Below, in pieces: positions 1 through 64,000 of a stretch of 64,000 nucleotides of DNA. The position numbers were made by a program, and so were the translations under genes. Position 1 is the first letter of the stretch; every line of letters starts with the position of its first letter. The notes under the pieces are model-generated. The model was not told the DNA's origin and did no database searches. It saw only the letters and a list, made by a program, of their open reading frames with translations. Source of the stretch: Desulforamulus ruminis DSM 2154 (lineage in GTDB: Bacteria > Bacillota > Desulfotomaculia > Desulfotomaculales > Desulfotomaculaceae); NCBI RefSeq assembly GCF_000215085.1, contig NC_015589.1, forward strand, positions 2,616,120-2,680,119, in the 5' to 3' direction.

Positions 1-161
1 AAATTAATGGACATGGCATATCGCTCCTGCTCATTTTTGCCCACATAATCATAGCCCGCCACAAAGGGAATATAAAGGTCGTTGACATCGGTGGCGTCCC
101 AGCAGCCGGTTGTAAAAACCATCATGAGCAGCAGCAGGAACAGTAAACCGCTTTTACGCAT
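1..161 (-). CDS. gerC: Spore germination protein GerC (Ger(x)C lipoprotein), 5' part only
   Basis: Only the N-terminal 53 or so codons lie in the window; the gene continues past base 1. The start ATG at 161-159 overlaps the end of gerB by 8 bases, as expected for translational coupling. The product opens with a basic-hydrophobic signal (MRKSGLLFLLLLMM) and a lipobox ending TTGCWD. The Cys-Trp-Asp after the cleavage site is typical of GerC lipoproteins of A-B-C germinant receptors. It should be a lipid-anchored subunit on the outer face of the spore inner membrane, acting with the GerA and GerB products encoded upstream. Family assignment is firm because of the lipobox and operon position. Confidence 0.9.
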   Translation of the reverse strand, partial: MRKSGLLFLLLLMMVFTTGCWDATDVNDLYIPFVAGYDYVGKNEQERYAMSIN

Positions 162-1248
162 TGCCTTGTTCACCGCCAATCCCGCGCAGCATGGCAATGG
201 CCCATAAGCCCAAAGGAATCACCGTAATAAAGGCAATTCCCACCAACCCCAGATAGGAACTAAAGGATAAGGCCTGCTCGAAATTTTGGGGAAGTAGAAT
301 CACGATCAATAAAAATGGCAAGAACAGCACTGTCATCAGGAGGGGTGAGTTGACACCCATGATTTTTTCCATGGTGTACCGGCTGACAAAATACATGTTG
401 GCCACCGGACGAAAGGCTACAAAGACCCAGAATATAATGAAAAAAAACTCCCCTCTCTCAATCATGGGCGCCTGATAGGTTTTCAACAACCCCATCAGCC
501 CGAATCGTATATGTTCCGTTACCTCCGGTCCAAAAATCCCAAGTACAGCCAGCGCCACCATTAAATAAATGATGGTTATAATCAGCACCGCCGTTAAACT
601 TGCTTTGACAATTTCCTTTTTATTCTGCACCAGGGAATAAAAAACCAGCAAAACCTCCAGACCTAAAAAAGCAAAAACCGCATCATAGGATCCCATTAAA
701 ATATTGGTCAGCCCCGCCTGCCCCACCGGCCGGAAAAAACTAATGTCAATTTTAGGCACCGCACCTAAAATAAACACAAATAAAAACAGGGATTCATAAA
801 AGACCAATTCATTCACCCTTCCCAGAACCCGGGCATCCTTGGATGCCAGATAGGCGGAAACAAGCAGGATCAATATCCCCAAGGCCCATACCGGAGTAAC
901 AGGAAACAGGTAGGTTTTTAGAATATCAACAAAGATTCGGGCAACGACCGCGGCAAAGGCCATGGTATACAGTACAAAGAGCAAAGACAGCATTTTGCCC
1001 GGCCATTTGCTCAGAACCTTTTCACTGTATTCGGCAAAGGATAAGTCGGGAAATTTGCGATTAATGAGATGAAGCATGAATATTCCTAACAGAGGCAATA
1101 GAGACCCCATCAGTGTGGAAATCCAAACGTCCTGCTTGGCATCCCTGACCACTGTGGAAGTAAGGGTAAAGATACCCACGCCAATGGTGCTTCCAATAAT
1201 GGTAAAGATCAGTTGTTTGCTGGTAATTATATTGGTTTTACTTTTCAT
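154..1248 (-). CDS. gerB: Spore germination protein GerB (GerAB/GerKB family permease)
   Basis: Predicted 364-residue integral membrane protein of the GerAB family, which belongs to the amino-acid/polyamine/organocation transporter superfamily and forms the germinant-binding subunit of the receptor in the spore inner membrane. The sequence shows about ten hydrophobic segments from residue 10 on, beginning with the family-typical Q-L-I-F-T-I-I-G-S-T-I-G-V-G-I-F stretch. The open frame runs upstream to 1347, but the extra 33 residues are the gerA 3' end read out of frame. I chose ATG at 1248, which overlaps gerA by 11 bases. The germinant cannot be read from sequence. Confidence 0.9.
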   Translation of the reverse strand: MKSKTNIITSKQLIFTIIGSTIGVGIFTLTSTVVRDAKQDVWISTLMGSLLPLLGIFMLHLINRKFPDLSFAEYSEKVLSKWPGKMLSLLFVLYTMAFAAVVARIFVDILKTYLFPVTPVWALGILILLVSAYLASKDARVLGRVNELVFYESLFLFVFILGAVPKIDISFFRPVGQAGLTNILMGSYDAVFAFLGLEVLLVFYSLVQNKKEIVKASLTAVLIITIIYLMVALAVLGIFGPEVTEHIRFGLMGLLKTYQAPMIERGEFFFIIFWVFVAFRPVANMYFVSRYTMEKIMGVNSPLLMTVLFLPFLLIVILLPQNFEQALSFSSYLGLVGIAFITVIPLGLWAIAMLRGIGGEQGNA

Positions 1249-2806
1249 TTTCTTGCTGCTCCCGGGGGGCCTGGCCGATGCGTTGATTATCGATATGAGG
1301 GACGGAAACCGGCCTTTTTTTATGTTTCCAAATGCGCGAAACCACAAAGGTATCCCCTAAATCGGCATAACGGGTAGGCGCCAAGGGAGACATATAGGGT
1401 ACGCCAAAGCTTTCCAGGGAAACCAAATGAATGGTTATAAACAACAAACCCACGGCAATTCCCACCGCACCAAACATGGCCGCCAGCAGCATCATGGGAA
1501 ATTTAATCAACCGGATGGCCAAACCCATACTGTAATTGGGGAAAACGAAGGAACTGATGGTGGCCAGGGATACCACCACCACCATTAAGGGACTGACCAG
1601 TTTGGCCGATATGACCGCCTGGCCGATGACAATCCCCCCCACCACCCCCAGGGTTTGCCCTACCGTACTGGGCAGACGGAGTCCGGCTTCCCGTAAGAGT
1701 TCAATCACCACTTCCATAAACAATGCCTCCACCAGCGGCGTAAAGGGCAATTCCTCTCTGATTTCCGCCACCGCCAGCAACAAATCCGTGGGCATCAAGG
1801 AATGGTGAAAGGTAATTAACGCAATGTACACCGGCGTGAGGGTGGTAGTGATAATTAAAGCCAGCAGCCGCACCATCCGCGCCGCTGAACCGATAATGGT
1901 TCGTTCGTAGTAATCTTCACTGCCCTGCAGGAACTGCATAAAAACCGTTGGCACCAGTAGTACAAAAGGAGTGCCGTCCACCAAAATGGCCACCCTCCCC
2001 TCCAGCAGGTTGGCTACCACCCGGTCCGGTCGTTCGGTGCCAAACACCTGGGGAAATAAACTGTTGGGATAGTCTTCAAAAAACCGCTCCAGGTATCCGG
2101 ATGCCAGCACCGCATCGACATTAATTTGAGATAAGCGATGGCGGACTTCCTGGACAATTTGAGGGTCGGCAATATCTGTTAGGTAGACCATGGCTACTTT
2201 TGTGCGGCTGCGCCGGCCTAGGGTGGTGGCTTGAATCATGAGCTCCGGGGATTTTATTTTTCGCCTGAGAATGGCTAAATTTACCGTCAGATCCTCGATA
2301 AAGCCCTCCCTGGAACCGCGCACAGTGCGTTCCGTAGGGGGTTCATCAATGGCTCTTCTCTCCCCGCCCCTGGTCTCAATGACCAATCCTTCATCGCTGC
2401 CTGCAATTAATAATAGAGATTTGCCCAATAATATCTCCAGCAGTACATCGGCCGCCAGGGATGCCCTTTTTACGGAACCGCTGGACAGGGTTTTTTCCGC
2501 AATATATCTTAGCAGATCCTTCTGTTGGTCCGGTATTTCTCGAACCTGCTGCAATTTAGATAAAACATCTTGACGGATAATTTTTACATCCACAATGCCG
2601 TCAATATAAATTAAAATCGCCGCCCGGCTGCCAATCAGCACCCGGGTGCAAATAATATCAACGCTCCCGCCAAGGCCTTCATAAATGGTCTGCCGGTCTT
2701 TATCCAGGTTTCCGGTTAATCGGATCCCTTTTTCGGCTCCGGCGATAACCGACTGTTGATTATGATTGTTTCCTTTCCACTTACCAAACATGTCCTTCAA
2801 TGTCAT
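1238..2806 (-). CDS. gerA: Spore germination protein GerA (GerAA/GerKA family)
   Basis: A 522-residue receptor subunit with the usual layout: a soluble N-terminal half of about 290 residues (contains ERPDRVVANLLEGRVAILVDG and the following TPFVLLVP motif), then a C-terminal membrane region with about five hydrophobic helices. First gene of the gerA-gerB-gerC operon, so it sets the receptor expression. The product associates with GerB and GerC in the spore inner membrane and triggers release of ions and dipicolinate on germinant binding. The start has a GAGGTTGGTGATCCC-type upstream region; I see no strong match to a SigG promoter. Confidence 0.93.
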   Translation of the reverse strand: MTLKDMFGKWKGNNHNQQSVIAGAEKGIRLTGNLDKDRQTIYEGLGGSVDIICTRVLIGSRAAILIYIDGIVDVKIIRQDVLSKLQQVREIPDQQKDLLRYIAEKTLSSGSVKRASLAADVLLEILLGKSLLLIAGSDEGLVIETRGGERRAIDEPPTERTVRGSREGFIEDLTVNLAILRRKIKSPELMIQATTLGRRSRTKVAMVYLTDIADPQIVQEVRHRLSQINVDAVLASGYLERFFEDYPNSLFPQVFGTERPDRVVANLLEGRVAILVDGTPFVLLVPTVFMQFLQGSEDYYERTIIGSAARMVRLLALIITTTLTPVYIALITFHHSLMPTDLLLAVAEIREELPFTPLVEALFMEVVIELLREAGLRLPSTVGQTLGVVGGIVIGQAVISAKLVSPLMVVVVSLATISSFVFPNYSMGLAIRLIKFPMMLLAAMFGAVGIAVGLLFITIHLVSLESFGVPYMSPLAPTRYADLGDTFVVSRIWKHKKRPVSVPHIDNQRIGQAPREQQENEK

Positions 2807-3162
2807 GGGATCACCAACCTCAGGTTATTTTTCCACAAATGACAATAATTATTGGTGGAAGGCACGATTCTTTTAAATAAATGGGTAAAAACCGTGCCTG
2901 TACTCATGGACACTGAAAGCCATTCTTGTTATAATAAAAAAAATTAAACATTGATTAAATGTGTTGTGTCAAAGGGGCGCAAGGATTGTTCAGCTAACGG
3001 GGGGGTAGCTTTTATAAGCTATCTCCTTTTTTATTGGGCTTGTACCTACCGGCTCGGTAATGAAAGTATTATAAAAATGGAAAGGCTAAGAGCAAAGTGA
3101 CCTTTCCCAGAAACCGGTAGAAAATGTGCTTTATTAACACCAAAAAGTTCAGGAGGGAATGA
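2807..3162. promoter_or_regulatory. Intergenic region between gerA and the carrier gene: inverted repeat and a leader
   Basis: No gene is seen in these 355 bases. Near gerA an inverted repeat pairs GGCACG (2861-2866) with CGTGCC (2893-2898); it may be an operator or a small hairpin. From about 2960 the plus strand carries what looks like a structured leader for the gene at 3163, ending in the intrinsic terminator listed separately. The RBS of that gene is the AGGAGG at 3151-3156. Confidence 0.4.
3001..3035 (+). terminator. Intrinsic terminator inside the leader of the 3163 carrier gene
   Basis: An 11-bp stem pairs 3001-3011 (GGGGGTAGCTT) with 3016-3026 (AAGCTATCTCC, with two G-U pairs), followed by CTTTTTTATT-type U-rich sequence. 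It lies 130 bases upstream of the start codon, in the sense direction. AGCTA just upstream (2993-2997) can pair with TAGCT in the 5' half of the stem and so could act as an antiterminator. This is the layout of an attenuator or riboswitch. The aptamer class was not recognised. Confidence 0.6.
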
Positions 3163-4440
3163 ATGGAAAAGCAATTCATTTTGGCTGTTGTTATCTTTCT
3201 GATAACCTATGCCTTCATCGTATCGGAAAAAATTCCCCGCACGGTGGCGGCTCTGGCGGGTGCGGTGGTGGCGCTTTTGGCAGGTCTGGTCAGCCAGGAA
3301 AAAGCCATCCATTATATTGATTGGAATACCATCGGGCTTTTGGTGGGAATGATGATCCTGGTCTCCATAACCCGGCGAACCGGCGTATTTGAGTATCTGG
3401 CCATCCGGGCCGCCGTGACCTCCAAGGGAGACCCCCTAAGGCTGCTGGTCTTATTGGCGGTGATTACCGCCGTTGCTTCAGCCCTTTTAGATAACGTAAC
3501 CACGGTGCTGCTGGTAGTTCCCGTAACCTTCTCCATCTGCCGGGAACTGCAGGTGAAGGTGGTGCCTTTTTTAATCACCGAGATTATGGCCAGCAATATC
3601 GGCGGCACCTCCACTCTGATCGGCGACCCGCCCAACATCATGATCAGCGGCCCCGCAGGCTTGTCTTTCATGGAATTTATTTACAATTTAGGTCCCATTG
3701 CTTTGGTTATTTTTATTATAACCATCCCTATATTGCGTTGGATCTACCGCAAAGATCTGAAGGCAGATCCCCAATTAATGGCAAAAATAACAGCTTTAAG
3801 TCCGGAGGATGAAATCAAAGATCCAAAACTGCTGAAACAGTCTCTTTTTGTTCTGGCTTTAACCATTTTGGGCTTTGCCTTACACAGCATTACGCACATA
3901 CCCACCGCCACCATTGCTCTGGCTGGCGCGGTGCTGCTCCTGCTCATCACCCGGGAAGAACCGGAACAAGTTTTAGAAACCATTGAATGGCCTACCATTT
4001 TCTTTTTTGTCGGTTTATTTATTGTGGTGGGCTCCTTGGAAGAAACCGGCGTCATTCACTGGGTAGCTGAATCGGCCCTGCGCCTCACCGGCGGGGAGAT
4101 TTTACCCACAGGTCTGTTAATTTTATGGCTTTCAGCCCTGGCCTCCGCCTTTGTAGACAACATTCCTTTTGTGGCCACCATGATTCCCCTGCTGCAGCAA
4201 ATGGGTCAAATGGGCGGTATCGCCAACCTGGACCCCCTGTGGTGGTCCCTGGCCTTGGGCGCCTGCCTGGGCGGCAACGGCACCCTGGTGGGCGCCGCGG
4301 CCAACGTCATTGTAGCCGGTATGGCTGAAAAACAGGGAACGCCCTTAAGCTTTCTGGGGTTCATGAAAGTGGCTTTTCCTTTGATGATTCTGTCTATTGT
4401 ATTAAGCACCCTTTATTTGCTTCTTTTCTACCTGCGCTAA
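3163..4440 (+). CDS. Ion transporter superfamily protein (ArsB/NhaD-like permease)
   Basis: A 425-residue integral membrane protein with about eleven hydrophobic segments. It shows the internal two-fold repeat of the ion transporter superfamily: ALLDNVTTVLL followed by IGGTSTLIGDPPNI (around residues 108-165) in the first half, and SAFVDNIPFVATM followed by GGNGTLVGAAANV in the second. These motifs are shared by ArsB arsenite pumps, NhaD Na+/H+ antiporters and the human P protein. I infer an ion or oxyanion efflux carrier; the substrate is not decidable from sequence, and no arsR/arsC gene is adjacent. Expression may be controlled by transcription attenuation in the leader. Confidence 0.85.
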   Translation: MEKQFILAVVIFLITYAFIVSEKIPRTVAALAGAVVALLAGLVSQEKAIHYIDWNTIGLLVGMMILVSITRRTGVFEYLAIRAAVTSKGDPLRLLVLLAVITAVASALLDNVTTVLLVVPVTFSICRELQVKVVPFLITEIMASNIGGTSTLIGDPPNIMISGPAGLSFMEFIYNLGPIALVIFIITIPILRWIYRKDLKADPQLMAKITALSPEDEIKDPKLLKQSLFVLALTILGFALHSITHIPTATIALAGAVLLLLITREEPEQVLETIEWPTIFFFVGLFIVVGSLEETGVIHWVAESALRLTGGEILPTGLLILWLSALASAFVDNIPFVATMIPLLQQMGQMGGIANLDPLWWSLALGACLGGNGTLVGAAANVIVAGMAEKQGTPLSFLGFMKVAFPLMILSIVLSTLYLLLFYLR

Positions 4441-4452
4441 AGCTTCTTCATC

Positions 4453-4493
4453 AAAAACCAACAGGGGAGCCTCCGCTCCCCCTGTTGGTTTTT
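4453..4493. terminator. Bidirectional intrinsic terminator
   Basis: Strong hairpin: AAAAACCAACAGGGG pairs with CCCCTGTTGGTTTTT across an AGC-CTCC-GCT tip. A-rich and U-rich flanks on both sides let it serve the plus-strand carrier gene (stop at 4440) and the minus-strand gene whose stop is at 4496. Confidence 0.9.
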
Positions 4494-4495
4494 GA

Positions 4496-4723
4496 TCATT
4501 TACCATTCATGATTTTATCCATACCCGATTGGGTGATATAATACTTCCCTTGCTCTTCCCTGGCCAGACCTGCTTCCAGCATCTCCCGAAAGACCATGCG
4601 GACTCTGAACAGGGGCAGCTTATTTCCACCGGCATATTCTTCCAGGGTAATCCCCCCTTGCATGGCCGTTAAGGCTCCCACAGCCGTAGGCAACAAGGTT
4701 CCGTCGGCGTTAATGCATGCCAC
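4496..4723 (-). CDS. Small conserved-looking protein, possible winged-helix fold
   Basis: A 75-residue soluble protein of unknown function. The open frame begins at ATG 4738, but GGAGGTGG followed six bases later by GTG (4723) makes that GTG the better start. The C-terminal half (VRMVFREMLEAGLAREEQG then YYITQSGMDKI) resembles the last helix and wing of a small winged-helix or 'leads-to-leaf' DNA-binding domain. That is a weak inference. It lies 39 bases downstream of the peroxiredoxin gene on the same strand and shares the terminator at 4453-4493, so the two may be cotranscribed. Confidence 0.65.
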   Translation of the reverse strand: MACINADGTLLPTAVGALTAMQGGITLEEYAGGNKLPLFRVRMVFREMLEAGLAREEQGKYYITQSGMDKIMNGK

Positions 4724-4762
4724 TGGCACCACCTCCATCCCGAATTTATTTATTTTTCCCTA

Positions 4763-5431
4763 CTAAAGGTCTTTTTTGCAAAAATACCAATCAACGCATT
4801 GATAACCCTGTCCAACCCTTTCTTCCGCCATCTCGGCGGTGCTGGGAGGCGATACGATGACTTGCTCTCCAGGCTGCCAGTTGGCCGGAGTAGCCACCCC
4901 ATGTTTGTCGGAGGTTTGCAGTGCGTCAATGAGTCTTATAATCTCCTGGGTATTTCTTCCGGTGGTGAGAGGATAATAAATCATGGCCCGGATGATCCCC
5001 TCAGGGTCAATAACAAAAACGCAACGGGAAGTTTCCGTTTTGCTTTCCCCGGGCATAATCATGCCATACAAGGTGGCAACTTCTTTATTCAAGTCGGCAA
5101 TAATGGGAAAGTTTATTTTCACTCCGGTCTTCTCCTGAACATTCCGGACCCAGGCAATATGCGAGTAAACACTGTCAATACTGAGTCCCATTAACTCCAC
5201 ATTTCTTTCCCTTAAAGTATCCTGGATCTCGGCAAAGGCCATAAATTCGGTGGTGCAAACCGGTGTGAAATCCGCCGGATGAGAAAATAACAGCAGCCAA
5301 CTGCCTTTAAAGTCTTCCAGCTTTACAACCCCCATGGTTGTAACCGCCTCAAACTTTGGTGCAGGGGAACCTAAGCGCGGCAATGAAGCACACTCGCATT
5401 GGCCATTTTGATTTACCTTAACTTCTTCCAT
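4763..5431 (-). CDS. Peroxiredoxin, Prx6 / 1-Cys-type subfamily (AhpC/TSA family)
   Basis: A 222-residue thioredoxin-fold peroxidase that reduces H2O2 and organic peroxides in the cytoplasm. The catalytic signature HPADFTPVCTTEF is present, with the peroxidatic Cys at residue 59. Downstream features (GLSIDSVYSHIAW, FPIIADLNKEVATLYGMI, SRCVFVIDP) fit the longer Prx6 class found in anaerobes and archaea. The C-terminal extension ends CVDWYFCKKDL, giving two further cysteines (212, 218) like those of archaeal Prx6-type enzymes that form disulfides with the peroxidatic Cys. Two more (12, 14) lie at the N-terminus. The oxygen-defence role is well supported; the electron donor is unknown. Confidence 0.93.
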   Translation of the reverse strand: MEEVKVNQNGQCECASLPRLGSPAPKFEAVTTMGVVKLEDFKGSWLLLFSHPADFTPVCTTEFMAFAEIQDTLRERNVELMGLSIDSVYSHIAWVRNVQEKTGVKINFPIIADLNKEVATLYGMIMPGESKTETSRCVFVIDPEGIIRAMIYYPLTTGRNTQEIIRLIDALQTSDKHGVATPANWQPGEQVIVSPPSTAEMAEERVGQGYQCVDWYFCKKDL

Positions 5432-5523
5432 TGATCTATCCCTCCCGGAAAATATTTATTTTACTACCTAACTATACCAAAGGTATATTACAAATATCTT
5501 TCCGAGATATTAATTTAAAAAAA

Positions 5524-5946
5524 TTATACCGGAATAATGGCTTGCCCTTGCTGATATTTACCAATGGCATTCCGTGCTGCAAGGGTTGTTTTATCCGGCA
5601 GCCTGCCGGTGTCAAACCATCTCCATTCCAACACCTCTTCCGGTTCGGTCACCTGGGGGCAACCATCTCCTGAAGCCAGCAAATGAAGAAAAACCACGTG
5701 TTTATTGTTTTGTATCTCCGAGGCAATCCCCAGAAGCCCTTTAATTTCAATTTGTAACCGGGACTCCTCCCAAACTTCCCTGGTGCCGCATTGTGCCACC
5801 GTTTCTCCAAATTCGATCTGACCCCCGGGAAAAATCCAGTAGCTGGCATGATAGCCTTTCTTTTTAAGTCCAAGCAATACCTGTCCCTGGCTATTCACAA
5901 TCATAACCCGGATGGAAAACTTGGTCCCTGGCTGGCATCCACTCAT
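5524..5946 (-). CDS. NUDIX hydrolase
   Basis: A 140-residue single-domain protein with the Nudix box GGQIEFGETVAQCGTREVWE followed by ES (residues about 40-62). This fits GX5EX7REUXEEXGU apart from Arg at the usual Gly near the end. Such enzymes hydrolyse nucleoside diphosphates linked to another moiety, using Mg2+ bound by the REXXEE glutamates. The substrate cannot be inferred. A GGGGGG tract about nine bases before the ATG acts as RBS. It is transcribed alone between the peroxiredoxin gene and the DUF421/DUF4363 pair. Confidence 0.9.
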   Translation of the reverse strand: MSGCQPGTKFSIRVMIVNSQGQVLLGLKKKGYHASYWIFPGGQIEFGETVAQCGTREVWEESRLQIEIKGLLGIASEIQNNKHVVFLHLLASGDGCPQVTEPEEVLEWRWFDTGRLPDKTTLAARNAIGKYQQGQAIIPV

Positions 5947-6079
5947 CTTCTATGGCCCCCCTTGTGTAAGGCAGTTGACCTATAATTACGAGGCCGGGAA
6001 GGTACATCCCTGCCGGAAAACCAATAAAGCAATGATTTATTTTTATATCTTTTGGATTGGTCCGGCCAAAAATAAAAAA

Positions 6080-6094
6080 CCGCCTCTAAGGCGG
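6080..6094 (-). terminator. Intrinsic terminator of the DUF421-DUF4363 operon
   Basis: Short GC-rich hairpin CCGCCT-TAG-AGGCGG, read on the minus strand, followed by TTTTTTATTTTT. It begins three bases after the stop codon of the DUF4363 gene. Confidence 0.8.
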
Positions 6095-6097
6095 ATT

Positions 6098-6478
6098 TTA
6101 AAAGATATTTCTAAGGGTTAATGCTTCTCTTTCAGGCAGGTGCAAAATCATTAGTTTTAGTTCCGACAATTGTCCCAGGGAAAGGGCCATTTCTTTTTCT
6201 TCGATGTACGCTTTGGCTTTGGCCAGAGAAAATTCAATATTATCCATTTCCTGATGATCCAACACCACCGGCCACCATTTGCCCATGTGATCCCAATTTT
6301 CTTCCATGGCAGCAATTCCTCTGCCCGCCTCATCCCAGTTGGCTTCTTTAATTTCCCGGGTCACCGCATTTAGGTTATGGGTCAATTCCTTGGCCGTGGC
6401 TTCCAGCGAATGGTTCACCCAGAAACCTAAGAGAACAATGACCAAAATCAACCCCAGCAGAGCCGATAGTAATCGCAT
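6098..6478 (-). CDS. DUF4363 family protein
   Basis: A 126-residue protein with one N-terminal membrane helix (residues about 3-24, RLLSALLGLILVIVLLGFWV) and an alpha-helical exterior or cytoplasmic domain (WDEAGRGIAAMEENWDHMGKWW). The size, anchor and position directly after a DUF421 gene match DUF4363 proteins of spore-forming Firmicutes. Its function is unknown; the pairing suggests a partner of the DUF421 membrane protein in the spore envelope. ATG at 6478 is preceded by GAGAAGG. It is the second gene of a two-gene operon that ends at the 6080 hairpin. Confidence 0.85.
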   Translation of the reverse strand: MRLLSALLGLILVIVLLGFWVNHSLEATAKELTHNLNAVTREIKEANWDEAGRGIAAMEENWDHMGKWWPVVLDHQEMDNIEFSLAKAKAYIEEKEMALSLGQLSELKLMILHLPEREALTLRNIF

Positions 6479-6516
6479 ACCTTCTCGAATCCTTTCATGG
6501 TTTTTCCTGCTGTCTA

Positions 6517-7197
6517 TTAAACTCCCTGACCTTTAAGCTGATAAAACAGCTTCCCTTCGGTATCCAGGCTGGCCAGGAGAACCTGTTTAAAATGATGAAT
6601 GCCAAATTTTTCTAACTCCACCCTGAGCCAATCTTTATTTAAATTAATCTTACCAAGATTTTTTTCCAATACCGTTCCGTCAATGATCAAAGTCATAGGG
6701 ATTCCTTCATAGTGCGTGGGCAAATTTAAATCCGCAGGGTTAACCGGTCTTTTCTGGGATTTAGGAATGACACTGATCTCTCCGCTGGTTTCCAGGATAG
6801 CAAACTCAATGTCGCTAATATTAGGGAAGTTTTTGGCCCTTAGCTGCTCCAGCAAATCGTTGATATTATAACGAATTCTTTGCAGTTCTCCCTCAACAAT
6901 TCTACCGTTTTCAACCAAAACCGTAGGGGTGCCGCAAAGAACTCCCCGTAAACGTTCACTTTTTAAAGAAGAATAAGATAGAGTCACCTCGATCACCAGC
7001 AGGATCAAAATGGGAATCACACCACTGATCAAGGGGATGCCGGTACTTTCCATAGGAACGGCAGCCAGATCGGCAATCATAATAATGATCACCAGCTCGT
7101 AGGGCTGGAGCTTGCCGATTTGTTTCTTGCCCATCAATCGTAAAGCCACAACCACTAAAATAAACAGGATTGCCGTTCGAATTAACGTAAGAATCAT
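6517..7197 (-). CDS. DUF421 family membrane protein (YetF/YdfS type)
   Basis: About 226 residues: three N-terminal membrane helices (RTAILFILVVVALRLMGKKQIGKL, then VIIIMIADLAAVPM and VIPILILLVIEVTL) followed by a soluble YetF domain with the family pattern IVENGRIVEGEL-type strand, LRAKNFPNISDIEFAILETSG and LIIDGTVLEKNL. DUF421 proteins occur in the spore inner membrane of Bacilli and Clostridia, where the fused form affects wet-heat resistance. The frame extends to GTG 7206, but that codon is too close to the GGAG RBS, so ATG 7197 is preferred. It is divergent from the spoVA operon, and the next gene is DUF4363. Confidence 0.9.
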   Translation of the reverse strand: MILTLIRTAILFILVVVALRLMGKKQIGKLQPYELVIIIMIADLAAVPMESTGIPLISGVIPILILLVIEVTLSYSSLKSERLRGVLCGTPTVLVENGRIVEGELQRIRYNINDLLEQLRAKNFPNISDIEFAILETSGEISVIPKSQKRPVNPADLNLPTHYEGIPMTLIIDGTVLEKNLGKINLNKDWLRVELEKFGIHHFKQVLLASLDTEGKLFYQLKGQGV

Positions 7198-7310
7198 CGC
7201 CAACACGCTCCATAGATTGATACTATACCATTATTTCAAATGTACTTTACGATTATGCATTTACCCATTGGTACAGCTTCATCAATTTCAAAAAAATTAT
7301 TTAAAAAAGT

Positions 7311-7338
7311 GTATAAACAGAAATCCAAGGGTAACCTA
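7311..7338 (+). promoter_or_regulatory. Candidate forespore (SigF/SigG-type) promoter of the spoVA operon
   Basis: GTATA at 7311-7315 and GGGTAACCTA at 7329-7338 fit the GYATA and GGnnAAnnTA elements of SigF/SigG-type promoters. The spacing is 13 bases, slightly short of the usual 15. The transcript would start near 7345, just before the strong RBS GAAGGAGG at 7358-7365. Expression in the forespore is what the gene content predicts. Confidence 0.4.
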
Positions 7339-7374
7339 GTTTCGGAAATAATTTATAGAAGGAGGGATCAGATC

Positions 7375-7581
7375 ATGACCGTAGCCACTCAGGTAAAACA
7401 GACCCTGGCAGGCTTGAAGAGCGCCCAGTCCAGCCTGGAAACCTTTGCTTTGCAGACTGAAAACCAGAAGGCTAAGAAGCTTTACACCCAGGCCGCCCAA
7501 CAAACCCAGACCATTATTCAAAGCCTGCAGCCCAGAATTGTAGAGTTGGAAAAAGAAGAACCGCAATATAAAGGTTTCTAA
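7375..7581 (+). CDS. DUF1657 protein, first copy
   Basis: A 68-residue helical protein (MTVATQVKQTLAGLKSAQ at the start, EPQYKGF at the end). It opens the seven-gene operon. The ATG at 7375 follows GAAGGAGG by a normal distance; the longer open frame upstream lacks an RBS. DUF1657 proteins are found in spore-formers next to spoVA and DUF421 genes, and the domain is a helical hairpin of unknown biochemical function. It is a close paralogue of the next gene, with identical length and the same EEPQYKGF ending, which indicates tandem duplication. Confidence 0.88.
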   Translation: MTVATQVKQTLAGLKSAQSSLETFALQTENQKAKKLYTQAAQQTQTIIQSLQPRIVELEKEEPQYKGF

Positions 7582-7650
7582 GAGCATAGCCGGTTGAAGT
7601 CCGGTTGTCCAAGGGCATTCATCCGACAAGGCCTGATAGGAGTGAGAAAA

Positions 7651-7857
7651 TTGACCGTTGCAGCCCAGATTAAGCAGACCGTGGCCAGTCTCAAGGGAAT
7701 TCAAGCCACCCTGGATACTTTTTCTTCCTTCGCAGAAGATGAAGAAGCCAAGACCCTGTTAAAGAATAATTCTGAAAAGGTTTATCAGGTGATTGACCGT
7801 TTGGAACAAAGAGTGAAGGTTTTGGAATTTGAGGAACCACAGTATAAGGGTTTTTAA
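7651..7857 (+). CDS. DUF1657 protein, second copy
   Basis: A 68-residue paralogue of the preceding gene: it starts TVAAQIKQTVASLKGIQ and ends EEPQYKGF. The start is TTG at 7651, preceded by AGGAG at 7638-7642. With that start the length is exactly that of copy one, which supports the choice over the longer frame from 7594. It is separated from copy one by 69 bases and from the DUF421 fusion gene by 23 bases, so the three are clearly cotranscribed. The function is unknown, beyond association with spore membrane proteins. Confidence 0.88.
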   Translation: MTVAAQIKQTVASLKGIQATLDTFSSFAEDEEAKTLLKNNSEKVYQVIDRLEQRVKVLEFEEPQYKGF

Positions 7858-7880
7858 ACCATCAAAAAGGGGTTGTCCTT

Positions 7881-8741
7881 ATGCCCGATTGGTTAAACAT
7901 CTTGCTTCGATCCATTGGTTTCTTTGCACTGGCATTGCTGCTTGTACGCCTCATGGGGAAAAGATTTACGGCCAGAGGAAGTCTCTTTGATCAGATGAAC
8001 ATCATTGTTTTGGGGGTTATCGCCGCCTCCTTTTCCATCAATCCCAGTTTGCAAGTGGTCCACGGATTGATTGCCCTGGCCTTATGGAGCCTCTTACCGG
8101 TGATCTCTTATTATCTTTCCATGAAATACAAAAGTGTCAAAGACATTGTACAGGGCAAAGAAACCATCCTGATTAATCACGGAAAAATACTGGAAGACAA
8201 ACTGTTGGAGGCCCGCTTCACCCCGGAGGATCTTTTAAGCCAACTGCGCAGGAAAAATGTTTTTAAAACCGCCGATGTGGAGTTTGCCATACTGGAACCC
8301 ACCGGTGAACTCAGCGTTTTATTGAAAAAAGACCGGCAGCCCCTGACCGCCAACAGCACAGGATTAAAGGTTGCTTCGGAAAGCGTTCCTCAGACCGTGA
8401 TGCTGGACGGTGTGATGATGGACGAACCCCTTACCGCCATGGGATTAAACCGTAATTGGCTCCATAGCGAATTGGAAAAGGTGGGGGTCGCTCCTGAAAA
8501 CGTATTTATCGCCCAGGTGGACTCCTTCGGCCAATTATATTTAGACCTTTTTGACGATGCCTTACAGAGTCCGCAGCCAAAAACCAAGGAACTAACTTAT
8601 GCCACTTTAAAGAAATGCCAGGCAGACTGTGAACTTTACGCCCTGGGCACCCGGCAGCAGGAAGCCAAAAAAATGTATGCTCAATGCGCCGGCAACTTAG
8701 AAGAGGTTCTTCATTCCCTGGAACCTCTGTTAAAAAGATAG
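7881..8741 (+). CDS. 2Duf-type spore membrane protein (DUF421 fused to DUF1657-like domain)
   Basis: A 286-residue protein. Residues 1-80 hold three membrane helices, with LVRLMGKRFTARGSLFDQMN matching the DUF421 signature. Residues 85-225 form the YetF soluble domain (LLSQLRRKNVFKTADVEFAI, VMLDGVMMDEPL). Residues about 235-286 (ELTYATLKKCQADCELYALG, then QQEAKKMYAQCAGNLEEVLH) align with the small DUF1657 proteins upstream. The DUF421+DUF1657 fusion is the '2Duf' protein of spoVA2mob operons, known in Bacillus to sit in the spore inner membrane and to increase wet-heat resistance. The DUF1657-like part here carries three cysteines, which the small paralogues lack. Confidence 0.88.
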   Translation: MPDWLNILLRSIGFFALALLLVRLMGKRFTARGSLFDQMNIIVLGVIAASFSINPSLQVVHGLIALALWSLLPVISYYLSMKYKSVKDIVQGKETILINHGKILEDKLLEARFTPEDLLSQLRRKNVFKTADVEFAILEPTGELSVLLKKDRQPLTANSTGLKVASESVPQTVMLDGVMMDEPLTAMGLNRNWLHSELEKVGVAPENVFIAQVDSFGQLYLDLFDDALQSPQPKTKELTYATLKKCQADCELYALGTRQQEAKKMYAQCAGNLEEVLHSLEPLLKR

Positions 8742-8753
8742 GGAGTGCTCGCC

Positions 8754-9230
8754 ATGTCCAATAAGAAAAAGAAAAAATTAACACCCACCCAACAGCAATA
8801 CCAGACCTTGGCCAAAGCCAGAGAACCCCGGCGGCCTGTACTGGTCAACTGCCTGCGGGCCTTTCTGGTGGGCGGGGTGATTTGTCTCCTGGGTCAATTT
8901 ATTCAGGATTTTTATCTCTGGAATTTTGATTTTACGGAGAAAACCGCTTCCAATCCTACCGTAGCCACTTTAATTTTTATTTCCGTGCTGCTTACTTCCT
9001 TGGGGGTTTATGATCACTTGGCTCAGTGGGCCGGTGCGGGAACCTCCGTACCGGTAACCGGTTTCGCCAATTCCATTGCCTCGGCGGCCCTGGAACACCG
9101 CAGTGAGGGTTATGTGCTGGGAGTGGGAGGAAACATGTTCAAACTGGCCGGTTCGGTCATTGTTTTTGGTGTTGTTTCAGCCTTTGTCGTGGCTTTGGTT
9201 AAAACACTGTTAACGGGGGTGGGCTCCTGA
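8754..9230 (+). CDS. spoVAC: Stage V sporulation protein AC
   Basis: A 158-residue membrane protein with a basic N-terminus (MSNKKKKKLTPTQQQYQ) and about four hydrophobic helices, including the family motifs FLVGGVICLLGQ, WAGAGTSVPVTGFANS and LGVGGNMFKLAGSVI. SpoVAC forms a mechanosensitive channel in the spore inner membrane used for dipicolinate uptake and release. The ATG at 8754 sits eight bases after GGAG; the frame also contains a GTG at 8745 that overlaps the RBS and is unlikely. It starts 12 bases after the 2Duf gene. Confidence 0.95.
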   Translation: MSNKKKKKLTPTQQQYQTLAKAREPRRPVLVNCLRAFLVGGVICLLGQFIQDFYLWNFDFTEKTASNPTVATLIFISVLLTSLGVYDHLAQWAGAGTSVPVTGFANSIASAALEHRSEGYVLGVGGNMFKLAGSVIVFGVVSAFVVALVKTLLTGVGS

Positions 9231-9231
9231 T

Positions 9232-10239
9232 ATGTTGTACGGACACCAAACCTGGGTCTTTCCCGCCAAGCCCACTGTTTTATCTGCGGCTACGGTGGTG
9301 GGACCCTTTGAGGCCAGGGGACCCCTGGCCGAAGAATTTGACATTATTCACGGTGATCTGTGGCTGGGACAGGACAGCTATGAAAAAGCGGAAAAGAAAA
9401 TGATGGAAGAAGCCTGCGAAATAGCGGTGCAAAAGGCCGGGCTGCAAAAACAGGACATTCAGTTTTTCCTGGGAGGGGATTTATTAAATCAAATCATCTC
9501 CAGCAGTTTCGCCGCCCGTACGCTGGCAGTTCCCTATTTGGGACTCTTTGGTGCCTGCTCTACTTCCATGGAAGGGCTTGCCTTGGCTTCACTGCTAATT
9601 GACAGCCATTCTGCCCAATATGTCCTATGCGGTACCGCCAGTCACAACACCGCGGTGGAAAAGCAATTCCGCTATCCTACGGAATACGGCTCCCAAAAGC
9701 CCCCCACCGCCCAGTGGACCGTTACCGGCGCCGGCACCGCTTTACTGGGGCCTGACGGACAGGGTCCCAAAGTTACCGCGGCCACCATCGGCCGGGTGGT
9801 GGACATGGGTTTGTCCGATCCTTTTAATATGGGAGCAGCCATGGCCCCTGCCGCTGTGGACACCATTACCGCCCATTTCCGGGATCTTCGCATTGCTCCG
9901 GATGAATACGACCTGATCGCCACCGGCGACCTGGGGCGGGTGGGTCATGAGATTGCCAAGGATCTTTTGACCAAACATGACCTGAGTATCCCGGAGAAAA
10001 TTTTTACGGACTGCGGCTTATTAATTTATAGCCAGGATCAGCCGGTGATGGCCGGCGGCAGCGGCTGCGGCTGCTCCGCAGTGGTTACCTACGGGCATAT
10101 CTTTAACCAAATGAAAAAAGGGAAATTCAAAAAAGTATTGATTATTGCCACCGGCGCCCTTTTGTCCCCCTTGTCTTACCAGCAAAAAGAAAGCATTCCC
10201 TGTATTGCTCACGCGGTTTCCCTGGAGTATGACAGTTAG
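9232..10239 (+). CDS. spoVAD: Stage V sporulation protein AD
   Basis: A 335-residue soluble protein with the thiolase/ketosynthase-like fold of SpoVAD. The family sequence FGACSTSMEGLALAS puts a Cys at residue 109 where thiolases have the nucleophile, and the C-terminus contains MAGGSGCGCSAVV. SpoVAD binds dipicolinic acid and works with SpoVAC and SpoVAE in DPA movement across the forespore or spore inner membrane. It starts one base after the spoVAC stop, so translation is coupled. Confidence 0.96.
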   Translation: MLYGHQTWVFPAKPTVLSAATVVGPFEARGPLAEEFDIIHGDLWLGQDSYEKAEKKMMEEACEIAVQKAGLQKQDIQFFLGGDLLNQIISSSFAARTLAVPYLGLFGACSTSMEGLALASLLIDSHSAQYVLCGTASHNTAVEKQFRYPTEYGSQKPPTAQWTVTGAGTALLGPDGQGPKVTAATIGRVVDMGLSDPFNMGAAMAPAAVDTITAHFRDLRIAPDEYDLIATGDLGRVGHEIAKDLLTKHDLSIPEKIFTDCGLLIYSQDQPVMAGGSGCGCSAVVTYGHIFNQMKKGKFKKVLIIATGALLSPLSYQQKESIPCIAHAVSLEYDS

Positions 10240-10251
10240 GAGTGATTTTAG

Positions 10252-10605
10252 ATGGAAGGTTATTTTTGGGCCTTTGTGGTTGGCGGCTTGATCTGTGTGT
10301 TCGGTCAACTGCTTTTGGATGTGGGTAAATTAACGCCCGCCCATACCATGTCGCTTCTGGTGGTGCTAGGAGCGGTCCTGGACGGTTTTGGCCTTTACGA
10401 ACCGTTGATTGATTTTGCCGGTGCCGGAGCAACGGTTCCCATCACCAGTTTTGGCAACTCCCTGGTTCACGGTGCCCTTGCCGAGGCTGAAAGGACGGGT
10501 GTGATCGGGATTGTTACCGGAATTTTTGAGGTAACCAGTGCCGGAATTTCCTCTGCCATTATTTTTGGCTTTTTAGCCTCTCTCATTTTCAAACCCAAAG
10601 GTTAA
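10252..10605 (+). CDS. spoVAE: Stage V sporulation protein AE (SpoVAEb type)
   Basis: A 117-residue membrane protein with four hydrophobic segments and the family motif [22 protein letters not shown]. It resembles the second half of SpoVAC, as expected since SpoVAC and SpoVAEb are homologous. It is a DPA channel component. The RBS TTAGGAGTGA lies at the end of spoVAD. The order spoVAC-spoVAD-spoVAE without spoVAA/B/F is that of the second, spoVA2-type operon. Confidence 0.94.
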
Positions 10606-10621
10606 AAGAAAGGTGGTTCCT

Positions 10622-11065
10622 ATGGTCTCTCTAGGCAAAGGATTTATGGCGGCCCTGCTGCTCTTTCTCTTTACAACCGGCTGTTCCCTGCAAGGTCCCC
10701 AGCAGAAACCCCAAGAACCTCCGGTTAAACAGGTGCAAATCAATGCTGAACTGGCTGAAAAAGTGAAAAGCACGGCCCAATCCGTTAAAGGGGTGGAAGA
10801 CTCCACCACCGTGGTGGTAAACCAGGAGATTTCCACTGCCATTAAAGTAAGCGGCTTCGACCGTTTTCGTTTGCAGTCCATAAAAGAAGAAGTTCACCAG
10901 AAAATTGCGTCCTTTAACAAAGGGTATACGGTTTATGTTACCTCGGACAAAAAACTTTTTAAACTACTGCAGGACCTTGATAAGCAGATTAAAGAGCAGC
11001 AGACACCATCCCTGCCTACCATTAAAAAAAAGCTGGATAAAATAAATAAAGATATGCACGGCTAA
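10622..11065 (+). CDS. YhcN/YlaJ family sporulation lipoprotein
   Basis: A 147-residue protein with an N-terminal signal and lipobox (FLFTTGCS, Cys near residue 21), a Pro/Gln-rich linker and a domain of the YhcN/YlaJ type (ELAEKVKSTAQSVKGVEDST then VVVNQEIS and GYTVYVTSDKKLF). Such lipoproteins sit on the spore inner membrane and are a standard member of spoVA2mob operons. I chose ATG 10622 after AAAGGTGG; a GTG at 10613 overlaps that RBS. It is the last gene of the operon; no clear terminator follows. Confidence 0.88.
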   Translation: MVSLGKGFMAALLLFLFTTGCSLQGPQQKPQEPPVKQVQINAELAEKVKSTAQSVKGVEDSTTVVVNQEISTAIKVSGFDRFRLQSIKEEVHQKIASFNKGYTVYVTSDKKLFKLLQDLDKQIKEQQTPSLPTIKKKLDKINKDMHG

Positions 11066-11170
11066 TTTTCCTATTTAACTATTTATTTTTTTCGCTATAA
11101 TAAAAGGAAACGGTTTTTTTAAAATTGACTCTTTCCTCAAACAAATTATAGTGAAAGGTCGGGTGGGGTT

Positions 11171-11680
11171 ATGAGATTAACCTTAGTTAAAAATTCTTAC
11201 CGCCAAGCCCATGAGCTTTTAAACGCCAGGCCCGCCATCAAGGAAGAAATTGAGCGTGGTCTGTTAAGCCCGGAGCTGAGTCCGCCGACCCTATCCCGCG
11301 TCAACTTTAACGATTTGCTGAAACAGTGGTTGGTTCGGGGCGGCTGGCAACACCATCCCACCCTCTTTTACGAGCCGGTCAACCCTTTAGACAAAATTGA
11401 ATTTATCAAGGAACGGGTGGGACTGGAAATCGGGTTCCGGCATTCCTCATTGATCGGTCATAATTTGATTAAATTCCAATTCTCCTCGGCTCATTTTCAA
11501 GATCCAATTGACGTGGGCGTTTTAATTACAACCACCCGGAATTTTCAAAAATGGATTCGGGGAGACCATCATCATAACTGGTCCGGTTCCATGAACTTTG
11601 AAAAAGTGGAGCGCTATCTGCGTCACTTTACCGCCACCATCACCATGCCTATTTATTTAATCGGTATTGATATTGCTTAA
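11171..11680 (+). CDS. BglII/BstYI-like restriction endonuclease fold protein, orphan
   Basis: A 169-residue protein. The central stretch KIEFIKERVGLEIGFRHSSL followed by NLIKFQFSS and DPIDVGVLITT matches the BglII/BstYI family core, in which a strand with Asp and a following E-x-Q carry the metal. Here Asp74 and Glu86 are in place, but the position of the catalytic Gln is Gly88 (EIG rather than EVQ). No methyltransferase gene is nearby, so a normal restriction-modification pair is absent. It may be a degenerate nuclease, a DNA-binding derivative or a distinct subfamily. It has its own RBS (GGGTGGGG) and a terminator at 11700. Confidence 0.65.
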   Translation: MRLTLVKNSYRQAHELLNARPAIKEEIERGLLSPELSPPTLSRVNFNDLLKQWLVRGGWQHHPTLFYEPVNPLDKIEFIKERVGLEIGFRHSSLIGHNLIKFQFSSAHFQDPIDVGVLITTTRNFQKWIRGDHHHNWSGSMNFEKVERYLRHFTATITMPIYLIGIDIA

Positions 11681-11699
11681 AAAGATTTTTTTCTAAAAG

Positions 11700-11733
11700 A
11701 AATGCCCTTATAATGTAATATTATGGGCATTTT
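11700..11733 (+). terminator. Intrinsic terminator after the BglII-like gene
   Basis: Hairpin AAATGCCC-TATAAT against ATTAT-GGGCATTT (one mismatch), followed by TGTTTTTTTC. It separates the nuclease gene from nadE. Confidence 0.8.
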
Positions 11734-11795
11734 GTTTTTTTCAGCGCCTTTTGCCATACAATAAATAAGCAAATCTTTTAAAAGAGGGGATCGTC

Positions 11796-13703
11796 TTGCA
11801 GTTAAAAATAGCCTTGGGCCAAATGGAGATTGTGCCTGGAAGGCCGGATTTAAATAGTACAACCATGTTGGAGATGATCGGTGAAGCCCGGAAGCAGCAG
11901 GCGGATATCATTATTTTCCCGGAAATGTCCATCCCGGGATATTTGCTGGGGGACACCTGGGAGCAGGAAGCTTATTTGCAGGATTGTGAGGAATTTGGCA
12001 GGCAGATCGTACAAGCCTCCGGGGACATCACCATTTTATTTGGCAACGTGGCGGTGGATTGGCATAAGCGGGGTGACGACAGCCGGGTCCGTAAATACAA
12101 TGCTTTTTTTATTGCCCAGAACGGCCGTTTAAAGGGGGACGATAATTTCCCCTATCCTTACAGGATTAAAACCCTTCAGCCCAACTACCGGGAGTTTGAC
12201 GATGATCGGCACTTTTATAGTTTAAAAAAGCTGGCCCAGGAATTAAACCGGCAGCCGGAAGATCTGCTGAGTCCGGTTTTCATCACCATAAAAGGTCGGA
12301 GATTGGGTCTGGGCTGCCTTCTCTGTGAAGACGGCTGGAGTGACGATTACTTCACCAAACCCATACCCATCCTGGGCCAAAAGGGCGACGTTCATCTCTT
12401 CATTAATATTTCCAGTTCACCTTTTACCCTGGGCAAAAATAACAAGCGTAATCGCATCTTTGCCAAACAAGCTGCCGAGGCCGGGGTTCCTCTGATTTAT
12501 GTTAACAATGTAGGGATTCAAAACAACGGGAAAACCATCTACACCTTTGACGGCTCCAGCACGGTTTATAGTAAAAAGGGCGAAGTGATTTATTACAGCA
12601 GCAAACCCTTTCAAGCTTCCCTGGACACGTTGGAGCTGGATCTGGAGACCGGGGGCACCGATGCCGCCCCGGCAGAGATTTGTGATGACCATACCACCGG
12701 CTACATTTATCAGTCCTTGGCTTACGGACTTAAAAAATTTACGCAAGCCATTGGAATCAGCAAAGTGGTGATCGGCATCTCCGGAGGAATTGATTCCGCC
12801 GTATCGGCGGCTTTATATGCCGGGGTCATGGGTCCCGAGAACCTGCTGCTGATCAATATGCCCAGCCAATTTAATTCCCAAACCACCCGGAACCTGGCCC
12901 TGGAGCTGGCCAAAAACTTAAACTGCCGCTACACCGTGTTACCCATCCAGGAATCGGTGGATTATACCACCCGGCAGATTCAGGAAACCCCGGTGATTCA
13001 TCCCCTCACCGGAGAAGAAACCCGGTTAAAGCTGAGTCCTTTTATGATTGAAAACATTCAGGCCCGGGACCGTTCTTCCAGAATTTTGGCCGCCGTGGCC
13101 GCAGCCTTTGGCGGAGGTTTTACCTGCAACGCCAACAAAGCGGAAACCACCGTGGGCTATTCCACCTTATACGGAGACCTGTCCGGTTTTCTGGCCGTCC
13201 TGGCAGACCTCTGGAAGCACCAGGTCTACCAACTGGCCCATTACCTGAATAGCGAGGTTTATGACCGGGAAGTTATTCCCCAGGGCATTATTGATATTGT
13301 TCCCAGCGCTGAACTCAGTTTCGACCAGGCGGTGGATGAGGGCAAGGGAGATCCCCTGGTTTACCCCTACCACGATTACCTGTTCCGCTCCTTTGTCCAG
13401 TGGTGGAATAAAGCCACTCCCGAGGATATTCTGGTCTGGTATAAAGAGGGCAGCCTGGAAGAAAAGCTGGGCTGTACCCCGGGACTGGTAAAAAAGCACT
13501 TCCCCACCGCCGCTGCATTTATTGCCGATTTGGAGCGCTGGTGGCGTCTTTATAACGGCATTGGGGTGGCCAAGAGAATACAATCTCCTCCCATCCTGGC
13601 CGTAAGCCGGAGGGCCTTTGGCTTTGACCACCGGGAGGCTCAGAACGGGGTTTATTTTACCCGGAAATATTTGGAGCTCAAAAAGCAGCTATTATCTGAA
13701 TAA
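11796..13703 (+). CDS. nadE: Glutamine-dependent NAD+ synthetase
   Basis: A 635-residue two-domain enzyme making NAD+ from deamido-NAD+ and ATP with glutamine as ammonia source. The N-terminal nitrilase-fold glutaminase domain (1-290) has its triad visible as Glu43 (FPEMS), Lys125 (before TLQPNYREFD) and Cys177 (LLCEDGW). The C-terminal synthetase domain carries the ATP-pyrophosphatase P-loop SGGIDSA at 329-335 and TCNANKAETTVGYSTLYGD. The start is TTG at 11796, placed after AGAGGGGA. The length matches the long, glutamine-using NadE form. It is monocistronic, ending just before repeat copy 1. Confidence 0.96.
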   Translation: MQLKIALGQMEIVPGRPDLNSTTMLEMIGEARKQQADIIIFPEMSIPGYLLGDTWEQEAYLQDCEEFGRQIVQASGDITILFGNVAVDWHKRGDDSRVRKYNAFFIAQNGRLKGDDNFPYPYRIKTLQPNYREFDDDRHFYSLKKLAQELNRQPEDLLSPVFITIKGRRLGLGCLLCEDGWSDDYFTKPIPILGQKGDVHLFINISSSPFTLGKNNKRNRIFAKQAAEAGVPLIYVNNVGIQNNGKTIYTFDGSSTVYSKKGEVIYYSSKPFQASLDTLELDLETGGTDAAPAEICDDHTTGYIYQSLAYGLKKFTQAIGISKVVIGISGGIDSAVSAALYAGVMGPENLLLINMPSQFNSQTTRNLALELAKNLNCRYTVLPIQESVDYTTRQIQETPVIHPLTGEETRLKLSPFMIENIQARDRSSRILAAVAAAFGGGFTCNANKAETTVGYSTLYGDLSGFLAVLADLWKHQVYQLAHYLNSEVYDREVIPQGIIDIVPSAELSFDQAVDEGKGDPLVYPYHDYLFRSFVQWWNKATPEDILVWYKEGSLEEKLGCTPGLVKKHFPTAAAFIADLERWWRLYNGIGVAKRIQSPPILAVSRRAFGFDHREAQNGVYFTRKYLELKKQLLSE

Positions 13704-13717
13704 TAGAAAATGAAAAA

Positions 13718-13856
13718 ATAGAACGCGGATTTTCGTTGATTGAACGGATTCACACGGATTTTATTATCTTTTATATAGTAACCCCGGAGGGAAACTATAA
13801 AAGATCATTCCAAAATCCGTGCCAATCCGTATCATCCGTTAAATCTGCGTTCCATT
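13718..13856. repeat. Dispersed GGATT inverted repeat, copy 1
   Basis: Imperfect inverted repeat: AATAGAACGCGGATTTT on the left against AAATCTGCGTTCCATT on the right. Each arm is made of several spaced GGATT/AATCC units. The centre is longer than in the other copies (about 50 bases, with its own small hairpin TTTTATATAGT/ACTATAAAA). It lies between the convergent 3' ends of nadE and malQ and supplies the last codons of malQ. Confidence 0.85.
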
Positions 13857-15368
13857 GTTTCTGTTATAAAGCACCGACAAACGGGCTAACCTCTCCTGCA
13901 GCTCCGGGGTCAGACTCCCCGGACGCAGCCTCCACTCCCAGTTCCCTCCCACTGTTCCGGGGAAATTCATGCGGGCATCGCTGTCCAGGCACAAAATATC
14001 CTGTAGAGGAATGATGACGGTATTGGCAGCGGTGCTAAAGGCCACTTCAATCATTTGCCAGCAAATATTCTCCGGGAATGTTGTCACCCCGTCAAGATAT
14101 TCCTTTAAATATTGATGCAGAAAGGCCGCCTCCTGGGGGTCCTCCAGCAGGAGCCCTTTGTACCAGCCCAGGGTGGTGTCATTGTCGTGGGTGCCTGTAT
14201 AAACTACGGTGTTTGACTCATAATGGTGTGGTAAATACAGTTCCTTTTCACTGCTGTGCAGATGAAATTGCAGCACCTTCATGCCGGGAAAATGAAATTG
14301 ATCCTTTAATTCATAGACTTCCGGGGTAATCAATCCCAGGTCCTCGGCAATGACCGGCATATCTCCCAAATGCTTCATCATGGTTCTAAAAAATTTCTCT
14401 CCGGGTCCCTTCACCCACCGGCCCTGAACGGCGGTTGGCTGCCCGGCCGCAATCTCCCAGTAGGCTTCAAAGCCCCTGAAATGGTCAAGCCGTACGATAT
14501 CAACGGTTTTTAACAGACTGTTGAAACGTTCCCGCCACCAGCGGTAGCCGTCTTTCTCCATCTCCTCCCAGCGGTACAAAGGGTTTCCCCATAACTGGCC
14601 GGTTTCGCTGAAATAATCCGGAGGCACCCCGGCCACCTTGGCCGGATTGCCCTGTTCATCCAATTCAAAGAGACGGGGATGGGCCCAGGCGTCGCTGCTG
14701 TCATAGGAAACAAAGATGGGCAGATCGCCAATGATTTTAATTTCCCTGCTGTTGGCATATTTCTTAAGATTCAGCCATTGGGTGAAGAAAATAAATTGGA
14801 CAAAGCCATGGTAGGCTATTTCCTCCGCCAGCAAAGTGCGGTAATGGGCCATGGCCCTTTCTTCTCTCAGAGCGATGGACGATTCCCATTGATTCCAGGG
14901 TAATCCCTTGAAATAATTTTTTAAGGCCATAAAAAGGGTAAAATCTTTTAACCAAGAAGCCTCAAAAATAAATTCTTCATAACCAGAATCTTTCTTTTTT
15001 CTTTTAAAATTTTGGTAAGCCTTTCTCAAAAGCCTTTCTTTGTATTCCCTAACAAGTGCAAACTGAACCCGGCTTTCGCAAAACTCCGGCACTTCCTGTA
15101 AATCGTCCTTTAAAAGAAGCCCTGCGGCCCATAAGCGGTCCGGGCTGATCAACAGGGGATTGCCGGCAAAGGCCGAGTAGCATTGAAAGGGGGATTCGCC
15201 ATAACCCGGCGGGTTTAAGGGCAGGATTTGCCATAGTCTTTGTTTGGCCCCTTGTAAAAAATCAATAAAGTCATAGGCCTCCTCACCCAGGTCGCCGATG
15301 CCGTACTTTGCCGGCAATGAGCTTGGATGAAGTAAGATACCGCTTTCCCGGTCAAATATCATGATCAT
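13839..15368 (-). CDS. malQ: 4-alpha-glucanotransferase (amylomaltase)
   Basis: A 509-residue GH77 enzyme that transfers glucan segments between malto-oligosaccharides, acting on the short chains produced during glycogen turnover. GH77 signatures are plain: HPSSLPAKYGIGDLG at the N-terminus, IGDLPIFVSYDSSDAW, the nucleophile region DIVRLDHFRGFEAYW, the acid/base VIAEDLG and TGTHDNDTT. It is the last gene of the glycogen operon and overlaps the GH13 gene by 17 bases. ATG 15368 or ATG 15362 could start it. The final residues (NGTQI and stop) are encoded by repeat copy 1, so the natural C-terminus was probably altered when the repeat arrived. Confidence 0.95.
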   Translation of the reverse strand: MIMIFDRESGILLHPSSLPAKYGIGDLGEEAYDFIDFLQGAKQRLWQILPLNPPGYGESPFQCYSAFAGNPLLISPDRLWAAGLLLKDDLQEVPEFCESRVQFALVREYKERLLRKAYQNFKRKKKDSGYEEFIFEASWLKDFTLFMALKNYFKGLPWNQWESSIALREERAMAHYRTLLAEEIAYHGFVQFIFFTQWLNLKKYANSREIKIIGDLPIFVSYDSSDAWAHPRLFELDEQGNPAKVAGVPPDYFSETGQLWGNPLYRWEEMEKDGYRWWRERFNSLLKTVDIVRLDHFRGFEAYWEIAAGQPTAVQGRWVKGPGEKFFRTMMKHLGDMPVIAEDLGLITPEVYELKDQFHFPGMKVLQFHLHSSEKELYLPHHYESNTVVYTGTHDNDTTLGWYKGLLLEDPQEAAFLHQYLKEYLDGVTTFPENICWQMIEVAFSTAANTVIIPLQDILCLDSDARMNFPGTVGGNWEWRLRPGSLTPELQERLARLSVLYNRNNGTQI

Positions 15369-17322
15369 TCCCGTCCATTAATAATTTGCCCTCCAGTGGT
15401 TGCAGGGACAGGGACAACATGCCGTCCTGGACTTTAAAAATTTCTTTTTCCTGAAGCAAATTCGATAAATTCCTGCCGGAGCAACACCATCTGCCGACAT
15501 CCAGAGAAAGGCCCACCGGTCTTTCAGTATCCGCGTTAAAAAGAATTACCGCCACCTGATTGCTTTGAGGCCGGTTAAATACGTCCAGGCCTTTTTGGAT
15601 CAGCCGGACATATCCATAAACCCGGCCTTGGGTCTGCAGTGAAATCCACCGGCCGGTCTTCAATACAGGAAAACGGTGTCTCAGGGCAATGAGCTTGCGA
15701 TACCACTCCAGCAGCTCTTTGTTCTCTTTGCCCCAGGGATAGGTGGCCCGGTTTAAGGGATCGCCGTAACCGTGCATTCCGGCCTCATCTCCGTAATAAA
15801 TGCAGGGCACTCCCGGAAAGGTCATTTGAATCAAAGAGAGCAGCTTTAACCGCGCAATCCCCAATTCCGTCTGTTCCCGGGTAAAGCGGTAGGCCCTTTG
15901 CTCCTCCTTGGTCAGGGTTTCTTCGGACGGGGCTCCGCTTAAAAGGGTTAAAACCCGGGTGACATCATGGGTCCCCAGCAAATTCATGGTAGAATAAAAA
16001 TACTGCAGGGGATAATTTTCATACAGGTTCATTAAAGCCAAATGGGTCTCCCGGGCATCGGCGTGTCCCAGCAGGAAGTCCAGCCAAATTTTTCGGAAAG
16101 GATAATTCATCACCGAATCCAATTCGGAGCCCAGCAGGTATTCCCGCAGAGCACCGTAACTGACCTTGCGGGAGGCGTCTTCCCACACTTCCCCAATGAG
16201 AACGGACTGGGGATTGACGGATTTCATGGTACGGTAAAACTTCTTTACAAATTCCTCGGGAAGTTCATCCACCACATCCAGACGCCAGCCGCTGGCGCCC
16301 AGTTTCATCCAGTGTTTGAGCACGCTGTCCTCTCCGTCGATGATGAAATTCTGATAAGCAGGGTCTAATTCATTTACATTGGGCAGGGTATCAATGTTCC
16401 ACCAGCAATCATAGGAATCCGGATAGTTAAAAAACCGGTACCAGGAATAATAAGGTGATTCTTTGGACTGGTAGGCCCCCAGTCCGGGATAGCGGCCTTC
16501 CTTGTTAAAGTAAACGCTGTCGCTTCCGGTATGACTGAAAACCCCGTCCAGTATAATACGGATCCCCATTTCCCCCGCCTTTTGACAGAGCTCCTGGAAA
16601 ATACGGTTGTCTCCGAACATGGGATCAATTTGCTTATAGTCGCCCGTGTCATATTTATGATTACTGGAGGCTTCAAAGACGGGGTTAAAATAAATGACAT
16701 TGATGCCCAGTTCTTTTAAATAAGGCAGCTTGGCCATCACTCCGGGCAGATTCCCCCCAAAAATGTCGTAGCATACGGTCTTCCCGGTTTCCGGATCTTT
16801 GCCGTAAGCCGGAACCGCCTCCCAGTTGGGATAAACAATACAGTGTTGTTTAAGATTGAGAACTTCCCCTGAACCATTATAAAAACGGTCCACAAAAATC
16901 TGGTACATGACCGATTCCTTGAACCAGTCCGGCGTTGAGGCGTTGGGGGCATGGACGGTTATCTGGAAGGAAGGCGGTTCATGGGACCACACCTGCCCCA
17001 CCCCACCCAGATCGCGGTGGTTGTTGCCGTAGTAATAGTCCCGCTCATGGTGCCGCACGATAAAGTAATACCACAGCAGCCCCGGAGTGTCCGGGGTTAA
17101 AATTTGAGCTCGGTAGATAAATTTCTCCCGGGTTTGCTCCTCCAGTTCCATGGCAACTTTCTCTTCCCCATGCATTTTCCAAAGTCTCAGAGTCACGGAA
17201 TCCGGAGGTGTGGAAGCATAGACCTCCACCCGCAGGTTCACTTCTTCAGCACAAGGAACAGCCCCAAAGGGGCTGCGGAAAAAGTGATTATGTGTATCAT
17301 GAAGAATTTCAATTGGATTCAC
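15352..17322 (-). CDS. GH13 alpha-glucan hydrolase (neopullulanase/alpha-amylase type)
   Basis: A 656-residue enzyme with an N-terminal beta-sandwich domain (about 1-130, RVEVYASTPPDSVTLRLWKM), then the (beta/alpha)8 catalytic domain and a C-terminal beta domain. All four GH13 regions are visible: DGVFSHTG (I), GWRLDVVDE (II, nucleophile Asp), GEVWED (III, acid/base Glu) and LLGTHD (IV). The N-terminal domain and NHKYDTGDYKQIDPMFG point to the neopullulanase/cyclomaltodextrinase group. No signal peptide is seen, so it probably debranches or trims glycogen in the cytoplasm. It lies between glgA and malQ. Confidence 0.93.
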   Translation of the reverse strand: MNPIEILHDTHNHFFRSPFGAVPCAEEVNLRVEVYASTPPDSVTLRLWKMHGEEKVAMELEEQTREKFIYRAQILTPDTPGLLWYYFIVRHHERDYYYGNNHRDLGGVGQVWSHEPPSFQITVHAPNASTPDWFKESVMYQIFVDRFYNGSGEVLNLKQHCIVYPNWEAVPAYGKDPETGKTVCYDIFGGNLPGVMAKLPYLKELGINVIYFNPVFEASSNHKYDTGDYKQIDPMFGDNRIFQELCQKAGEMGIRIILDGVFSHTGSDSVYFNKEGRYPGLGAYQSKESPYYSWYRFFNYPDSYDCWWNIDTLPNVNELDPAYQNFIIDGEDSVLKHWMKLGASGWRLDVVDELPEEFVKKFYRTMKSVNPQSVLIGEVWEDASRKVSYGALREYLLGSELDSVMNYPFRKIWLDFLLGHADARETHLALMNLYENYPLQYFYSTMNLLGTHDVTRVLTLLSGAPSEETLTKEEQRAYRFTREQTELGIARLKLLSLIQMTFPGVPCIYYGDEAGMHGYGDPLNRATYPWGKENKELLEWYRKLIALRHRFPVLKTGRWISLQTQGRVYGYVRLIQKGLDVFNRPQSNQVAVILFNADTERPVGLSLDVGRWCCSGRNLSNLLQEKEIFKVQDGMLSLSLQPLEGKLLMDGNDHDI

Positions 17323-17362
17323 AGTATCAACACCCTTATTCCTTTATGCTTCTTATTTACTT

Positions 17363-18796
17363 TTAAGGGTTTATCAGCATCTTATACAAGTTTTGATATT
17401 TTAGTGCGGATTTATACCAACTAAAATCACTTTTCATGGCATTTCTGACGATTTTGTTCCAAATTTTCTTCTGCTGATATAAATCAATGGCTTCTTTCAG
17501 GGTAAACAACAAGTCATGGGCATTGTAATTGGCAAAACGGAAACCATTGCCCTCTCCGGTCATTTCGTTATAAGGTTCAACGGTATCCATTAGACCCCCG
17601 GTTTCCCGGACCACCGGGATACACCCGTAGCGCAAGGCAATGATCTGCCCTAGCCCACAGGGCTCGGTGAGAGAAGGCATAACAAAGATGTCCGCCCCTG
17701 CATAAATCACATGGGACAGGTCCTCACTGAAGGTAATCCAGGCTGCCAATTTGTCCGGATAATTCCCGGCCACGCTGCGGAAGAAGGCTTCATATTTTTG
17801 TTCCCCGGTCCCCAGTATCACCATTTGCACATCCAGCGCCAGCAGTTCTTCCAGGATGTGGGCCAGTAAATCCAGCCCCTTATGACCTACCAGTCTGGAG
17901 ACCAGGGCCAGCACGGGAACATCGGCCCTCTGGGGAAGCTGAAAGCAGCTCTGCAAGGCTTTTTTATTTTCTCGCTTCTTGGCCGGCGCCTTGCCATGGT
18001 AGTTTTTGCTTATGAAGGGGTCTGTCCAGGGATCGTACCGTTCATAATCAATGCCATTCACAATGCCTTGCAGTCTTTCGCTTCTCTGCTTTAAAGAGCC
18101 GTCCAGCTTCTCACCATAATAAGGCATTTGAATTTCCCGGGCATAGGTTTCACTGACGGTGGTGATCAGGTCTGAATAGTGAATGCCGCCTTTCATAAAA
18201 TTCACCTGATCATAGAATTCAATGCCTTCCGGTGTAAAATATTCCTGGCCTAACCCCAGCAGGTCCCCCAAAATTTCCCCCGGGAAAACCCCCTGATAGT
18301 TTAAATTATGGATGGTAAACACCGTGCGGAGCCGTTGGTAAAAGGGATCCGTCCCATAATGGGCTTTTAAAAAAACACTGACCATTCCCGTATGCCAATC
18401 GTGACAATGGAGAATATCCGGAACAAAATCCAAATGCGGCAGGGCCTCCAAAACCGCCCGGCAGAAAAAAGCGAAACGTTCCGCCTCATCCCCATGATCG
18501 TAAAGACCCGGTCGGTTAAAGTAATATTCATTATCAATGAAGTAAAAGGGAACCCCTTCAAAGATTAACTCCTGTACGCCACAGTACTGTTTTCTCCACC
18601 CCAAGGGGACGGTCAACTCTTTTACAGTCACCATGGCCTGTTTGAAATGATCCGGTATATCTCCGTATTTCGGTAAAACAACCCGGACATCCAGTCCCTG
18701 TTTGCGCAATTCTCTGGGCAACGACCCGATTACATCGGCCAGACCCCCTGTTTTAACAAAGGGAACCCCTTCCGAGGCCACAAATAGCACTTTCAT
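17363..18796 (-). CDS. glgA: Glycogen synthase (ADP-glucose dependent, GT5)
   Basis: A 477-residue GT5 enzyme that adds glucose from ADP-glucose to the non-reducing end of alpha-1,4-glucan. The N-terminal ADP-glucose binding motif KTGGLADVIGSLP (residues 16-28) is present, as are LHCHDWHTG and FTIHNLNYQGVFP. The C-terminal domain has LVSRLVGHKGLDL and the catalytic PSLTEPCGLGQIIALRYG stretch. Full length for the family. It follows glgD by 20 bases. Confidence 0.97.
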   Translation of the reverse strand: MKVLFVASEGVPFVKTGGLADVIGSLPRELRKQGLDVRVVLPKYGDIPDHFKQAMVTVKELTVPLGWRKQYCGVQELIFEGVPFYFIDNEYYFNRPGLYDHGDEAERFAFFCRAVLEALPHLDFVPDILHCHDWHTGMVSVFLKAHYGTDPFYQRLRTVFTIHNLNYQGVFPGEILGDLLGLGQEYFTPEGIEFYDQVNFMKGGIHYSDLITTVSETYAREIQMPYYGEKLDGSLKQRSERLQGIVNGIDYERYDPWTDPFISKNYHGKAPAKKRENKKALQSCFQLPQRADVPVLALVSRLVGHKGLDLLAHILEELLALDVQMVILGTGEQKYEAFFRSVAGNYPDKLAAWITFSEDLSHVIYAGADIFVMPSLTEPCGLGQIIALRYGCIPVVRETGGLMDTVEPYNEMTGEGNGFRFANYNAHDLLFTLKEAIDLYQQKKIWNKIVRNAMKSDFSWYKSALKYQNLYKMLINP

Positions 18797-18816
18797 TCTT
18801 TGTGCACCTCCCCATA

Positions 18817-19932
18817 TTAAATGACCGTTCTTTTCCGGATAACCAGCGGGTAATGCTTCTCCCCCTTCAGGTGCTTGCCTCTGGTTACCACCACCTGTTT
18901 TTCAGAAATAACATTTTCTAAAAGAGCATCCTCTTCAACCACACAGCTTTCCATAATCACGCTGTTCCGCACGCAGGCTCCTTTATGAATCTTCACACCC
19001 CTGAATAAAATGCTGTTTTCCACCGTCCCCTCAATGACGCATTCATTTGCCACCAGCGCATTTTGGGTTTTTGCGGTCTCCTTATAGCGGGTGGGAGCGC
19101 CGTCTGCCACCTTGGTATAAATAACGCCATGTTTAAAAAATAATTCCTGTCCTATCTCCGGTGTTAGCAGGTCCATATTATGCTGGTAATAGCTCTGAAT
19201 GGAATCAATGTAAGCCAGATAACCCTGGTGCCGGTAACCGTAAATCTTCAATTTATGCAGGTTTTTGATCAGCCCGTCCTTTACAAAATCACAGTCCCCC
19301 CGGGAGGCGCAGCCGTTAATCAAGTCCACCAGCAGGGATTTTTCCATGATGGCCATTTCCATAAACACCTTTCCGGCCTTCCGGTCCACCGGATTCATTG
19401 CCATATCCACCACTCTCCCGTCATCCTCCGTTTCAATGACGGTGCAATGGGCTAAATTTTCTCTGCCGGTACTTACTTTATAGAGAATGGTCATATCCGC
19501 CTTGGTCTCCTGATGAAAACGGAAGGCCGCTTTATAATCCAAATTGCAGATCATATTGCTCCCACTGATGATGACATATTTTTGCCTGCTGAAGTCAATG
19601 TAATCCAGATGACTGCAAAAATGTCTCAAATCCCACCGGTAAATGCCCATGGGATAATGAATTTGCGCCGGAGGCAAAAAGAAAAGTCCGTCCCTTTTGC
19701 GATCTAAGTCCCATTCCTTGCCCCGGCCCATGTGGTCCAAGAGTGAGCGGTATTTTTGGGGCGTAATAATTCCCACATTCCGTATGCCCGAATTAACCAT
19801 ATTGGAAAGTACAAAGTCAATAATCCTGTAGCGCCCGCCGGTGGGTACAGCGGCCACCGGACGGTAATAACTAAGCTCCTTTAAAAATCCCTCATTTTCC
19901 ATTAAATTAATAATCCCCATGACATCTTTCAT
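18817..19932 (-). CDS. glgD: Glucose-1-phosphate adenylyltransferase, GlgD subunit
   Basis: A 371-residue homologue of GlgC that in Firmicutes forms a GlgC/GlgD heteromer and tunes the enzyme. The nucleotidyltransferase N-terminus is divergent (PVAAVPTGGRYRIIDFVLSN). The usual GlgC G-G-x-G-x-R-L loop is missing, as expected for the less active GlgD chain. A left-handed beta-helix follows (NECVIEGTVENSILFRGVKI). The open frame reaches 19947; I chose ATG 19932, placed five bases after GGGGGTGAT. It lies between glgC and glgA. Confidence 0.95.
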   Translation of the reverse strand: MKDVMGIINLMENEGFLKELSYYRPVAAVPTGGRYRIIDFVLSNMVNSGIRNVGIITPQKYRSLLDHMGRGKEWDLDRKRDGLFFLPPAQIHYPMGIYRWDLRHFCSHLDYIDFSRQKYVIISGSNMICNLDYKAAFRFHQETKADMTILYKVSTGRENLAHCTVIETEDDGRVVDMAMNPVDRKAGKVFMEMAIMEKSLLVDLINGCASRGDCDFVKDGLIKNLHKLKIYGYRHQGYLAYIDSIQSYYQHNMDLLTPEIGQELFFKHGVIYTKVADGAPTRYKETAKTQNALVANECVIEGTVENSILFRGVKIHKGACVRNSVIMESCVVEEDALLENVISEKQVVVTRGKHLKGEKHYPLVIRKRTVI

Positions 19933-19977
19933 TCCCATCACCCCCATCCGGCATACGCTGAAAAAATCCTCTTTCCT

Positions 19978-21189
19978 TTAGGCGCAACTGCCCAAGAGCG
20001 CACATTTCTTGCTGACCTTAACATCCTTGGGTACCACAATATTCCCGGCCACCACCGTTACGCCGGAACAATCCTGGTTGTTGCATTGCTCGCACTTCTG
20101 CTTGCGGCAGCCAATTTCGCAGTTATTCTCCACCACGGTATCCACACCGATAATGGCTTTCTCAATTTTAACATTCTCTCCGATTTTAACGTTGGGCATA
20201 ATGATGGAATCTCTGATTTGACTTCCTTCTCCAATGGTGACTCCCGGGAACAACACGGAATGGCAAACGTCTCCATAAACGAGGCATCCTTCATTGACCA
20301 AAGAGCAGCGTATTTTTGCAGTGGGTGCAATATATTGAGGTGGTTGTGTGGGATTTACGGAGTAAATTCTCCATTGTGCATCGTTGAGATTTAATTGGGG
20401 ATCGTCCACCAGTAGGTCCATATTCGCCTGCCAGAGACTTTCAATGGTTCCGACGTCCCGCCAGTACCCTTTAAAGGGATAGGCAAAAAGCCGTTCCTTT
20501 TCTTTTAGCATCAAGGGAATAATATTTTTGCCAAAATCATTACTGGAGCGGGGGTTCCGCTCGTCTTCTTCCAGATAATTTTTTAATAGCTGCCAGTTAA
20601 ATATATAAACACCCATGGATGCCAGATTATTCTTAGGGCTAGCGGGTTTTTCCTCAAACTCCAGGATTCGTTCCTGGGGGTCTGTGTTCATAATGCCAAA
20701 ACTGCCGGCTTCTTCCCAGGGTACTTCGATAACGGCAATGGTGGCATCCGCCTTTTTTTCTTTGTGATAATCCAGCATCAAGGAGTAATCCATTTTATAA
20801 ATATGATCTCCGGAAAGAACCAGCACATAAGTGGGGTCGTATTGATCCACATACTCAATATTCTGATAGATGGCGTTGGCGGTGCCCTTGTACCATTCTC
20901 CCCCCAATTCTTTAACGAAAGGAGGGAGTACGGTGACCCCACCGTTTTTACGGTCCAAATCCCAGTGACTGCCAATACCGATATAGGTATTTAAAGCCAG
21001 CGGTTGATACTGAGTTAGTACCCCAACGGTATCAATGCCGGAGTTAACGCAATTACTCAAGGTGAAATCAATAATACGGTACTTTCCGCCGAAAGGAACC
21101 GCCGGCTTCGCCAGTTTTTTCGTTAAAACCCCCAGCCGGCTTCCCTGTCCACCCGCCAATAGCATGGCAATGCATTCTTTTTTGCCCAT
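19978..21189 (-). CDS. glgC: Glucose-1-phosphate adenylyltransferase, catalytic subunit, with Cys-rich tail
   Basis: A 403-residue enzyme making ADP-glucose from glucose-1-phosphate and ATP, the committed step of glycogen synthesis. Signature sequences are [12 protein letters not shown] (residues 13-24), [35 protein letters not shown] and EFEEKP, then a beta-helix C-terminal domain. Unusual: the last 50 residues carry eight cysteines ([18 protein letters not shown], later [10 protein letters not shown]), a density not normal for GlgC. This may bind a metal or act as a redox switch. It lies between glgB and glgD. Confidence 0.96.
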
Positions 21190-21245
21190 AAAACCCCTCC
21201 TTTGGTTGCACCCTAAATTTCTGTCCGATAAATCGAAACCACCTG

Positions 21246-23195
21246 TTACCGTACTGCTGGTTTAAGAAAAACAACGGCTAAAGGTGGTATTTTCATTTCC
21301 AGGGAGAAGGGTTGATTATGCCAGGAAATCTTCTCAGCCCGTAAAATCCCGTTATTCTGTCCGGACCCTCCATAAATTTCCCAATCACTGTTAAAGACCT
21401 CCCGGTAGGCAACCCCCTGGGGCACACCGATGCGGTATCCTTCCCGCAGGACCGGAGTAAAATTACAGAGGATAATGGTAAAATCCCTTAAATCCCTGGC
21501 CTTTCTCATAAAGGTAATAATACTTTGATTGTTGTTGTGGGGATCAATCCATTGAAACCCTTCGCCGTGATGATCCAACTGCCAGAGGCTTTTTTCCCTT
21601 TGATAAAAATGATTCAGTTCCCTTACATAGCAATGCAGCTTTTGGTGCAGGTCATAATCTAATAAATGCCAATCAAGGCTCTGGTATTCCTGCCATTCTA
21701 AAAACTGTCCAAATTCCCCTCCCATAAAGAGCAATTTTTTCCCGGGATGGGCCATCATATAGCCGTACAGGGTTCTTAAATTGGCAAATTTTTGCCAGTA
21801 ATCTCCAGGCATTTTATTGATCAATGACTTTTTCCCGTGCACCACCTCATCATGGGAAAGGGGAAGAATGAAATTTTCGGAGTAGGTATACATAAAAGAA
21901 AAGGTTAATTGTTGATGGGCCCACTTACGGTGAACCGGGTCCATTTCCATATATTTTAAAATGTCATTCATCCAGCCCATATTCCATTTATAATTGTAGC
22001 CCAGTCCTCCCAGATAAGTGGGTCCCGTGACCCTGGGCCAGGCAGTGGATTCTTCGGCAATCATCAGTGCCTGAGGAAATCGATCAAACACCACTTCGTT
22101 CAGCTTTTTCATAAAAGCAATGGCCTCGAGGTTCTCCCTGCCTCCGTAAACATTGGGGACCCATTGACCGGGCCCCCGGCCAAAGTTCAAATAAAGCATA
22201 AAGGCCACGGCATCCACCCGCAAGCCGTCGATATGGTACAGGTCCAGCCAGAACAAGGCGTTGGAAATTAAAAAGCTGATCACTTCCGGCTGACTGAAAT
22301 TAAAATTCCGGGTCCCCCATTGCTGGTTATCCGCCCGCAGGGAATCCGGGCCTTCATAAAGAGGTGTACCGTCAAAATTGATCAGCCCGTGGCTATCCCG
22401 GCAGAAATGACCGGGTACCCAGTCTAAAATCACACCCAAACCCTTTTGATGGCATTGATCCACAAAATACATAAAATCATGGGGATTCCCGTAGCGGCTG
22501 CTGGCTGCAAAGTAACCGGTGGTTTGATAACCCCAGGAACCGTCGTAAGGATGCTCCATAACCGGCAGCAGTTCAATATGGGTGTATCCCATCCCCAGTG
22601 CATAGTCAACTAATTGGTGAGCCAGTTCCCGGTAAGAAAGAAAACAGCCGTTCTTTCTCCTCCAGGAACCAAGATGAACTTCGTAAATATTGACCGGTCG
22701 TTCATAAACAGGACAAGCGGACTGCTCCTGCCGCCAAGATCCGTCCTGCCAGGGATAACCCGCCAGGGAAAAAATCTTGGAAGCCGTTGAAGGTCTGCTT
22801 TCGGCAAAAAAACCGCAGGGATCTGCTTTTAAATACACCTCCCCCCTTGGTGTATGAATCTCGTATTTGTAAAGCTCCTCATCTTTCAACCCGGGAATAA
22901 AAAGGGACCAAACTCCTGATTGCCCGATTTTTTTCATGCAATGAGCTTGTCCCTGCCATTTGTTAAAATTACCAACAACCCGTACATCCCTGGCATTGGG
23001 AGCCCAAAGGGTAAACCGGACTCCTGACGCCCCTTCTGCTTCAACCCGATGGGCACCGAATACTTGGTAAATATTAAAGTGATTTCCCTGGTGAAATAAA
23101 TACAAATCATACTCGCTGGGTATTTGGGGAAGATAGCTTATACCAATTCCACCCTTCTTATGAATTGGATTCCGGTGCGGATAATAAAAGATCAT
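21246..23195 (-). CDS. glgB: 1,4-alpha-glucan branching enzyme
   Basis: A 649-residue GH13 enzyme that introduces alpha-1,6 branches. The N-terminal CBM48 domain ([20 protein letters not shown]) precedes the catalytic barrel. That domain shows [23 protein letters not shown] (nucleophile Asp), IAEESTAWP (acid/base Glu) and [12 protein letters not shown]. It is the promoter-proximal gene of the six-gene glycogen operon. The ATG at 23195 has an AAAAGGGG just upstream with rather short spacing; no better start is seen. It is separated from pheA by 154 bases, in which no clear operator is visible. Confidence 0.96.
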
Positions 23196-23349
23196 ACCCC
23201 TTTTCGTTTTTCACACGTTACCTGTTAATCTTATTTATAGCATACTATATTTACTAAAAAATTCCTATAGATTTATTAAAAAGTTTCACTGCGAATATCG
23301 AGTTGTCACGCCTCTTCACGGCATTTTAAGACTCATTTGTCCTTTATTT

Positions 23350-24189
23350 TTAATGCTTGAATTTGCGATAACACCCTAATATTCTGAGGGCTATAATTTG
23401 CTTATCAACTTCCCTCAGGGCCCTGTAAACAGCCGGATTCTCTAAATGACCATCCAGATCAATAAAGAAAATATATTCTCCCAGCCGGGTTTTGGCAGGA
23501 CGGGATTCAATTTTCGTCAGGTTAATTCCTTCCCGGGCGAATTCTTTAAGAATATTATACAACGCCCCCTGCCGGTCATGGATATGCAGCAGCAGGGAGA
23601 TTTTGTACTCTGCCGGTTTTTTCTCCGCTTCTCCCGGTTTTTCTCTACCGACAACAACAAACCGGGTATAATTATTTTTCATATTCTGGATGTTTTCGCA
23701 GACCTTTACCAGGTTATAGCGTATTCCGGCCTCGGCGTTCCCGATGGCCGCCACCCCCAAGCCGCATTCACGGATAACCCGGGCGGCCGCGGCAGTACTT
23801 ACCATTTCCTGCAGCTTGGCCCCGGGAAGCTGCTGGGATAAAAATTCGCTGCACTGGGCCAAGGGCTGGGGATGGGACAAAACCAGTCCGATTTGATCCA
23901 GGGTTGTTTCCGGCCTGGCCAGTAAGTGGTGCTGAACCGGAACAATGATTTCACCGGTAATACTCAGAGCTTCATTCCTAACCAGCAGGTCTAAAGTCCT
24001 TACCACCGTTCCTTCGCAGGAATTTTCCAGGGGAAGCACGCCGGCGTTTAATGTCCCCTGGACCACCGCCTGACAAACCGCTTCCAGTGTGGAACAAGGG
24101 GCCAGTAAATCTTTGCGGTCTCCCGCATACAGTAAGGCCGCTTTTTCCGAATAAGTGCCCTCGGGCCCTAAATAGCCAATACCCTTCAA
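23350..24189 (-). CDS. pheA: Prephenate dehydratase with ACT domain
   Basis: A 279-residue enzyme converting prephenate to phenylpyruvate in phenylalanine synthesis. GYLGPEGTYSEKAA opens the catalytic domain, with the catalytic Thr-Arg-Phe motif at YTRFVVVG. A C-terminal ACT domain for feedback by phenylalanine follows (HDRQGALYNILKEFAREGIN then LTKIESRP). The frame begins at TTG 24204, but GGGAGGG six bases before TTG 24189 marks that as the start. No chorismate mutase domain is fused. It is controlled by the T-box leader upstream. Confidence 0.95.
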   Translation of the reverse strand: MKGIGYLGPEGTYSEKAALLYAGDRKDLLAPCSTLEAVCQAVVQGTLNAGVLPLENSCEGTVVRTLDLLVRNEALSITGEIIVPVQHHLLARPETTLDQIGLVLSHPQPLAQCSEFLSQQLPGAKLQEMVSTAAAARVIRECGLGVAAIGNAEAGIRYNLVKVCENIQNMKNNYTRFVVVGREKPGEAEKKPAEYKISLLLHIHDRQGALYNILKEFAREGINLTKIESRPAKTRLGEYIFFIDLDGHLENPAVYRALREVDKQIIALRILGCYRKFKH

Positions 24190-24221
24190 CGCAATCCCTC
24201 CCAATTCAATTTATAAAACAA

Positions 24222-24510
24222 AAAAGCCTCTCATCCGAAAGGGACGAGAAGCTATGCTTGCCGCGTTACCACCCTAGTTGACACCCGTAAGTGCCCACCT
24301 CTGACAGGTACGGGAAATAAAATCCGATACCCGCTTCCCTGTAACGGGGGAAGAGTTCGGCCTGACCTACCACCCCTAAGGGTTTCAGCCGGCATCTTCG
24401 GAGAGAACTTCAATCAGCCATGTTTGAAAACACTCCCAGTCTATGGTGTTTTCTCCCTGGAAAACTGGGTCCGACCTACTTTGCTCCTGCATCGATGTTG
24501 ATATGAATTG
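24222..24510 (-). promoter_or_regulatory. T-box leader of pheA, probably tRNA-Phe responsive
   Basis: Read on the minus strand, the leader ends with the T-box core AGGGTGGTAACGCGG (near 24280-24265). The intrinsic terminator GCTTCTCGTCC...GGATGAGAGGC plus TTTTTTG (24255-24222) follows. The TGGT bulge would pair with an NCCA end whose discriminator is A, as in tRNA-Phe. A TTC triplet within TGAAGTTCTCTCC (about 24405) sits where the specifier loop is expected, which is a tentative Phe assignment. Uncharged tRNA would promote antitermination and pheA expression. Confidence 0.9.
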
Positions 24511-24579
24511 GAAGTATTTTATCATGCCACTGCTGATAATTCAAGATGAATTCACTTCCTGGCCTCCGGCGGCTTTATC

Positions 24580-24747
24580 TTAAAATATCTCAAAAGCAAA
24601 GATAAAAACAATGAGCAGTGCAATGCCCAACAGCAGTGAATAGCTGATTAATTTCTTTTCAATGGGCTGTAATTCAAAATATTCATCTTCATAGCTTGCC
24701 GGCGCTGCAACCACCTGATCTGTTTCTCGAACTTTTTCTTCCGTCAT
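24580..24747 (-). CDS. Small single-pass membrane protein
   Basis: A 55-residue protein: an acidic N-terminal half (MTEEKVRETDQVVAAP, then SYEDEYFELQPIEKK) and one C-terminal membrane helix (ISYSLLLGIALLIVFIFAF). It has a strong RBS (GGAGGG, eight bases before ATG 24747). It lies 22 bases downstream of the YeiH-type transporter gene on the same strand, so it is very likely cotranscribed and may be an accessory subunit. I do not recognise the family. Confidence 0.75.
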   Translation of the reverse strand: MTEEKVRETDQVVAAPASYEDEYFELQPIEKKLISYSLLLGIALLIVFIFAFEIF

Positions 24748-24769
24748 GTGCTTTCCCTCCTTACCCTAT

Positions 24770-26260
24770 TTATCCTCCAATTACCGGCGGCATAATACCG
24801 TGATAGAACAACCAGGAAATGAAAAGACCGACCCACAAAATGAAGCCAAAGAGGCATACGGTGTAAACCGCCACGATGCGCCCCATGCCGGCATCCCAGA
24901 GCTTGCGAACATTGGTGATAAGACCGATGGAGAAGAAGCATAAAGCAAAAAAGACCGTTCGCAGGGCATTGGCCTGATTAGAGCCTGCTTCAGCCAGCTT
25001 GACCAGTTTGGGGTCCGACAATCCGATAAATAACAGGATAAAAAAAGTCAGGGCAAAACCAATGACAAATTTGGGGAAGCGATCCCAAATCTCCTTGGCG
25101 GATATTTTACAACGCTGGGCTGCGGCCACCCCTTTTTCATTAAGCCTGTAAATAGACCAGATAATGGCTAAAATAAAGGCCCACACGCCAATAAAGATAT
25201 CAATAAAGATCTTTGTGGTGGTGGCGGCCATTAGCATCCAGCCCTCTTCATACTGTACACCGGATGTGGCTTCCACCTTGGCCCTTACCAGCGAATCCGT
25301 AATAGCCCCGCTGGCCACCGCGCCTCCGTCGCTTTTTACCGCCAGGCCCATCCAGGCGCCGGCAACCATGGGCTCCTCATAGAGGAAAGCCTGGGCGAAC
25401 CAAGGTAAAATTAACATTTCCACCGCTACAAAAACAATGATCACGGCAGACAGAATGACCGGAACAATGGGACGGGAACGAATGGCGCCCCCGGTGGCAA
25501 TGGCCGCGGAAACCCCGCAAATGGAAATACCGGAAGCCAACGGTGCGGCCCACTCCGGAGTAAATTTGAAATATTTCCGGGATACAAAATACACTACCGG
25601 CCAATAAATTAAATAGGCCTCAACCACCGCGCAAAGTCCCCGGATGATGACCGTAGTAGCCAAACCCATGGCTCCCACGGTTTTGATCCCGATGGCCGCG
25701 CCAAGGATAACAATGCCGGTTTTAATGAACCATTCGGGCTTTGCCGCTTCCTCCAAATATCTTGCCGTACCGGGCATAAAATTGCCAATAATTAGACCCA
25801 CAATCATGGCTAGGATAAAGCCCATTTCCCCTAGGCCCAATGACCATGAAATCCCTAATTTTGTCTGGGTATCGGGGGTTGCGGCGATGTAAGCATTGTT
25901 CCCCAAAATCATGCAAAGATTGGTTATGATAAAAATAATGGAAAAACCGGCCATATACCTTTTTACGTTGGCGCCCATGGCTGCGGCGCCAATGCTGGTT
26001 AAAACCAGCAAGAAGAGGTAGGTTAGAATCAATGATGTGATGCCGGACATACTTTCCGCATAGGCCTTGGATATGGGAGCAAAGGACTTGCTTATATCCG
26101 TCCAAACGTTGTTTTTAACCACCCATCCCAACAGTTCATTGCCAAAAACCGGGCCAAGGCCTAGTAAGAAGATAAAAAGACCGAGCCAGACAGCCCACCA
26201 GTCTTCATTTTTAAGCATTGGCACCTTGCCGCATACCGAAGCTTTACCTTCTTCAATCAT
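24770..26260 (-). CDS. Putative sulfate exporter family transporter (YeiH/UPF0324 type, long form)
   Basis: A 496-residue integral membrane protein with about twelve hydrophobic segments. The YeiH core is recognisable in the family motifs ILGAAIGIKTVGAMGL, PLASGISICGVSAAIATGGA and WMGLAVKSDGGAVASGAITD. It is longer than the 340-350 residue YeiH proteins, with added helices at the N-terminus and between the halves, as in versions found in sulfate reducers. Sulfonate or sulfate export is the family annotation but is not proven. The ATG at 26260 follows AAGGAGGGG. A 19-codon basic open frame (26253-26312) overlaps the start and might be a leader peptide. Confidence 0.85.
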   Translation of the reverse strand: MIEEGKASVCGKVPMLKNEDWWAVWLGLFIFLLGLGPVFGNELLGWVVKNNVWTDISKSFAPISKAYAESMSGITSLILTYLFLLVLTSIGAAAMGANVKRYMAGFSIIFIITNLCMILGNNAYIAATPDTQTKLGISWSLGLGEMGFILAMIVGLIIGNFMPGTARYLEEAAKPEWFIKTGIVILGAAIGIKTVGAMGLATTVIIRGLCAVVEAYLIYWPVVYFVSRKYFKFTPEWAAPLASGISICGVSAAIATGGAIRSRPIVPVILSAVIIVFVAVEMLILPWFAQAFLYEEPMVAGAWMGLAVKSDGGAVASGAITDSLVRAKVEATSGVQYEEGWMLMAATTTKIFIDIFIGVWAFILAIIWSIYRLNEKGVAAAQRCKISAKEIWDRFPKFVIGFALTFFILLFIGLSDPKLVKLAEAGSNQANALRTVFFALCFFSIGLITNVRKLWDAGMGRIVAVYTVCLFGFILWVGLFISWLFYHGIMPPVIGG

Positions 26261-26779
26261 TTTTTCCCCTCCTTATTAGGTTTTTGGAAATCCCCTTCGC
26301 CTTTTCCTTCATATCCCACCCCCTTTTATTAAAATATTTTGATAATTCAATCATATTATACAATAATTCCTTAGCCCGAAAGGGCGAATTATGTCGACGC
26401 TGATTTATGAAAAAAAAGTAAGAGGGTCATTACTTACTAAATCATATTAAGCCTCCCTCTCTTATATTAAAAAAACTTGACCCCCACCAAACTTTATTGC
26501 AGGCCGGAAGCCTCCGGTACCCTTTCTGTTCGATTCAAGATCCAACAAAAAAAGAGCTGATGCGGAAAGACCTAGAAAGCCTTCTAATGCAACGCTCCTT
26601 ATTTACTAAAAAAGAATAGAGCACGGATTTTACGGATTTCCACTGATTCACACGGATTTTTTAATTTTTAAATAAAATCCGCGTAAATCCGTATTATCCG
26701 TTCAATCCGCGTTCTATTCTCTGCCGTTCTTTTAGCGTAATATTTAAAAAGTAGTTTGCCACACTCCCAATTCTTTAAT
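26261..26779. other. Intergenic region holding the exporter promoter and repeat copy 2
   Basis: No convincing gene in 518 bases. The left part is AT-rich and must hold the promoter of the YeiH-type gene. The short minus-strand frame 26253-26312 (MKEKAKGISKNLIRRGKND) has a GGGGGTGG RBS and overlaps the transporter start. A loose inverted repeat (AGAGGG near 26421, CCCTCT near 26455) and repeat copy 2 fill the rest. Confidence 0.4.
26615..26718. repeat. Dispersed GGATT inverted repeat, copy 2
   Basis: Left arm AATAGAGCACGGATTTTACG and right arm ending CAATCCGCGTTCTATT, with GGATT units spaced every 10-12 bases in both arms around an AT-rich centre. The 30 bases to the left (GCTCCTTATTTACTAAAAAA) match the left flank of copy 4. 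It lies 62 bases beyond the 3' end of the chemoreceptor gene. Confidence 0.88.
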
Positions 26780-28156
26780 TTAAACCAGCCGAATGTCCGT
26801 TCCTAAGACACCAATAACCTGATTTTCTATCCGTATGGGCACCGATACCGTGAGGCAGGGCTGCCTGGTGATGGCGGATATATATACCGGAGAAGTATAG
26901 CATTCTCCCGTCATGGCCCGCTGCCACCAGTCCCGTACTCTGGCATTGGCTAAAGCCGCCGCCGGAACAGAGTAAACAAACCTGCCGCCGGCATCATTGG
27001 ACCAAATGGCTTCTATGTCCGGGTTATGATCCTTCAGTGTCAAAAGAACGCCCCTGTGCAATTCAACGTCCATGCTTTTGATGTCACTTCCCTGGGCACA
27101 TTCCTTTAACATCCTGCCCACCTCCTCCACCCTTGAGGCCGTCTGAGTCTCTACGGTATAAGTCAAGGGATTTTTATCCACCACCTTTTTCAATTCCTCC
27201 GCCAGCTTCGCCATCATTTCCCCGGTGTGAACAATGGCCTCCAGATCTTTGCTCCGGGCATTTAGCCGGGCGGACATTTCTTGGAGCCCCTGATTTACGT
27301 CTTTAAAAGTCTCTTTGACCGTACCGTTAACCCTTTGAATTAAAGCAAAACTGCCCTTAAACACATCCTCTACATTGTGAACCTGTTCTGTCATTGAAGT
27401 AGAAGTTTCCATACTCTTGCCGATACTGCCAACCACTTCTTTTACATCCCCGCTCATTTCATCTAAAACCTTGGCGGTTTGTTTAACGGCATCCGCCGTT
27501 CGATCCGAAAGTTTGCCAATTTCTTCGGCCACCACACCAAAACCCCGGCCGTGTTCTCCGGCCCGGGCGGCCTCAATGGCTGCATTTAAGGCCAGCAGCT
27601 TTGTTTGTTCGGAAATTCCGCCAATGGCTTCAGATATTTGCTGCACTTGATCCACCGCTTCCTGCAGGGTTTTAACCTGTTCTCTTAAAAGGCCATGGCT
27701 GGCGGTGATTTCTGAGATAAATCCGTTCACTTTGCCAATGGCCCGATTGCTTTCCTGAACCGCCTCTTCACTTTCTATAAAATCTTTCTCCAGTAAATCT
27801 CCGGTGTCTTGCAATTCACCGGTTAAATCCTGCATATGCTCAAAGGCCCCGTGAATATCCGATGTGGCCTGTACGGATACCGCCATCTGGTCCGAGGCAG
27901 CCTGCACCTGTTGAGAGGAAAGCTGTATTTCCTGGGCCAGAGATCTGGCTTTTAAAATCAGATCGTAAACAGCAGCAAACTCCTGCTTGTTTTCTGTTGG
28001 TCCGGAGTCCATGGGAAACTGAATCTGCTGCCAATGGTTTATGTCCCTTTCAATATGGCTTAATGCACTTTTGCATTTTTCCAGCTTCCTATAGGCAATG
28101 ATCCCCACCACCAGCGACGCCGCCAGGAACCCGGCCAAAAATGATACCGCAGTCAT
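26780..28156 (-). CDS. Methyl-accepting chemotaxis protein with C-terminal Cache-like domain
   Basis: A 458-residue chemoreceptor. One N-terminal membrane helix (residues 4-22) anchors it, followed by a coiled coil. The signalling tip is centred on the hairpin sequence [20 protein letters not shown] followed by [13 protein letters not shown] (about 195-230). After more coiled coil, the C-terminal 110 residues ([56 protein letters not shown]) resemble the membrane-distal part of a Cache sensor. With a single N-terminal anchor this sensor would be cytoplasmic and after the signalling domain, the reverse of the usual order. The ligand is unknown. Confidence 0.88.
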
Positions 28157-28173
28157 GACTTACCCCCTAATAG

Positions 28174-28213
28174 AAAAAATAAGCCTGCCTCCTTAAATAA
28201 AAGGAGACAGGCA
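28174..28213 (-). terminator. Hairpin with U-tract in the leader of the chemoreceptor gene
   Basis: On the minus strand GCCTGTCTCCTT pairs with AAGGAGGCAGGC around TTATTT, followed by TTATTTTTTC. It lies about 20 bases upstream of the start codon in the sense direction, so it may be an attenuator; the RBS GGGGG follows it. It could also end transcription coming from upstream on that strand. Confidence 0.6.
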
Positions 28214-28424
28214 TCTTTGCCGTTCTAATGATGATACGCCGTTGTATCAGTTCAGTAAATTTTAACACATTATTCATAACTAGGATATACTTCCATGCTA
28301 ATATATACATGTATACTTTCGCTTTTCGTCCTGCTCTAAAGACGGTAAATTGTCTATATCGTTTATCATTACCTTATTTTATACTTGGAATCTTTATGAT
28401 CCAAGAGATTGGGGGAGATTTATC

Positions 28425-29522
28425 ATGCGCAGGGTAAGAATCTTTGCCTTGGAACCCGGTCAAAAGGTCGGCAGGACCATTTATAGCAGCATGGGAGAAA
28501 CCCTGCTGGAAGCAGGAGTTACTCTAACGCCAAAGTACATTAATACGCTCATAAAGATGGGTATCCCTTATATTTATATTGATGACGGTCTTTTAACCGA
28601 CATGGTGGTGGACGATACCGTCAGCCTTGAAACCCGGATGGCCGCAGTCCAGCAAGTAAAGAATATTTTGCTGGAAACCAAGGAGTCCGGAAGGCTGGTG
28701 ATTAAACCGGAGGCCATCTACAGCACTGTGCGAAATTTTACCGACCAACTGTTGTCGAACAAATCCCTGATGGTAAACTTAGTCGATCTCCGTACTCAGG
28801 ATGACTACACCTTTGCCCATTCGGTCAATGTTTGTATTTTATCCCTGATGGTGGGCATCACCCTGAATTTTTCCCGTGAAGCCTTGGCTTTACTGGGAAT
28901 TGCCGCCTTGTTGCATGATTTGGGCAAAGTCAATATTCCGGATAGGATATTAAACAAACCGGCCAACCTTACTCCGGAAGAATATGAAATCATGAGAAAG
29001 CACACCTTATATGGTTATGAAATCATCCAATCCGCCAAGGGTTTTGATGCAACAACGGCGGTGATTGCTCTGCAGCACCATGAATGTTATGACGGTTCCG
29101 GGTATCCTCAGGGCATTAGCGGAGAAGCCTTCCTTGAGATGGCGCAGATTGTTGGCATTGCAGACAAATTTGACGCCTTGACAGCCAACCGCATTTACAG
29201 AAAAGCCTTCCCTGCCCATGAAGCCTATGAGATGTGTGCCGCATCGGGTAATTTTCTGTTTAAGGCCAATATTGTGAAAGCCTTTCTCCAAAATATTGCG
29301 GCCTATCCCAGCGGGTCACTGGTGGAACTGAATACAGGGGAATTTGCGGTGGTAAAGGATACGCCCCGGGGGCTCTCCCGGTTTCCGGATGTGCGAATTT
29401 TATACGACCGGCATCGTCGGCCCCTCCCCTTGTTCAAAGAAATATCTTTATCCAAAACCGTGGGCTTAAGCATCGTAAAAGTTTTAAATGAAGAAGAAAT
29501 TCGTTCCCTGGTAGGCCAGTAA
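28425..29522 (+). CDS. HD-GYP domain protein, probable cyclic-di-GMP phosphodiesterase
   Basis: A 365-residue cytoplasmic protein. The N-terminal 120 residues form a DUF3391-like or regulator-like module (RIFALEPGQKVGRTIYSSMG and TLTPKYINTLIKMGIPYIYI), then the HD-GYP domain. Metal and catalytic motifs are HDLGK at about 164-168, HHECYDGSGYP at about 218-228 and the following GISGEAF. A short tail domain (PSGSLVELNTGEFAVVKDT, DVRILYD) follows. Such enzymes hydrolyse c-di-GMP. The frame opens at 28350, but ATG 28425 has the RBS GGGGGAG. It is divergent from the chemoreceptor gene, consistent with signalling functions grouped together. Confidence 0.93.
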   Translation: MRRVRIFALEPGQKVGRTIYSSMGETLLEAGVTLTPKYINTLIKMGIPYIYIDDGLLTDMVVDDTVSLETRMAAVQQVKNILLETKESGRLVIKPEAIYSTVRNFTDQLLSNKSLMVNLVDLRTQDDYTFAHSVNVCILSLMVGITLNFSREALALLGIAALLHDLGKVNIPDRILNKPANLTPEEYEIMRKHTLYGYEIIQSAKGFDATTAVIALQHHECYDGSGYPQGISGEAFLEMAQIVGIADKFDALTANRIYRKAFPAHEAYEMCAASGNFLFKANIVKAFLQNIAAYPSGSLVELNTGEFAVVKDTPRGLSRFPDVRILYDRHRRPLPLFKEISLSKTVGLSIVKVLNEEEIRSLVGQ

Positions 29523-29621
29523 ACCAGGGAATTTTGTTTTTGCCAGCCTGGATTTTAGAGTATATAAATCCCACTAAATGTAAATATTATTTTTATCTGA
29601 CTCATAATCTAGGAGAAAATC

Positions 29622-30275
29622 ATGACTTCTAAATTTAAACGACTTCCCAAACACATTGGCGTTATACCGGACGGCAACAGAAGATGGGCCCAGGCCCAGG
29701 GGTTACTGAAGGAGCAGGGCTATGCCCATGGAATTAACCCCGGTTTTATGCTCTACGAAACCTGTCTGGAACTGGGAATACCGGAGTTAACCTTTTATGG
29801 CTTTACCCAGGATAACACCAAACGTCCCTCTGTTCAAAAACAAGCTTTTCAAAAGGCCTGTGTGGATGCGGTTATGACTTTGGCCAACCGTGACGCCTCT
29901 TTATTAGTCATTGGCAATACCAATTCCCCACAGTTTCCCGAAGAACTGCTTCCCTTTACCACCCGCAAAGTCTTTGGACAAGGTTTAATTAAAATAAATT
30001 TTCTGGTAAACTATGGTTGGAAGTGGGATTTAACCCATGGCTTTAACAGCGGTTCATCCGGCGATATTCACAATTCCATTGCTTCCAGCGATATTTCCCG
30101 AATTGATCTGATCATCCGCTGGGGCGGTCGGAGAAGGCTCAGTGGTTTTTTACCGGTGCAATCCATCTATGCGGATTTTTACGTGGTTGACCATTTCTGG
30201 CCGGACTTTGAACAAAAGCATTTCTATGAAGCGCTAAAATGGTATGAAGAGCAAGATATTACCCTGGGCGGTTAA
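29622..30275 (+). CDS. Divergent cis-prenyltransferase (undecaprenyl diphosphate synthase family)
   Basis: A 217-residue member of the UppS family. HIGVIPDGNRRWAQ carries the first substrate-binding Asp. YGFTQDNTKRP replaces the usual FSxENxxRP, and DLIIRWGGRRRLSGFLPVQS then IYADF corresponds to the DLxIRTGGExRxSNFLLWQ and AYxEL motifs. Two acidic residues that hold Mg2+ or diphosphate in UppS are changed here: the Glu of GGE is Arg, and the Glu of AYxEL is Asp. The protein is shorter than the 240-260 residues of UppS and not in an rseP/dxr/cdsA cluster. It is probably not the housekeeping enzyme, and its product is unknown. Confidence 0.85.
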   Translation: MTSKFKRLPKHIGVIPDGNRRWAQAQGLLKEQGYAHGINPGFMLYETCLELGIPELTFYGFTQDNTKRPSVQKQAFQKACVDAVMTLANRDASLLVIGNTNSPQFPEELLPFTTRKVFGQGLIKINFLVNYGWKWDLTHGFNSGSSGDIHNSIASSDISRIDLIIRWGGRRRLSGFLPVQSIYADFYVVDHFWPDFEQKHFYEALKWYEEQDITLGG

Positions 30276-30538
30276 GTCAATTATGCAAACTCAATTATTG
30301 GCTAAATTTTTATTAAAAATTCATTGAAAATATAGGTCGGCCATGTTACTATAAATTTAATCCCAGCGTAACTGTTAAATAGTGGTTTCCATAATATGTC
30401 ACCGCTGCGGGAATTATGCTTTTAAATGACGGATTCAAGCTAAAAGCAAATAAAAATCCGCCTTGTCGTCTGAATTTTCCAAAACAGAAGATTTATCACT
30501 CTTTTCAAAAACCTGCCCTGTAAAGGAGGAGGTACACC

Positions 30539-31750
30539 ATGATGGCTTCCATGGAACGGAATGCACCGCCCATAGCCCCTCTGGCCAATGGAATTGGTAA
30601 CTCTACCTTTCTAAAGGCCAAAAAAATTTTTTTTGATTCCCTGCCCTTTCCCTGGGTTCTTTTGGAGAACCGTTCCATTCAGGATAACCATTACGATATT
30701 GAAATTTTTGAACCGGATAAATCCTTGGGAGTTGCTATCAGTGTAAGCATTAAAGGTACAACCAATCTGCAAATCAATCATGACTGGATAAAATTATCCT
30801 TGCCCGTTGATCAGTTAATTGGTTTTTATGATGAAATGGAAAAACCTTTACTGCTTTCCCTGGTTGATGTGGAAAAAGAACAGGTTTTTTGGCTTTTAAC
30901 CCAGCATTATGTACATAATATCCTCGATGTGTCATCTCCGGGCTGGCGCAATAAAAAAACCGTCACCCTTAAAATTCCTTTTGACCAGCAACTATCCACC
31001 TCAGGTCCTCTGTTATGGACTCATCTTCTGGAAACTTTGGAACTTACTTATTTCAGAAATTTTCATACTCCCTACCGTGAAATCAGCAGCAGAATTCAGA
31101 ACTACACCAATTCCCCCGGACAGATGGAACTGGCCCTAAAAAGGGAAATGGAGAAGCAATATAAAAAGCAAATTCGACAAAAGTCGGAATGTTCTGTAGA
31201 AGGCTGTCATTCCTGTTCGGAAGATGAAATGGACGATACGCTGTCCTTCCATGCGGATAACCTGATTCAGAAAAGCCTGGAACATGCCCAACAACTTAAA
31301 TTGCTTGACCCGAAGGAAAACCGGACCGCCTTTTATTGTATCCGGGAGGCCCTTGATCATTCCGGACGCCATGCCACCCTGGGGGTTCGCCATACGGCCA
31401 TAGGCGAAATGTCTTTCTATGACTACCTCTTGTACTTTATGAAGGTTTTTGATACGGGCAGACTTCAGTCCATTGATTGCCTCATCCGCCCGGAAGAACA
31501 CCTGCGTTATTTTAAAGCCTTGAGAGAACTAACCACAGCCATTTCTTCCGCCCTGGATGACGGCGAAATTTTTGCTACCAGCATGCTGATGATACGGCTG
31601 GCGGATACCTACTTATTTGCGATCCCTTATATCAGCAAAACTTTTGGCCAGGAACAGGCTTCTCCACTGCTGGATTATGCCCAGACCCTCCTTGTTCTGG
31701 CTCATGAACTGGCCTCCCTGGTGGAGGCGCCGGGACGCATTCTGCAATAA
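30539..31750 (+). CDS. Protein of unknown function with DUF4365-like N-terminal domain
   Basis: A 403-residue soluble protein with an excellent RBS (AAAGGAGGAGG). Residues about 25-190 have the pattern of DUF4365 domains (DNHYDIEIFEPDKSLGVAIS followed by VSIKGTT, then LIGFYDEMEKPLLLSLVDVE and FWLLTQHYV). These are predicted nuclease-like folds related to restriction endonucleases. The rest is alpha-helical, with a Cys cluster (CSVEGCHSC at about 221-229) and no domain I recognise. No partner gene is near: a cis-prenyltransferase lies upstream and the Tmc-like pair converges from downstream. It could belong to defence or DNA metabolism, but that is a guess. Confidence 0.7.
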   Translation: MMASMERNAPPIAPLANGIGNSTFLKAKKIFFDSLPFPWVLLENRSIQDNHYDIEIFEPDKSLGVAISVSIKGTTNLQINHDWIKLSLPVDQLIGFYDEMEKPLLLSLVDVEKEQVFWLLTQHYVHNILDVSSPGWRNKKTVTLKIPFDQQLSTSGPLLWTHLLETLELTYFRNFHTPYREISSRIQNYTNSPGQMELALKREMEKQYKKQIRQKSECSVEGCHSCSEDEMDDTLSFHADNLIQKSLEHAQQLKLLDPKENRTAFYCIREALDHSGRHATLGVRHTAIGEMSFYDYLLYFMKVFDTGRLQSIDCLIRPEEHLRYFKALRELTTAISSALDDGEIFATSMLMIRLADTYLFAIPYISKTFGQEQASPLLDYAQTLLVLAHELASLVEAPGRILQ

Positions 31751-31754
31751 AAAA

Positions 31755-31778
31755 ACACGCCTGGAATTCCAGGCGTGT
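31755..31778. terminator. Terminator hairpin between convergent genes
   Basis: Perfect palindrome ACACGCCTGG-AATT-CCAGGCGTGT. On the minus strand it is followed by TTTTTTTATT, so it mainly ends the TmcB-like gene; in the plus direction the U-tract is poor. Confidence 0.85.
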
Positions 31779-31797
31779 CCTTAAATGGTTCATTGAT

Positions 31798-33426
31798 TTA
31801 TTTATGAATGTGCTGTGCGGCAAACTCCTCTTCATCCAGGAACTCCAGGAAGGGTTTGTCAAACATGACCATGGCATTCACTACTAACTCAACTAAACCG
31901 CCATAATGAACGTTAAACTTGGCCGTGGCTTGATAGTACTCCAGAATATCCCGAATGGCCCCTTTACAGTTTGAGCAGGGAGCCGCAACATATTTAGGAA
32001 TGTCTAATTCCATTTCACCCTTAAAGGCTTCCAGGATTTGTTTAAATTTCATGCGGCTGCTTACTTTGTTTCTAAATTCAGGGAAGTTAAAGGACTTCAT
32101 AATGGCAAAGCCACTACCGCCGCCACAGCAGAAGTTCTTCGCCCCATGGGGATACATTTCCCTGAACTGGGGAGCCACTGCTTTAATAATGTCACGCTGG
32201 GGCTGCATAATCCCCATCATGCGGACCACGTTGCAGGGATCGTGCATGGTGACCGGGAAATTATTGCGCATGGGGTCCAGCTTGTAAACTCCCTTTTTAA
32301 TAATGTCGGCCAGCAAAGGCAGGAAACTTTCCCGGGGAATGTTGTCGTCCCCTACAAAAGCCCGGTCAATACTAACCATTGCGGCTTTATGGGCATGGCC
32401 GCACTCGCCCACAACAATTCTTCTTACACCCAGATCCTTAGCGGCTTTCATCTGTGCCAGACCAATCTTCCGGCTCTGGGCGTCATCATAAAACAAGCCG
32501 TAGTTCACGTTATCGTAACCGATCATGTCACTGCTCAGGGTCCAGTCCAGGCCGGCTTCCTCAAAAAGGACCACAAAGGCAGCGGGGTTTTCGGGCCAGG
32601 CCATATATTCACCGGCATTGTGGGTCAGAAGAATGTCGGCTCCCTTTTTATCCACAGGAATCTTATATTTTTTACCGGTTCTTTCGTAAAGATCGTCTTC
32701 CAGGAACTCAATCATGTCCAGGAAGGCCTCTTTGGTAATACCGGTACTGGAGCCGGTTTTTAACTGCAGCATGGAGCCTTTTTCATGCAAGGGTTTGGGC
32801 GCAATACCCATTTCCATACTAAACAGCTTTCTGATCTCTCTAGTTAACAAGCCATTGTCCAGGCCCAAGGGACAGGTTTGGGCGCAACGGCGGCACAGAT
32901 TGCAGCGATAGGCCAGTTCACCGAGGCGCATGATGGTTTCGATATTAATATCAATGTCCCCACCGCTAAACTTGGACCAGAAGCCATCTCCTTTGAAGTG
33001 TTTCTTGGCAATCTTGCGAAGCACTTCCGAGCGGAAGATGGGTCTGTAAATTTCCTGTTCCCCGCTGGCTTTAAATACGTGACAAGCTTCGGAACAGGTG
33101 TTGCACTTAGCGCAATACTCAAAAGACAGCAGGAAGGGCTGCAGATAGTTTCTGTTGGTTTCATCGGAGAATAGTTTTTCCAAACCACTCAAAAACTTCT
33201 TGACCATTTCCTCTTCTTCTTCTTTGGTCTTAGGCCGGACTAAGGTTTCATTGCCCACAAAACCGTCCAGGGTGGTGCAATAGTCCTCTTTCCAGGATTC
33301 TTTTGGAGCCTTAAAATCCGGCTCCATGCCGGGTTTATCATAGGGTGCCGGCAGCGGCATTAGTTGTTCAATCTTACCCAACTGCTCAGAAGGCTTGCCT
33401 ATATCTTGGGGTCTCAGATTACTCAT
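31798..33426 (-). CDS. TmcB/HmcF-like iron-sulfur protein with CCG domains (HdrD/DsrK family)
   Basis: A 542-residue cytoplasmic-side redox protein. Two [4Fe-4S] binding motifs are seen at CAKCNTCSEAC (Cys 105/108/111/115) and CNLCRRCAQTC (175/178/181/185). Two CCG-type cysteine-rich motifs follow (DPCNVVRMMG with NFCCGGGSG, and APCSNCKGA). They resemble the active-site cluster domains of HdrB/HdrD, GlpC and DsrK. With the membrane cytochrome-like subunit upstream it forms a pair like TmcC-TmcB or HmcE-HmcF of sulfate reducers, which pass electrons between the quinone pool or extracytoplasmic donors and cytoplasmic thiol/disulfide carriers. The partner molecule is not known. Confidence 0.88.
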   Translation of the reverse strand: MSNLRPQDIGKPSEQLGKIEQLMPLPAPYDKPGMEPDFKAPKESWKEDYCTTLDGFVGNETLVRPKTKEEEEEMVKKFLSGLEKLFSDETNRNYLQPFLLSFEYCAKCNTCSEACHVFKASGEQEIYRPIFRSEVLRKIAKKHFKGDGFWSKFSGGDIDINIETIMRLGELAYRCNLCRRCAQTCPLGLDNGLLTREIRKLFSMEMGIAPKPLHEKGSMLQLKTGSSTGITKEAFLDMIEFLEDDLYERTGKKYKIPVDKKGADILLTHNAGEYMAWPENPAAFVVLFEEAGLDWTLSSDMIGYDNVNYGLFYDDAQSRKIGLAQMKAAKDLGVRRIVVGECGHAHKAAMVSIDRAFVGDDNIPRESFLPLLADIIKKGVYKLDPMRNNFPVTMHDPCNVVRMMGIMQPQRDIIKAVAPQFREMYPHGAKNFCCGGGSGFAIMKSFNFPEFRNKVSSRMKFKQILEAFKGEMELDIPKYVAAPCSNCKGAIRDILEYYQATAKFNVHYGGLVELVVNAMVMFDKPFLEFLDEEEFAAQHIHK

Positions 33427-33456
33427 AAATTATTCCTACCTCCTATCTCACAAATT

Positions 33457-34368
33457 TTACTTCTTTTCCGGTGAAGGGGGTGCCGGGCTAATATGAGGTG
33501 CAGACCAGGAGGCTTTTGGTTTGTAGCTCAAGGCCTTTTTAATGGTGTTTTCCATTTCCGAGTTTCTCAGGTTCGGTTCGTTATCCCATAAGATTTTATG
33601 GAAGGCAAAATATTTGCCTACATAGTGGCTCATTTTGGTTTGGGGAATGTAAATCATCACCGCGCCCAACAGCAAAATGTGAATGGTCAGCGCAAAATCC
33701 GCTTGAACCGGTGAGAAAGTCAGCAAGCTTTTGATAATTTCCCGGCCATAGTTAAAACCAGGATCTCCGGACCAGACAACCATACCGGATGCAACCACGG
33801 CAAACAGGAAAAATAAATTAAAATATTCTTGGGGAGTTGTATATTTGACAAAAGTATTGTTTAAGGATCTTTTAAAGAACAGGCAGATGGAACCAAAGGC
33901 CAGTAGGATTGCTCCGGCTCCGCCGGAAATAAGCGTTGCGTAATAAACAAAGCCAGCCCAGGGGTTGCTGCTGATTCCGTCCGCAGTGGTGATAGGAACA
34001 CCGGACAACTCAGTGGCAGCTCCTGCAACTAATAAAATCGCCCATAAACCTAATAAATAAATGCCCAGATGCAGCGCGTAAGAAAACCACCATTGACGTC
34101 TCTGGTTAATAAACAGGTTTTTAATGAAAAGCATCTCTTTAAGCATATCAATAATTTCGCCGGCATGAGAGACTTTCCGGGGTTTATTCCACCATTCCAG
34201 GTCTTCATAATAAGAACCGCCGTAATGCCCCTTTTCCCCGGGTTCTTTGGGAACAGGGTACAGTTCCCAACGGCCGTGCATGGGCATTTTGGCATACTGC
34301 CGTGCTTTATAGAGCGATAACCCTATAAAAGCGAGGATTGAAACATAGATAAATACCGTCAGCAACAA
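33457..34368 (-). CDS. TmcC/HmcE-like cytochrome b subunit (NarI-like membrane protein)
   Basis: A 303-residue membrane protein with six hydrophobic segments (first at residues 2-20, others at about 95-120, 140-165, 185-205 and 220-245). His residues fall within helices (YALHLGIYLLG and LTIHILLLGAVMIY), as expected for b-type heme ligands of the NarI/DsrM/TmcC family. The start is TTG 34368, eight bases after AAGGAGG. It precedes the TmcB-like gene by 30 bases, and the two form an operon. No multiheme cytochrome c gene is present, as in other Gram-positive sulfate reducers. Confidence 0.87.
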   Translation of the reverse strand: MLLTVFIYVSILAFIGLSLYKARQYAKMPMHGRWELYPVPKEPGEKGHYGGSYYEDLEWWNKPRKVSHAGEIIDMLKEMLFIKNLFINQRRQWWFSYALHLGIYLLGLWAILLVAGAATELSGVPITTADGISSNPWAGFVYYATLISGGAGAILLAFGSICLFFKRSLNNTFVKYTTPQEYFNLFFLFAVVASGMVVWSGDPGFNYGREIIKSLLTFSPVQADFALTIHILLLGAVMIYIPQTKMSHYVGKYFAFHKILWDNEPNLRNSEMENTIKKALSYKPKASWSAPHISPAPPSPEKK

Positions 34369-35102
34369 GCAACATACCTCCTTAAATTTCTTTGTTTTGG
34401 TATTAAAGCCAAGGAATTGCCGCTTAGAGGTTCGCTTGCCATGCTTTAAACTCCATGCTTTATCTATTCTATCATTAAGGATAAGAGTTTAAGAAAGAGT
34501 CGTAGCAGGAAGCCCGCAGCCTGTCAAGCATGTCCATTATCGTTATTGCCCGACCAGTCCTTCACTCCTTCCCTTCATTAAAATAATAGCAGCAATTCTT
34601 ATAATTCCATAATTACTCAAGGGTAATTATAGACAACAACGGTAGACGAATCAATATTAAATGGCCGGGTTAAATGACATATTATGTTACCCAAAGGAGA
34701 AAAGCATTTTTATAATTGGTTGTATTATTTTATTAGTAAAAATTTTTACCATTCGTCATTTTAACAATTTACTCATTTAAAAGCTAGTCAATTAACCGGT
34801 ATATTAAAATATGTTTATGATGGCTTAAAGCTAATTCATAACATTAGATTGTCAGAAAAAGCAAAATTCATTTTTTAAAAATTAAAAAAATTTAGCCCTG
34901 GTGTCTTGCTATCCCATATGTTACAAATTTATCAATCTATATAATGATTTCTAAAAATCTATATATTTCCAAATCATTTTTGTATGAATCCTAAAGGAAG
35001 TTATAATATTTTCTTTTGATTTTAAACTATAAATAATTTATTTATAAAAATATTATTGTTTCTATACGATTGAATGGTTTTTAAACACATTTTACACCAT
35101 TT
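34369..35102. other. Long AT-rich intergenic region upstream of the Tmc-like operon
   Basis: No gene is supported in 733 bases; stops are frequent in all frames and the AT content rises steeply from 34600 to 35100. The one clear element is an 8+8 perfect inverted repeat, ATAATTAC (34609-34616) and GTAATTAT (34623-34630) with a six-base spacer, about 240 bases upstream of the TmcC-like start. It may be an operator, possibly for the LysR regulator nearby. The region must also contain the transcription terminator of the methyltransferase gene or be read through. Confidence 0.4.
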
Positions 35103-35756
35103 TTATTTAAATCTCAAATTGCATTTTGTGCTTACGGAAACCCCGTCGCCCAACGGTATAAGAACGGTTTCTAAAAGCGGATGCTCCGTCACTGCTTTTA
35201 GATAGCTCCTTAAGCGGGCCACAGCGGTTTTATTTCTTCTCTTATCAATATCTCCGGAAATAACCATTCCCCTCATGAACACATCTTCAGCCACCAGCAC
35301 CCCTCCTGGTTCCAGGAGATCGACACATTTATCCAGAAATTCCACATATTTTCCCTTGGCTGCATCCAAAAAGATAAAATCATAAGGACCGGTGAGCTGG
35401 TATAGAAGTTCCCTGGCATCACCAAAAATCAATTCAATTTGCTCATGGACTCCGGCTTTTTTAAAATTTTTTTTTGCTGCCTCCGCCCGGGGTCCGTTGA
35501 TTTCCATGGTTGTAATTCGCCCGCCCCGTGGCAAAACCGCTTTGGACAACCACAGGGTTGAATAACCAATGGCGGTACCAACCTCCAAGACCCGAACACT
35601 GCCCTTGGTCATAGCCAACCAGTAGAGTAAATGCCCTACCTCCGGTTCAACAATGGGCACCATCTTTTCCCGGGCTTCCTGCTCCATATTTAAAAATAAT
35701 TCTTCCCTTTCCGGTAAAATGGTTCGGATATAATCACGAACCTTATCCTGGACCAC
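35103..35756 (-). CDS. SAM-dependent O-methyltransferase (YrrM/TrmR-like, family 3)
   Basis: A 217-residue class I methyltransferase: the SAM motif VLEVGTAIGYSTLWLS, the acidic ITTMEIN, the family stretch PYDFIFLDAAKGKYVEFLDK and a C-terminal IPLGDGVSVSTK. In Bacillus the related protein YrrM (TrmR) methylates tRNA hydroxyuridine, and this is one possible role. The open frame extends to ATG 35834, but the alignment with YrrM starts near VVQDKVRDYI. GGTGGG lies just before GTG 35756, and TATAAT lies within the extension (35805-35810), so I prefer 35756. It is divergent from the LysR gene. Confidence 0.85.
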   Translation of the reverse strand: MVQDKVRDYIRTILPEREELFLNMEQEAREKMVPIVEPEVGHLLYWLAMTKGSVRVLEVGTAIGYSTLWLSKAVLPRGGRITTMEINGPRAEAAKKNFKKAGVHEQIELIFGDARELLYQLTGPYDFIFLDAAKGKYVEFLDKCVDLLEPGGVLVAEDVFMRGMVISGDIDKRRNKTAVARLRSYLKAVTEHPLLETVLIPLGDGVSVSTKCNLRFK

Positions 35757-35876
35757 AAATCCCACCAGCACCTGCCGCCTTACCCTATTAGTTCTTATCC
35801 TCATTATATACCAATTTATGACTTTAAAAAACATTCCCTGCCGGTTATTCCCGCTTTTGTTTTAAATACCTTTCTT

Positions 35877-35898
35877 TTGTCAGCAATCTGTCAGACAA
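35877..35898. promoter_or_regulatory. Candidate LysR-type operator between the methyltransferase and lysR genes
   Basis: TTGTC (35877-35881) and GACAA (35894-35898) form an inverted repeat. Within it TGTCAG occurs twice as a direct repeat, the second inside the palindrome TGTCAGACA (35889-35897). It lies in the divergent promoter region, where LysR-type regulators usually bind. Confidence 0.4.
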
Positions 35899-35966
35899 AA
35901 ACCGGTTATATCCTTTAAAATCTGTAAATATTAAAGTCACTTTCTACTGGCGGGTGAGTTTTATTT

Positions 35967-36863
35967 ATGAATCTAATGTATTTAAAAATATTTAAGACCC
36001 TGGCTGAAACGGAAAATATGGCCAAAGCCATAAAATTGCTGGAGTTATCTCAACCCACCATAAACCATAATATTTATCTGCTGGAACAGCATTATGGCGC
36101 TAAATTATTTGACCGTTCCAGTAAAAAATTAAAATTAACCCGCTTTGGGGAAGTCTTGATGGGTTACGTCACTGAAATATTAACCTTACTGGAGCGCTCG
36201 GAACAACACATTGCCACTCTGGTGGGTGAAATACACGGAGATTTATTTTTAGGAGCCAGCCATACCATTGCGGAAAATGTACTGCCTAAAATGATGGCCA
36301 TGTTTAATCACGATTACCCGGGAGTAAACATCCACCTGGAGGTAACCAACACCCGGCATATTGTGGATCACATTTTAGATGAGAAGCTGGAACTGGGATT
36401 AATTGAGGGGCCTGTAAAAAATGAAAATGTAATCGGGAAGTCCTTTATGAAAGACGAATTGGTGGTTGTGCTTCCCTACAGTCATCCTCTGTCCATTAAA
36501 AAGAATTTAACCCTGAAGGAATTGTCCTCTCTGCCCTTTGTATTAAGAGAACCGGGTTCCGGAACCAGGGTTGTGATGGAAGATAGCTTGAAATCAGCCG
36601 GGTTAGATCCTTCGGAACTGAATACGGTCATGGAAATGGGAAATACCCAGGCGGTCATTGGCGCGGTGGAAGCCGGACTGGGCGCCAGTATTTTATCGGC
36701 CCTGGCTGTGAGCAAAGAGATTCAGCTAAAAACGGTAAAAGTCTGCAAAATAGCCAATGTAACCATTGTGCGGAATTTTTCATTGATCTTCAAGAAAGAT
36801 CGCAACCTCTCCCCTCCGTGTGAAACCTTTCTTTCCTTTATTCATGCCCAGGAGACGGAATAA
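35967..36863 (+). CDS. LysR family transcriptional regulator
   Basis: A 298-residue regulator: an N-terminal winged helix-turn-helix (MYLKIFKTLAETENMAKAIK then LLELSQPTINHNIYLLEQ, residues 4-40) and a C-terminal periplasmic-binding-protein-like effector domain (GDLFLGASHTIAENVLPKMM through VIGAVEAGLGASIL). It resembles the CysL/YwfK group. LysR proteins commonly regulate the divergent gene, here the O-methyltransferase. Control of the hydrogenase operon 500 bases downstream is also possible. The effector is unknown. Confidence 0.93.
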   Translation: MNLMYLKIFKTLAETENMAKAIKLLELSQPTINHNIYLLEQHYGAKLFDRSSKKLKLTRFGEVLMGYVTEILTLLERSEQHIATLVGEIHGDLFLGASHTIAENVLPKMMAMFNHDYPGVNIHLEVTNTRHIVDHILDEKLELGLIEGPVKNENVIGKSFMKDELVVVLPYSHPLSIKKNLTLKELSSLPFVLREPGSGTRVVMEDSLKSAGLDPSELNTVMEMGNTQAVIGAVEAGLGASILSALAVSKEIQLKTVKVCKIANVTIVRNFSLIFKKDRNLSPPCETFLSFIHAQETE

Positions 36864-36932
36864 ACTATTGAATAATCCGCAGAAAAGGGCCAATCACGTT
36901 ATGCCGTTCCTAGGATGGCCAATAAGAAAATT

Positions 36933-36972
36933 AATCTACCCAAAAGGACTGCCTCTAACTCTTGGGTAGATT
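36933..36972 (+). terminator. Intrinsic terminator of the LysR gene
   Basis: AATCTACCCAA pairs with TTGGGTAGATT across an 18-base loop, followed by TTTTATTTTTCC. It ends lysR transcription and separates it from the hydrogenase operon. Confidence 0.85.
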
Positions 36973-37206
36973 TTTTATTTTTCCTTATGATTAAGGCCTG
37001 TCAATTAAAACAAGGTGATCCGGAAGGGGTTGTCTTTCACATTTTATTGCTGCCTTTATAAGCATAAAATACGATTGAAAAAAATGTTCAAAAAATTTCA
37101 ATTAGTGAAGGAATTACTAATATTCCGAAGAATAACTAATTGATGATTGTATTCTTTTTCTCAAACAACACATTTATCCTAATCACCGGGCTTACTAAAG
37201 TGACTT

Positions 37207-37283
37207 CATGGCAAAGGTGCGGAAGGAACTTACATGCTTGGGCCAGCCATGTGTTTTCCGCACAGCCTGGCCTATTTTTGTTT
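37207..37283 (+). promoter_or_regulatory. Structured 5' leader (possible riboswitch/attenuator) of the hydrogenase operon
   Basis: Three interleaved pairings are possible. GTGCGGAA (37217-37224) pairs with TTCCGCAC (37256-37263). GGCCAG (37241-37246), inside that loop, pairs with CTGGCC (37267-37272) and, with TGTG/CACA stacking inside, forms an intrinsic terminator followed by TATTTTTGTTTC. CATGGC (37207-37212) pairs with GCCATG (37246-37251). The first two are either mutually exclusive (antiterminator versus terminator) or an H-type pseudoknot. I do not recognise a known riboswitch class. Confidence 0.55.
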
Positions 37284-37368
37284 CTTCTTTAATACATATA
37301 AATAAAAAAGATTTTAAATTTTGCCTTATTTTTATTTTTTCCATAAAAAACACAAAGGAGGAAAGTTC

Positions 37369-38934
37369 ATGGAAAACCGCACGACAACGCCAAAACCCGT
37401 AACCCGGCGTGGTTTCCTCAAGATGCTTGGGGGAGTCGGATTAGCCGGTGTGGCCGCAACCATTACCGGCTGCAGTACGGATCAAGCCGGAGGCAAAGGA
37501 TGGCTGCCCCAGCAGTATCAGGTAGCCAGTTCCTGGCCCGTACAAGTGAAGGGCCGCATTCCTATTGATCCCAACAATCCTTCCATCACCCGGGATGATC
37601 AAAAATGCATCCTCTGCGGCCAATGCATTGAGGCCTGTGAAAGGATCCAAACGGTTTATGGCTATTATGAGACTCCCATTAAAGACGACATCACCTGTGT
37701 AAACTGCGGCCAGTGCACACTGTGGTGCCCCACTGCGGCCATCACTGAAGTGGACGATATTGATAAGGTGGTCAAAGCCCTGGAGGACGAAAATGTACAC
37801 GTAGTGGTACAAACCGCCCCGGCCACCCGGGTTGCCCTGGGTGAGGAGTTTGGTATGCCGGCAGGCAGCATTGTAGAGGGCAAACAGGTTGCCGCCCTTA
37901 AAAAACTAGGCTTTGATGGGGTTTTTGATACTAATTTTTCTGCAGATCTGACCATTATGGAAGAAGGCACCGAGCTGGTCAAACGGGTAACCGGCGAGTT
38001 AGATCATCCTCTGCCCCAGTTTACCTCCTGCAGCCCCGGCTGGGTTAAATTCTGTGAATATTTTTACCCGGACCTGCTGGGACACATGTCTTCAGCCAAG
38101 TCTCCCCAGCAAATGCTGGGCGCGGTGGTTAAGACGTATTATGCCGAGCAAAAGGGGCTTGACCCGGAAAAGATTGTTTCTGTTTCCATCATGCCGTGTA
38201 CGGCCAAGAAGTATGAATGTCAGCGCCCGGAAATGAACGATGCCGGCCATAAAATCGGCAAGCCCCAGATCAGGGACGTTGATATTGTATTAACCACCCG
38301 CGAATTGGCCCGGTTAATTAAGTCCAAAGGCATCGACCTGACCAAGCTGGAAGACGCTCAATATGATTCCATCCTGGGCGAAGGCACCGGAGCCGCGGTT
38401 ATCTTCGGCACCACCGGCGGCGTCATGGAAGCGGCCGTCCGCTCCGCCTACTTCCTGATTACCAAGCAAAATCCTCCGGACGCGTTATTGAACCTGACTC
38501 CCGTTCGAGGCTTGAATGGCGTTAAAGAGGCTTCCCTGGAAATTCCCGGCGTGGGTCAGGTCAATGTAGCCATTTGTTCCGGCCTTAGCAATGCCCGTAA
38601 AATTCTGGATCAACTGCGGGTCGATTTGAAACAGGGCAATCCACCCCGTTATCATTTTATTGAGTTTATGAGCTGTCCTGGCGGCTGCATCGGCGGCGGC
38701 GGTCAACCCCGAACATCATTGCCTCCCTCTGACCAGGTACGCCAAGCCCGTCTAAACAGCCTGTACACCATGGACGCCAAAATGTACAAAAAGCGCCTGA
38801 GCCATGAAAATAGCGAGGTTCTGCAGTTGTATAAGAATTACCTGGAGCAGCCTATGAGCCATTTGGCCGAAGAACTGCTGCACACCGAGTATACCGATCG
38901 CGGCGATACCCTAACCGTTAAAAAGCAAGTTTAA
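37369..38934 (+). CDS. hydA: Tat-exported group A [FeFe]-hydrogenase, catalytic subunit
   Basis: A 521-residue H2-activating enzyme. A twin-arginine signal (VTRRGFLKMLGGVGLAGVAA) ends in ITGC, a lipobox-like site (Cys35), so export through Tat and lipid anchoring are likely. Two ferredoxin-type clusters follow (Cys 80/83/86/90 and 110/113/116/120). H-cluster motifs are TSCSPGW (219-225), MPCTAKKYE and EFMSCPGGCIGGGGQP. The C-terminal 60 residues (NSLYTMDAKMYKKRLSHENS) correspond to the small subunit, fused here. The usual TSCC pair is TSCS. It heads an operon with HybA- and HybB-like genes. I chose ATG 37369 with AGGAGG over the frame opening at 37321. Confidence 0.95.
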   Translation: MENRTTTPKPVTRRGFLKMLGGVGLAGVAATITGCSTDQAGGKGWLPQQYQVASSWPVQVKGRIPIDPNNPSITRDDQKCILCGQCIEACERIQTVYGYYETPIKDDITCVNCGQCTLWCPTAAITEVDDIDKVVKALEDENVHVVVQTAPATRVALGEEFGMPAGSIVEGKQVAALKKLGFDGVFDTNFSADLTIMEEGTELVKRVTGELDHPLPQFTSCSPGWVKFCEYFYPDLLGHMSSAKSPQQMLGAVVKTYYAEQKGLDPEKIVSVSIMPCTAKKYECQRPEMNDAGHKIGKPQIRDVDIVLTTRELARLIKSKGIDLTKLEDAQYDSILGEGTGAAVIFGTTGGVMEAAVRSAYFLITKQNPPDALLNLTPVRGLNGVKEASLEIPGVGQVNVAICSGLSNARKILDQLRVDLKQGNPPRYHFIEFMSCPGGCIGGGGQPRTSLPPSDQVRQARLNSLYTMDAKMYKKRLSHENSEVLQLYKNYLEQPMSHLAEELLHTEYTDRGDTLTVKKQV

Positions 38935-38951
38935 TTTCGGAGGTGAAATAA

Positions 38952-39737
38952 ATGGCAAAAGGTGTATTGGTTGATCTTACCAAGTGTGTGGGCTGCGGCA
39001 GTTGTACAGTAGCCTGCAAACTCTGGAACGATTTAGAATACGATGACAAAAACCCTACCCTTGGCGATAAAGCCAAGTTATCGGACAAAAACTGGACGGT
39101 GGTTCATTTTAATCAAGTGGCTTCTCAGGAGGGTAAACCCGTCTGGCGTTTTGTAAAACAGCAGTGCCTGCACTGTCAGGAACCTGCCTGCGCCTCAGCT
39201 TGTTTTGCCAAGGCCTTGCAAAAAACTCCCGAGGGCCCGGTGGTCTATTATCCTCATTTGTGCGTTGGCTGCCGTTACTGCATGATTGCCTGTCCCTTTA
39301 ACATTCCCAAATATGAATGGGAGAAAACCTTCCCCCTGGTCTCTAAATGCCAGATGTGCTCTACCAAGGTGGCCAAGGGTGAAGCCCCTGCCTGCGTTTC
39401 CGTCTGCCCTGCCGGCGTGTTTACCTTTGGTGAGCGGGATGAAATGCTTAAAGCCGCAAAGTCTGCTATTATTCAAGATAATAGATATATAAAAGAAGTC
39501 TATGGGGAAAACCAGGCTGGAGGCACTTCTTGGCTGTATATCTCTGATGTTCCCTTCGCCACACTGGGCTTTAACGTAAATCTGGGCACTATCCCTCTGC
39601 CTACCTATTCTCATAACTTCTTGAAGTACACACCCATTGTAGCCGTCAGTTGGGGTGTCATTTTAACCGGACTTTATCATTACACCAAACGACGTAATGA
39701 AATAGCCAAAGACTCAAATAAAAACGTTAAACTATAA
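38952..39737 (+). CDS. Four-cluster ferredoxin subunit (HybA/HmcB-like) with C-terminal anchor
   Basis: A 261-residue electron-transfer subunit. Four [4Fe-4S] motifs occur in the DmsB/HybA order: CVGCGSCTVAC, CLHCQEPACASAC, CVGCRYCMIAC and CQMCSTKVAKGEAPACVSVC. One hydrophobic helix near the C-terminus (TPIVAVSWGVILTGLYHY) anchors it. No signal peptide is present, so it would be exported as a complex with the Tat-bearing HydA. Alternatively the ferredoxin domain faces the other side. It should carry electrons from HydA to the HybB-like quinone-reactive subunit. The RBS GGAGGTG lies 17 bases after hydA. Confidence 0.93.
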   Translation: MAKGVLVDLTKCVGCGSCTVACKLWNDLEYDDKNPTLGDKAKLSDKNWTVVHFNQVASQEGKPVWRFVKQQCLHCQEPACASACFAKALQKTPEGPVVYYPHLCVGCRYCMIACPFNIPKYEWEKTFPLVSKCQMCSTKVAKGEAPACVSVCPAGVFTFGERDEMLKAAKSAIIQDNRYIKEVYGENQAGGTSWLYISDVPFATLGFNVNLGTIPLPTYSHNFLKYTPIVAVSWGVILTGLYHYTKRRNEIAKDSNKNVKL

Positions 39738-39786
39738 TTGGATCTTCTCTTTGATACCTATTAAAAAACCTATAGGGGGGAACGCA

Positions 39787-40917
39787 ATGGCCAATCAAGG
39801 TTGGAGTTTTAAACTAACTCCCATAAGAAAATTATTGATTCTTTTGGCCGCACTGGCAGTGGCTATCTCCATTTTCCGTCTGGCCACCGGCCTGGGCCTG
39901 GTTACTAATTTAAATGACGAGTGGCCCTGGGGTTTGTGGATCGGCTTTGACGTCCTGACCGGCGTTGCTTTGGCCGGCGGCGGCTATTTTACCGCAATTA
40001 TTGTTCATGTATTACACCGGGACCATTTCCATGCCATCGCTCGCAGCGCCATGCTGACTTCACTGCTGGGCTACCTGCTGGTCATGGCCGGTCTGTTCCT
40101 GGATATCGGCCAGTGGTTCAATTTCTGGCGTCCCTTTGTATCCTGGGGACACACTTCGGTACTTTTTGAAGTTTTCTGGTGCGTATCCTGCTATACCACC
40201 ATCCAAGTGCTGGAGTTTGGAGAAATCTTCACCGAGCGGGTCGGCATCAAATGGAATAATCTCTTTAGAAAAGCCATGCCGGTACTGCTCATTGTGGGAA
40301 TTATCTTCCCCACCCTGCACCAGTCTTCCCTGGGGGGTCTCTATCTCATTGCTGTCGACAAATTGTACCCCCTCTGGTGGTCTACGCTGATTCCTTATTT
40401 CTTCCTGATTTCGTCCTTCTTTGTGGGTCCGGCCATGATTGCTGTGGAAACAACCCTGGCGGGCAATGCCTATAAGCATAAGGTACCCATTGATGTTATC
40501 CGGGGACTGGCCAGAATTGGCGGGTATTTCATGATCCTCTATTTAATTCTGAAGATCTTCGATTTATCCAACCGCAATGTATGGAATCTGGTCTTTGCCG
40601 GAAACCTGGAAGGCAACCTGTTCCTGCTTGAACTGGTGGCAGGGGTTATCATCCCCATCATCATTGTTTTCAGCAGTATGAGCGCCTCCCGTTCCGGCCT
40701 CTTCATCTATGGTTTACTGGTCAGCGGCGGCTTGATCTTAAACCGTATGAATGTTGTGTTCACCGGCATGTCCGGCGCCTCCGGCGGCTCCTACTTCCCC
40801 TCTGTGTGGGAATGGTTTGTAAGCATCGGCCTGGTCTCCATCGGTGTCTTGGCTTACTGCTTCATTGTGGAAAACTTTAAGATTCTTGACCACGACGATC
40901 AGCACAAAACCGCTTAA
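39787..40917 (+). CDS. hybB: NrfD/HybB-like quinone-reactive membrane subunit
   Basis: A 376-residue membrane protein with about ten hydrophobic helices and HybB/NrfD family features: NDEWPWGLWIGFDVLTGVAL, GLFLDIGQWFNFWRPF, LHQSSLGGLYL, and RMNVVFTGMSGASGGSYFPS near the end. It passes electrons between the exported iron-sulfur subunits and the menaquinone pool, and may conserve energy. The frame opens at 39751; ATG 39787 with the GGGGGG tract before it is the start. It is the last gene of the hydA-hybA-hybB operon; repeat copy 3 follows directly. Confidence 0.93.
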   Translation: MANQGWSFKLTPIRKLLILLAALAVAISIFRLATGLGLVTNLNDEWPWGLWIGFDVLTGVALAGGGYFTAIIVHVLHRDHFHAIARSAMLTSLLGYLLVMAGLFLDIGQWFNFWRPFVSWGHTSVLFEVFWCVSCYTTIQVLEFGEIFTERVGIKWNNLFRKAMPVLLIVGIIFPTLHQSSLGGLYLIAVDKLYPLWWSTLIPYFFLISSFFVGPAMIAVETTLAGNAYKHKVPIDVIRGLARIGGYFMILYLILKIFDLSNRNVWNLVFAGNLEGNLFLLELVAGVIIPIIIVFSSMSASRSGLFIYGLLVSGGLILNRMNVVFTGMSGASGGSYFPSVWEWFVSIGLVSIGVLAYCFIVENFKILDHDDQHKTA

Positions 40918-40938
40918 TCTTTAAGAAATACAAGGAGG

Positions 40939-41100
40939 GTTGCTGCAAAAAAACCGGATGGTTGGATTGCGCGCCCTTCATTTCCCAAAAATAAAAAATA
41001 GAACGCGGATTTTGCGGATTTCCACGGATTCTCGCGGATTTTATAAATTTTTAATAAAATCCGCGGAAATCCGTATTATCCGTTCAATCCGTGTTCTATT
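40939..41100. repeat. Dispersed GGATT inverted repeat, copy 3
   Basis: Arms AATAGAACGCGGATTTTGCG and CAATCCGTGTTCTATT enclose further GGATT/AATCC units around TATAAATTTTTAATA. The outer arms pair almost perfectly. About 58 bases to the left (TTGCTGCAAAAAAACCGGAT then GGTTG) match the left flank of copy 4, so the mobile or duplicated unit is probably 160 bases or more. It sits between the convergent hybB and YkgJ genes. Confidence 0.9.
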
Positions 41101-41187
41101 GCTTATTCGTCCGTTTTTCGCCGCCCGGTTATCTGCTGTCTTCCGTTGCGATGCAAAGCCCTTTTGTCCTCTCTCCGAAAGTCTTAT

Positions 41188-42027
41188 TTACTCCTTACCC
41201 GTAATAAGCACTACTTTCATTCGATCCATTAAACTTCCACCGGGCATGGCTGGGGAATCGTCGCTCTCCTTTTGTCGGGCACAGGGTCCGTAGCCAAATT
41301 CGGCGGCAATATCTGTCAAGATCACTTTTAAAGCCTTCATCCGCCGGCGGTAAAACTCCTCATGGTCAACTTCCTGTTCGCTAATACTCAGCTTTTGACG
41401 CAACAGATCCGGCCCGTAAAGCAGGGGCATGAGCATCTGGGCAATGTTTCTGTTCATCCACCTGGGACTGTCCAGTTGTTTGGTGGCGTAGTCAATGACT
41501 TCCAGATATAAGTCCGACAATTCATAAAATTTCTGGCACTGGGCATCTTCAAACCATTTTTTAACGGTCCAGGGTTGATCACAGTTATGCCCCAGACAGA
41601 AGTCCATTTTTTCAATCATAAAAATTTTGTCCCTTTTGGTGCCTTTCTCCTCAAAGCGAACAGCCCGTCCGATGGGATAGGTTCTACAGTTTCGGGACCG
41701 CACAGGATAAATTTCACAGCGCCCGCCCGGCAGCATAAAGATGCAGGGGCCATCTTCAGCATGTTTTAAGCGCACATAGGGCCATTTTAATCCCTGACCA
41801 AAATCATATTTACAGTATTCCGCAACAAACTCACGACCTGAAATGCCTAAATGCCTGGCCATGATTTCCACATCCCAGGGGTCCAGTAGGATGGTTATGG
41901 TGTTACAGCACCGTCCCATGCACTGGTCCTTGCACGCAAAGGTAAACTCATGATCTAAGGAGATTCCCGGCAAAGAACCGTCATCCAGTTTTTGCATCAA
42001 CTGCTGTTTATAATTGTGAAGCGTCAT
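41188..42027 (-). CDS. YkgJ family cysteine cluster protein
   Basis: A 279-residue protein with the zinc- or iron-chelating YkgJ pattern: CKDQCMGRCC near residue 33, then GPCIFMLPGGRCEIYPVRSR followed by NCRTYP near 95-118. An additional CLGHNC follows. The family is of unknown function and is thought to bind a metal through the CxxxCxxxCC and CxxY..RPxxCRxYP motifs. The start chosen is ATG 42027, after AAGGGGAG; the frame extends 16 codons further. It converges on the hydrogenase operon, with repeat copy 3 in between. Confidence 0.88.
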   Translation of the reverse strand: MTLHNYKQQLMQKLDDGSLPGISLDHEFTFACKDQCMGRCCNTITILLDPWDVEIMARHLGISGREFVAEYCKYDFGQGLKWPYVRLKHAEDGPCIFMLPGGRCEIYPVRSRNCRTYPIGRAVRFEEKGTKRDKIFMIEKMDFCLGHNCDQPWTVKKWFEDAQCQKFYELSDLYLEVIDYATKQLDSPRWMNRNIAQMLMPLLYGPDLLRQKLSISEQEVDHEEFYRRRMKALKVILTDIAAEFGYGPCARQKESDDSPAMPGGSLMDRMKVVLITGKE

Positions 42028-42224
42028 TCGTATCTCCCCTTGCTTTATAAGCATATTTATCCTGTTCTTCGACACTCCCTGCCCAAACCCCTTGTGAATA
42101 TTTTATTTATCTCCCCTTGTTTTTCTACCAATCAAAACAAATCAACAGCAAATTATCAGTATTGTTTTTATAATTTTTCTATTAGAACATAGCTAACTCT
42201 TATTAATAAATTTTTAAATTATGG

Positions 42225-42265
42225 TATATTACAAGCAAAAATGTGATTTATTTCACATAAGGAGG
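42225..42265 (+). promoter_or_regulatory. Candidate promoter with Rex/CRP-type operator
   Basis: A -10-like TATATT near 42225 is followed by the perfect palindrome TGTGA-TTTATT-TCACA (42242-42257), then the RBS AAGGAGG (42259-42265). TGTGA-N6-TCACA is the core of both Rex (NADH/NAD+ sensor) and CRP-family sites. In a Firmicute, and placed just downstream of the start point, it fits a Rex-type repressor best. Confidence 0.55.
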
Positions 42266-42273
42266 CTGCTGCT

Positions 42274-42486
42274 ATGCTAACCCGTCGGCTGATTCCCCTA
42301 TGGACACTGATGGGCTTACCCGCCCTTTGCCTGATCCTGATAGCCACCGCTGCTTTTTCCATCTTGATTTGCAGTTGCTGGATTTTGTGCTGTAGCTTTA
42401 AAAGGTGCGCAGGTCTAATTGGCTCTTCCTTCCGCTCTTCCGGGTCCGGGTACACTCCCGGGTTTAACCGTATAACCAAGACATAA
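42274..42486 (+). CDS. Small membrane protein behind a Rex-like operator
   Basis: A 70-residue protein: one N-terminal hydrophobic segment with cysteines (LMGLPALCLILIATAAFSIL followed by ICSCWILCCSFKRC) and a short polar tail. It has an excellent RBS (AAGGAGG, eight bases before ATG 42274) and its own promoter-operator, which is why I accept it as a gene. I do not recognise the family. A minus-strand frame on the same DNA (42219-42533) lacks an RBS and is rejected. The five cysteines next to or within the helix suggest metal, redox or lipid involvement. Confidence 0.6.
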   Translation: MLTRRLIPLWTLMGLPALCLILIATAAFSILICSCWILCCSFKRCAGLIGSSFRSSGSGYTPGFNRITKT

Positions 42487-42637
42487 GCGGTCTGCTGAAT
42501 AAGAATCCCTGGAAAGATAAAATAATAGTCCAAGTAAGAAGTTTATTTTATTTTGTACTTTTATGTACTTTTTAGAAGGTTATAAAAAATGAACCTCGAA
42601 TCTTAACTTGTCACCAATTTTTGAAAGGATGGAGTCT

Positions 42638-42880
42638 ATGGACGAAAACAAAGAATTTGAACTGAACTTATCCGATGAAACCCAGCAAATGCTTGAACAG
42701 TATGCGGAAAAACAAGGTTCTACCCCCGAGGATGTGGCGGAGTACATTATTTATGAATTTCTGCGCAACCAATTGCACGTTATTGAAAAACGCTCCGAGG
42801 AAACCGGGGTCCCGGTCAGTGAACTGGTGAACATACAGTTCTCTAAAATATTAACCTTTCTTATGCACAAGGACCACTAA
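42638..42880 (+). CDS. Small protein of unknown function, acidic, helical
   Basis: An 80-residue soluble protein (FELNLSDETQQMLEQYAEKQ then GSTPEDVAEYIIYEFLRNQL). The first 40 residues look like a ribbon-helix-helix fold, with a strand (FELNLS) followed by two helices. It could therefore be a DNA-binding repressor or an antitoxin-like protein, but no toxin gene is adjacent. Starts possible at ATG 42629 or 42638; the second has the better RBS spacing (GGATGGAG). It ends at the bidirectional terminator shared with the hydrogenase gene. Confidence 0.65.
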   Translation: MDENKEFELNLSDETQQMLEQYAEKQGSTPEDVAEYIIYEFLRNQLHVIEKRSEETGVPVSELVNIQFSKILTFLMHKDH

Positions 42881-42883
42881 GAC

Positions 42884-42908
42884 AAAAAGCCTTAATCAAG
42901 GCTTTTTT
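42884..42908. terminator. Bidirectional terminator between convergent genes
   Basis: AAAAAGCCTT-AATC-AAGGCTTTTTT hairpin with A and U tracts on both sides. The stop codon of the minus-strand hydrogenase gene lies inside it. Confidence 0.85.
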
Positions 42909-44187
42909 CTTCGTTAAGACTTCTGCTGAAGATTTTGGATTTTTCCTCATTAAAAAGATCCTCGATTTCTGCAAACCCCAAACTCTTTAAAAGAGCTAAT
43001 ACATATTTGTTATCCGCAGGGGTAAGGCTGCTGGCTTCTTCCCCGTATTGATCAACCCATCTCCTCCCTTCTTCAGCATCAATTAATACATGGGGACCCC
43101 CGATACAACCTCCCACACAGCCCATTCCTTCATAAAAATTGGCTGTAATTTTGCCCTCCAGGGCCTCCTGGAGCATTTGCCGGCAGGCTTTCACCCCATG
43201 GGCTTGCACAGCCTTTATTTGAATTGGTTTATCCGGTCTGATTCGTTTAAGCGTGTCCGCCACCGCTTTGCTGACTCCCCCGGTTCTGGCGTAAATTCTT
43301 CCCCCGGTAGAAGAATGTTCCTTTTCATCTTCGGGCATCTCCGCCGGCTGAATCCCCGTGGCTTCAAAGATTTGCTTTAACTCTTTAAAGGTAATCACCA
43401 CATCCACAGCGTCCTTGACATCCGGCTCCTTAGCCTCCGCCTTTTTGGCTATGCAGGGTCCGATAAAGACCACTTTGGCCTCGGAATGCAATTTTTTCAC
43501 TCCCCGGCCGCAGGCGATCATAGGGGAAACAGACGGAGTAATATGGAAAGCCATTTTCCGGTAAACCCTTTTTATCATGGACACCCACATGGGACAACAC
43601 ATGCTGGTGATAACGAAATCCCCTTCTTTGTGCACATGGCTGTCAAACTCCAAAGCTTCTCTGAAAGTTAATATATCCGCAAAAAGGGCAACCTCCACCA
43701 TGCCGTAAAAACCCAGCTTCTTTAGGGCGGCCCGCATCTTGCCCGGCGTTACGTCCGGACCAAACTGTCCGATAAAAGCAGGGGCGATAATGCCAAAAAC
43801 CGGTACCTTGCGATCTTTCAAGACCTCCACCAAAGGAATAAACTCCTTTTTATCCACCAGGCAGCCATATTTACACTCATCCACACACTGCCCGCAGTCG
43901 GTGCAGGTGTTGCCGTTGATGACCACACGGCCCTGTTCGTCCCTTTCAATGGCTTCCAGCAGGCAGGAGACCTGACAGCCGTCCTCTTCGCACCCACAGT
44001 CAAAACCACAGTCCTTTACTTTAAAAACAACCCTTTCCGGATCTCCTTTGCCGGTGGCATAATGAATATACTGATTTAGCTGTTCATCCTGCTCTTGCTG
44101 CAGCCGATCAATTTCCTCGGACAGGTTCCCGTCATAAGCGGATTTTACCAGCTTGCTGAATATCTGATCGTAAGTTAAGTTGGTCAC
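42892..44187 (-). CDS. Group B [FeFe]-hydrogenase, cytoplasmic
   Basis: A 431-residue enzyme. An N-terminal Cys-rich segment (CGFDCGCEEDGCQVSC) and a ferredoxin motif (CTDCGQCVDECKYGC) precede the H-cluster domain. H-cluster motifs are TSMCCPMW, GPCIAKKAE and EGMGCVGGCIGGP. TSMCCPMW and the absence of the GGGQP ending are the marks of group B hydrogenases, mostly found in anaerobic Firmicutes and poorly characterised. No signal peptide. The start is GTG 44187, six bases after AGGAGG; the frame extends to 44205. It is monocistronic, with no diaphorase partner, so it probably uses ferredoxin or senses H2. Confidence 0.93.
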   Translation of the reverse strand: MTNLTYDQIFSKLVKSAYDGNLSEEIDRLQQEQDEQLNQYIHYATGKGDPERVVFKVKDCGFDCGCEEDGCQVSCLLEAIERDEQGRVVINGNTCTDCGQCVDECKYGCLVDKKEFIPLVEVLKDRKVPVFGIIAPAFIGQFGPDVTPGKMRAALKKLGFYGMVEVALFADILTFREALEFDSHVHKEGDFVITSMCCPMWVSMIKRVYRKMAFHITPSVSPMIACGRGVKKLHSEAKVVFIGPCIAKKAEAKEPDVKDAVDVVITFKELKQIFEATGIQPAEMPEDEKEHSSTGGRIYARTGGVSKAVADTLKRIRPDKPIQIKAVQAHGVKACRQMLQEALEGKITANFYEGMGCVGGCIGGPHVLIDAEEGRRWVDQYGEEASSLTPADNKYVLALLKSLGFAEIEDLFNEEKSKIFSRSLNEEKSLD

Positions 44188-44295
44188 GACAGCCTCCTGG
44201 AACAAGACTCTTTTTCCTATTATTCCGCAAATTAATCAGAGTATGTTTCTCTCATCGGGCCATGGCTTTCTTTAAAGATGATTTCCGTCAAAAGG

Positions 44296-44319
44296 AAAGG
44301 TGGCGCTTACGCCACCTTT
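44296..44319 (-). terminator. Hairpin after the 142-residue membrane protein gene
   Basis: Perfect 10-bp stem AAAGGTGGCG/CGCCACCTTT with loop TAAG, followed on the minus strand by CCTTTTG. The U-tract is weak, but the place, two bases after a stop codon, fits a terminator. Confidence 0.65.
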
Positions 44320-44320
44320 G

Positions 44321-44749
44321 TTACTTTCTGTTCTTTTTTTTCCGTTGAGACTCCCTGGAGCCAGATCGGCCCTTTTCACTTTCCTTTTTATTCTCCGAGC
44401 CTTTGACCTCTACGGCTTTGGAAGATATTCCTTTGGCGGCTTGGATTTGCATTTGCCCGCTTTTAAACAGCAAGACCATTAAACCGATCAGGGGGGTTAG
44501 GGGATGTAGAACTGCCAGCATACTCATGAACCAGGTGGTTTGTTTGTTGATTCCCACGGAATAACCGAACCACAGGTATAAAACAACAAAGGTCAACCGC
44601 TGGGCCAGTATCACGTATTGCTGGATGGATTCACTCACCTTCATATCAACCATTTGCAGATTGACAAATTTATATAATAAGGTCAGGAAAATAAAGGCAA
44701 GGACAAAGATTAACCGTTTATTTTTTATTTTTTGGGCGGCTTCATTCAA
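44321..44749 (-). CDS. Membrane protein of unknown function
   Basis: A 142-residue protein with three or four hydrophobic segments (RLIFVLAFIFLTLLYKFV, LTFVVLYLWFGYSVG, WFMSMLAVLHPLTPLIGLMV). Its highly charged Lys/Ser/Glu-rich tail (GSENKKESEKGRSGSRESQR then KKKNRK) is probably cytoplasmic. I do not recognise the family. It follows the BaiN-like gene by 105 bases on the same strand and may be in its transcript. Confidence 0.75.
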   Translation of the reverse strand: MNEAAQKIKNKRLIFVLAFIFLTLLYKFVNLQMVDMKVSESIQQYVILAQRLTFVVLYLWFGYSVGINKQTTWFMSMLAVLHPLTPLIGLMVLLFKSGQMQIQAAKGISSKAVEVKGSENKKESEKGRSGSRESQRKKKNRK

Positions 44750-44854
44750 AAAATATCACTCCAACTCTCAAATTTCAGGGATCTTAATGAAAACTGATAA
44801 TTAAGAAATATTTCTAGGCTAAGCCTGGAACTCCTGCCTGGAACTGGAACAATT

Positions 44855-46108
44855 CTACCAGGCAGCGGCACTGGTGCCTGCAACATACCCGGAAGACCAG
44901 GCCCATTGCAGATTGTAGCCGCCGCAATCCCCGTCGATATCAATAATTTCCCCGGCAAAAAACAAACCCGGCACCAGCTTGGATTCCATGGTCTGGGGAT
45001 GGATTTCCCCGGTTTCTATCCCGCCGGCGGTTGCCTGGGCCGCAGTCCAGGTATTGGTGGCGGTTACCTGAAAGCGCCAATCCTGAAGAATGACCGCAAT
45101 TTTCTCTTTTTCCTCCGGAGCCAGGTCGGCGGCCTTCTTGTTGACATCCTGCAGTCCGGCCTGTTTCAGCAAAGCCGGTATAAGCTTTTTATGTATAAAA
45201 CCAACCAAACTAAACAGCAGGTTTTTTTGCGGCCCTTCCGCAAAACGCTTGGCCAGATATTGCCTCAGTTCATCCTCCGGGAGATGGTTTACCAGAGAAA
45301 CCTTTACCCAGACCGGTTCCTGCCCTTTAAGCTGTTGAGCCGCTGTCCGGCTTAATTGGAATATGGCCGGACCCGATATTCCGTAATCGGTAAACAAAAT
45401 TTCTCCCGCTGACCGGGCCAGGGTTTTATTATTAACGATGATTTCCGCTGCTCCCTCAAACTTAACTCCCATAATCTGCTTTAAAAAAGGCTCTGCTAAT
45501 TTTAACTGCACCAGGGAAGGGAAGGGGTCAACAATTTTATGACCCAGTTTTTCAGCCAGCAGATAACCGCTTCCGGTGGTTCCCAGGTTGGGCGCCGCCT
45601 TTCCGCCGGTGGTTAAAATAACCCGGTCGGCCCTCAGGGGTTCCTTTCCCTTCAACGTAAGCACAAAGCCTTGCTTTTCTTGGCGGATATCCTTCACTTC
45701 GGAGTCAACCATAACCTCCACTCCCCGCCAATCCAGTTCGTATCTTAACACATCCAGCACGCTGGAAGCCTGGTTGGAAAAAGGAAATACTTTTCCTCCG
45801 TCCTCTATCTTATGGCAAACACCCAGACGCTCGAAAAACTGGATGGTCTGATCCTGATTAAAACGGTTTAAAGCGGAGTAGGCAAACTTGGGATTGCGGC
45901 CATGGAAATGGGAAAGATGCATGTGGATATTGGTCAGGTTGCACCTGCCGTTTCCGGTGGCCAAAAGCTTTTTGCCAATCCTCTGGTTTTTTTCCAAAAG
46001 GGTTACCCGGGCCCCTTTGGCTGCGGCGGTAATGGCTGACAACATGCCTGCGGCCCCCCCGCCAACGATCACGATTTTAAGCGGTTTATCCTTAGACAAC
46101 GGCTCCAT
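44855..46108 (-). CDS. BaiN/HI0933 family flavoprotein oxidoreductase
   Basis: A 417-residue FAD/NAD(P)-dependent enzyme. The dinucleotide motif IVIVGGGAAGMLSAI is at residues 12-26. The family signature is GKKLLATGNGRCNLTN, the second half has ATGGIETGEIHPQTMESKLV, and a C-terminal FAD contact GLFFAGEIIDIDGDCGGYNL is followed by QWAWSSG. The family includes flavoproteins that reduce bile-acid intermediates, but most members have no known substrate. It overlaps the preceding COG2509 gene by 17 bases, so the two flavoproteins are translated together and may act in one pathway. Confidence 0.92.
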   Translation of the reverse strand: MEPLSKDKPLKIVIVGGGAAGMLSAITAAAKGARVTLLEKNQRIGKKLLATGNGRCNLTNIHMHLSHFHGRNPKFAYSALNRFNQDQTIQFFERLGVCHKIEDGGKVFPFSNQASSVLDVLRYELDWRGVEVMVDSEVKDIRQEKQGFVLTLKGKEPLRADRVILTTGGKAAPNLGTTGSGYLLAEKLGHKIVDPFPSLVQLKLAEPFLKQIMGVKFEGAAEIIVNNKTLARSAGEILFTDYGISGPAIFQLSRTAAQQLKGQEPVWVKVSLVNHLPEDELRQYLAKRFAEGPQKNLLFSLVGFIHKKLIPALLKQAGLQDVNKKAADLAPEEKEKIAVILQDWRFQVTATNTWTAAQATAGGIETGEIHPQTMESKLVPGLFFAGEIIDIDGDCGGYNLQWAWSSGYVAGTSAAAW

Positions 46109-47708
46109 CCTCCATTGGTTTGTATTGGCTTGACACCGCCTCCGCCACCCGGATTCCGTCTACGGCGGCAGAAATGATTCCCCCAGCGTACCCGGCTCCT
46201 TCGCCGGCAGGATAAAGGCCCAAAACACTGGCTTCCCGCCGTTCATTCCTTTCAATGCGCACCGGAGAGGAACTGCGGGTTTCAACGCCGGTTAAGACTG
46301 CATCCGGCAGGGCAAACCCTTTCATTTTTTTATCAAATTCAGGAATGGCCTCCCTTAAGACAGATACCACATAGGGCGGCAGGCATTTTTTTAATTCCAC
46401 CATGGTCACCCCCGGCCGGTAAGAAGGCTGAACTTGTCCTAGACCTGAGCAAGAAGACTGGTCTGCCAGGAAATCCCTTAGCAATTGAGCCGGAGCGTGA
46501 TAATTTTTCCCTCCCAGTTCAAAGGCCAGGCGCTCCCAACGCCGCTGAAACTCAATACCCGACAGGGGATGGCTGCTGCCAAAATCAGCAGGAGTAACAC
46601 TGACCAATAGGGCACTGTTGGCGTTTTCTCCATTCCGGGCGTGTATGCTCATGCCGTTGGTCACTACCCCTCCTTTTTCAGAAGCCGCCGCCACCACCGT
46701 TCCCCCGGGGCACATGCAGAAGGTATAAGCGGACCTGCCTCCCGGAGAGTGGTAGGCCAGCTTATATTCCGCAGGACCTAGCTTCTCGTGACGGGCGAAT
46801 TCCCGATACTGGGCTGCATTAATCAACTGCTGGGGATGTTCAATGCGCACACCGATGGAAAAGGCCTTGGGCGTCATGACTACCTTCCGGTTATGGAGCA
46901 TGGCAAAGGTATCCCTGGCACTGTGGCCAATGGCCAGGATCACTAAGCCCGCCGCAATGCTTTCACTTTCGTTTACCACCAGGCCTTTCACCGCTCCCTG
47001 TTCCACCAGCAGGTCGGTCACCTTGGCCTGAAAACGGACTTCCCCGCCCAGCCGAATAATTTCCTGCCTGAGATTTTTCACCACGGTTTTTAAAATATCG
47101 GTTCCCACATGAGGTTTATGGGCGTATAAAATTTCTTCCGGAGCGCCGGCCCTCACCAATTCCTCTAGAACTTTGCGGCATCTCAAATCCCGGATCAGGG
47201 TGGTCAGTTTGCCATCGGAAAAAGTTCCCGCACCGCCCTCGCCAAACTGGACATTACATTCGCCGTCCAGTCTTCCTTGGGCCCAGAAATCCTCAACTCT
47301 TTTCGTTCGCCGATCCACATCCGCCCCACGTTCCAGCAGTAAAGGGCGGTAACCCGTCTGGGCCAAAATTAAGCCGGCAAAAAGGCCTGCCGGTCCGGTA
47401 CCAATAATCACCGGTCGATTCTCCAGGGGCGACTTGCCGGGTTCCACATATTCATAAGTTAATGATGGAGCGGGCGCAACATCAATATCCCTGGCGTGCC
47501 TGGCCAGTATTTTATGGGCATTGCTTACCTCAACATCCACGGTATAAACCAAATAGATGTTTTCCCTTTTTCTGGCGTCGACAGAGCGCTTAAAAATCTG
47601 GTGTTTTTTGAGTTCCCCTTCTTTTATCTTTAATTTCGTCAGAAGAACATTTTTTAAATCCCTTTCATCCTGATCCAGGGATAATTTAATTCCGGAGATT
47701 CTTAGCAT
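46092..47708 (-). CDS. FAD-dependent dehydrogenase (COG2509 family)
   Basis: A 538-residue flavoprotein. A small N-terminal ferredoxin-like fold (about 1-80, MLRISGIKLSLDQDERDLKN) precedes the FAD domain, with VIIGTGPAGLFAGLILAQTG near residue 100 and the family motif NVQFGEGGAGTFSDGKLTT. The C-terminus has GLYPAGEGAGYAGGIISAAV. The COG2509 family is widespread in anaerobes without an assigned reaction. First gene of a two-gene operon with the BaiN-like gene. Confidence 0.93.
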   Translation of the reverse strand: MLRISGIKLSLDQDERDLKNVLLTKLKIKEGELKKHQIFKRSVDARKRENIYLVYTVDVEVSNAHKILARHARDIDVAPAPSLTYEYVEPGKSPLENRPVIIGTGPAGLFAGLILAQTGYRPLLLERGADVDRRTKRVEDFWAQGRLDGECNVQFGEGGAGTFSDGKLTTLIRDLRCRKVLEELVRAGAPEEILYAHKPHVGTDILKTVVKNLRQEIIRLGGEVRFQAKVTDLLVEQGAVKGLVVNESESIAAGLVILAIGHSARDTFAMLHNRKVVMTPKAFSIGVRIEHPQQLINAAQYREFARHEKLGPAEYKLAYHSPGGRSAYTFCMCPGGTVVAAASEKGGVVTNGMSIHARNGENANSALLVSVTPADFGSSHPLSGIEFQRRWERLAFELGGKNYHAPAQLLRDFLADQSSCSGLGQVQPSYRPGVTMVELKKCLPPYVVSVLREAIPEFDKKMKGFALPDAVLTGVETRSSSPVRIERNERREASVLGLYPAGEGAGYAGGIISAAVDGIRVAEAVSSQYKPMEDGAVV

Positions 47709-48015
47709 GGATTTTCCTTCCTTTGTATACGGAAATCAATATTTCCATTCTTTAAGACAATTTCTTTTACTTCGCTGCTTTCTGTCCGGTTCCTTCTGTT
47801 CTGACAAAATACAATTTACTATCATCAACTGTTTTTTATATATAAACTAATTTTATCTATTTGTTATAAATTTAAATTATAGATAATTACTTTTATTTTT
47901 ATTAATGTTAATACATTATTTTACCTTGCATTATCTACTAGTTAAGTTGTATTGTAACCATTTATGGAATATAATACTTATTAAAGTTAGTTGATGAATA
48001 AGGAGGTGTGAAAAA
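47709..48015. other. AT-rich intergenic region
   Basis: About 300 bases between the divergent COG2509 gene and the 57-residue gene, very AT-rich from 47815 to 47990. It must hold both promoters. I see no inverted repeat or RNA structure of note. Confidence 0.35.
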
Positions 48016-48189
48016 ATGGCGGATCAATTTTGCGAAAAAATCCAGAAGAATATTACCATTGAACCAAAAATGGATTATGAAAGCGGCCAAACCCAGGTGG
48101 GTTGGTTATTCTTCACCTGTTATAATTTTTACAGAGATTGCAAAGGCTCCTGTCCCCGGCAGGAATACATGATAAAGGGCAAAAAATAA
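48016..48189 (+). CDS. Small cysteine-containing protein
   Basis: A 57-residue protein (MADQFCEKIQKNITIEPKMD then GQTQVGWLFFTCYNFYRDCK) ending with GSCPRQEYMIKGKK. It has a perfect RBS (AAGGAGGTGTG, six bases before ATG 48016) and a terminator right after the stop, so it is a self-contained transcription unit. Four cysteines, including CYNFYRDCKGSC, could bind a metal. I do not recognise the family. Confidence 0.75.
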   Translation: MADQFCEKIQKNITIEPKMDYESGQTQVGWLFFTCYNFYRDCKGSCPRQEYMIKGKK

Positions 48190-48214
48190 TACGCTGAATC
48201 CAACTGCAATATAA

Positions 48215-48248
48215 AAACAACCAGGTCCTTTTCCAGACCTGGTTGTTT
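48215..48248. terminator. Intrinsic terminator after the 57-residue gene
   Basis: AAACAACCAGGTC pairs with GACCTGGTTGTTT across CTTTTCCA. It is 26 bases after the stop codon, with A/T tracts on both sides. Confidence 0.85.
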
Positions 48249-48346
48249 ATCCAGTGACATAAGAGCGTTCTTTTTTCTTTTTCAGGTTGGTTCTCCCGGG
48301 ATCGAACTCTGTTTCGGTCTATCAACTAAGGTCAAGCTTCAATCCA

Positions 48347-48934
48347 TCAAGCTTTCCAATATTTTTTTCTATCTTCTTCCGTTATTTCCCGGATTATCTT
48401 GCAGGGATTTCCTGCGGCAATTACACCGGATGGAATATCCTTGGTAATAATACTGCCTGCTCCAATGACTGAGTTATTGCCAATGGTGACTCCGGGCAGT
48501 ACAGCAACATGAGCTCCAATCCAGACATTATCCCCAACAGTTATAGGATAGGCATACTCCAATCCCTGATTGCGTTGTTCGGTATCCAAGGGATGCCCTG
48601 CTGTATAAAACCCGCAATTAGGAGCGATAAATACATTATCTCCAAAGGCAACCTTTGCACCGTCTAAAACGGTGCAATGATGATTTGCATAAAAATTTTC
48701 ACCAATTTTGATATTATAACCGTAATCGCATAGAAAGGGCTGCTCAATTACAAAATTGTTAGAGGCTTGCCCAAGAATTCGGCGCAGCAAGCGTTCCCGT
48801 TCCTCGGTCTTTGCAGGATGCAGTTGATTGTATTCATAACACAAGCTGGCGCACCAGCGGCGTTCCTCCATCAAAGAAACATCATGGTTTGCGTTATATA
48901 AAAATCCTTTGGCGGCTTTCTCTTTCTCCGTCAT
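48347..48934 (-). CDS. Sugar O-acetyltransferase (maltose/galactoside acetyltransferase family)
   Basis: A 195-residue left-handed beta-helix acyltransferase using acetyl-CoA. The N-terminal Mac domain (FLYNANHDVSLMEERRWCAS) is followed by hexapeptide repeats. The catalytic region is FYANHHCTVLDGAKVAFGDN (His in NHH) and APNCGFYTAGHPLD, and the C-terminal repeats are VWIGAHVAVLPGVTIGNNSV then IGAGSIITKDIPSGVIAAGN. The start is ATG 48934, eight bases after GGAGG; the frame could open at TTG 48949. The acceptor is probably a glucosyl or maltosyl sugar, perhaps for detoxification. It is monocistronic. Confidence 0.92.
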   Translation of the reverse strand: MTEKEKAAKGFLYNANHDVSLMEERRWCASLCYEYNQLHPAKTEERERLLRRILGQASNNFVIEQPFLCDYGYNIKIGENFYANHHCTVLDGAKVAFGDNVFIAPNCGFYTAGHPLDTEQRNQGLEYAYPITVGDNVWIGAHVAVLPGVTIGNNSVIGAGSIITKDIPSGVIAAGNPCKIIREITEEDRKKYWKA

Positions 48935-49059
48935 ACAATTTTCCTCCAAAATTAAAGATTTTCTGTCTATCAGGAGGGATTAAATTCCCTCCTGAGCTAG
49001 AAAGATGTCCTCATTTTTATTACAATTTTATCTAGATTCACCGATTAAAAAGGAGTTAA

Positions 49060-49344
49060 ATGCAATTGGAACAAAATCAGTTAACGGAACCCCTGAACTA
49101 TGTGGTTTACATATTGCGTTGTGCCGACCAATCTCTTTATACCGGCATTACCAACAATCTGGAGCAAAGACTAAAAATGCATAACCTGGGCAAGGCCAGT
49201 AAATTTACCCGGGGAAGACTGCCGGTAGTGCTTGTTTATATGGAAGAGGGGTATACCCGGGGGCAAGCCCTCTCCCGGGAGAAAAAAATTAAAGAACTCC
49301 CTCGGGAACAAAAGCTGCGGCTCATTGTGCGGCAGGAGTCCTAG
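49060..49344 (+). CDS. GIY-YIG nuclease superfamily protein (YhbQ/UPF0213)
   Basis: A 94-residue single GIY-YIG domain: YVVYILRCADQSLYTGITNN (YVY...YTGIT variant of GIY-YIG), the conserved Arg in LEQRLKMHNLGKASKFTRGR and Glu in ALSREKKIKELPREQK. Proteins of this size are DNA-structure nucleases of uncertain role. ATG 49060 follows AAAAGGAG. Confidence 0.92.
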   Translation: MQLEQNQLTEPLNYVVYILRCADQSLYTGITNNLEQRLKMHNLGKASKFTRGRLPVVLVYMEEGYTRGQALSREKKIKELPREQKLRLIVRQES

Positions 49345-49388
49345 CGGCAACCCATTTACCCTCGGTGCCCTTCCTTTTTCCTTCCTTG

Positions 49389-50225
49389 CTAGAAATAAAG
49401 GGTATTCCCCACATTGTTTAACACAAATCCGTCTCCAAAGACTTCCTGCAATTTAACCTGGGCGTGAAATCCCGTACAGTGGGAAACCGCCACCAACTCC
49501 ACCTGCATTTCCTGCAAGGCCTGAATGGTCTTCTGCAGGCGTTCTTCATTGGCGGCCACAAGATGGGTGCCGCCAACCACTCCAAAAATACGTTCCTGCC
49601 CTGTAATTTCCCGGGCATACCGCAGAATATTAATCAGGCCGGAGTGGCTGCAGCCGACCACCACCACCAATCCCCCGGGTGTATTTATAAATAAGGCCTG
49701 GTCATCCAGCAGCGGGTCTGGTTGATACCTGCCTTCCTTCTTTACCGCAAAATGAAGATTTATTTCCTCAAAATCCGTTACTCGGGGAACCTGTCCACAA
49801 AGGAGAACATTCTCGGTTAACTGCACCGGACCCGGGCTTAAGTGAATATCCGCTCCCAGCTTTTCCAGTTCATTGCGGGTAAAAGGAATGCCGTTGGCCC
49901 GGTAATTTCCTTCGCTAGTGGTGGCGTATTTCTCATTAAAAATATCCGGGTGGCCGTAAAGGGGCTTGGGGCCGCTCAAGGCCAGCACCTTTTGCAGACC
50001 GCCGGTGTGGTCATTGTGACCGTGGCTGAGGGCAATGGCATCAATCTCGCCGGGATTGATTTTCAGGGTTTTGAGGTTGGTATCAATGGCCAGACCCTGC
50101 CCGCAGTCAAAGAGCAATTTATATCCTCCAGCCTCAATATAAAGAGACAAACCATGTTCCGCCAGCAAATTCCTCTTGGTAACGGAGTTTTCGGCAACCA
50201 CGGTAATTTTGGTTTTTGTAGACAA
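49389..50225 (-). CDS. MBL-fold metallohydrolase (COG1237 type)
   Basis: A 278-residue metallo-beta-lactamase fold protein. The metal motif is ALSHGHNDHTGGL near residue 68. The later ligands are seen in VVVGCSHSGLINI and AVSHCTGFHA. The arrangement resembles COG1237 enzymes annotated as dihydropterin-ribofuranosyl-aminobenzene phosphate synthase-like, but the substrate is not known here. The start is TTG 50225 after AGGAGAGGA. Confidence 0.9.
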   Translation of the reverse strand: MSTKTKITVVAENSVTKRNLLAEHGLSLYIEAGGYKLLFDCGQGLAIDTNLKTLKINPGEIDAIALSHGHNDHTGGLQKVLALSGPKPLYGHPDIFNEKYATTSEGNYRANGIPFTRNELEKLGADIHLSPGPVQLTENVLLCGQVPRVTDFEEINLHFAVKKEGRYQPDPLLDDQALFINTPGGLVVVVGCSHSGLINILRYAREITGQERIFGVVGGTHLVAANEERLQKTIQALQEMQVELVAVSHCTGFHAQVKLQEVFGDGFVLNNVGNTLYF

Positions 50226-50417
50226 AATGATCCTCTCCTTATGGGTTAATCATGTTTTTTTTTGTACAAAGATCGCCCCTATGGACCAATCAGCAATGCT
50301 AAAGCAAAATCATTTTTTAAAAATAATTGAGCAATCCTTTTAAAATCAATGCCAATTACCTTCTCTCGACCTTGTAAAAATAAGTTCATATTTTCTTTTG
50401 AGGTCAGAAGAATGACA

Positions 50418-50445
50418 AAATAACGTCAGTGAGATGACGTTATTT
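50418..50445. promoter_or_regulatory. Perfect inverted repeat upstream of the 43-residue gene
   Basis: AAATAACGTCA (50418-50428) and TGACGTTATTT (50435-50445) with spacer GTGAGA. It lies about 55 bases before the start codon and could be an operator or an mRNA hairpin. Confidence 0.45.
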
Positions 50446-50499
50446 AAATATTCTAAATTGTACTATAAATCCAGAAACATTTCCAAGGAGGTTCCGATT

Positions 50500-50631
50500 A
50501 TGAGATACTTATCCGTCGTTAACCCTTTGACCATGATGTTTATCTACTTTGTCGTCGCTCCTGCGCTTACAGGCTATAAAAAAATAAAATGCGCCATTCA
50601 TCCTAACTGTCCCGAGTGCGCCGTGAACTAA
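50500..50631 (+). CDS. Very small membrane protein
   Basis: A 43-residue protein: one hydrophobic helix (VVNPLTMMFIYFVVAPALTG) and a polar tail with cysteines (CAIHPNCPEC). It has an excellent RBS (AAGGAGG, eight bases before ATG 50500), a palindrome upstream and a terminator-like hairpin 19 bases after the stop, so it is likely real. Function unknown; the Cys/His tail may bind metal. Confidence 0.6.
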   Translation: MRYLSVVNPLTMMFIYFVVAPALTGYKKIKCAIHPNCPECAVN

Positions 50632-50649
50632 TCTTCATCCCCACTTCTG

Positions 50650-50680
50650 AGGAACCGCCGGCTTTTTGCCGGCGGTTCCT
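50650..50680. terminator. Hairpin between the 43-residue gene and the nitroreductase gene
   Basis: Very stable stem AGGAACCGCCGGC/GCCGGCGGTTCCT with a T5 loop, followed in the plus direction by GGTTTTATAG. It serves the plus-strand small gene and may also block convergent transcription. Confidence 0.75.
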
Positions 50681-50684
50681 GGTT

Positions 50685-51467
50685 TTATAGGGTAAAAATG
50701 CCCACCGCCTGTTCTCCAGGATACTCCCAGTTCCCCGATACCCCGGCAGCCCTGGCCCCCAGTTCCAGGTGCAGCATGGCAATACCGCAATCCAGCCTTT
50801 TGGAGATCTGATAGGTATCCTCCATGGAATCCAGCAAAAGGGTAATTTGTTCCGGCTCCACCTTAAACCGCCAGGGCTGGCGGTTTACCGCCGAGGGCGC
50901 CAGACGGGCCGCTTCCAGGGCGGTCTTTATCCACCGGGGCCAGTGAACCTCTGCCAGTCCTTCGGTCATTTCCGCCAGCGCTTTTCTCTTTTTTCCCTTT
51001 ACCATCCCGCTCATTACCTTTTCCCCCAGGGAGTAATCCTCCCGCGAGTAACCCACAGGAGTAACGGCCAGCACTTTCTCTCCGCAAGCCAATGAAAGAT
51101 GTTCCGCCAGTACATCCGGTTTAAAAAACCCTCCTACCCAGCAGGTGGACAAGCCCAGTCCGGTGGCCTCCAGTATGACTCCTTCCCCCAGATAGCCCAC
51201 TTTTTCCTGAAAATAGGGATATCCGGTATTGCCGATAAAGGCAATATAAGCGGGAGCCCCTTTAATTTTGCCATAGGAGCCGAGAATTCCTTTAAAGATT
51301 TCATCTGCAGGTTTCAGGACCATTGCCGCCCTGGCCTCGGGAAACCGGAATTCCTGGCAAAGTCTTTGCAAATTTTTAATTAACGGGTCCGGTATTTCCC
51401 TGTTTTGAAAGGCTCGCCTGGAGCGCCTGAATGTTATCGCCTCATACCATTGATCCTTTGGATACAT
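50685..51467 (-). CDS. Nitroreductase family flavoprotein (TM1586-like double-domain type)
   Basis: A 260-residue protein of the large FMN-binding nitroreductase group in which one chain holds two half-sites. FRRSRRAFQNREIPD at the start and AARLAPSAVNRQPWRF in the second half are the two nucleotide/FMN-binding motifs. ILEATGLGLSTCWVGGFF is the family motif of the central helix. It probably reduces quinones, nitro compounds or flavins with NAD(P)H. ATG 51467 follows GAGGTGAT; the frame opens at GTG 51476. It is not obviously part of the flotillin operon. Confidence 0.9.
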   Translation of the reverse strand: MYPKDQWYEAITFRRSRRAFQNREIPDPLIKNLQRLCQEFRFPEARAAMVLKPADEIFKGILGSYGKIKGAPAYIAFIGNTGYPYFQEKVGYLGEGVILEATGLGLSTCWVGGFFKPDVLAEHLSLACGEKVLAVTPVGYSREDYSLGEKVMSGMVKGKKRKALAEMTEGLAEVHWPRWIKTALEAARLAPSAVNRQPWRFKVEPEQITLLLDSMEDTYQISKRLDCGIAMLHLELGARAAGVSGNWEYPGEQAVGIFTL

Positions 51468-51519
51468 CAAGATCACCTCAAAATGCCTGTTATCCGCCAG
51501 TCATTTGGAGCGGATGCTT

Positions 51520-53025
51520 TTATGCCGTCCTTGTATCTTCCAATTGCTTTTCGGCAGAAATCACGGTCTCCCGGGTTAGTTTTTTGACCAAATCTTCTAA
51601 GTCAATACCCGATACATTTTTTAACATCTCCGGAGTGGTGGCCATAAGAGAGGTTACATAATTGCTTAACCTTGCAGCCCCCTCTCCGCTGCCTGTATCT
51701 ACAACCGTCAGCTTATCAATGGCGCTTAAGGGCGCCGCAACTTTTCCGGCCAGCTCCGGCAGCATCTTAACGATAATGTCCAGTACCGCCGCCTGGCCGA
51801 ATTTTTCAAAAGCCTCCGCCAGTTTTTCCTTGGCCTCGGCTTCAGCCAGACCCTTGAGTCTCACCACTTCTGCTTCCGCTGTTCCTTTGGCTCGTTCCGC
51901 ATCGGCAATGGCCAGTCCTTCCAGACGTTTCTGTTCGGCACTGGCCTTGGCCTCGGCCTCAATCTTATATTTGAGCGCATCGGCTTCCCGCATTTTTTTG
52001 GCTTTATCGGCCTCGGCAGACTGTTCTACCGCATACCGGTCGGCATCCGCCTTTTTCTTTACCTCGGCGTCATATTGCTTCTCACGGCGTAGTATTTCCT
52101 TTTCTTCCAGTTCTATCTCTTTTTCCTTTTTCACAATGGCAATCTTCATTTGTTCTTCGGTAACCCGCTGCTGAGAACGTGCCTCCTGAATATTATAAGC
52201 CTGATCGGCTTCCGCTTTAACCGTATCCTGCTCTTTTTTGAAAGAAGCCACCTTGAGTTCTTTTTCTTTGGAGGCTTCGGCAATATTTGTATCCCTGAGC
52301 AATTCGGCTTTTTGACCTTCTTCGTCCGCCTTGGCCTTCTGTATCCGGGCATCCCGGATGGCCTCCGCTTCCGCCACCTCGGCGTCCCGCTTAACCGCAG
52401 CAATTCTCGGTTTTCCCAGGGCCTCCAGGTAGCCGTTTTTATCCCGGATATCTTTAATAGTAAAGGATACAATTTGCAAACCCATTTTTTTCAAATCCTT
52501 CGCCGCCACGCCTTGTACCTCCTGGGCGAATTTATCCCGGTTGCGGTATACTTCTTCTACGGTCATGGTACCTAAAATTGCCCGCAAATGCCCTTCCAGA
52601 ACTTCCTGGGCCTCTTGTTTTAAGTCCTCCGTAGACTTACCCATAAATTGTTCCGCTGCTGTAGCCACATCTTCCACCGAACCGCCGATCTTAATAATGG
52701 CCACCCCATCCGCCATCACCGGCACGCCCTGCTCGGTATAAACCTCCGGTGTGGTTACATCCAGCTTATGGGACAATAGTGAAATAAACTCTCCTTGCTG
52801 AAAAATAGGCAGTATGAAAGCCCCGCCACCCCGAACAATTTTAATTTTGCGTCCTGATTCGTCGGTATGTACATTTTTTATCCCCAGGAAAGAACCGGTA
52901 ACAATCATCGCTTCATCGGGTCCCACCGTCTTATACCTAGCCCAAAAAGCCAATCCAAGGACAATAATGACGCTTAAAACCAGCAACGGAATGAAAATCA
53001 TCCCCCATGCCAAACCTCCCAGCAT
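51520..53025 (-). CDS. floT: Flotillin (FloT/YuaG family)
   Basis: A 501-residue membrane scaffold protein. The N-terminal hydrophobic segment (residues 9-28) and SPFH/PHB domain (about 30-200, with TVGPDEAMIVTGSFLG and VMADGVAIIKIGGSVEDVAT) are followed by a long Glu/Ala-rich coiled coil (200-420). A conserved C-terminal part (LPELAGKVAAPLSAIDKLTV) ends the protein. Flotillins organise membrane microdomains together with NfeD-type partners. It follows the NfeD gene by 15 bases. Length and order match the B. subtilis yuaF-yuaG pair. Confidence 0.95.
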   Translation of the reverse strand: MLGGLAWGMIFIPLLVLSVIIVLGLAFWARYKTVGPDEAMIVTGSFLGIKNVHTDESGRKIKIVRGGGAFILPIFQQGEFISLLSHKLDVTTPEVYTEQGVPVMADGVAIIKIGGSVEDVATAAEQFMGKSTEDLKQEAQEVLEGHLRAILGTMTVEEVYRNRDKFAQEVQGVAAKDLKKMGLQIVSFTIKDIRDKNGYLEALGKPRIAAVKRDAEVAEAEAIRDARIQKAKADEEGQKAELLRDTNIAEASKEKELKVASFKKEQDTVKAEADQAYNIQEARSQQRVTEEQMKIAIVKKEKEIELEEKEILRREKQYDAEVKKKADADRYAVEQSAEADKAKKMREADALKYKIEAEAKASAEQKRLEGLAIADAERAKGTAEAEVVRLKGLAEAEAKEKLAEAFEKFGQAAVLDIIVKMLPELAGKVAAPLSAIDKLTVVDTGSGEGAARLSNYVTSLMATTPEMLKNVSGIDLEDLVKKLTRETVISAEKQLEDTRTA

Positions 53026-53040
53026 AACCTCTCCCCCTTG

Positions 53041-53571
53041 TTATTCATCTTCATATTGGAAAACATAGACAGTACTGTCTCTAGCTTCTATAACCACTAC
53101 TTTGGCTCCGGCGGGAATTTCTTCTTCATCCAGACTGGCGGCAATCTGATTGGTATTGCCGGCTCCCACTTTTATCAGCACCTCTCCATAGCCTGCCTCC
53201 GGAATGGAAATCGTTACTTCACCGATTTTACCCACCAGATCCTGCATTGAAAAACCGGTGGAATTTTCGCTGTTTTTCATCGGCCTAACATAAGAAAAAT
53301 AAACCAGCAGGGAAATCACTGCCGAGGCCATGAGAGAAAGCAGCAGGATCGGGAAGGCTTCCAAGTTTGTAGACTGATCGAGCATAATTCCGGTTCCGCC
53401 CAAGACAGTAATTCCGCCGACTAAAACCACCGGCTGGAAAAGATCAAGGCCGTCCATGGACAGGACTTCAAAAAAACCGTCCAGCAGGTCGCCCAGAATG
53501 TCTCCAAAAACAATGGTAATCACTGCAAAAAGCACCCCGCCCATTAGACAAATCCAATAAAAAGTCAGCAT
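53041..53571 (-). CDS. NfeD family membrane protein (YuaF-like)
   Basis: A 176-residue protein with three or four membrane helices (TFYWICLMGGVLFAVITIVF, LFQPVVLVGGITVLGGTGIM, FPILLLSLMASAVISLLVYF). A C-terminal OB-fold NfeD domain follows (DLVGKIGEVTISIPEAGYGE, IPAGAKVVVIEARDSTVYV). NfeD1b proteins pair with flotillins. ATG 53571 has GGGAGAGGG just upstream; the frame extends seven codons more. It is the middle gene of the PspA-NfeD-flotillin operon. Confidence 0.93.
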   Translation of the reverse strand: MLTFYWICLMGGVLFAVITIVFGDILGDLLDGFFEVLSMDGLDLFQPVVLVGGITVLGGTGIMLDQSTNLEAFPILLLSLMASAVISLLVYFSYVRPMKNSENSTGFSMQDLVGKIGEVTISIPEAGYGEVLIKVGAGNTNQIAASLDEEEIPAGAKVVVIEARDSTVYVFQYEDE

Positions 53572-53626
53572 CCCTCTCCCTCCCCGGAACACTTTCCGGC
53601 CGGTGAACTATCCGGGTAATGAAACA

Positions 53627-54307
53627 TTATTCTTTCTTCGTTAGCAGACTTTCTTTCAGGCTGGCCAATTCCTGATCGATATCATCATCGCCCAGAGCCT
53701 TCAGTTCTTCATCCAGGCTTTTTTCAGCACCGGAAAATTCTGCGGCCACCTGTGCCTCTGCTTCCATCCGCAAGACTTTATCCTCCATCCGCTCAAAGTC
53801 CCGCCGGGCGCTTTCTTGACCAAAACTACCAATAACCCCGTAGATCTCTTTTTGTGCTTTGGCTGACTGTGCTCTGGCTGCCAGAACTTCCCGTTTGACA
53901 CGCAGTTTCTCATATTCACTCTTCATTTCCTTCAACTGGGACTTGAGTAATTCGGCCGTGGACTGGTTGTTTTCATACTGCCGCCGATAGTTCTCGGCCT
54001 TGACTTTGTTCACTTTTTTGTCTTCCAGGGCTTTACGGGCCAGATCTTCACGTTCTTTTTGCAAGGCTTCTACTGCCTGATCCCCTCGTTTTTCAACCAG
54101 GTTCAGGGCCTCCTCCATCTGCGCCTTGAACTTCCTGGCAACCGCCAACTGCCGTGCCACGGCAGCCTCGGCATCGGTAATGTCTTCCGCCATGTCCCTC
54201 AGATATTGATCCAACATTTTTTCCGGGTCCTCTGCTTTATCCAGCAGGGAATTGATATTGGCCCTGATATTATCGCTGATCCTCTTAAATAAACTCACAA
54301 TAAACAA
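53627..54307 (-). CDS. pspA: PspA/IM30 (Vipp1) family membrane-stress protein
   Basis: A 226-residue coiled-coil protein. An amphipathic N-terminal helix (SLFKRISDNIRANINSLLDK) binds membranes. Long helices follow (EDPEKMLDQYLRDMAEDITD, AAVARQLAVARKFKAQMEEA) as in the ESCRT-III-like PspA fold. It polymerises on damaged membranes. The start is TTG 54307, four bases after GGAG; a GTG at 54298 is an alternative. It is the first gene of an operon with NfeD and flotillin, a fixed association seen in several Firmicutes. Confidence 0.95.
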   Translation of the reverse strand: MFIVSLFKRISDNIRANINSLLDKAEDPEKMLDQYLRDMAEDITDAEAAVARQLAVARKFKAQMEEALNLVEKRGDQAVEALQKEREDLARKALEDKKVNKVKAENYRRQYENNQSTAELLKSQLKEMKSEYEKLRVKREVLAARAQSAKAQKEIYGVIGSFGQESARRDFERMEDKVLRMEAEAQVAAEFSGAEKSLDEELKALGDDDIDQELASLKESLLTKKE

Positions 54308-54466
54308 GCAACTCCTTTCTAATCATATTTAAAATTATTCTTTATATATAAAATACCTTATCCTACAAATAACAACAATATATTTTTCACTAATTAAATC
54401 TATATTTAATAATATTTATAAAAGAAGGTTAAATTACCCTTATTGCACTTAATATACGTAAAGTTT

Positions 54467-54513
54467 AAAAAGACCTCCGGGGCCACTATAGAAGTGACTC
54501 TGGAGGTCTTTTG
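54467..54513 (-). terminator. Intrinsic terminator of the 54523 MFS gene
   Basis: AAAAGACCTCCAGA... pairs with ...CCCCGGAGGTCTTTT, with a second small helix (AGTCACTTC/GTGGC) inside, followed by TTTTTAAAC on the minus strand. It lies ten bases after the stop codon. Confidence 0.8.
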
Positions 54514-54522
54514 AGATTCCTG

Positions 54523-55701
54523 TTAACCGTCCCACTGCTTTTCCCTGTAATATGCTTTGGCGTCCTTTAGATAAAACAAGGTTAAGGGAATCAAGATAAT
54601 TACGGCACAGGTCAAATACATGTAGGATAGTCCTACTTTTTCAGATAATATACCCAGCAAAATGGAACCCAAACCAATCCCCAGGTCAAAGGCGCTAAAA
54701 AGAGTCCCATTGGCCGCACCCCGCCGGAAAGGCTCTACCCGGTTAATGGCCATGGCCATGGCCGTGGGATGAACGATGCCAAAGCCAATGCCCATGGCCA
54801 CCGCCGAGGCTGAAAACAGCCACTCTCCCCGGGCCGCAAAGAGTAGCACAAAGGCCAGGGCAATGGCCACAAAGCCTGCGGCCATGATGGGCAGAGGGCC
54901 CTTCCGGTCAAAGGTTTTCCCGGCATAGGGCCTTACCAGCAAAAGCGTCAGAGCATAAATTAAAAAATAAATACCGGGATTGCCTACACCAATTTTCTTG
55001 CCCAGAAGGGTGATGAAGGATACAATCCCGCCGTAAACCACAGCGGTAAAAAACATGATCCAGGAAAGGGAGTATACCTTGGGTTCAAAAAAATCGCTAA
55101 AGGAAAGCTTGCTGCGGATCTTCCCCTTAACTTCATGCCGGTAGGCGATGCCCTGGGAGGCTAGCAGCCCGGCCACTGCGATGATAAACCCGGCGATAAA
55201 CAGCATGGAGAAACTAGTCCTGTCCAGAATGAGCAGGCCCGCACTGGGTCCCAAGGCCATGGCCAGGGTATTGGATAACCCGTAATAGCCCAATCCCTCT
55301 CCTCTTCTGGCGGGAGGCACAACATCCGCAGCCACGGTGCCCGCTCCGGTGGTGGTAAAGCCCCAGGAAAGACCGTGCAGCACTCTTAAAAGGAACAATA
55401 AAGTTAAACTGGTGACAAAATAATAGGCGCCCATGGCCAGGGAAAAGGCCACCAGGGAGAAAAAGAGTATTTTTCTCCTGCCAACGGCATCCAGAAGGAA
55501 CCCGGACAGCGGGCGAACCAAAACGGCCGTTAGGGACAGCACGCCGATGATATACCCTACATTACTCTCATCGCCTCCCAGCATATCGGTTACAAAAACC
55601 GGCAGTGTGGGCAATAAAAAATAGAAGCTGGTAAATACCATTAAATTGGTCAGGCAAATTAAAACAAAATCCTTTGTCCAAAGAGGGGCCTTTTGCTCCA
55701 T
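54523..55701 (-). CDS. MFS transporter, drug/metabolite exporter type
   Basis: A 392-residue permease with twelve predicted helices. The MFS loop 2-3 motif is GFLLDAVGRRKILFF, and the matching position in the second half is AGKTFDRKGPLPIM. GLSWGFTTTGAGTVAADVVP with PARRGEGLGYYG is typical of the YfmO/AraJ-like exporters. The substrate is unknown. ATG 55701 follows AAGGTG; the frame extends 13 codons upstream. The IS110-type element lies directly upstream, so its promoter region may have been disturbed. Confidence 0.9.
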   Translation of the reverse strand: MEQKAPLWTKDFVLICLTNLMVFTSFYFLLPTLPVFVTDMLGGDESNVGYIIGVLSLTAVLVRPLSGFLLDAVGRRKILFFSLVAFSLAMGAYYFVTSLTLLFLLRVLHGLSWGFTTTGAGTVAADVVPPARRGEGLGYYGLSNTLAMALGPSAGLLILDRTSFSMLFIAGFIIAVAGLLASQGIAYRHEVKGKIRSKLSFSDFFEPKVYSLSWIMFFTAVVYGGIVSFITLLGKKIGVGNPGIYFLIYALTLLLVRPYAGKTFDRKGPLPIMAAGFVAIALAFVLLFAARGEWLFSASAVAMGIGFGIVHPTAMAMAINRVEPFRRGAANGTLFSAFDLGIGLGSILLGILSEKVGLSYMYLTCAVIILIPLTLFYLKDAKAYYREKQWDG

Positions 55702-55777
55702 CTTTACACCTTGTATAATGGAGTCCGGAAAGGGCTCCATTACCTTTCTCCCGATTATGGGTTAAAATGTTGTCTGC

Positions 55778-55900
55778 GCTGTGGATTGGTTTGATCACCT
55801 ACAGCGGTACGGCCGACTGGTTATACCTTAGAGGCTACAACCACAGCTTCATGCTCATTTGTTTATCGGTTGGATAGCGCATTGGACGCTTCATATCGGA
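55778..55900 (+). ncRNA. Candidate IS110 bridge RNA region
   Basis: The non-coding segment before the transposase has complementary blocks GCTGTGG (55778-55784) and CCACAGC (55841-55847), with further short stems inside and after. In IS110-group elements such as IS621 this region yields a structured RNA that directs the recombinase to target and donor DNA. This is inference from position and folding potential only. Confidence 0.35.
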
Positions 55901-55952
55901 CAAGGATACATTCAGCATGAAGTGCGTGGACACACAGCGCCAAAATCAATCA

Positions 55953-57144
55953 ATGGGAGATGATTCTTTGATCTACGTGGGTATCGATGTAGCGTCCCGG
56001 AAACACGACTGCTGCATCCTGAATCGCGATGGCTCCGCCCTCTTTGAAAACTTCACCTTTACCAATGACCGCAACGGTTTTGAGACGCTGATAAGCAACA
56101 TCGTTTCCTTAAAATCGGCTTCCGGATCTCTAAACGTAAAAATAGGGCTGGAATCCACCGGCCATTTCAGCACGAATCTCACAAACTTTCTCATTGGACA
56201 GGGGTTTGAAGTCACTACCTTCAATCCCCTCCATGTCAATCTATACCGTAAGGCACAGACTCTGAGAAAAACCAAGACCGACAAGTCGGATGCAAGATTC
56301 CTGGCTGCCATGCTCTTCTCCGATGACACCAAGCCCTATTCTCCCGCATCATATCATATCTCCGAGCTGAAAGCACTAACCCGGCACCGGTTTCGTCTGC
56401 TTTCTATACGCTCTAAACTGAAAACGTCCTATAACCGGCAGCTTACGATCCTCTTTCCGGCTTCATACGGCCGTCTGGTCCATCCATCAGAATTCTTGTC
56501 TTGCCCTCCTCAGCCAGTTCCCCTCCGCTCAGGCCATCGCCCAATGTCATTTGACTCGCCTTACGAGCCTCCTTGCAGAAGCCTCACAAGGAAGGTATGG
56601 CAGAGAGAAGGCGATCCAGATTCGTGAGCTTGCCAAGGTTTCTATCGGTTCCTGCTCTCCTGCGCTCAGCTTCGAGCTGGTCCAGACGATTCAAACCGTC
56701 CGTTTTCTCCAGACTCAGATCTCTGCCATCGATGCCCGTATCAGGGAGGTTATGGTGGCGCTTGATTCTCCCATTCTCACGGTACCGGGCATATCTTATA
56801 CCCTTGGAGCCATCATCCTGGCCGAGGTCGGCGACATTACTCGCTTTGCCACTCCGGCTAAGCTCCTTGCTTTTGCCGGTCTGGACCCTTCTACTTATCA
56901 GTCCGGTAAGTTCTCCGCCAATTCCACTCCGATGGTCAAGCGCGGTTCCTCTTATCTCCGCTGGGCTTTAATAAACGCCGCTAGACTTATTGCCATGCGC
57001 GACCCCACCTTCAAGTCTTATATGGCGAAGAAAAAATCCGAGGGTAAGCATCAATTTGTCGCTTTGAGCCATGTCGGCAAAAAACTTGTTCGTGTGATCT
57101 TCAGTCTGCTTAAAAACAACTCCATTTTTATCCCTCAGGCCTAA
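55953..57144 (+). pseudogene. IS110-family transposase, frameshifted
   Basis: The N-terminal DEDD (RuvC-like) domain is intact: YVGIDVASRKHDCC, LESTGHF and KTDKSDARFLA. At about 56460 the frame is lost after TILFP. The following phase, +1 relative, continues as LHTAVWSIHQNSCLALLSQF then PSAQAIAQCHLTRLTSLLAE. It then covers the C-terminal domain with PILTVPGISYTLGAIILAEV and GSSYLRWALINAARL, where the catalytic Ser lies. One extra base (or two lost) at 56460 explains this. ATG 55953 or TTG 55968 would be the start. The element is probably inactive unless the frameshift is bypassed. Confidence 0.88.
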
Positions 57145-57298
57145 CCATTCCTTTCTCTTTTTGCTGCCGGATATCCCGACAGTTTGCTTAAGCATGCCTT
57201 TTTTCGCTACTACTTTTTTACTTCCTTCTCTTATTTTTCTCTTGACTTCATATAGTTGGTCTCTCTTTTCAGTTATCCTCCTGCCTTTGGCTCTTTGC

Positions 57299-58483
57299 TT
57301 AACTTCTTGCGAATCTTCTTAAGCCTTGCAAATATTTAGCCAGCCCAATGGCAACAGCCAGGCAAACCATGGTTCCCAGCATCACTCCCGGCCATTTCCA
57401 GTTGATCCAAAGGGGTCCCAGCAGGACGCCGCCCAATCCTCCGCCAAAATAAAACATTACCAAGTACAGGCTCGAGGCTCCGCAACGGGCTCCTTTGGCA
57501 TTCATGCTGACCCAGGAACTGGCCGCCGAGTGCCCTCCGAAAAAGCCAAAACAAAAGAGGGTCAGCCCAAGAATAAACAGGTAAATATTATTGCTGAAGG
57601 TCAGCAGCATCCCGGTCATGGAAATCAGAGTATTCAAGGCAATGGTTGCGGGGTTGCCCCAGCGGTTGGCTAAAGCTCCGGATAAAGTAGAGCTGACGGT
57701 TCCCGCCAGATAGGTCAAAAAAATCAAGCCGATGGCCCGGGTGGACAGAAAATAAGGAGGCCCTGCCAACAGGAAACTAGCATAATTATAAACCCCTACA
57801 AAACTAAACATCAAACAAAAACCCACTAAATAACAACCCACCAGTGCCGGATTTTTTAAGTGAGCCATCATATCTATCAGGCCGCTTCTTAAATTAAAGG
57901 GATGCGGCTGAAAATTCTTTGAAGGGGGCAAAAGGATCAATACCAGCATCCCTGCCACCAGATTGAATAAGCCAAAGGTCCAAAATACAGCCTGCCAGGA
58001 AAAATGATAGGCGATGGACCCGCTGATAATCCTCCCGGCCATCCCCCCGATGGAATTTCCGCTAATATAAAGGCCCATGGCCAAAGCCAGCCGCTTTTTG
58101 TCAATTTCCTCACCAATATAAGCCATGGCCACCGACTGCAGCCCTCCCAGCATCAATCCCTGGATGAACCGGGTAAGCAAAATAAAATGAAAATTTTGGG
58201 CAAAACCCGCAGCCAGGGTTGGCACACTGGCCCCGATCAACACCAGGGTCAACAGGTTTTTCCGCCCTACGGCATCCGAAAGGGGGCCATAATAAAATAG
58301 CGATAAGGCAATGGCCACCACCACCAGGGAAACGGAAAGGCTGGATACTGTAGGAGAAACTCCGAAATGTTCCGTAAAAGTCGGTAAAAGGGGCTGTATG
58401 GAATAAATGTCCGCAAAGGTTGCACAAGAGCAAACAAATAAGCCCACTAAAGCCCTGGTAAATTGACTGTCCCAATTTTTCAT
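57299..58483 (-). CDS. MFS transporter (YnfM/AraJ-like)
   Basis: A 394-residue permease with twelve predicted helices. Family features include FADIYSIQPLLPTFTEHFGV near the N-terminus (seen in YnfM-type transporters), the loop motif GPLSDAVGRKNLLTL and GLMLGGLQSVAMAYIGEEI. It is probably a proton-driven efflux system with unknown substrate. ATG 58483 follows GGGTGGGG; the frame extends 21 codons upstream. The stop lies at the right edge of the IS110 element. It is divergent from the ABC-F gene. Confidence 0.9.
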   Translation of the reverse strand: MKNWDSQFTRALVGLFVCSCATFADIYSIQPLLPTFTEHFGVSPTVSSLSVSLVVVAIALSLFYYGPLSDAVGRKNLLTLVLIGASVPTLAAGFAQNFHFILLTRFIQGLMLGGLQSVAMAYIGEEIDKKRLALAMGLYISGNSIGGMAGRIISGSIAYHFSWQAVFWTFGLFNLVAGMLVLILLPPSKNFQPHPFNLRSGLIDMMAHLKNPALVGCYLVGFCLMFSFVGVYNYASFLLAGPPYFLSTRAIGLIFLTYLAGTVSSTLSGALANRWGNPATIALNTLISMTGMLLTFSNNIYLFILGLTLFCFGFFGGHSAASSWVSMNAKGARCGASSLYLVMFYFGGGLGGVLLGPLWINWKWPGVMLGTMVCLAVAIGLAKYLQGLRRFARS

Positions 58484-58639
58484 TATTCCCCACCCTGTTG
58501 ATTTCTTGCAAAGAAACCGGGCCGGCGGCACCAGCCTCTTTGCCATTTTTTATTTTGTCCACGGAAGATATAAAGAAAAGTTCCGTTCTTGTTTTGACTT
58601 CTCCCATAGGGTAAACTGAGTAATTGGAGGAGTATAACA

Positions 58640-60553
58640 ATGATTTTACTACAAGCGAAGGACATTTCTAAATACTTTGGTGCAAAACAAATATTAAATC
58701 ATATAAATCTGTCTATTCAGAAAAATGAAAGAGTTGGTTTAGTGGGAGTGAACGGGGCCGGTAAAACCACCCTGCTAAAGCTATTAGCCGGCCAATTGGT
58801 TCCCGATGCCGGGGAAATTAACCGGTGTGCCGGCTTGACCACCGGCTACCTGGCCCAGGATTCGGGATTGGAATCCACCCGAACGATCTATGAAGAAATG
58901 ATCTCGGTATTTCAGCATTTAGTGGATCAGGAACAGCAAATGCGCAGGCTGGAGGAAATGATGGGAGATTCCGAGAGCAAGTCAGATCCCGTCCGCCACC
59001 AGCGGATTATGAATCAATACGCTCTCCTGGCGGAAAATTTCCGCCACCAGGGAGGATACACTTATCGTTCCCACATCCGGGGCATCCTGCAGGGCTTGGA
59101 TTTTCCCGAGGTGCAGGACAACTCGCCGGTTTCGGTCTTAAGCGGCGGACAAAAGACCCGACTGGCCCTGGCCAAGAACTTATTGCTTAAGCCGGACCTG
59201 TTGATCCTGGATGAACCCACCAATTACCTGGACGTTGACTCCCTGGCCTGGCTGGAGCAGTATCTGCAAAACTATTCCGGCGCTCTTCTGGTGGTCTCTC
59301 ACGACCGCTATTTTTTGGATAAAGTGGTTAGCAAAGTAGTTGAACTGGAATATGGCCAGGCCACCACCTATAAAAGCAATTATTCGGGATTCGTGGAGCT
59401 CAAAGCCCAGCAACAGAAAAGCCAACTGAAGCAGTATGAACAACAGCAGGAGGAAATAAACCGGGCCAAAGATTTTATCCAGCGCAACATGGCCAGGGCC
59501 TCCACCACCAAAAGAGCGCAAAGCCGTTTAAAGGCCCTGGAAAAAATGGAACGGCTGGACGCCCCATCGGCCGCTCAAAAACGGGTATGCTTTTCTTTTC
59601 AAATTCATCATCCCAGCGGCAAGGATGTACTGCAGGTTTCCGATCTAAAGATCGGTTATCCCGGAGGGATTTCCCTGTCCCAAAATATTACTTTTTCTGT
59701 GGAGCGGGGGGAAAGCGTCGCCCTGCTGGGTCCTAACGGCACCGGCAAAACTACCCTGCTGAAAACCCTGGTGGGCGAATTGGCTCCCTTGGGCGGGAGT
59801 ATCCGCCAGGGCAGCAATCTCAGCATCGGTTATTATTCCCAGGAGCAGGAAAGGCTCTCTTCGGGTAAAACGGTGCTGGATGAACTTTGGGACGCTTACA
59901 GGCTCACCGATGAAAGGGACATTCGGACCCTGCTGGGCAATTTTCTGTTTCAGGGAGAAGACGTTTATAAAAAAGTTGATAATCTAAGCGGCGGGGAAAA
60001 AGCCCGCCTCAGCTTGGCTAAATTAATGTTGCAAAAGGCAAACCTGTTAATTCTGGACGAGCCCACCAACCACCTGGACATCTTAAGCCGGGAGGTATTA
60101 GAAAGCGCCCTGGTGGATTACCCGGGAACCATTCTTTTTGTTTCCCACGACCGTTATTTTTTAAATAAAATGGCCACCCGGATTATCGAACTTACTGCGG
60201 ATGGCATTCACAATTATACGGGCGGTTATGATTACTATCTGGAAAAAAGGGATCAGCAGGGTCTGCCCCTAAAAGAAAAAACGGCATCCTTAAACCCCCA
60301 GGAGAGTAAAAAAAGTTATTTGGAAAACAAAGAAGCCCAGCGTTTGGAAAGAAAGCGTCTCAAAAGAATTGAGGAATTGGAAAGTTTGATTCGGCAAACG
60401 GAAGAAGCAGTGAGGCAAATTGAAATAGCATTGGAAAACCCGGAAGTAACCAGGGATTATGAATCCTGTTTAAAACTTAGTGCAGAATTAGACAGCCGCA
60501 GGTCCACCCTGGATGGTTATTTGGAAGAATGGGTGGAATTATCGGAAACTTAA
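58640..60553 (+). CDS. ABC-F family ATPase
   Basis: A 637-residue soluble protein with two ABC domains and no membrane segment. Domain one has GVNGAGKTTLLKLLAG, the signature VLSGGQKTRLALAK and LLILDEPTNYLD. Domain two has LGPNGTGKTTLLKTLVG, NLSGGEKARLSLAK and LILDEPTNHLD. An ABC-F linker (about 235-305) and a charged C-terminal coiled coil (RLERKRLKRIEELESLIRQT) are present. ABC-F proteins act on the ribosomal E site in translation or antibiotic resistance; the Uup/YdiF type is most likely. RBS GGAGGAG before ATG 58640. Confidence 0.94.
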   Translation: MILLQAKDISKYFGAKQILNHINLSIQKNERVGLVGVNGAGKTTLLKLLAGQLVPDAGEINRCAGLTTGYLAQDSGLESTRTIYEEMISVFQHLVDQEQQMRRLEEMMGDSESKSDPVRHQRIMNQYALLAENFRHQGGYTYRSHIRGILQGLDFPEVQDNSPVSVLSGGQKTRLALAKNLLLKPDLLILDEPTNYLDVDSLAWLEQYLQNYSGALLVVSHDRYFLDKVVSKVVELEYGQATTYKSNYSGFVELKAQQQKSQLKQYEQQQEEINRAKDFIQRNMARASTTKRAQSRLKALEKMERLDAPSAAQKRVCFSFQIHHPSGKDVLQVSDLKIGYPGGISLSQNITFSVERGESVALLGPNGTGKTTLLKTLVGELAPLGGSIRQGSNLSIGYYSQEQERLSSGKTVLDELWDAYRLTDERDIRTLLGNFLFQGEDVYKKVDNLSGGEKARLSLAKLMLQKANLLILDEPTNHLDILSREVLESALVDYPGTILFVSHDRYFLNKMATRIIELTADGIHNYTGGYDYYLEKRDQQGLPLKEKTASLNPQESKKSYLENKEAQRLERKRLKRIEELESLIRQTEEAVRQIEIALENPEVTRDYESCLKLSAELDSRRSTLDGYLEEWVELSET

Positions 60554-60806
60554 GCACTCTATTCTGTATGACAACAGACCATGCAGTTCGCGGAGAAACC
60601 TTCTAAATTCATACTTCGCGGACACCGTAAGCAAGAAAAAACGAGAACGGGGGAAACTGTAAAAAAATCGTGTTTGGCTGCTTTGATAAGAATGATTGAC
60701 GTATTCAGTATAGTTGTCATATTATAATAAATGGTTATTTAAGAACCGTTTATTTCTAGGCAGGTAAATTGAACGGTCAAATTTATTAACGATGTGAGGG
60801 AATCCA

Positions 60807-61295
60807 ATGAAACATGTATCGGTCAAAGAGATTATGATTAGCCCGGAAGATTATCTTACGGTAAATGAATTAGATACGGTAAAAGATGCCATTCAAAAGC
60901 TGCAATCCTCCTTTTCTTTAGATGAAAAAGGCGTCACCCGTGGACATACCTCCATTTTGGTAACCAATCCCTCCGGCAAGTTGGTGGGGATTTTAACCAT
61001 ACGCGGGATTTTAAAGGCATTGATGATGCATGAAAAGGGCAAAGAATTTCCCTCCAACTATCTTTGGACTCTTTTTGTTACAAAATCCTATGAATCCGCG
61101 GAAGAAATCCCGGTACGGCAAATTATGAAGGATCGCAAAGTCTTTTCCATCGGACCGGACGATGAGATCATGAAGGCTGTTGAAATGATTGTCGACAACA
61201 AGGTAAACACCCTGCCTGTGGTTGAAAACGGAAAACCGGTGGGGATTATTCGGGCCAAGGATATCTTCTCTAAGATCGGCTATATCATGGATTAG
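60807..61295 (+). CDS. CBS domain pair protein
   Basis: A 162-residue protein made of two CBS motifs (VKEIMISPEDYLTVNELDTV at 4-23, with ILVTNPSGKLVGILTIRGIL; then VRQIMKDRKVFSIGPDDEIM with NTLPVVENGKPVGIIRAKDI). Such modules bind adenosine nucleotides (AMP, ATP, SAM or similar) and regulate partners. No catalytic domain is attached, and the partner is unknown. RBS GTGAGGGA. It converges on the NERD gene. Confidence 0.92.
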   Translation: MKHVSVKEIMISPEDYLTVNELDTVKDAIQKLQSSFSLDEKGVTRGHTSILVTNPSGKLVGILTIRGILKALMMHEKGKEFPSNYLWTLFVTKSYESAEEIPVRQIMKDRKVFSIGPDDEIMKAVEMIVDNKVNTLPVVENGKPVGIIRAKDIFSKIGYIMD

Positions 61296-61336
61296 AGCAT
61301 GGTTCACTTTTAAATTCACTGTCCGGCCGAGAAGTT

Positions 61337-61948
61337 TTATTTCATAAGCACAGGGATGAATTTTTCCAGGGCTTCCTTTGAATAAACCCTGTTTTCCTGT
61401 TCCAGGCCGTTAAACCATTGAAGCAAACCCGGCAACCCAAAAACCTTTGTATCATCCGGCAGCCGGGCCAGGGAAAAATCAAACTTTCCCGGATTGGCGA
61501 AAACAATGATTCCCTGAACCTTTACCCCGGCGTCCACCGGCTTGAGCATTTCCTCAAGCCTTTTAATTTTTCCCTGGTTCTGTTCCACCGGACTTTTTTG
61601 CGGCAGCCAGCCCCCCCTTTGCCAACGAAACCAGTGACCCTGGTCATTGCAGGCAGCAGTTTGCCAGTTCTTGGTTTCCAGACAAAAAATACCGGGAGGC
61701 CCCAGCACCAAATGATCGATCTGGGTTCTGCCGCCGGCGGTGATGATTTTAAAATCATTGATGATGATCCAGGCATCTCCTAGATCCCGGCTTAATTGGC
61801 GGGCAACTTTTATCTCCCCGGCCAGCCCCTTGCCCATGGGTTCAACCGGGTCAAACAAACCAAGGAAAAAACCAAGTACTCCGGACCGGGAAGGCGGCTT
61901 TCCTGCTTTGGATTTCTCTTTTCCGGGCCATTTTAAAACCGTGGCCAT
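61337..61948 (-). CDS. NERD domain protein (nuclease-related)
   Basis: A 203-residue protein. After a Lys-rich start the NERD domain spans about residues 40-165: GLAGEIKVARQLSRDLGD (conserved Glu), then DHLVLGPPGIFCLETKNW, which holds the Asp and E-x-K of the restriction-endonuclease-like fold. The family is predicted to have nuclease or DNA-processing activity. It stands alone with ATG 61948 after GAGGTGATGGA. Confidence 0.9.
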   Translation of the reverse strand: MATVLKWPGKEKSKAGKPPSRSGVLGFFLGLFDPVEPMGKGLAGEIKVARQLSRDLGDAWIIINDFKIITAGGRTQIDHLVLGPPGIFCLETKNWQTAACNDQGHWFRWQRGGWLPQKSPVEQNQGKIKRLEEMLKPVDAGVKVQGIIVFANPGKFDFSLARLPDDTKVFGLPGLLQWFNGLEQENRVYSKEALEKFIPVLMK

Positions 61949-62000
61949 TCCATCACCTCATCAGCGGTGCTGTTTTAGTAAAATATCTTTGTAATAAAGG

Positions 62001-62167
62001 TACTGCTGCAAAAAGAACCCTGAAGGGTTGCTAATGTGCAGTTCCTTATTTTCTAAAAAAATAACAGAACACGGATTGTACGGATTTTTACCGATTCTCA
62101 AGGATTGAATTATCTTTAAAATAAAATCCGCGCAAATCCGTACAATCCGTTAAATCCGCGTTCCATT
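62001..62167. repeat. Dispersed GGATT inverted repeat, copy 4
   Basis: Core 62063-62167 has arms ACAGAACACGGATTGTACGG and AATCCGCGTTCCATTT, with GGATT/AATCC units between. The left flank (62001-62062) matches copy 3 in CTGCTGCAAAAAGAACC...GGGTTG and copy 2 in GTTCCTTATTTTCTAAAAAA. It lies about 45 bases beyond the 3' end of the globin-coupled sensor gene. Confidence 0.88.
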
Positions 62168-62209
62168 TCCTTTTGGTCGATGGTTCTTGGATACTCCCTT
62201 TATCGCTCT

Positions 62210-62965
62210 TTACTCTTCCGAGGATTTCTTCATCTTCTCAATGGCCTCCTGGTTGGAAGAAACCATCTTGGCAATATCCCTGGCGGATTGAGAGGACCTC
62301 TCGGCCAATTTGCGAACCTCCTGGGCCACCACCGCAAAGGTGCGTCCGTGGTCCCCCGCCCTGGCAGCCTCAATGGAAGCATTCAAGGAAAGCATGTTGG
62401 TCTGCTCGGCAATGTCATCAATAATTTCCGCCACGGAACCAATGTCCTGCTGGAAAGAAATAAGCTGCTGCAGTTGGTCCAGAATATAATTTTCAATGGC
62501 TAACTGCATATCCAGATTGATTCTTTTCATAAAGGCTTCCAGGGCCTGCTTGTATGCCTCGGTTCCGGCTCCATGGTGCTCTGCCAAAATCCTCTGGATT
62601 TCACTGTGATAAATCTGATAGGCTCCCATGTACCACTTGGGATACAGTCCGATTTGCTGATGTTTCTTGCCAATGGCCAGTCTTGTTTCTATATAGGCAT
62701 GATCCAGGGGATCACACAGGGAAATAAAATATCTTTTCTGAACTCCCTTTAGTTTTTCAACGGTACTATGTTTTTCAATTAGTTCCTTTAAATAAGAAAA
62801 GTTCAGCAAGTGCTGGTAGAAGCCCTCTACCACCCGCTCGGCCTCTTTTATAAACAGGTCCTTATGGGCTGCCATTAATTCCGTTTCCTGTTCGGTGATG
62901 TCCAAGTAGGCCAGTTGAACCCGGCGCTTGGAAAAATCCTGTGCACTGGTCATAAAGTCGCTCAC
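62210..62965 (-). CDS. Globin-coupled sensor with shortened chemoreceptor signalling domain
   Basis: A 251-residue soluble protein. Residues about 10-165 form a sensor globin (protoglobin) domain. The proximal heme His is probably His102 in [20 protein letters not shown], a stretch diagnostic of HemAT-like sensors. Residues 185-250 hold only the signalling tip of a chemoreceptor ([20 protein letters not shown] followed by [20 protein letters not shown]), ending soon after at KKSSEE. Normal HemAT has a much longer second helix. It probably senses O2 or another gas for CheA/CheW or a partner kinase. The start is GTG 62965 with GGAGGGA. Confidence 0.9.
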
Positions 62966-63030
62966 CCTGATCCCTCCCCCAAAAAGTAACAGTTAATTAC
63001 ATAATTCTCCACCCTCAAGAGTAATCCTTG

Positions 63031-64000
63031 CTAGCTCTCTCTCTTGATCATTAATTTTTCTTTACCTTGGTCTGACGGCTCATAGTAAATCCTGCCCTTT
63101 AGGTTATCCGGGAGGTACTGCTGAGCCACCCAGTGCCCGGGGTAATCATGAGGATATTTATAGCCCCCATGGCCCAGTCCCTTGGCACCTCTATAATGGG
63201 TATCCCGAAGGTGCGGCGGAACCACACCGATGTTTTTTTCCTTAATATCTTTCATCGCCCGGTCAATGGCATTGATCACACTGTTGCTTTTAGGAGCGGC
63301 GGCCAAGTAAATGATACATTGGGCAATGGGAATCCGGGCCTCCGGCATGCCTATCGTTTCTAGGGCATTCCACGCCGCATGGGCCATCAACATGGCCTGA
63401 GGGTCGGCCAGTCCTACATCCTCAGAGGCGTGAACCATTAACCGGCGTACAATGAAACGCTGATCCTCTCCGGCTGCCGTCATCCGGGCATAATAATGCA
63501 GCGCGGCATCCGGGTCTGAACCCCGGATACTCTTGATAAAGGCGGAGATGACATCATAATAATGATCTCCTGTTTTATCATAGTGGATATACCTTTGCTG
63601 GGTCGAATCCTCGGCTACCTCCAGGGTAATATGCCGGTAGCCGTCTTCAGCGGGGGCTGTGGATAACACTGCCAACTCCAGGGCATTTAAAAGGTTCCGG
63701 GCATCACCACCGCACATTTTAATAAAATGCTGCCGGGCTGCCTCCTCCAATTGCACCCGATAGCCGCCCAATCCCCGTTCCTCGTCGGATAAAGCCTGCT
63801 GAATCAACGTGTTGAGGTCTTCTTCGGAGTGCTGCAAAAGTTGAAAGATGCGGGACCTGCTTAGGAGGGCGCCATTTAGTTCAAAGTAGGGATTTTGGGT
63901 GGTGGCTCCAACAAGCACCACTTCTCCTTTTTCCACCGCTTCCAGCAGGCAGTCCTGTTGGGTTCCTCTTTTTAAGGAGTGAATTTCATCAATAAAGAAA
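63031..64000 (-). CDS. rarA: Replication-associated recombination protein A (RarA/MgsA), C-terminal part
   Basis: Only the C-terminal 322 or so residues are in the window; the gene runs off the right edge. Reading in from 64000 the frame gives FFIDEIHSLKRGTQQDCLLE (Walker B), then LVGATTQNPYFELNGALLSR followed by SRIFQL (sensor 1 and Arg finger region). The RarA-specific C-terminal tetramerisation domain follows (DPDAALHYYARMTAAGEDQR, GLGHGGYKYPHDYPGHWVAQ). RarA is an AAA+ ATPase of the clamp-loader clade acting at stalled replication forks. Confidence 0.96.
   Translation of the reverse strand, partial: FFIDEIHSLKRGTQQDCLLEAVEKGEVVLVGATTQNPYFELNGALLSRSRIFQLLQHSEEDLNTLIQQALSDEERGLGGYRVQLEEAARQHFIKMCGGDARNLLNALELAVLSTAPAEDGYRHITLEVAEDSTQQRYIHYDKTGDHYYDVISAFIKSIRGSDPDAALHYYARMTAAGEDQRFIVRRLMVHASEDVGLADPQAMLMAHAAWNALETIGMPEARIPIAQCIIYLAAAPKSNSVINAIDRAMKDIKEKNIGVVPPHLRDTHYRGAKGLGHGGYKYPHDYPGHWVAQQYLPDNLKGRIYYEPSDQGKEKLMIKRES

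Follow-up and report, generated by a model that had tools for sequence, protein, structure and literature searches.

An [FeFe]-hydrogenase operon of Desulforamulus, apparently driven by sigma-H, has in its leader what is very probably a real, genus-wide terminator/antiterminator attenuator. In its working this predicted attenuator would resemble the output half of Moco/Tuco riboswitches, but it fails the aptamer test and so falls outside RF01055. Most probably the leader derives from a Moco-type platform and lacks the aptamer, or else it copies the design of such a platform. As a single explanation of everything described below, we lean modestly toward an attenuator that derives from a Moco-type platform and has no aptamer.

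Locus and leader layout

The window, by which we mean the whole analysed stretch of 64,000 nucleotides from Desulforamulus ruminis DSM 2154, belongs to a 3.97-Mb genome in a single contig. The leader lies between a LysR-type gene (35967-36863) and the hydA-hmcB-nrfD operon of Desulforamulus (Table 1). Read by eye, the hydA product begins with a twin-arginine signal, RRGFLK. The closest model to the LysR-type regulator is the selenium-metabolism LysR NF040786 (238.6 bits against a cut-off of 250), and at least two other species likewise have the end of a LysR-like gene 5' of the hydA leader. The LysR gene has its own terminator near 36933-36972; a VR-RNA match at 36904-36990 overlies it, scores far below the cut-off, and was rejected. 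At the other end of the operon, between the NrfD gene and a convergent gene, positions 41003-41095 are densely packed with direct and inverted repeats, interleaved and of the GCGGATTT/AAATCCGC type, possibly a terminator or a repetitive element.

Table 1. Features of the hydA leader and operon in the window (S1, antiterminator helix; S2, terminator helix)
Feature	Position	Strand	Basis or conservation
Sigma-H-type promoter, AGGAATT-N14-GAATAA	37109..37135	+	single match in window; 0.04 expected by chance
Untranslated hydA leader	37142..37368	+	inferred: start estimated from promoter position, end from hydA start
S1a, antiterminator 5' arm, GTGCGGAA	37217..37224	+	5/8 species; arm identity 93%
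S2a, 5' arm of predicted intrinsic terminator, GGCCAG	37241..37246	+	8/8 species; three pairs changed on both sides
S1b, antiterminator 3' arm, TTCCGCAC, within terminator loop	37256..37263	+	5/8 species; arm identity 87%
S2b, CTGGCC (37267-37272), and U-tract, TATTTTTG (37273-37280)	37267..37280	+	8/8 species
Shine-Dalgarno of hydA, AAAGGAGG	37354..37361	+	sequence; kept in 8/8 leaders
hydA, exported group A [FeFe] hydrogenase	37369..38934	+	TIGR02512 (494 bits), PF02906, PF02256
HmcB/HybA-like iron-sulfur subunit	38952..39737	+	best model NF045715, 292 bits, below its cut-off
NrfD-type membrane subunit	39784..40917	+	PF03916

An earlier note on this DNA had drawn attention to interleaved complementary segments in the leader, and every segment that it quoted is present where it was placed. 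Could such an arrangement arise by chance? When the 91-nt region was dinucleotide-shuffled 20,000 times, an interleaved 8/6 pair appeared in 13 of the shuffles, and in 4 together with a T-rich tail. A shuffled 64-kb strand would hold about 1.8 such arrangements somewhere, or 0.4 with the T tail. The pattern alone is therefore suggestive only, and orthologues were collected.

We compared the hydA leaders from eight Desulforamulus species. Eight of the nine genomes of the genus encode a HydA orthologue (81-86% identity) plus a paralogue, and the ninth encodes the paralogue only. The order of elements is the same in all eight leaders: sigma-H-type promoter, 18-nt box, terminator with U-tract, Shine-Dalgarno, and hydA. 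The leaders of the paralogous hydA genes (L073 1100-1500, L105-L111) share other features, namely a TTTTTTAAATTTTGTGACAAAT stretch and a CTAACGA/TCGTTAG-type hairpin, and have no obvious sigma-H-type promoter.

Judged by its motif, the promoter is a predicted sigma-H promoter. Extended to the GA at 37107, it conforms to RnAGGAwww-N11-RnnGAATww, the consensus terms being those of PMC8510167. The core AGGAATW-N14-GAATAA occurs in all eight leaders, and the full pattern with a spacer of N11-12 matched all four leaders scanned with it. The interleaved structure begins about 80 nt 3' of this promoter. We did not find a sigma-H-type promoter in hydrogenase leaders from other genera. The earlier note's reading, under which no promoter should follow position 37283, holds in the orthologous leaders: no sigma-70-type promoter is conserved 3' of the terminator, and the sigma-H-type promoter stands upstream in each of the eight.

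The 18-nt box, TTGTATTCTTTTTCTCAA at 37147-37164, follows, with slight variation, the pattern TTGT-N5-TTTTC-Y-CAA in all eight leaders, where it stands 11-46 nt past the -10 element, and is kept in the species that have no S1. A common fold was sought in the hairpins around the box and was not found. The half-sites and spacing of the box are reminiscent of a degenerate Rex operator, and the genome encodes a Rex-type protein domain. In the leader we recognised no site for a known RNA-binding antiterminator. Might a translating ribosome control the leader instead? From an ATG near 37143, 49 codons stay open through the structure, as leader-peptide attenuation would need, but this ATG has no Shine-Dalgarno, and no open reading frame preceded by one is conserved among the eight leaders. 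We regard ribosome-dependent attenuation as extremely improbable.

A predicted terminator and a competing helix

S2 is a predicted intrinsic terminator. Its hairpin folds with a z score of -2.9 relative to shuffles, and across the eight leaders it takes the form GGYCAG.../...CTGRCC, or a G-U variant, with the U-tract after it. Pairing holds in 93.1% of cells over the eight species, 3 of 9 pairs show double-sided change, and sliding the S2 partners out of register abolishes the signal. The compensatory changes that the earlier note asked for in homologues are present in the terminator; none occurs in the aligned pairs of S1. Between the promoter and the first gene, then, there is an intrinsic terminator whose pairing is conserved.

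S1 has the core TGCGG.../...CCGCA and is 6-8 bp long in the five species that carry it. Its arms are far better conserved (87-93% identity) than the leader before S1 (34%) or the loops (51-57%). The deepest split in the HydA tree of the group has S1-bearing species on either side, and the three that lack S1 fall into one clade (support 100/100), so a single loss suffices to explain their state. By eye, one outer pair has changed from G-C to U-A in genome G004. Because S1 varies so little, its backing is the conservation of two distant complementary arms rather than covariation, and it is in this sense that a competing helix is conserved in five of eight species. A third pairing that had been proposed, CATGGC (37207-37212) with GCCATG (37246-37251), fell away, having no counterpart in the other seven leaders.

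The three species that retain the terminator only fit a simpler account, in which a plain constitutive terminator reduces read-through to hydA and S1 is passive. We find this account improbable, as both S1 arms are strongly conserved in five species across the deepest split, and we prefer an attenuator in which S1 and S2 compete.

Proposed switching

In the leader of the window the S1 fold (-32.1 kcal/mol) and the terminator fold (-33.8 kcal/mol) lie less than 2 kcal/mol apart. Over the leader, the terminator fold is lower by 11-19 kcal/mol in the other four S1 species. When the segment from S1a to S2b is folded alone, the terminator is lower by 2-8 kcal/mol in those four, and the window favours S1 by 4. 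A linker of 0-3 nt separates S1b from S2b, and the other loops are 7-23 nt.

The earlier note had left the choice between an H-type pseudoknot and a terminator/antiterminator switch. A terminator with a competing pairing was borne out, and we prefer mutually exclusive folding of S1 and S2. The interleaved arms would also allow both helices to form together, and the short linker would permit them to stack end to end; with that same linker, however, the two other loops must span S1 and S2. Moreover, termination already accounts for S2 and the U-tract, and the terminator fold is the one of lowest energy in the other species. A pseudoknot accordingly seems to us quite unlikely.

Under mutually exclusive folding, RNA polymerase would initiate near 37142 and transcribe S1a, S2a, and S1b in turn. 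As S1b is made before S2b, S1 could form first, which would trap S2a in the S1 loop. As S2b emerges, the terminator helix S2a-S2b would come to compete with S1, usually as the more stable of the two. With S1 intact, transcription would read through to hydA; if S1 is prevented or opened, it would end at 37273-37280. In the aptamer-less leader of today, the level of read-through may be fixed or kinetically tuned.

Likeness to Moco/Tuco riboswitches

A covariance model, R1, built from the five S1-bearing hydA attenuators only, was used to search 113 genomes of the order. At E<=0.05 it matched seven hydA leaders of Desulforamulus and, in other genera, nine places; within each Desulforamulus genome it matches one place, the hydA leader. 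A loose pattern search for the architecture elsewhere in the genus gave scattered matches. Two of the nine places outside the genus (L139 and L142) are Moco/Tuco expression platforms, with RF01055 scores of 58 and 71.5 bits. Since Moco platforms are a tiny share of genomes (by rough estimate well under 1% of intrinsic terminators), two in nine is unlikely to be chance.

The likeness extends to how the platforms pair. At 37 of 57 Moco loci examined in the order, at least 6 bases of the aptamer 3' strand region, TGCGGAAAGG, pair with the loop of the following terminator, and at two Moco loci of genome G006 (L180 and L200) GTGCGGAAAGG pairs with TCTTTTCGCAC immediately 5' of the terminator 3' arm. 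S1a (TGCGGAA) matches the Moco aptamer 3' strand sequence TGCGGAAAGGAG. In Moco/Tuco riboswitches, S1a corresponds to the aptamer 3' strand, which the cofactor-bound aptamer withholds, letting the terminator form.

The pairing that RF01055 platforms of this order show, between aptamer 3' strand and terminator loop, has its equivalent here. The reverse model, R2, built from 16 Moco platform sequences only, is clear for the hydA leader of genome G005 only, which it scores at 23.3 bits, more than any of the non-Moco places listed there, this leader having failed the genome-wide first filter and the bit scores being compared across two separate runs. R2 gives the window 16.7 bits, no better than background terminators, and locus L002 13.3 bits. 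Reciprocal support for the Moco link from R1 and R2 is therefore partial.

Is there an aptamer? RF01055 (gathering threshold 36 bits) has no match in the window and none at E<=5 in 36860-37420, nor does it match six leaders at E<=10. Aptamer profile HMMs found nothing in the Desulforamulus hydA leaders, with Moco controls at 43-73 bits. A decayed Moco aptamer in the window, tempting when aligned by eye, was rejected, the gapped alignment failing to beat shuffles in four of five species; in G006 only, it rose weakly above them. The Rfam comparison that the earlier note had called for matched no family in the window or the leaders, and no conserved ligand-binding core was found in the leaders.

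The earlier note's idea of a new ligand-binding riboswitch fares poorly, the loops and upstream leader being 34-57% identical and one clade having no S1. Such an element, of a new or strongly diverged class, would have its aptamer between 37142 and 37224, where the box is kept in all eight leaders, next to a platform of riboswitch type. But the leader from box to S1 is 34% identical and varies in length, the hairpins at the box have no common fold, and the box persists in species without S1. We judge this reading very unlikely. The same note knew of no described riboswitch of this shape for [FeFe]-hydrogenase operons. The shape itself has a precedent in the Moco/Tuco expression platforms of the order.

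Where, then, did the attenuator come from? It may have arisen independently in the genus, without a Moco ancestor, the likeness to Moco platforms being convergence on a compact design and the choice between S1 and S2 falling to a protein, to pausing, or to elongation speed. That no aptamer is detectable and that R2 is weak on most leaders would agree with such an origin. Against it, S1a has the sequence of the Moco 3' strand in the same structural place, and among the nine out-of-genus matches of R1, a model blind to Moco sequences, two are Moco platforms, far above their share of the genomes. We consider independent origin rather unlikely, though a serious competitor. The most economical account is that the attenuator descends from a Moco platform, and we put this at nearly an even chance. 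Desulforamulus genomes are rich in Moco riboswitches (G000 has eight proper ones), so the family was available as a source.

PMC2408646, in which the Moco motif was described, reports terminator platforms and says nothing of hydrogenases. In the literature searched, we found no description of a hydA leader of this kind.

Orthologous loci in Pelotomaculum

An intact RF01055 riboswitch (62.4 bits, 2713-2834) lies directly 5' of hydA (2980-4551) in Pelotomaculum propionicicum (L020), and two further open reading frames of the sizes expected for an orthologous operon follow that gene. R2 scores its platform at 57.1 bits, L020 being among the 16 training sequences of R2. At locus L026 an assembly gap is followed by the 3' half of a Moco riboswitch (19 bits). 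At L024 (Pelotomaculum sp. DTU098), about 2630-2880 and 5' of hydA, are two homologues of the L026 terminator with no detectable aptamer; they match it at 85% over 59 nt (E 2e-13) and 81% over 47 nt. L037 has none, and no Rfam riboswitch was found at 20 further hydA loci. At the hydA locus of another genus, then, aptamers appear to have decayed while terminators stayed. We found no Moco/Tuco riboswitch before a Pelotomaculum hydA in the literature searched.

The intact riboswitch before the Pelotomaculum operon suggests that the cofactor may ancestrally have switched hydrogenase against Mo/W enzymes. Tentatively, and with somewhat less assurance than for descent itself, we propose that Desulforamulus kept the output half of such a riboswitch after loss of the sensor, and that this half is now a self-standing, aptamer-free attenuator of an [FeFe] hydrogenase. 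This would tie an [FeFe]-hydrogenase operon to Moco/Tuco regulation, with a logic of metal choice between Mo/W enzymes and an iron hydrogenase. It would also be a natural example of possible riboswitch decay, in which the sensor has gone, the output was kept, and one clade is left with a bare terminator. With eight orthologous leaders in different states, the steps of such decay are testable.

Comparison with known attenuators

Terminator/antiterminator attenuators are known in the leaders of Firmicutes. The hydA leader shares with them an intrinsic terminator between promoter and first gene and a helix that competes with it. Unlike in those attenuators, S1 here spares the arms of the terminator, encloses its 5' arm, and uses its loop. 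It is in the Moco platforms that this arrangement recurs: the order is S1a-S2a-S1b-S2b-U-tract, as in the hydA leader, and the partner of TGCGGAAAGG is a segment of CTTTCCGCA type in the terminator loop. The Desulforamulus hydA leaders differ from the Moco/Tuco system in having no detectable aptamer and in their product, as the [FeFe] hydrogenase controlled here is no Moco enzyme.
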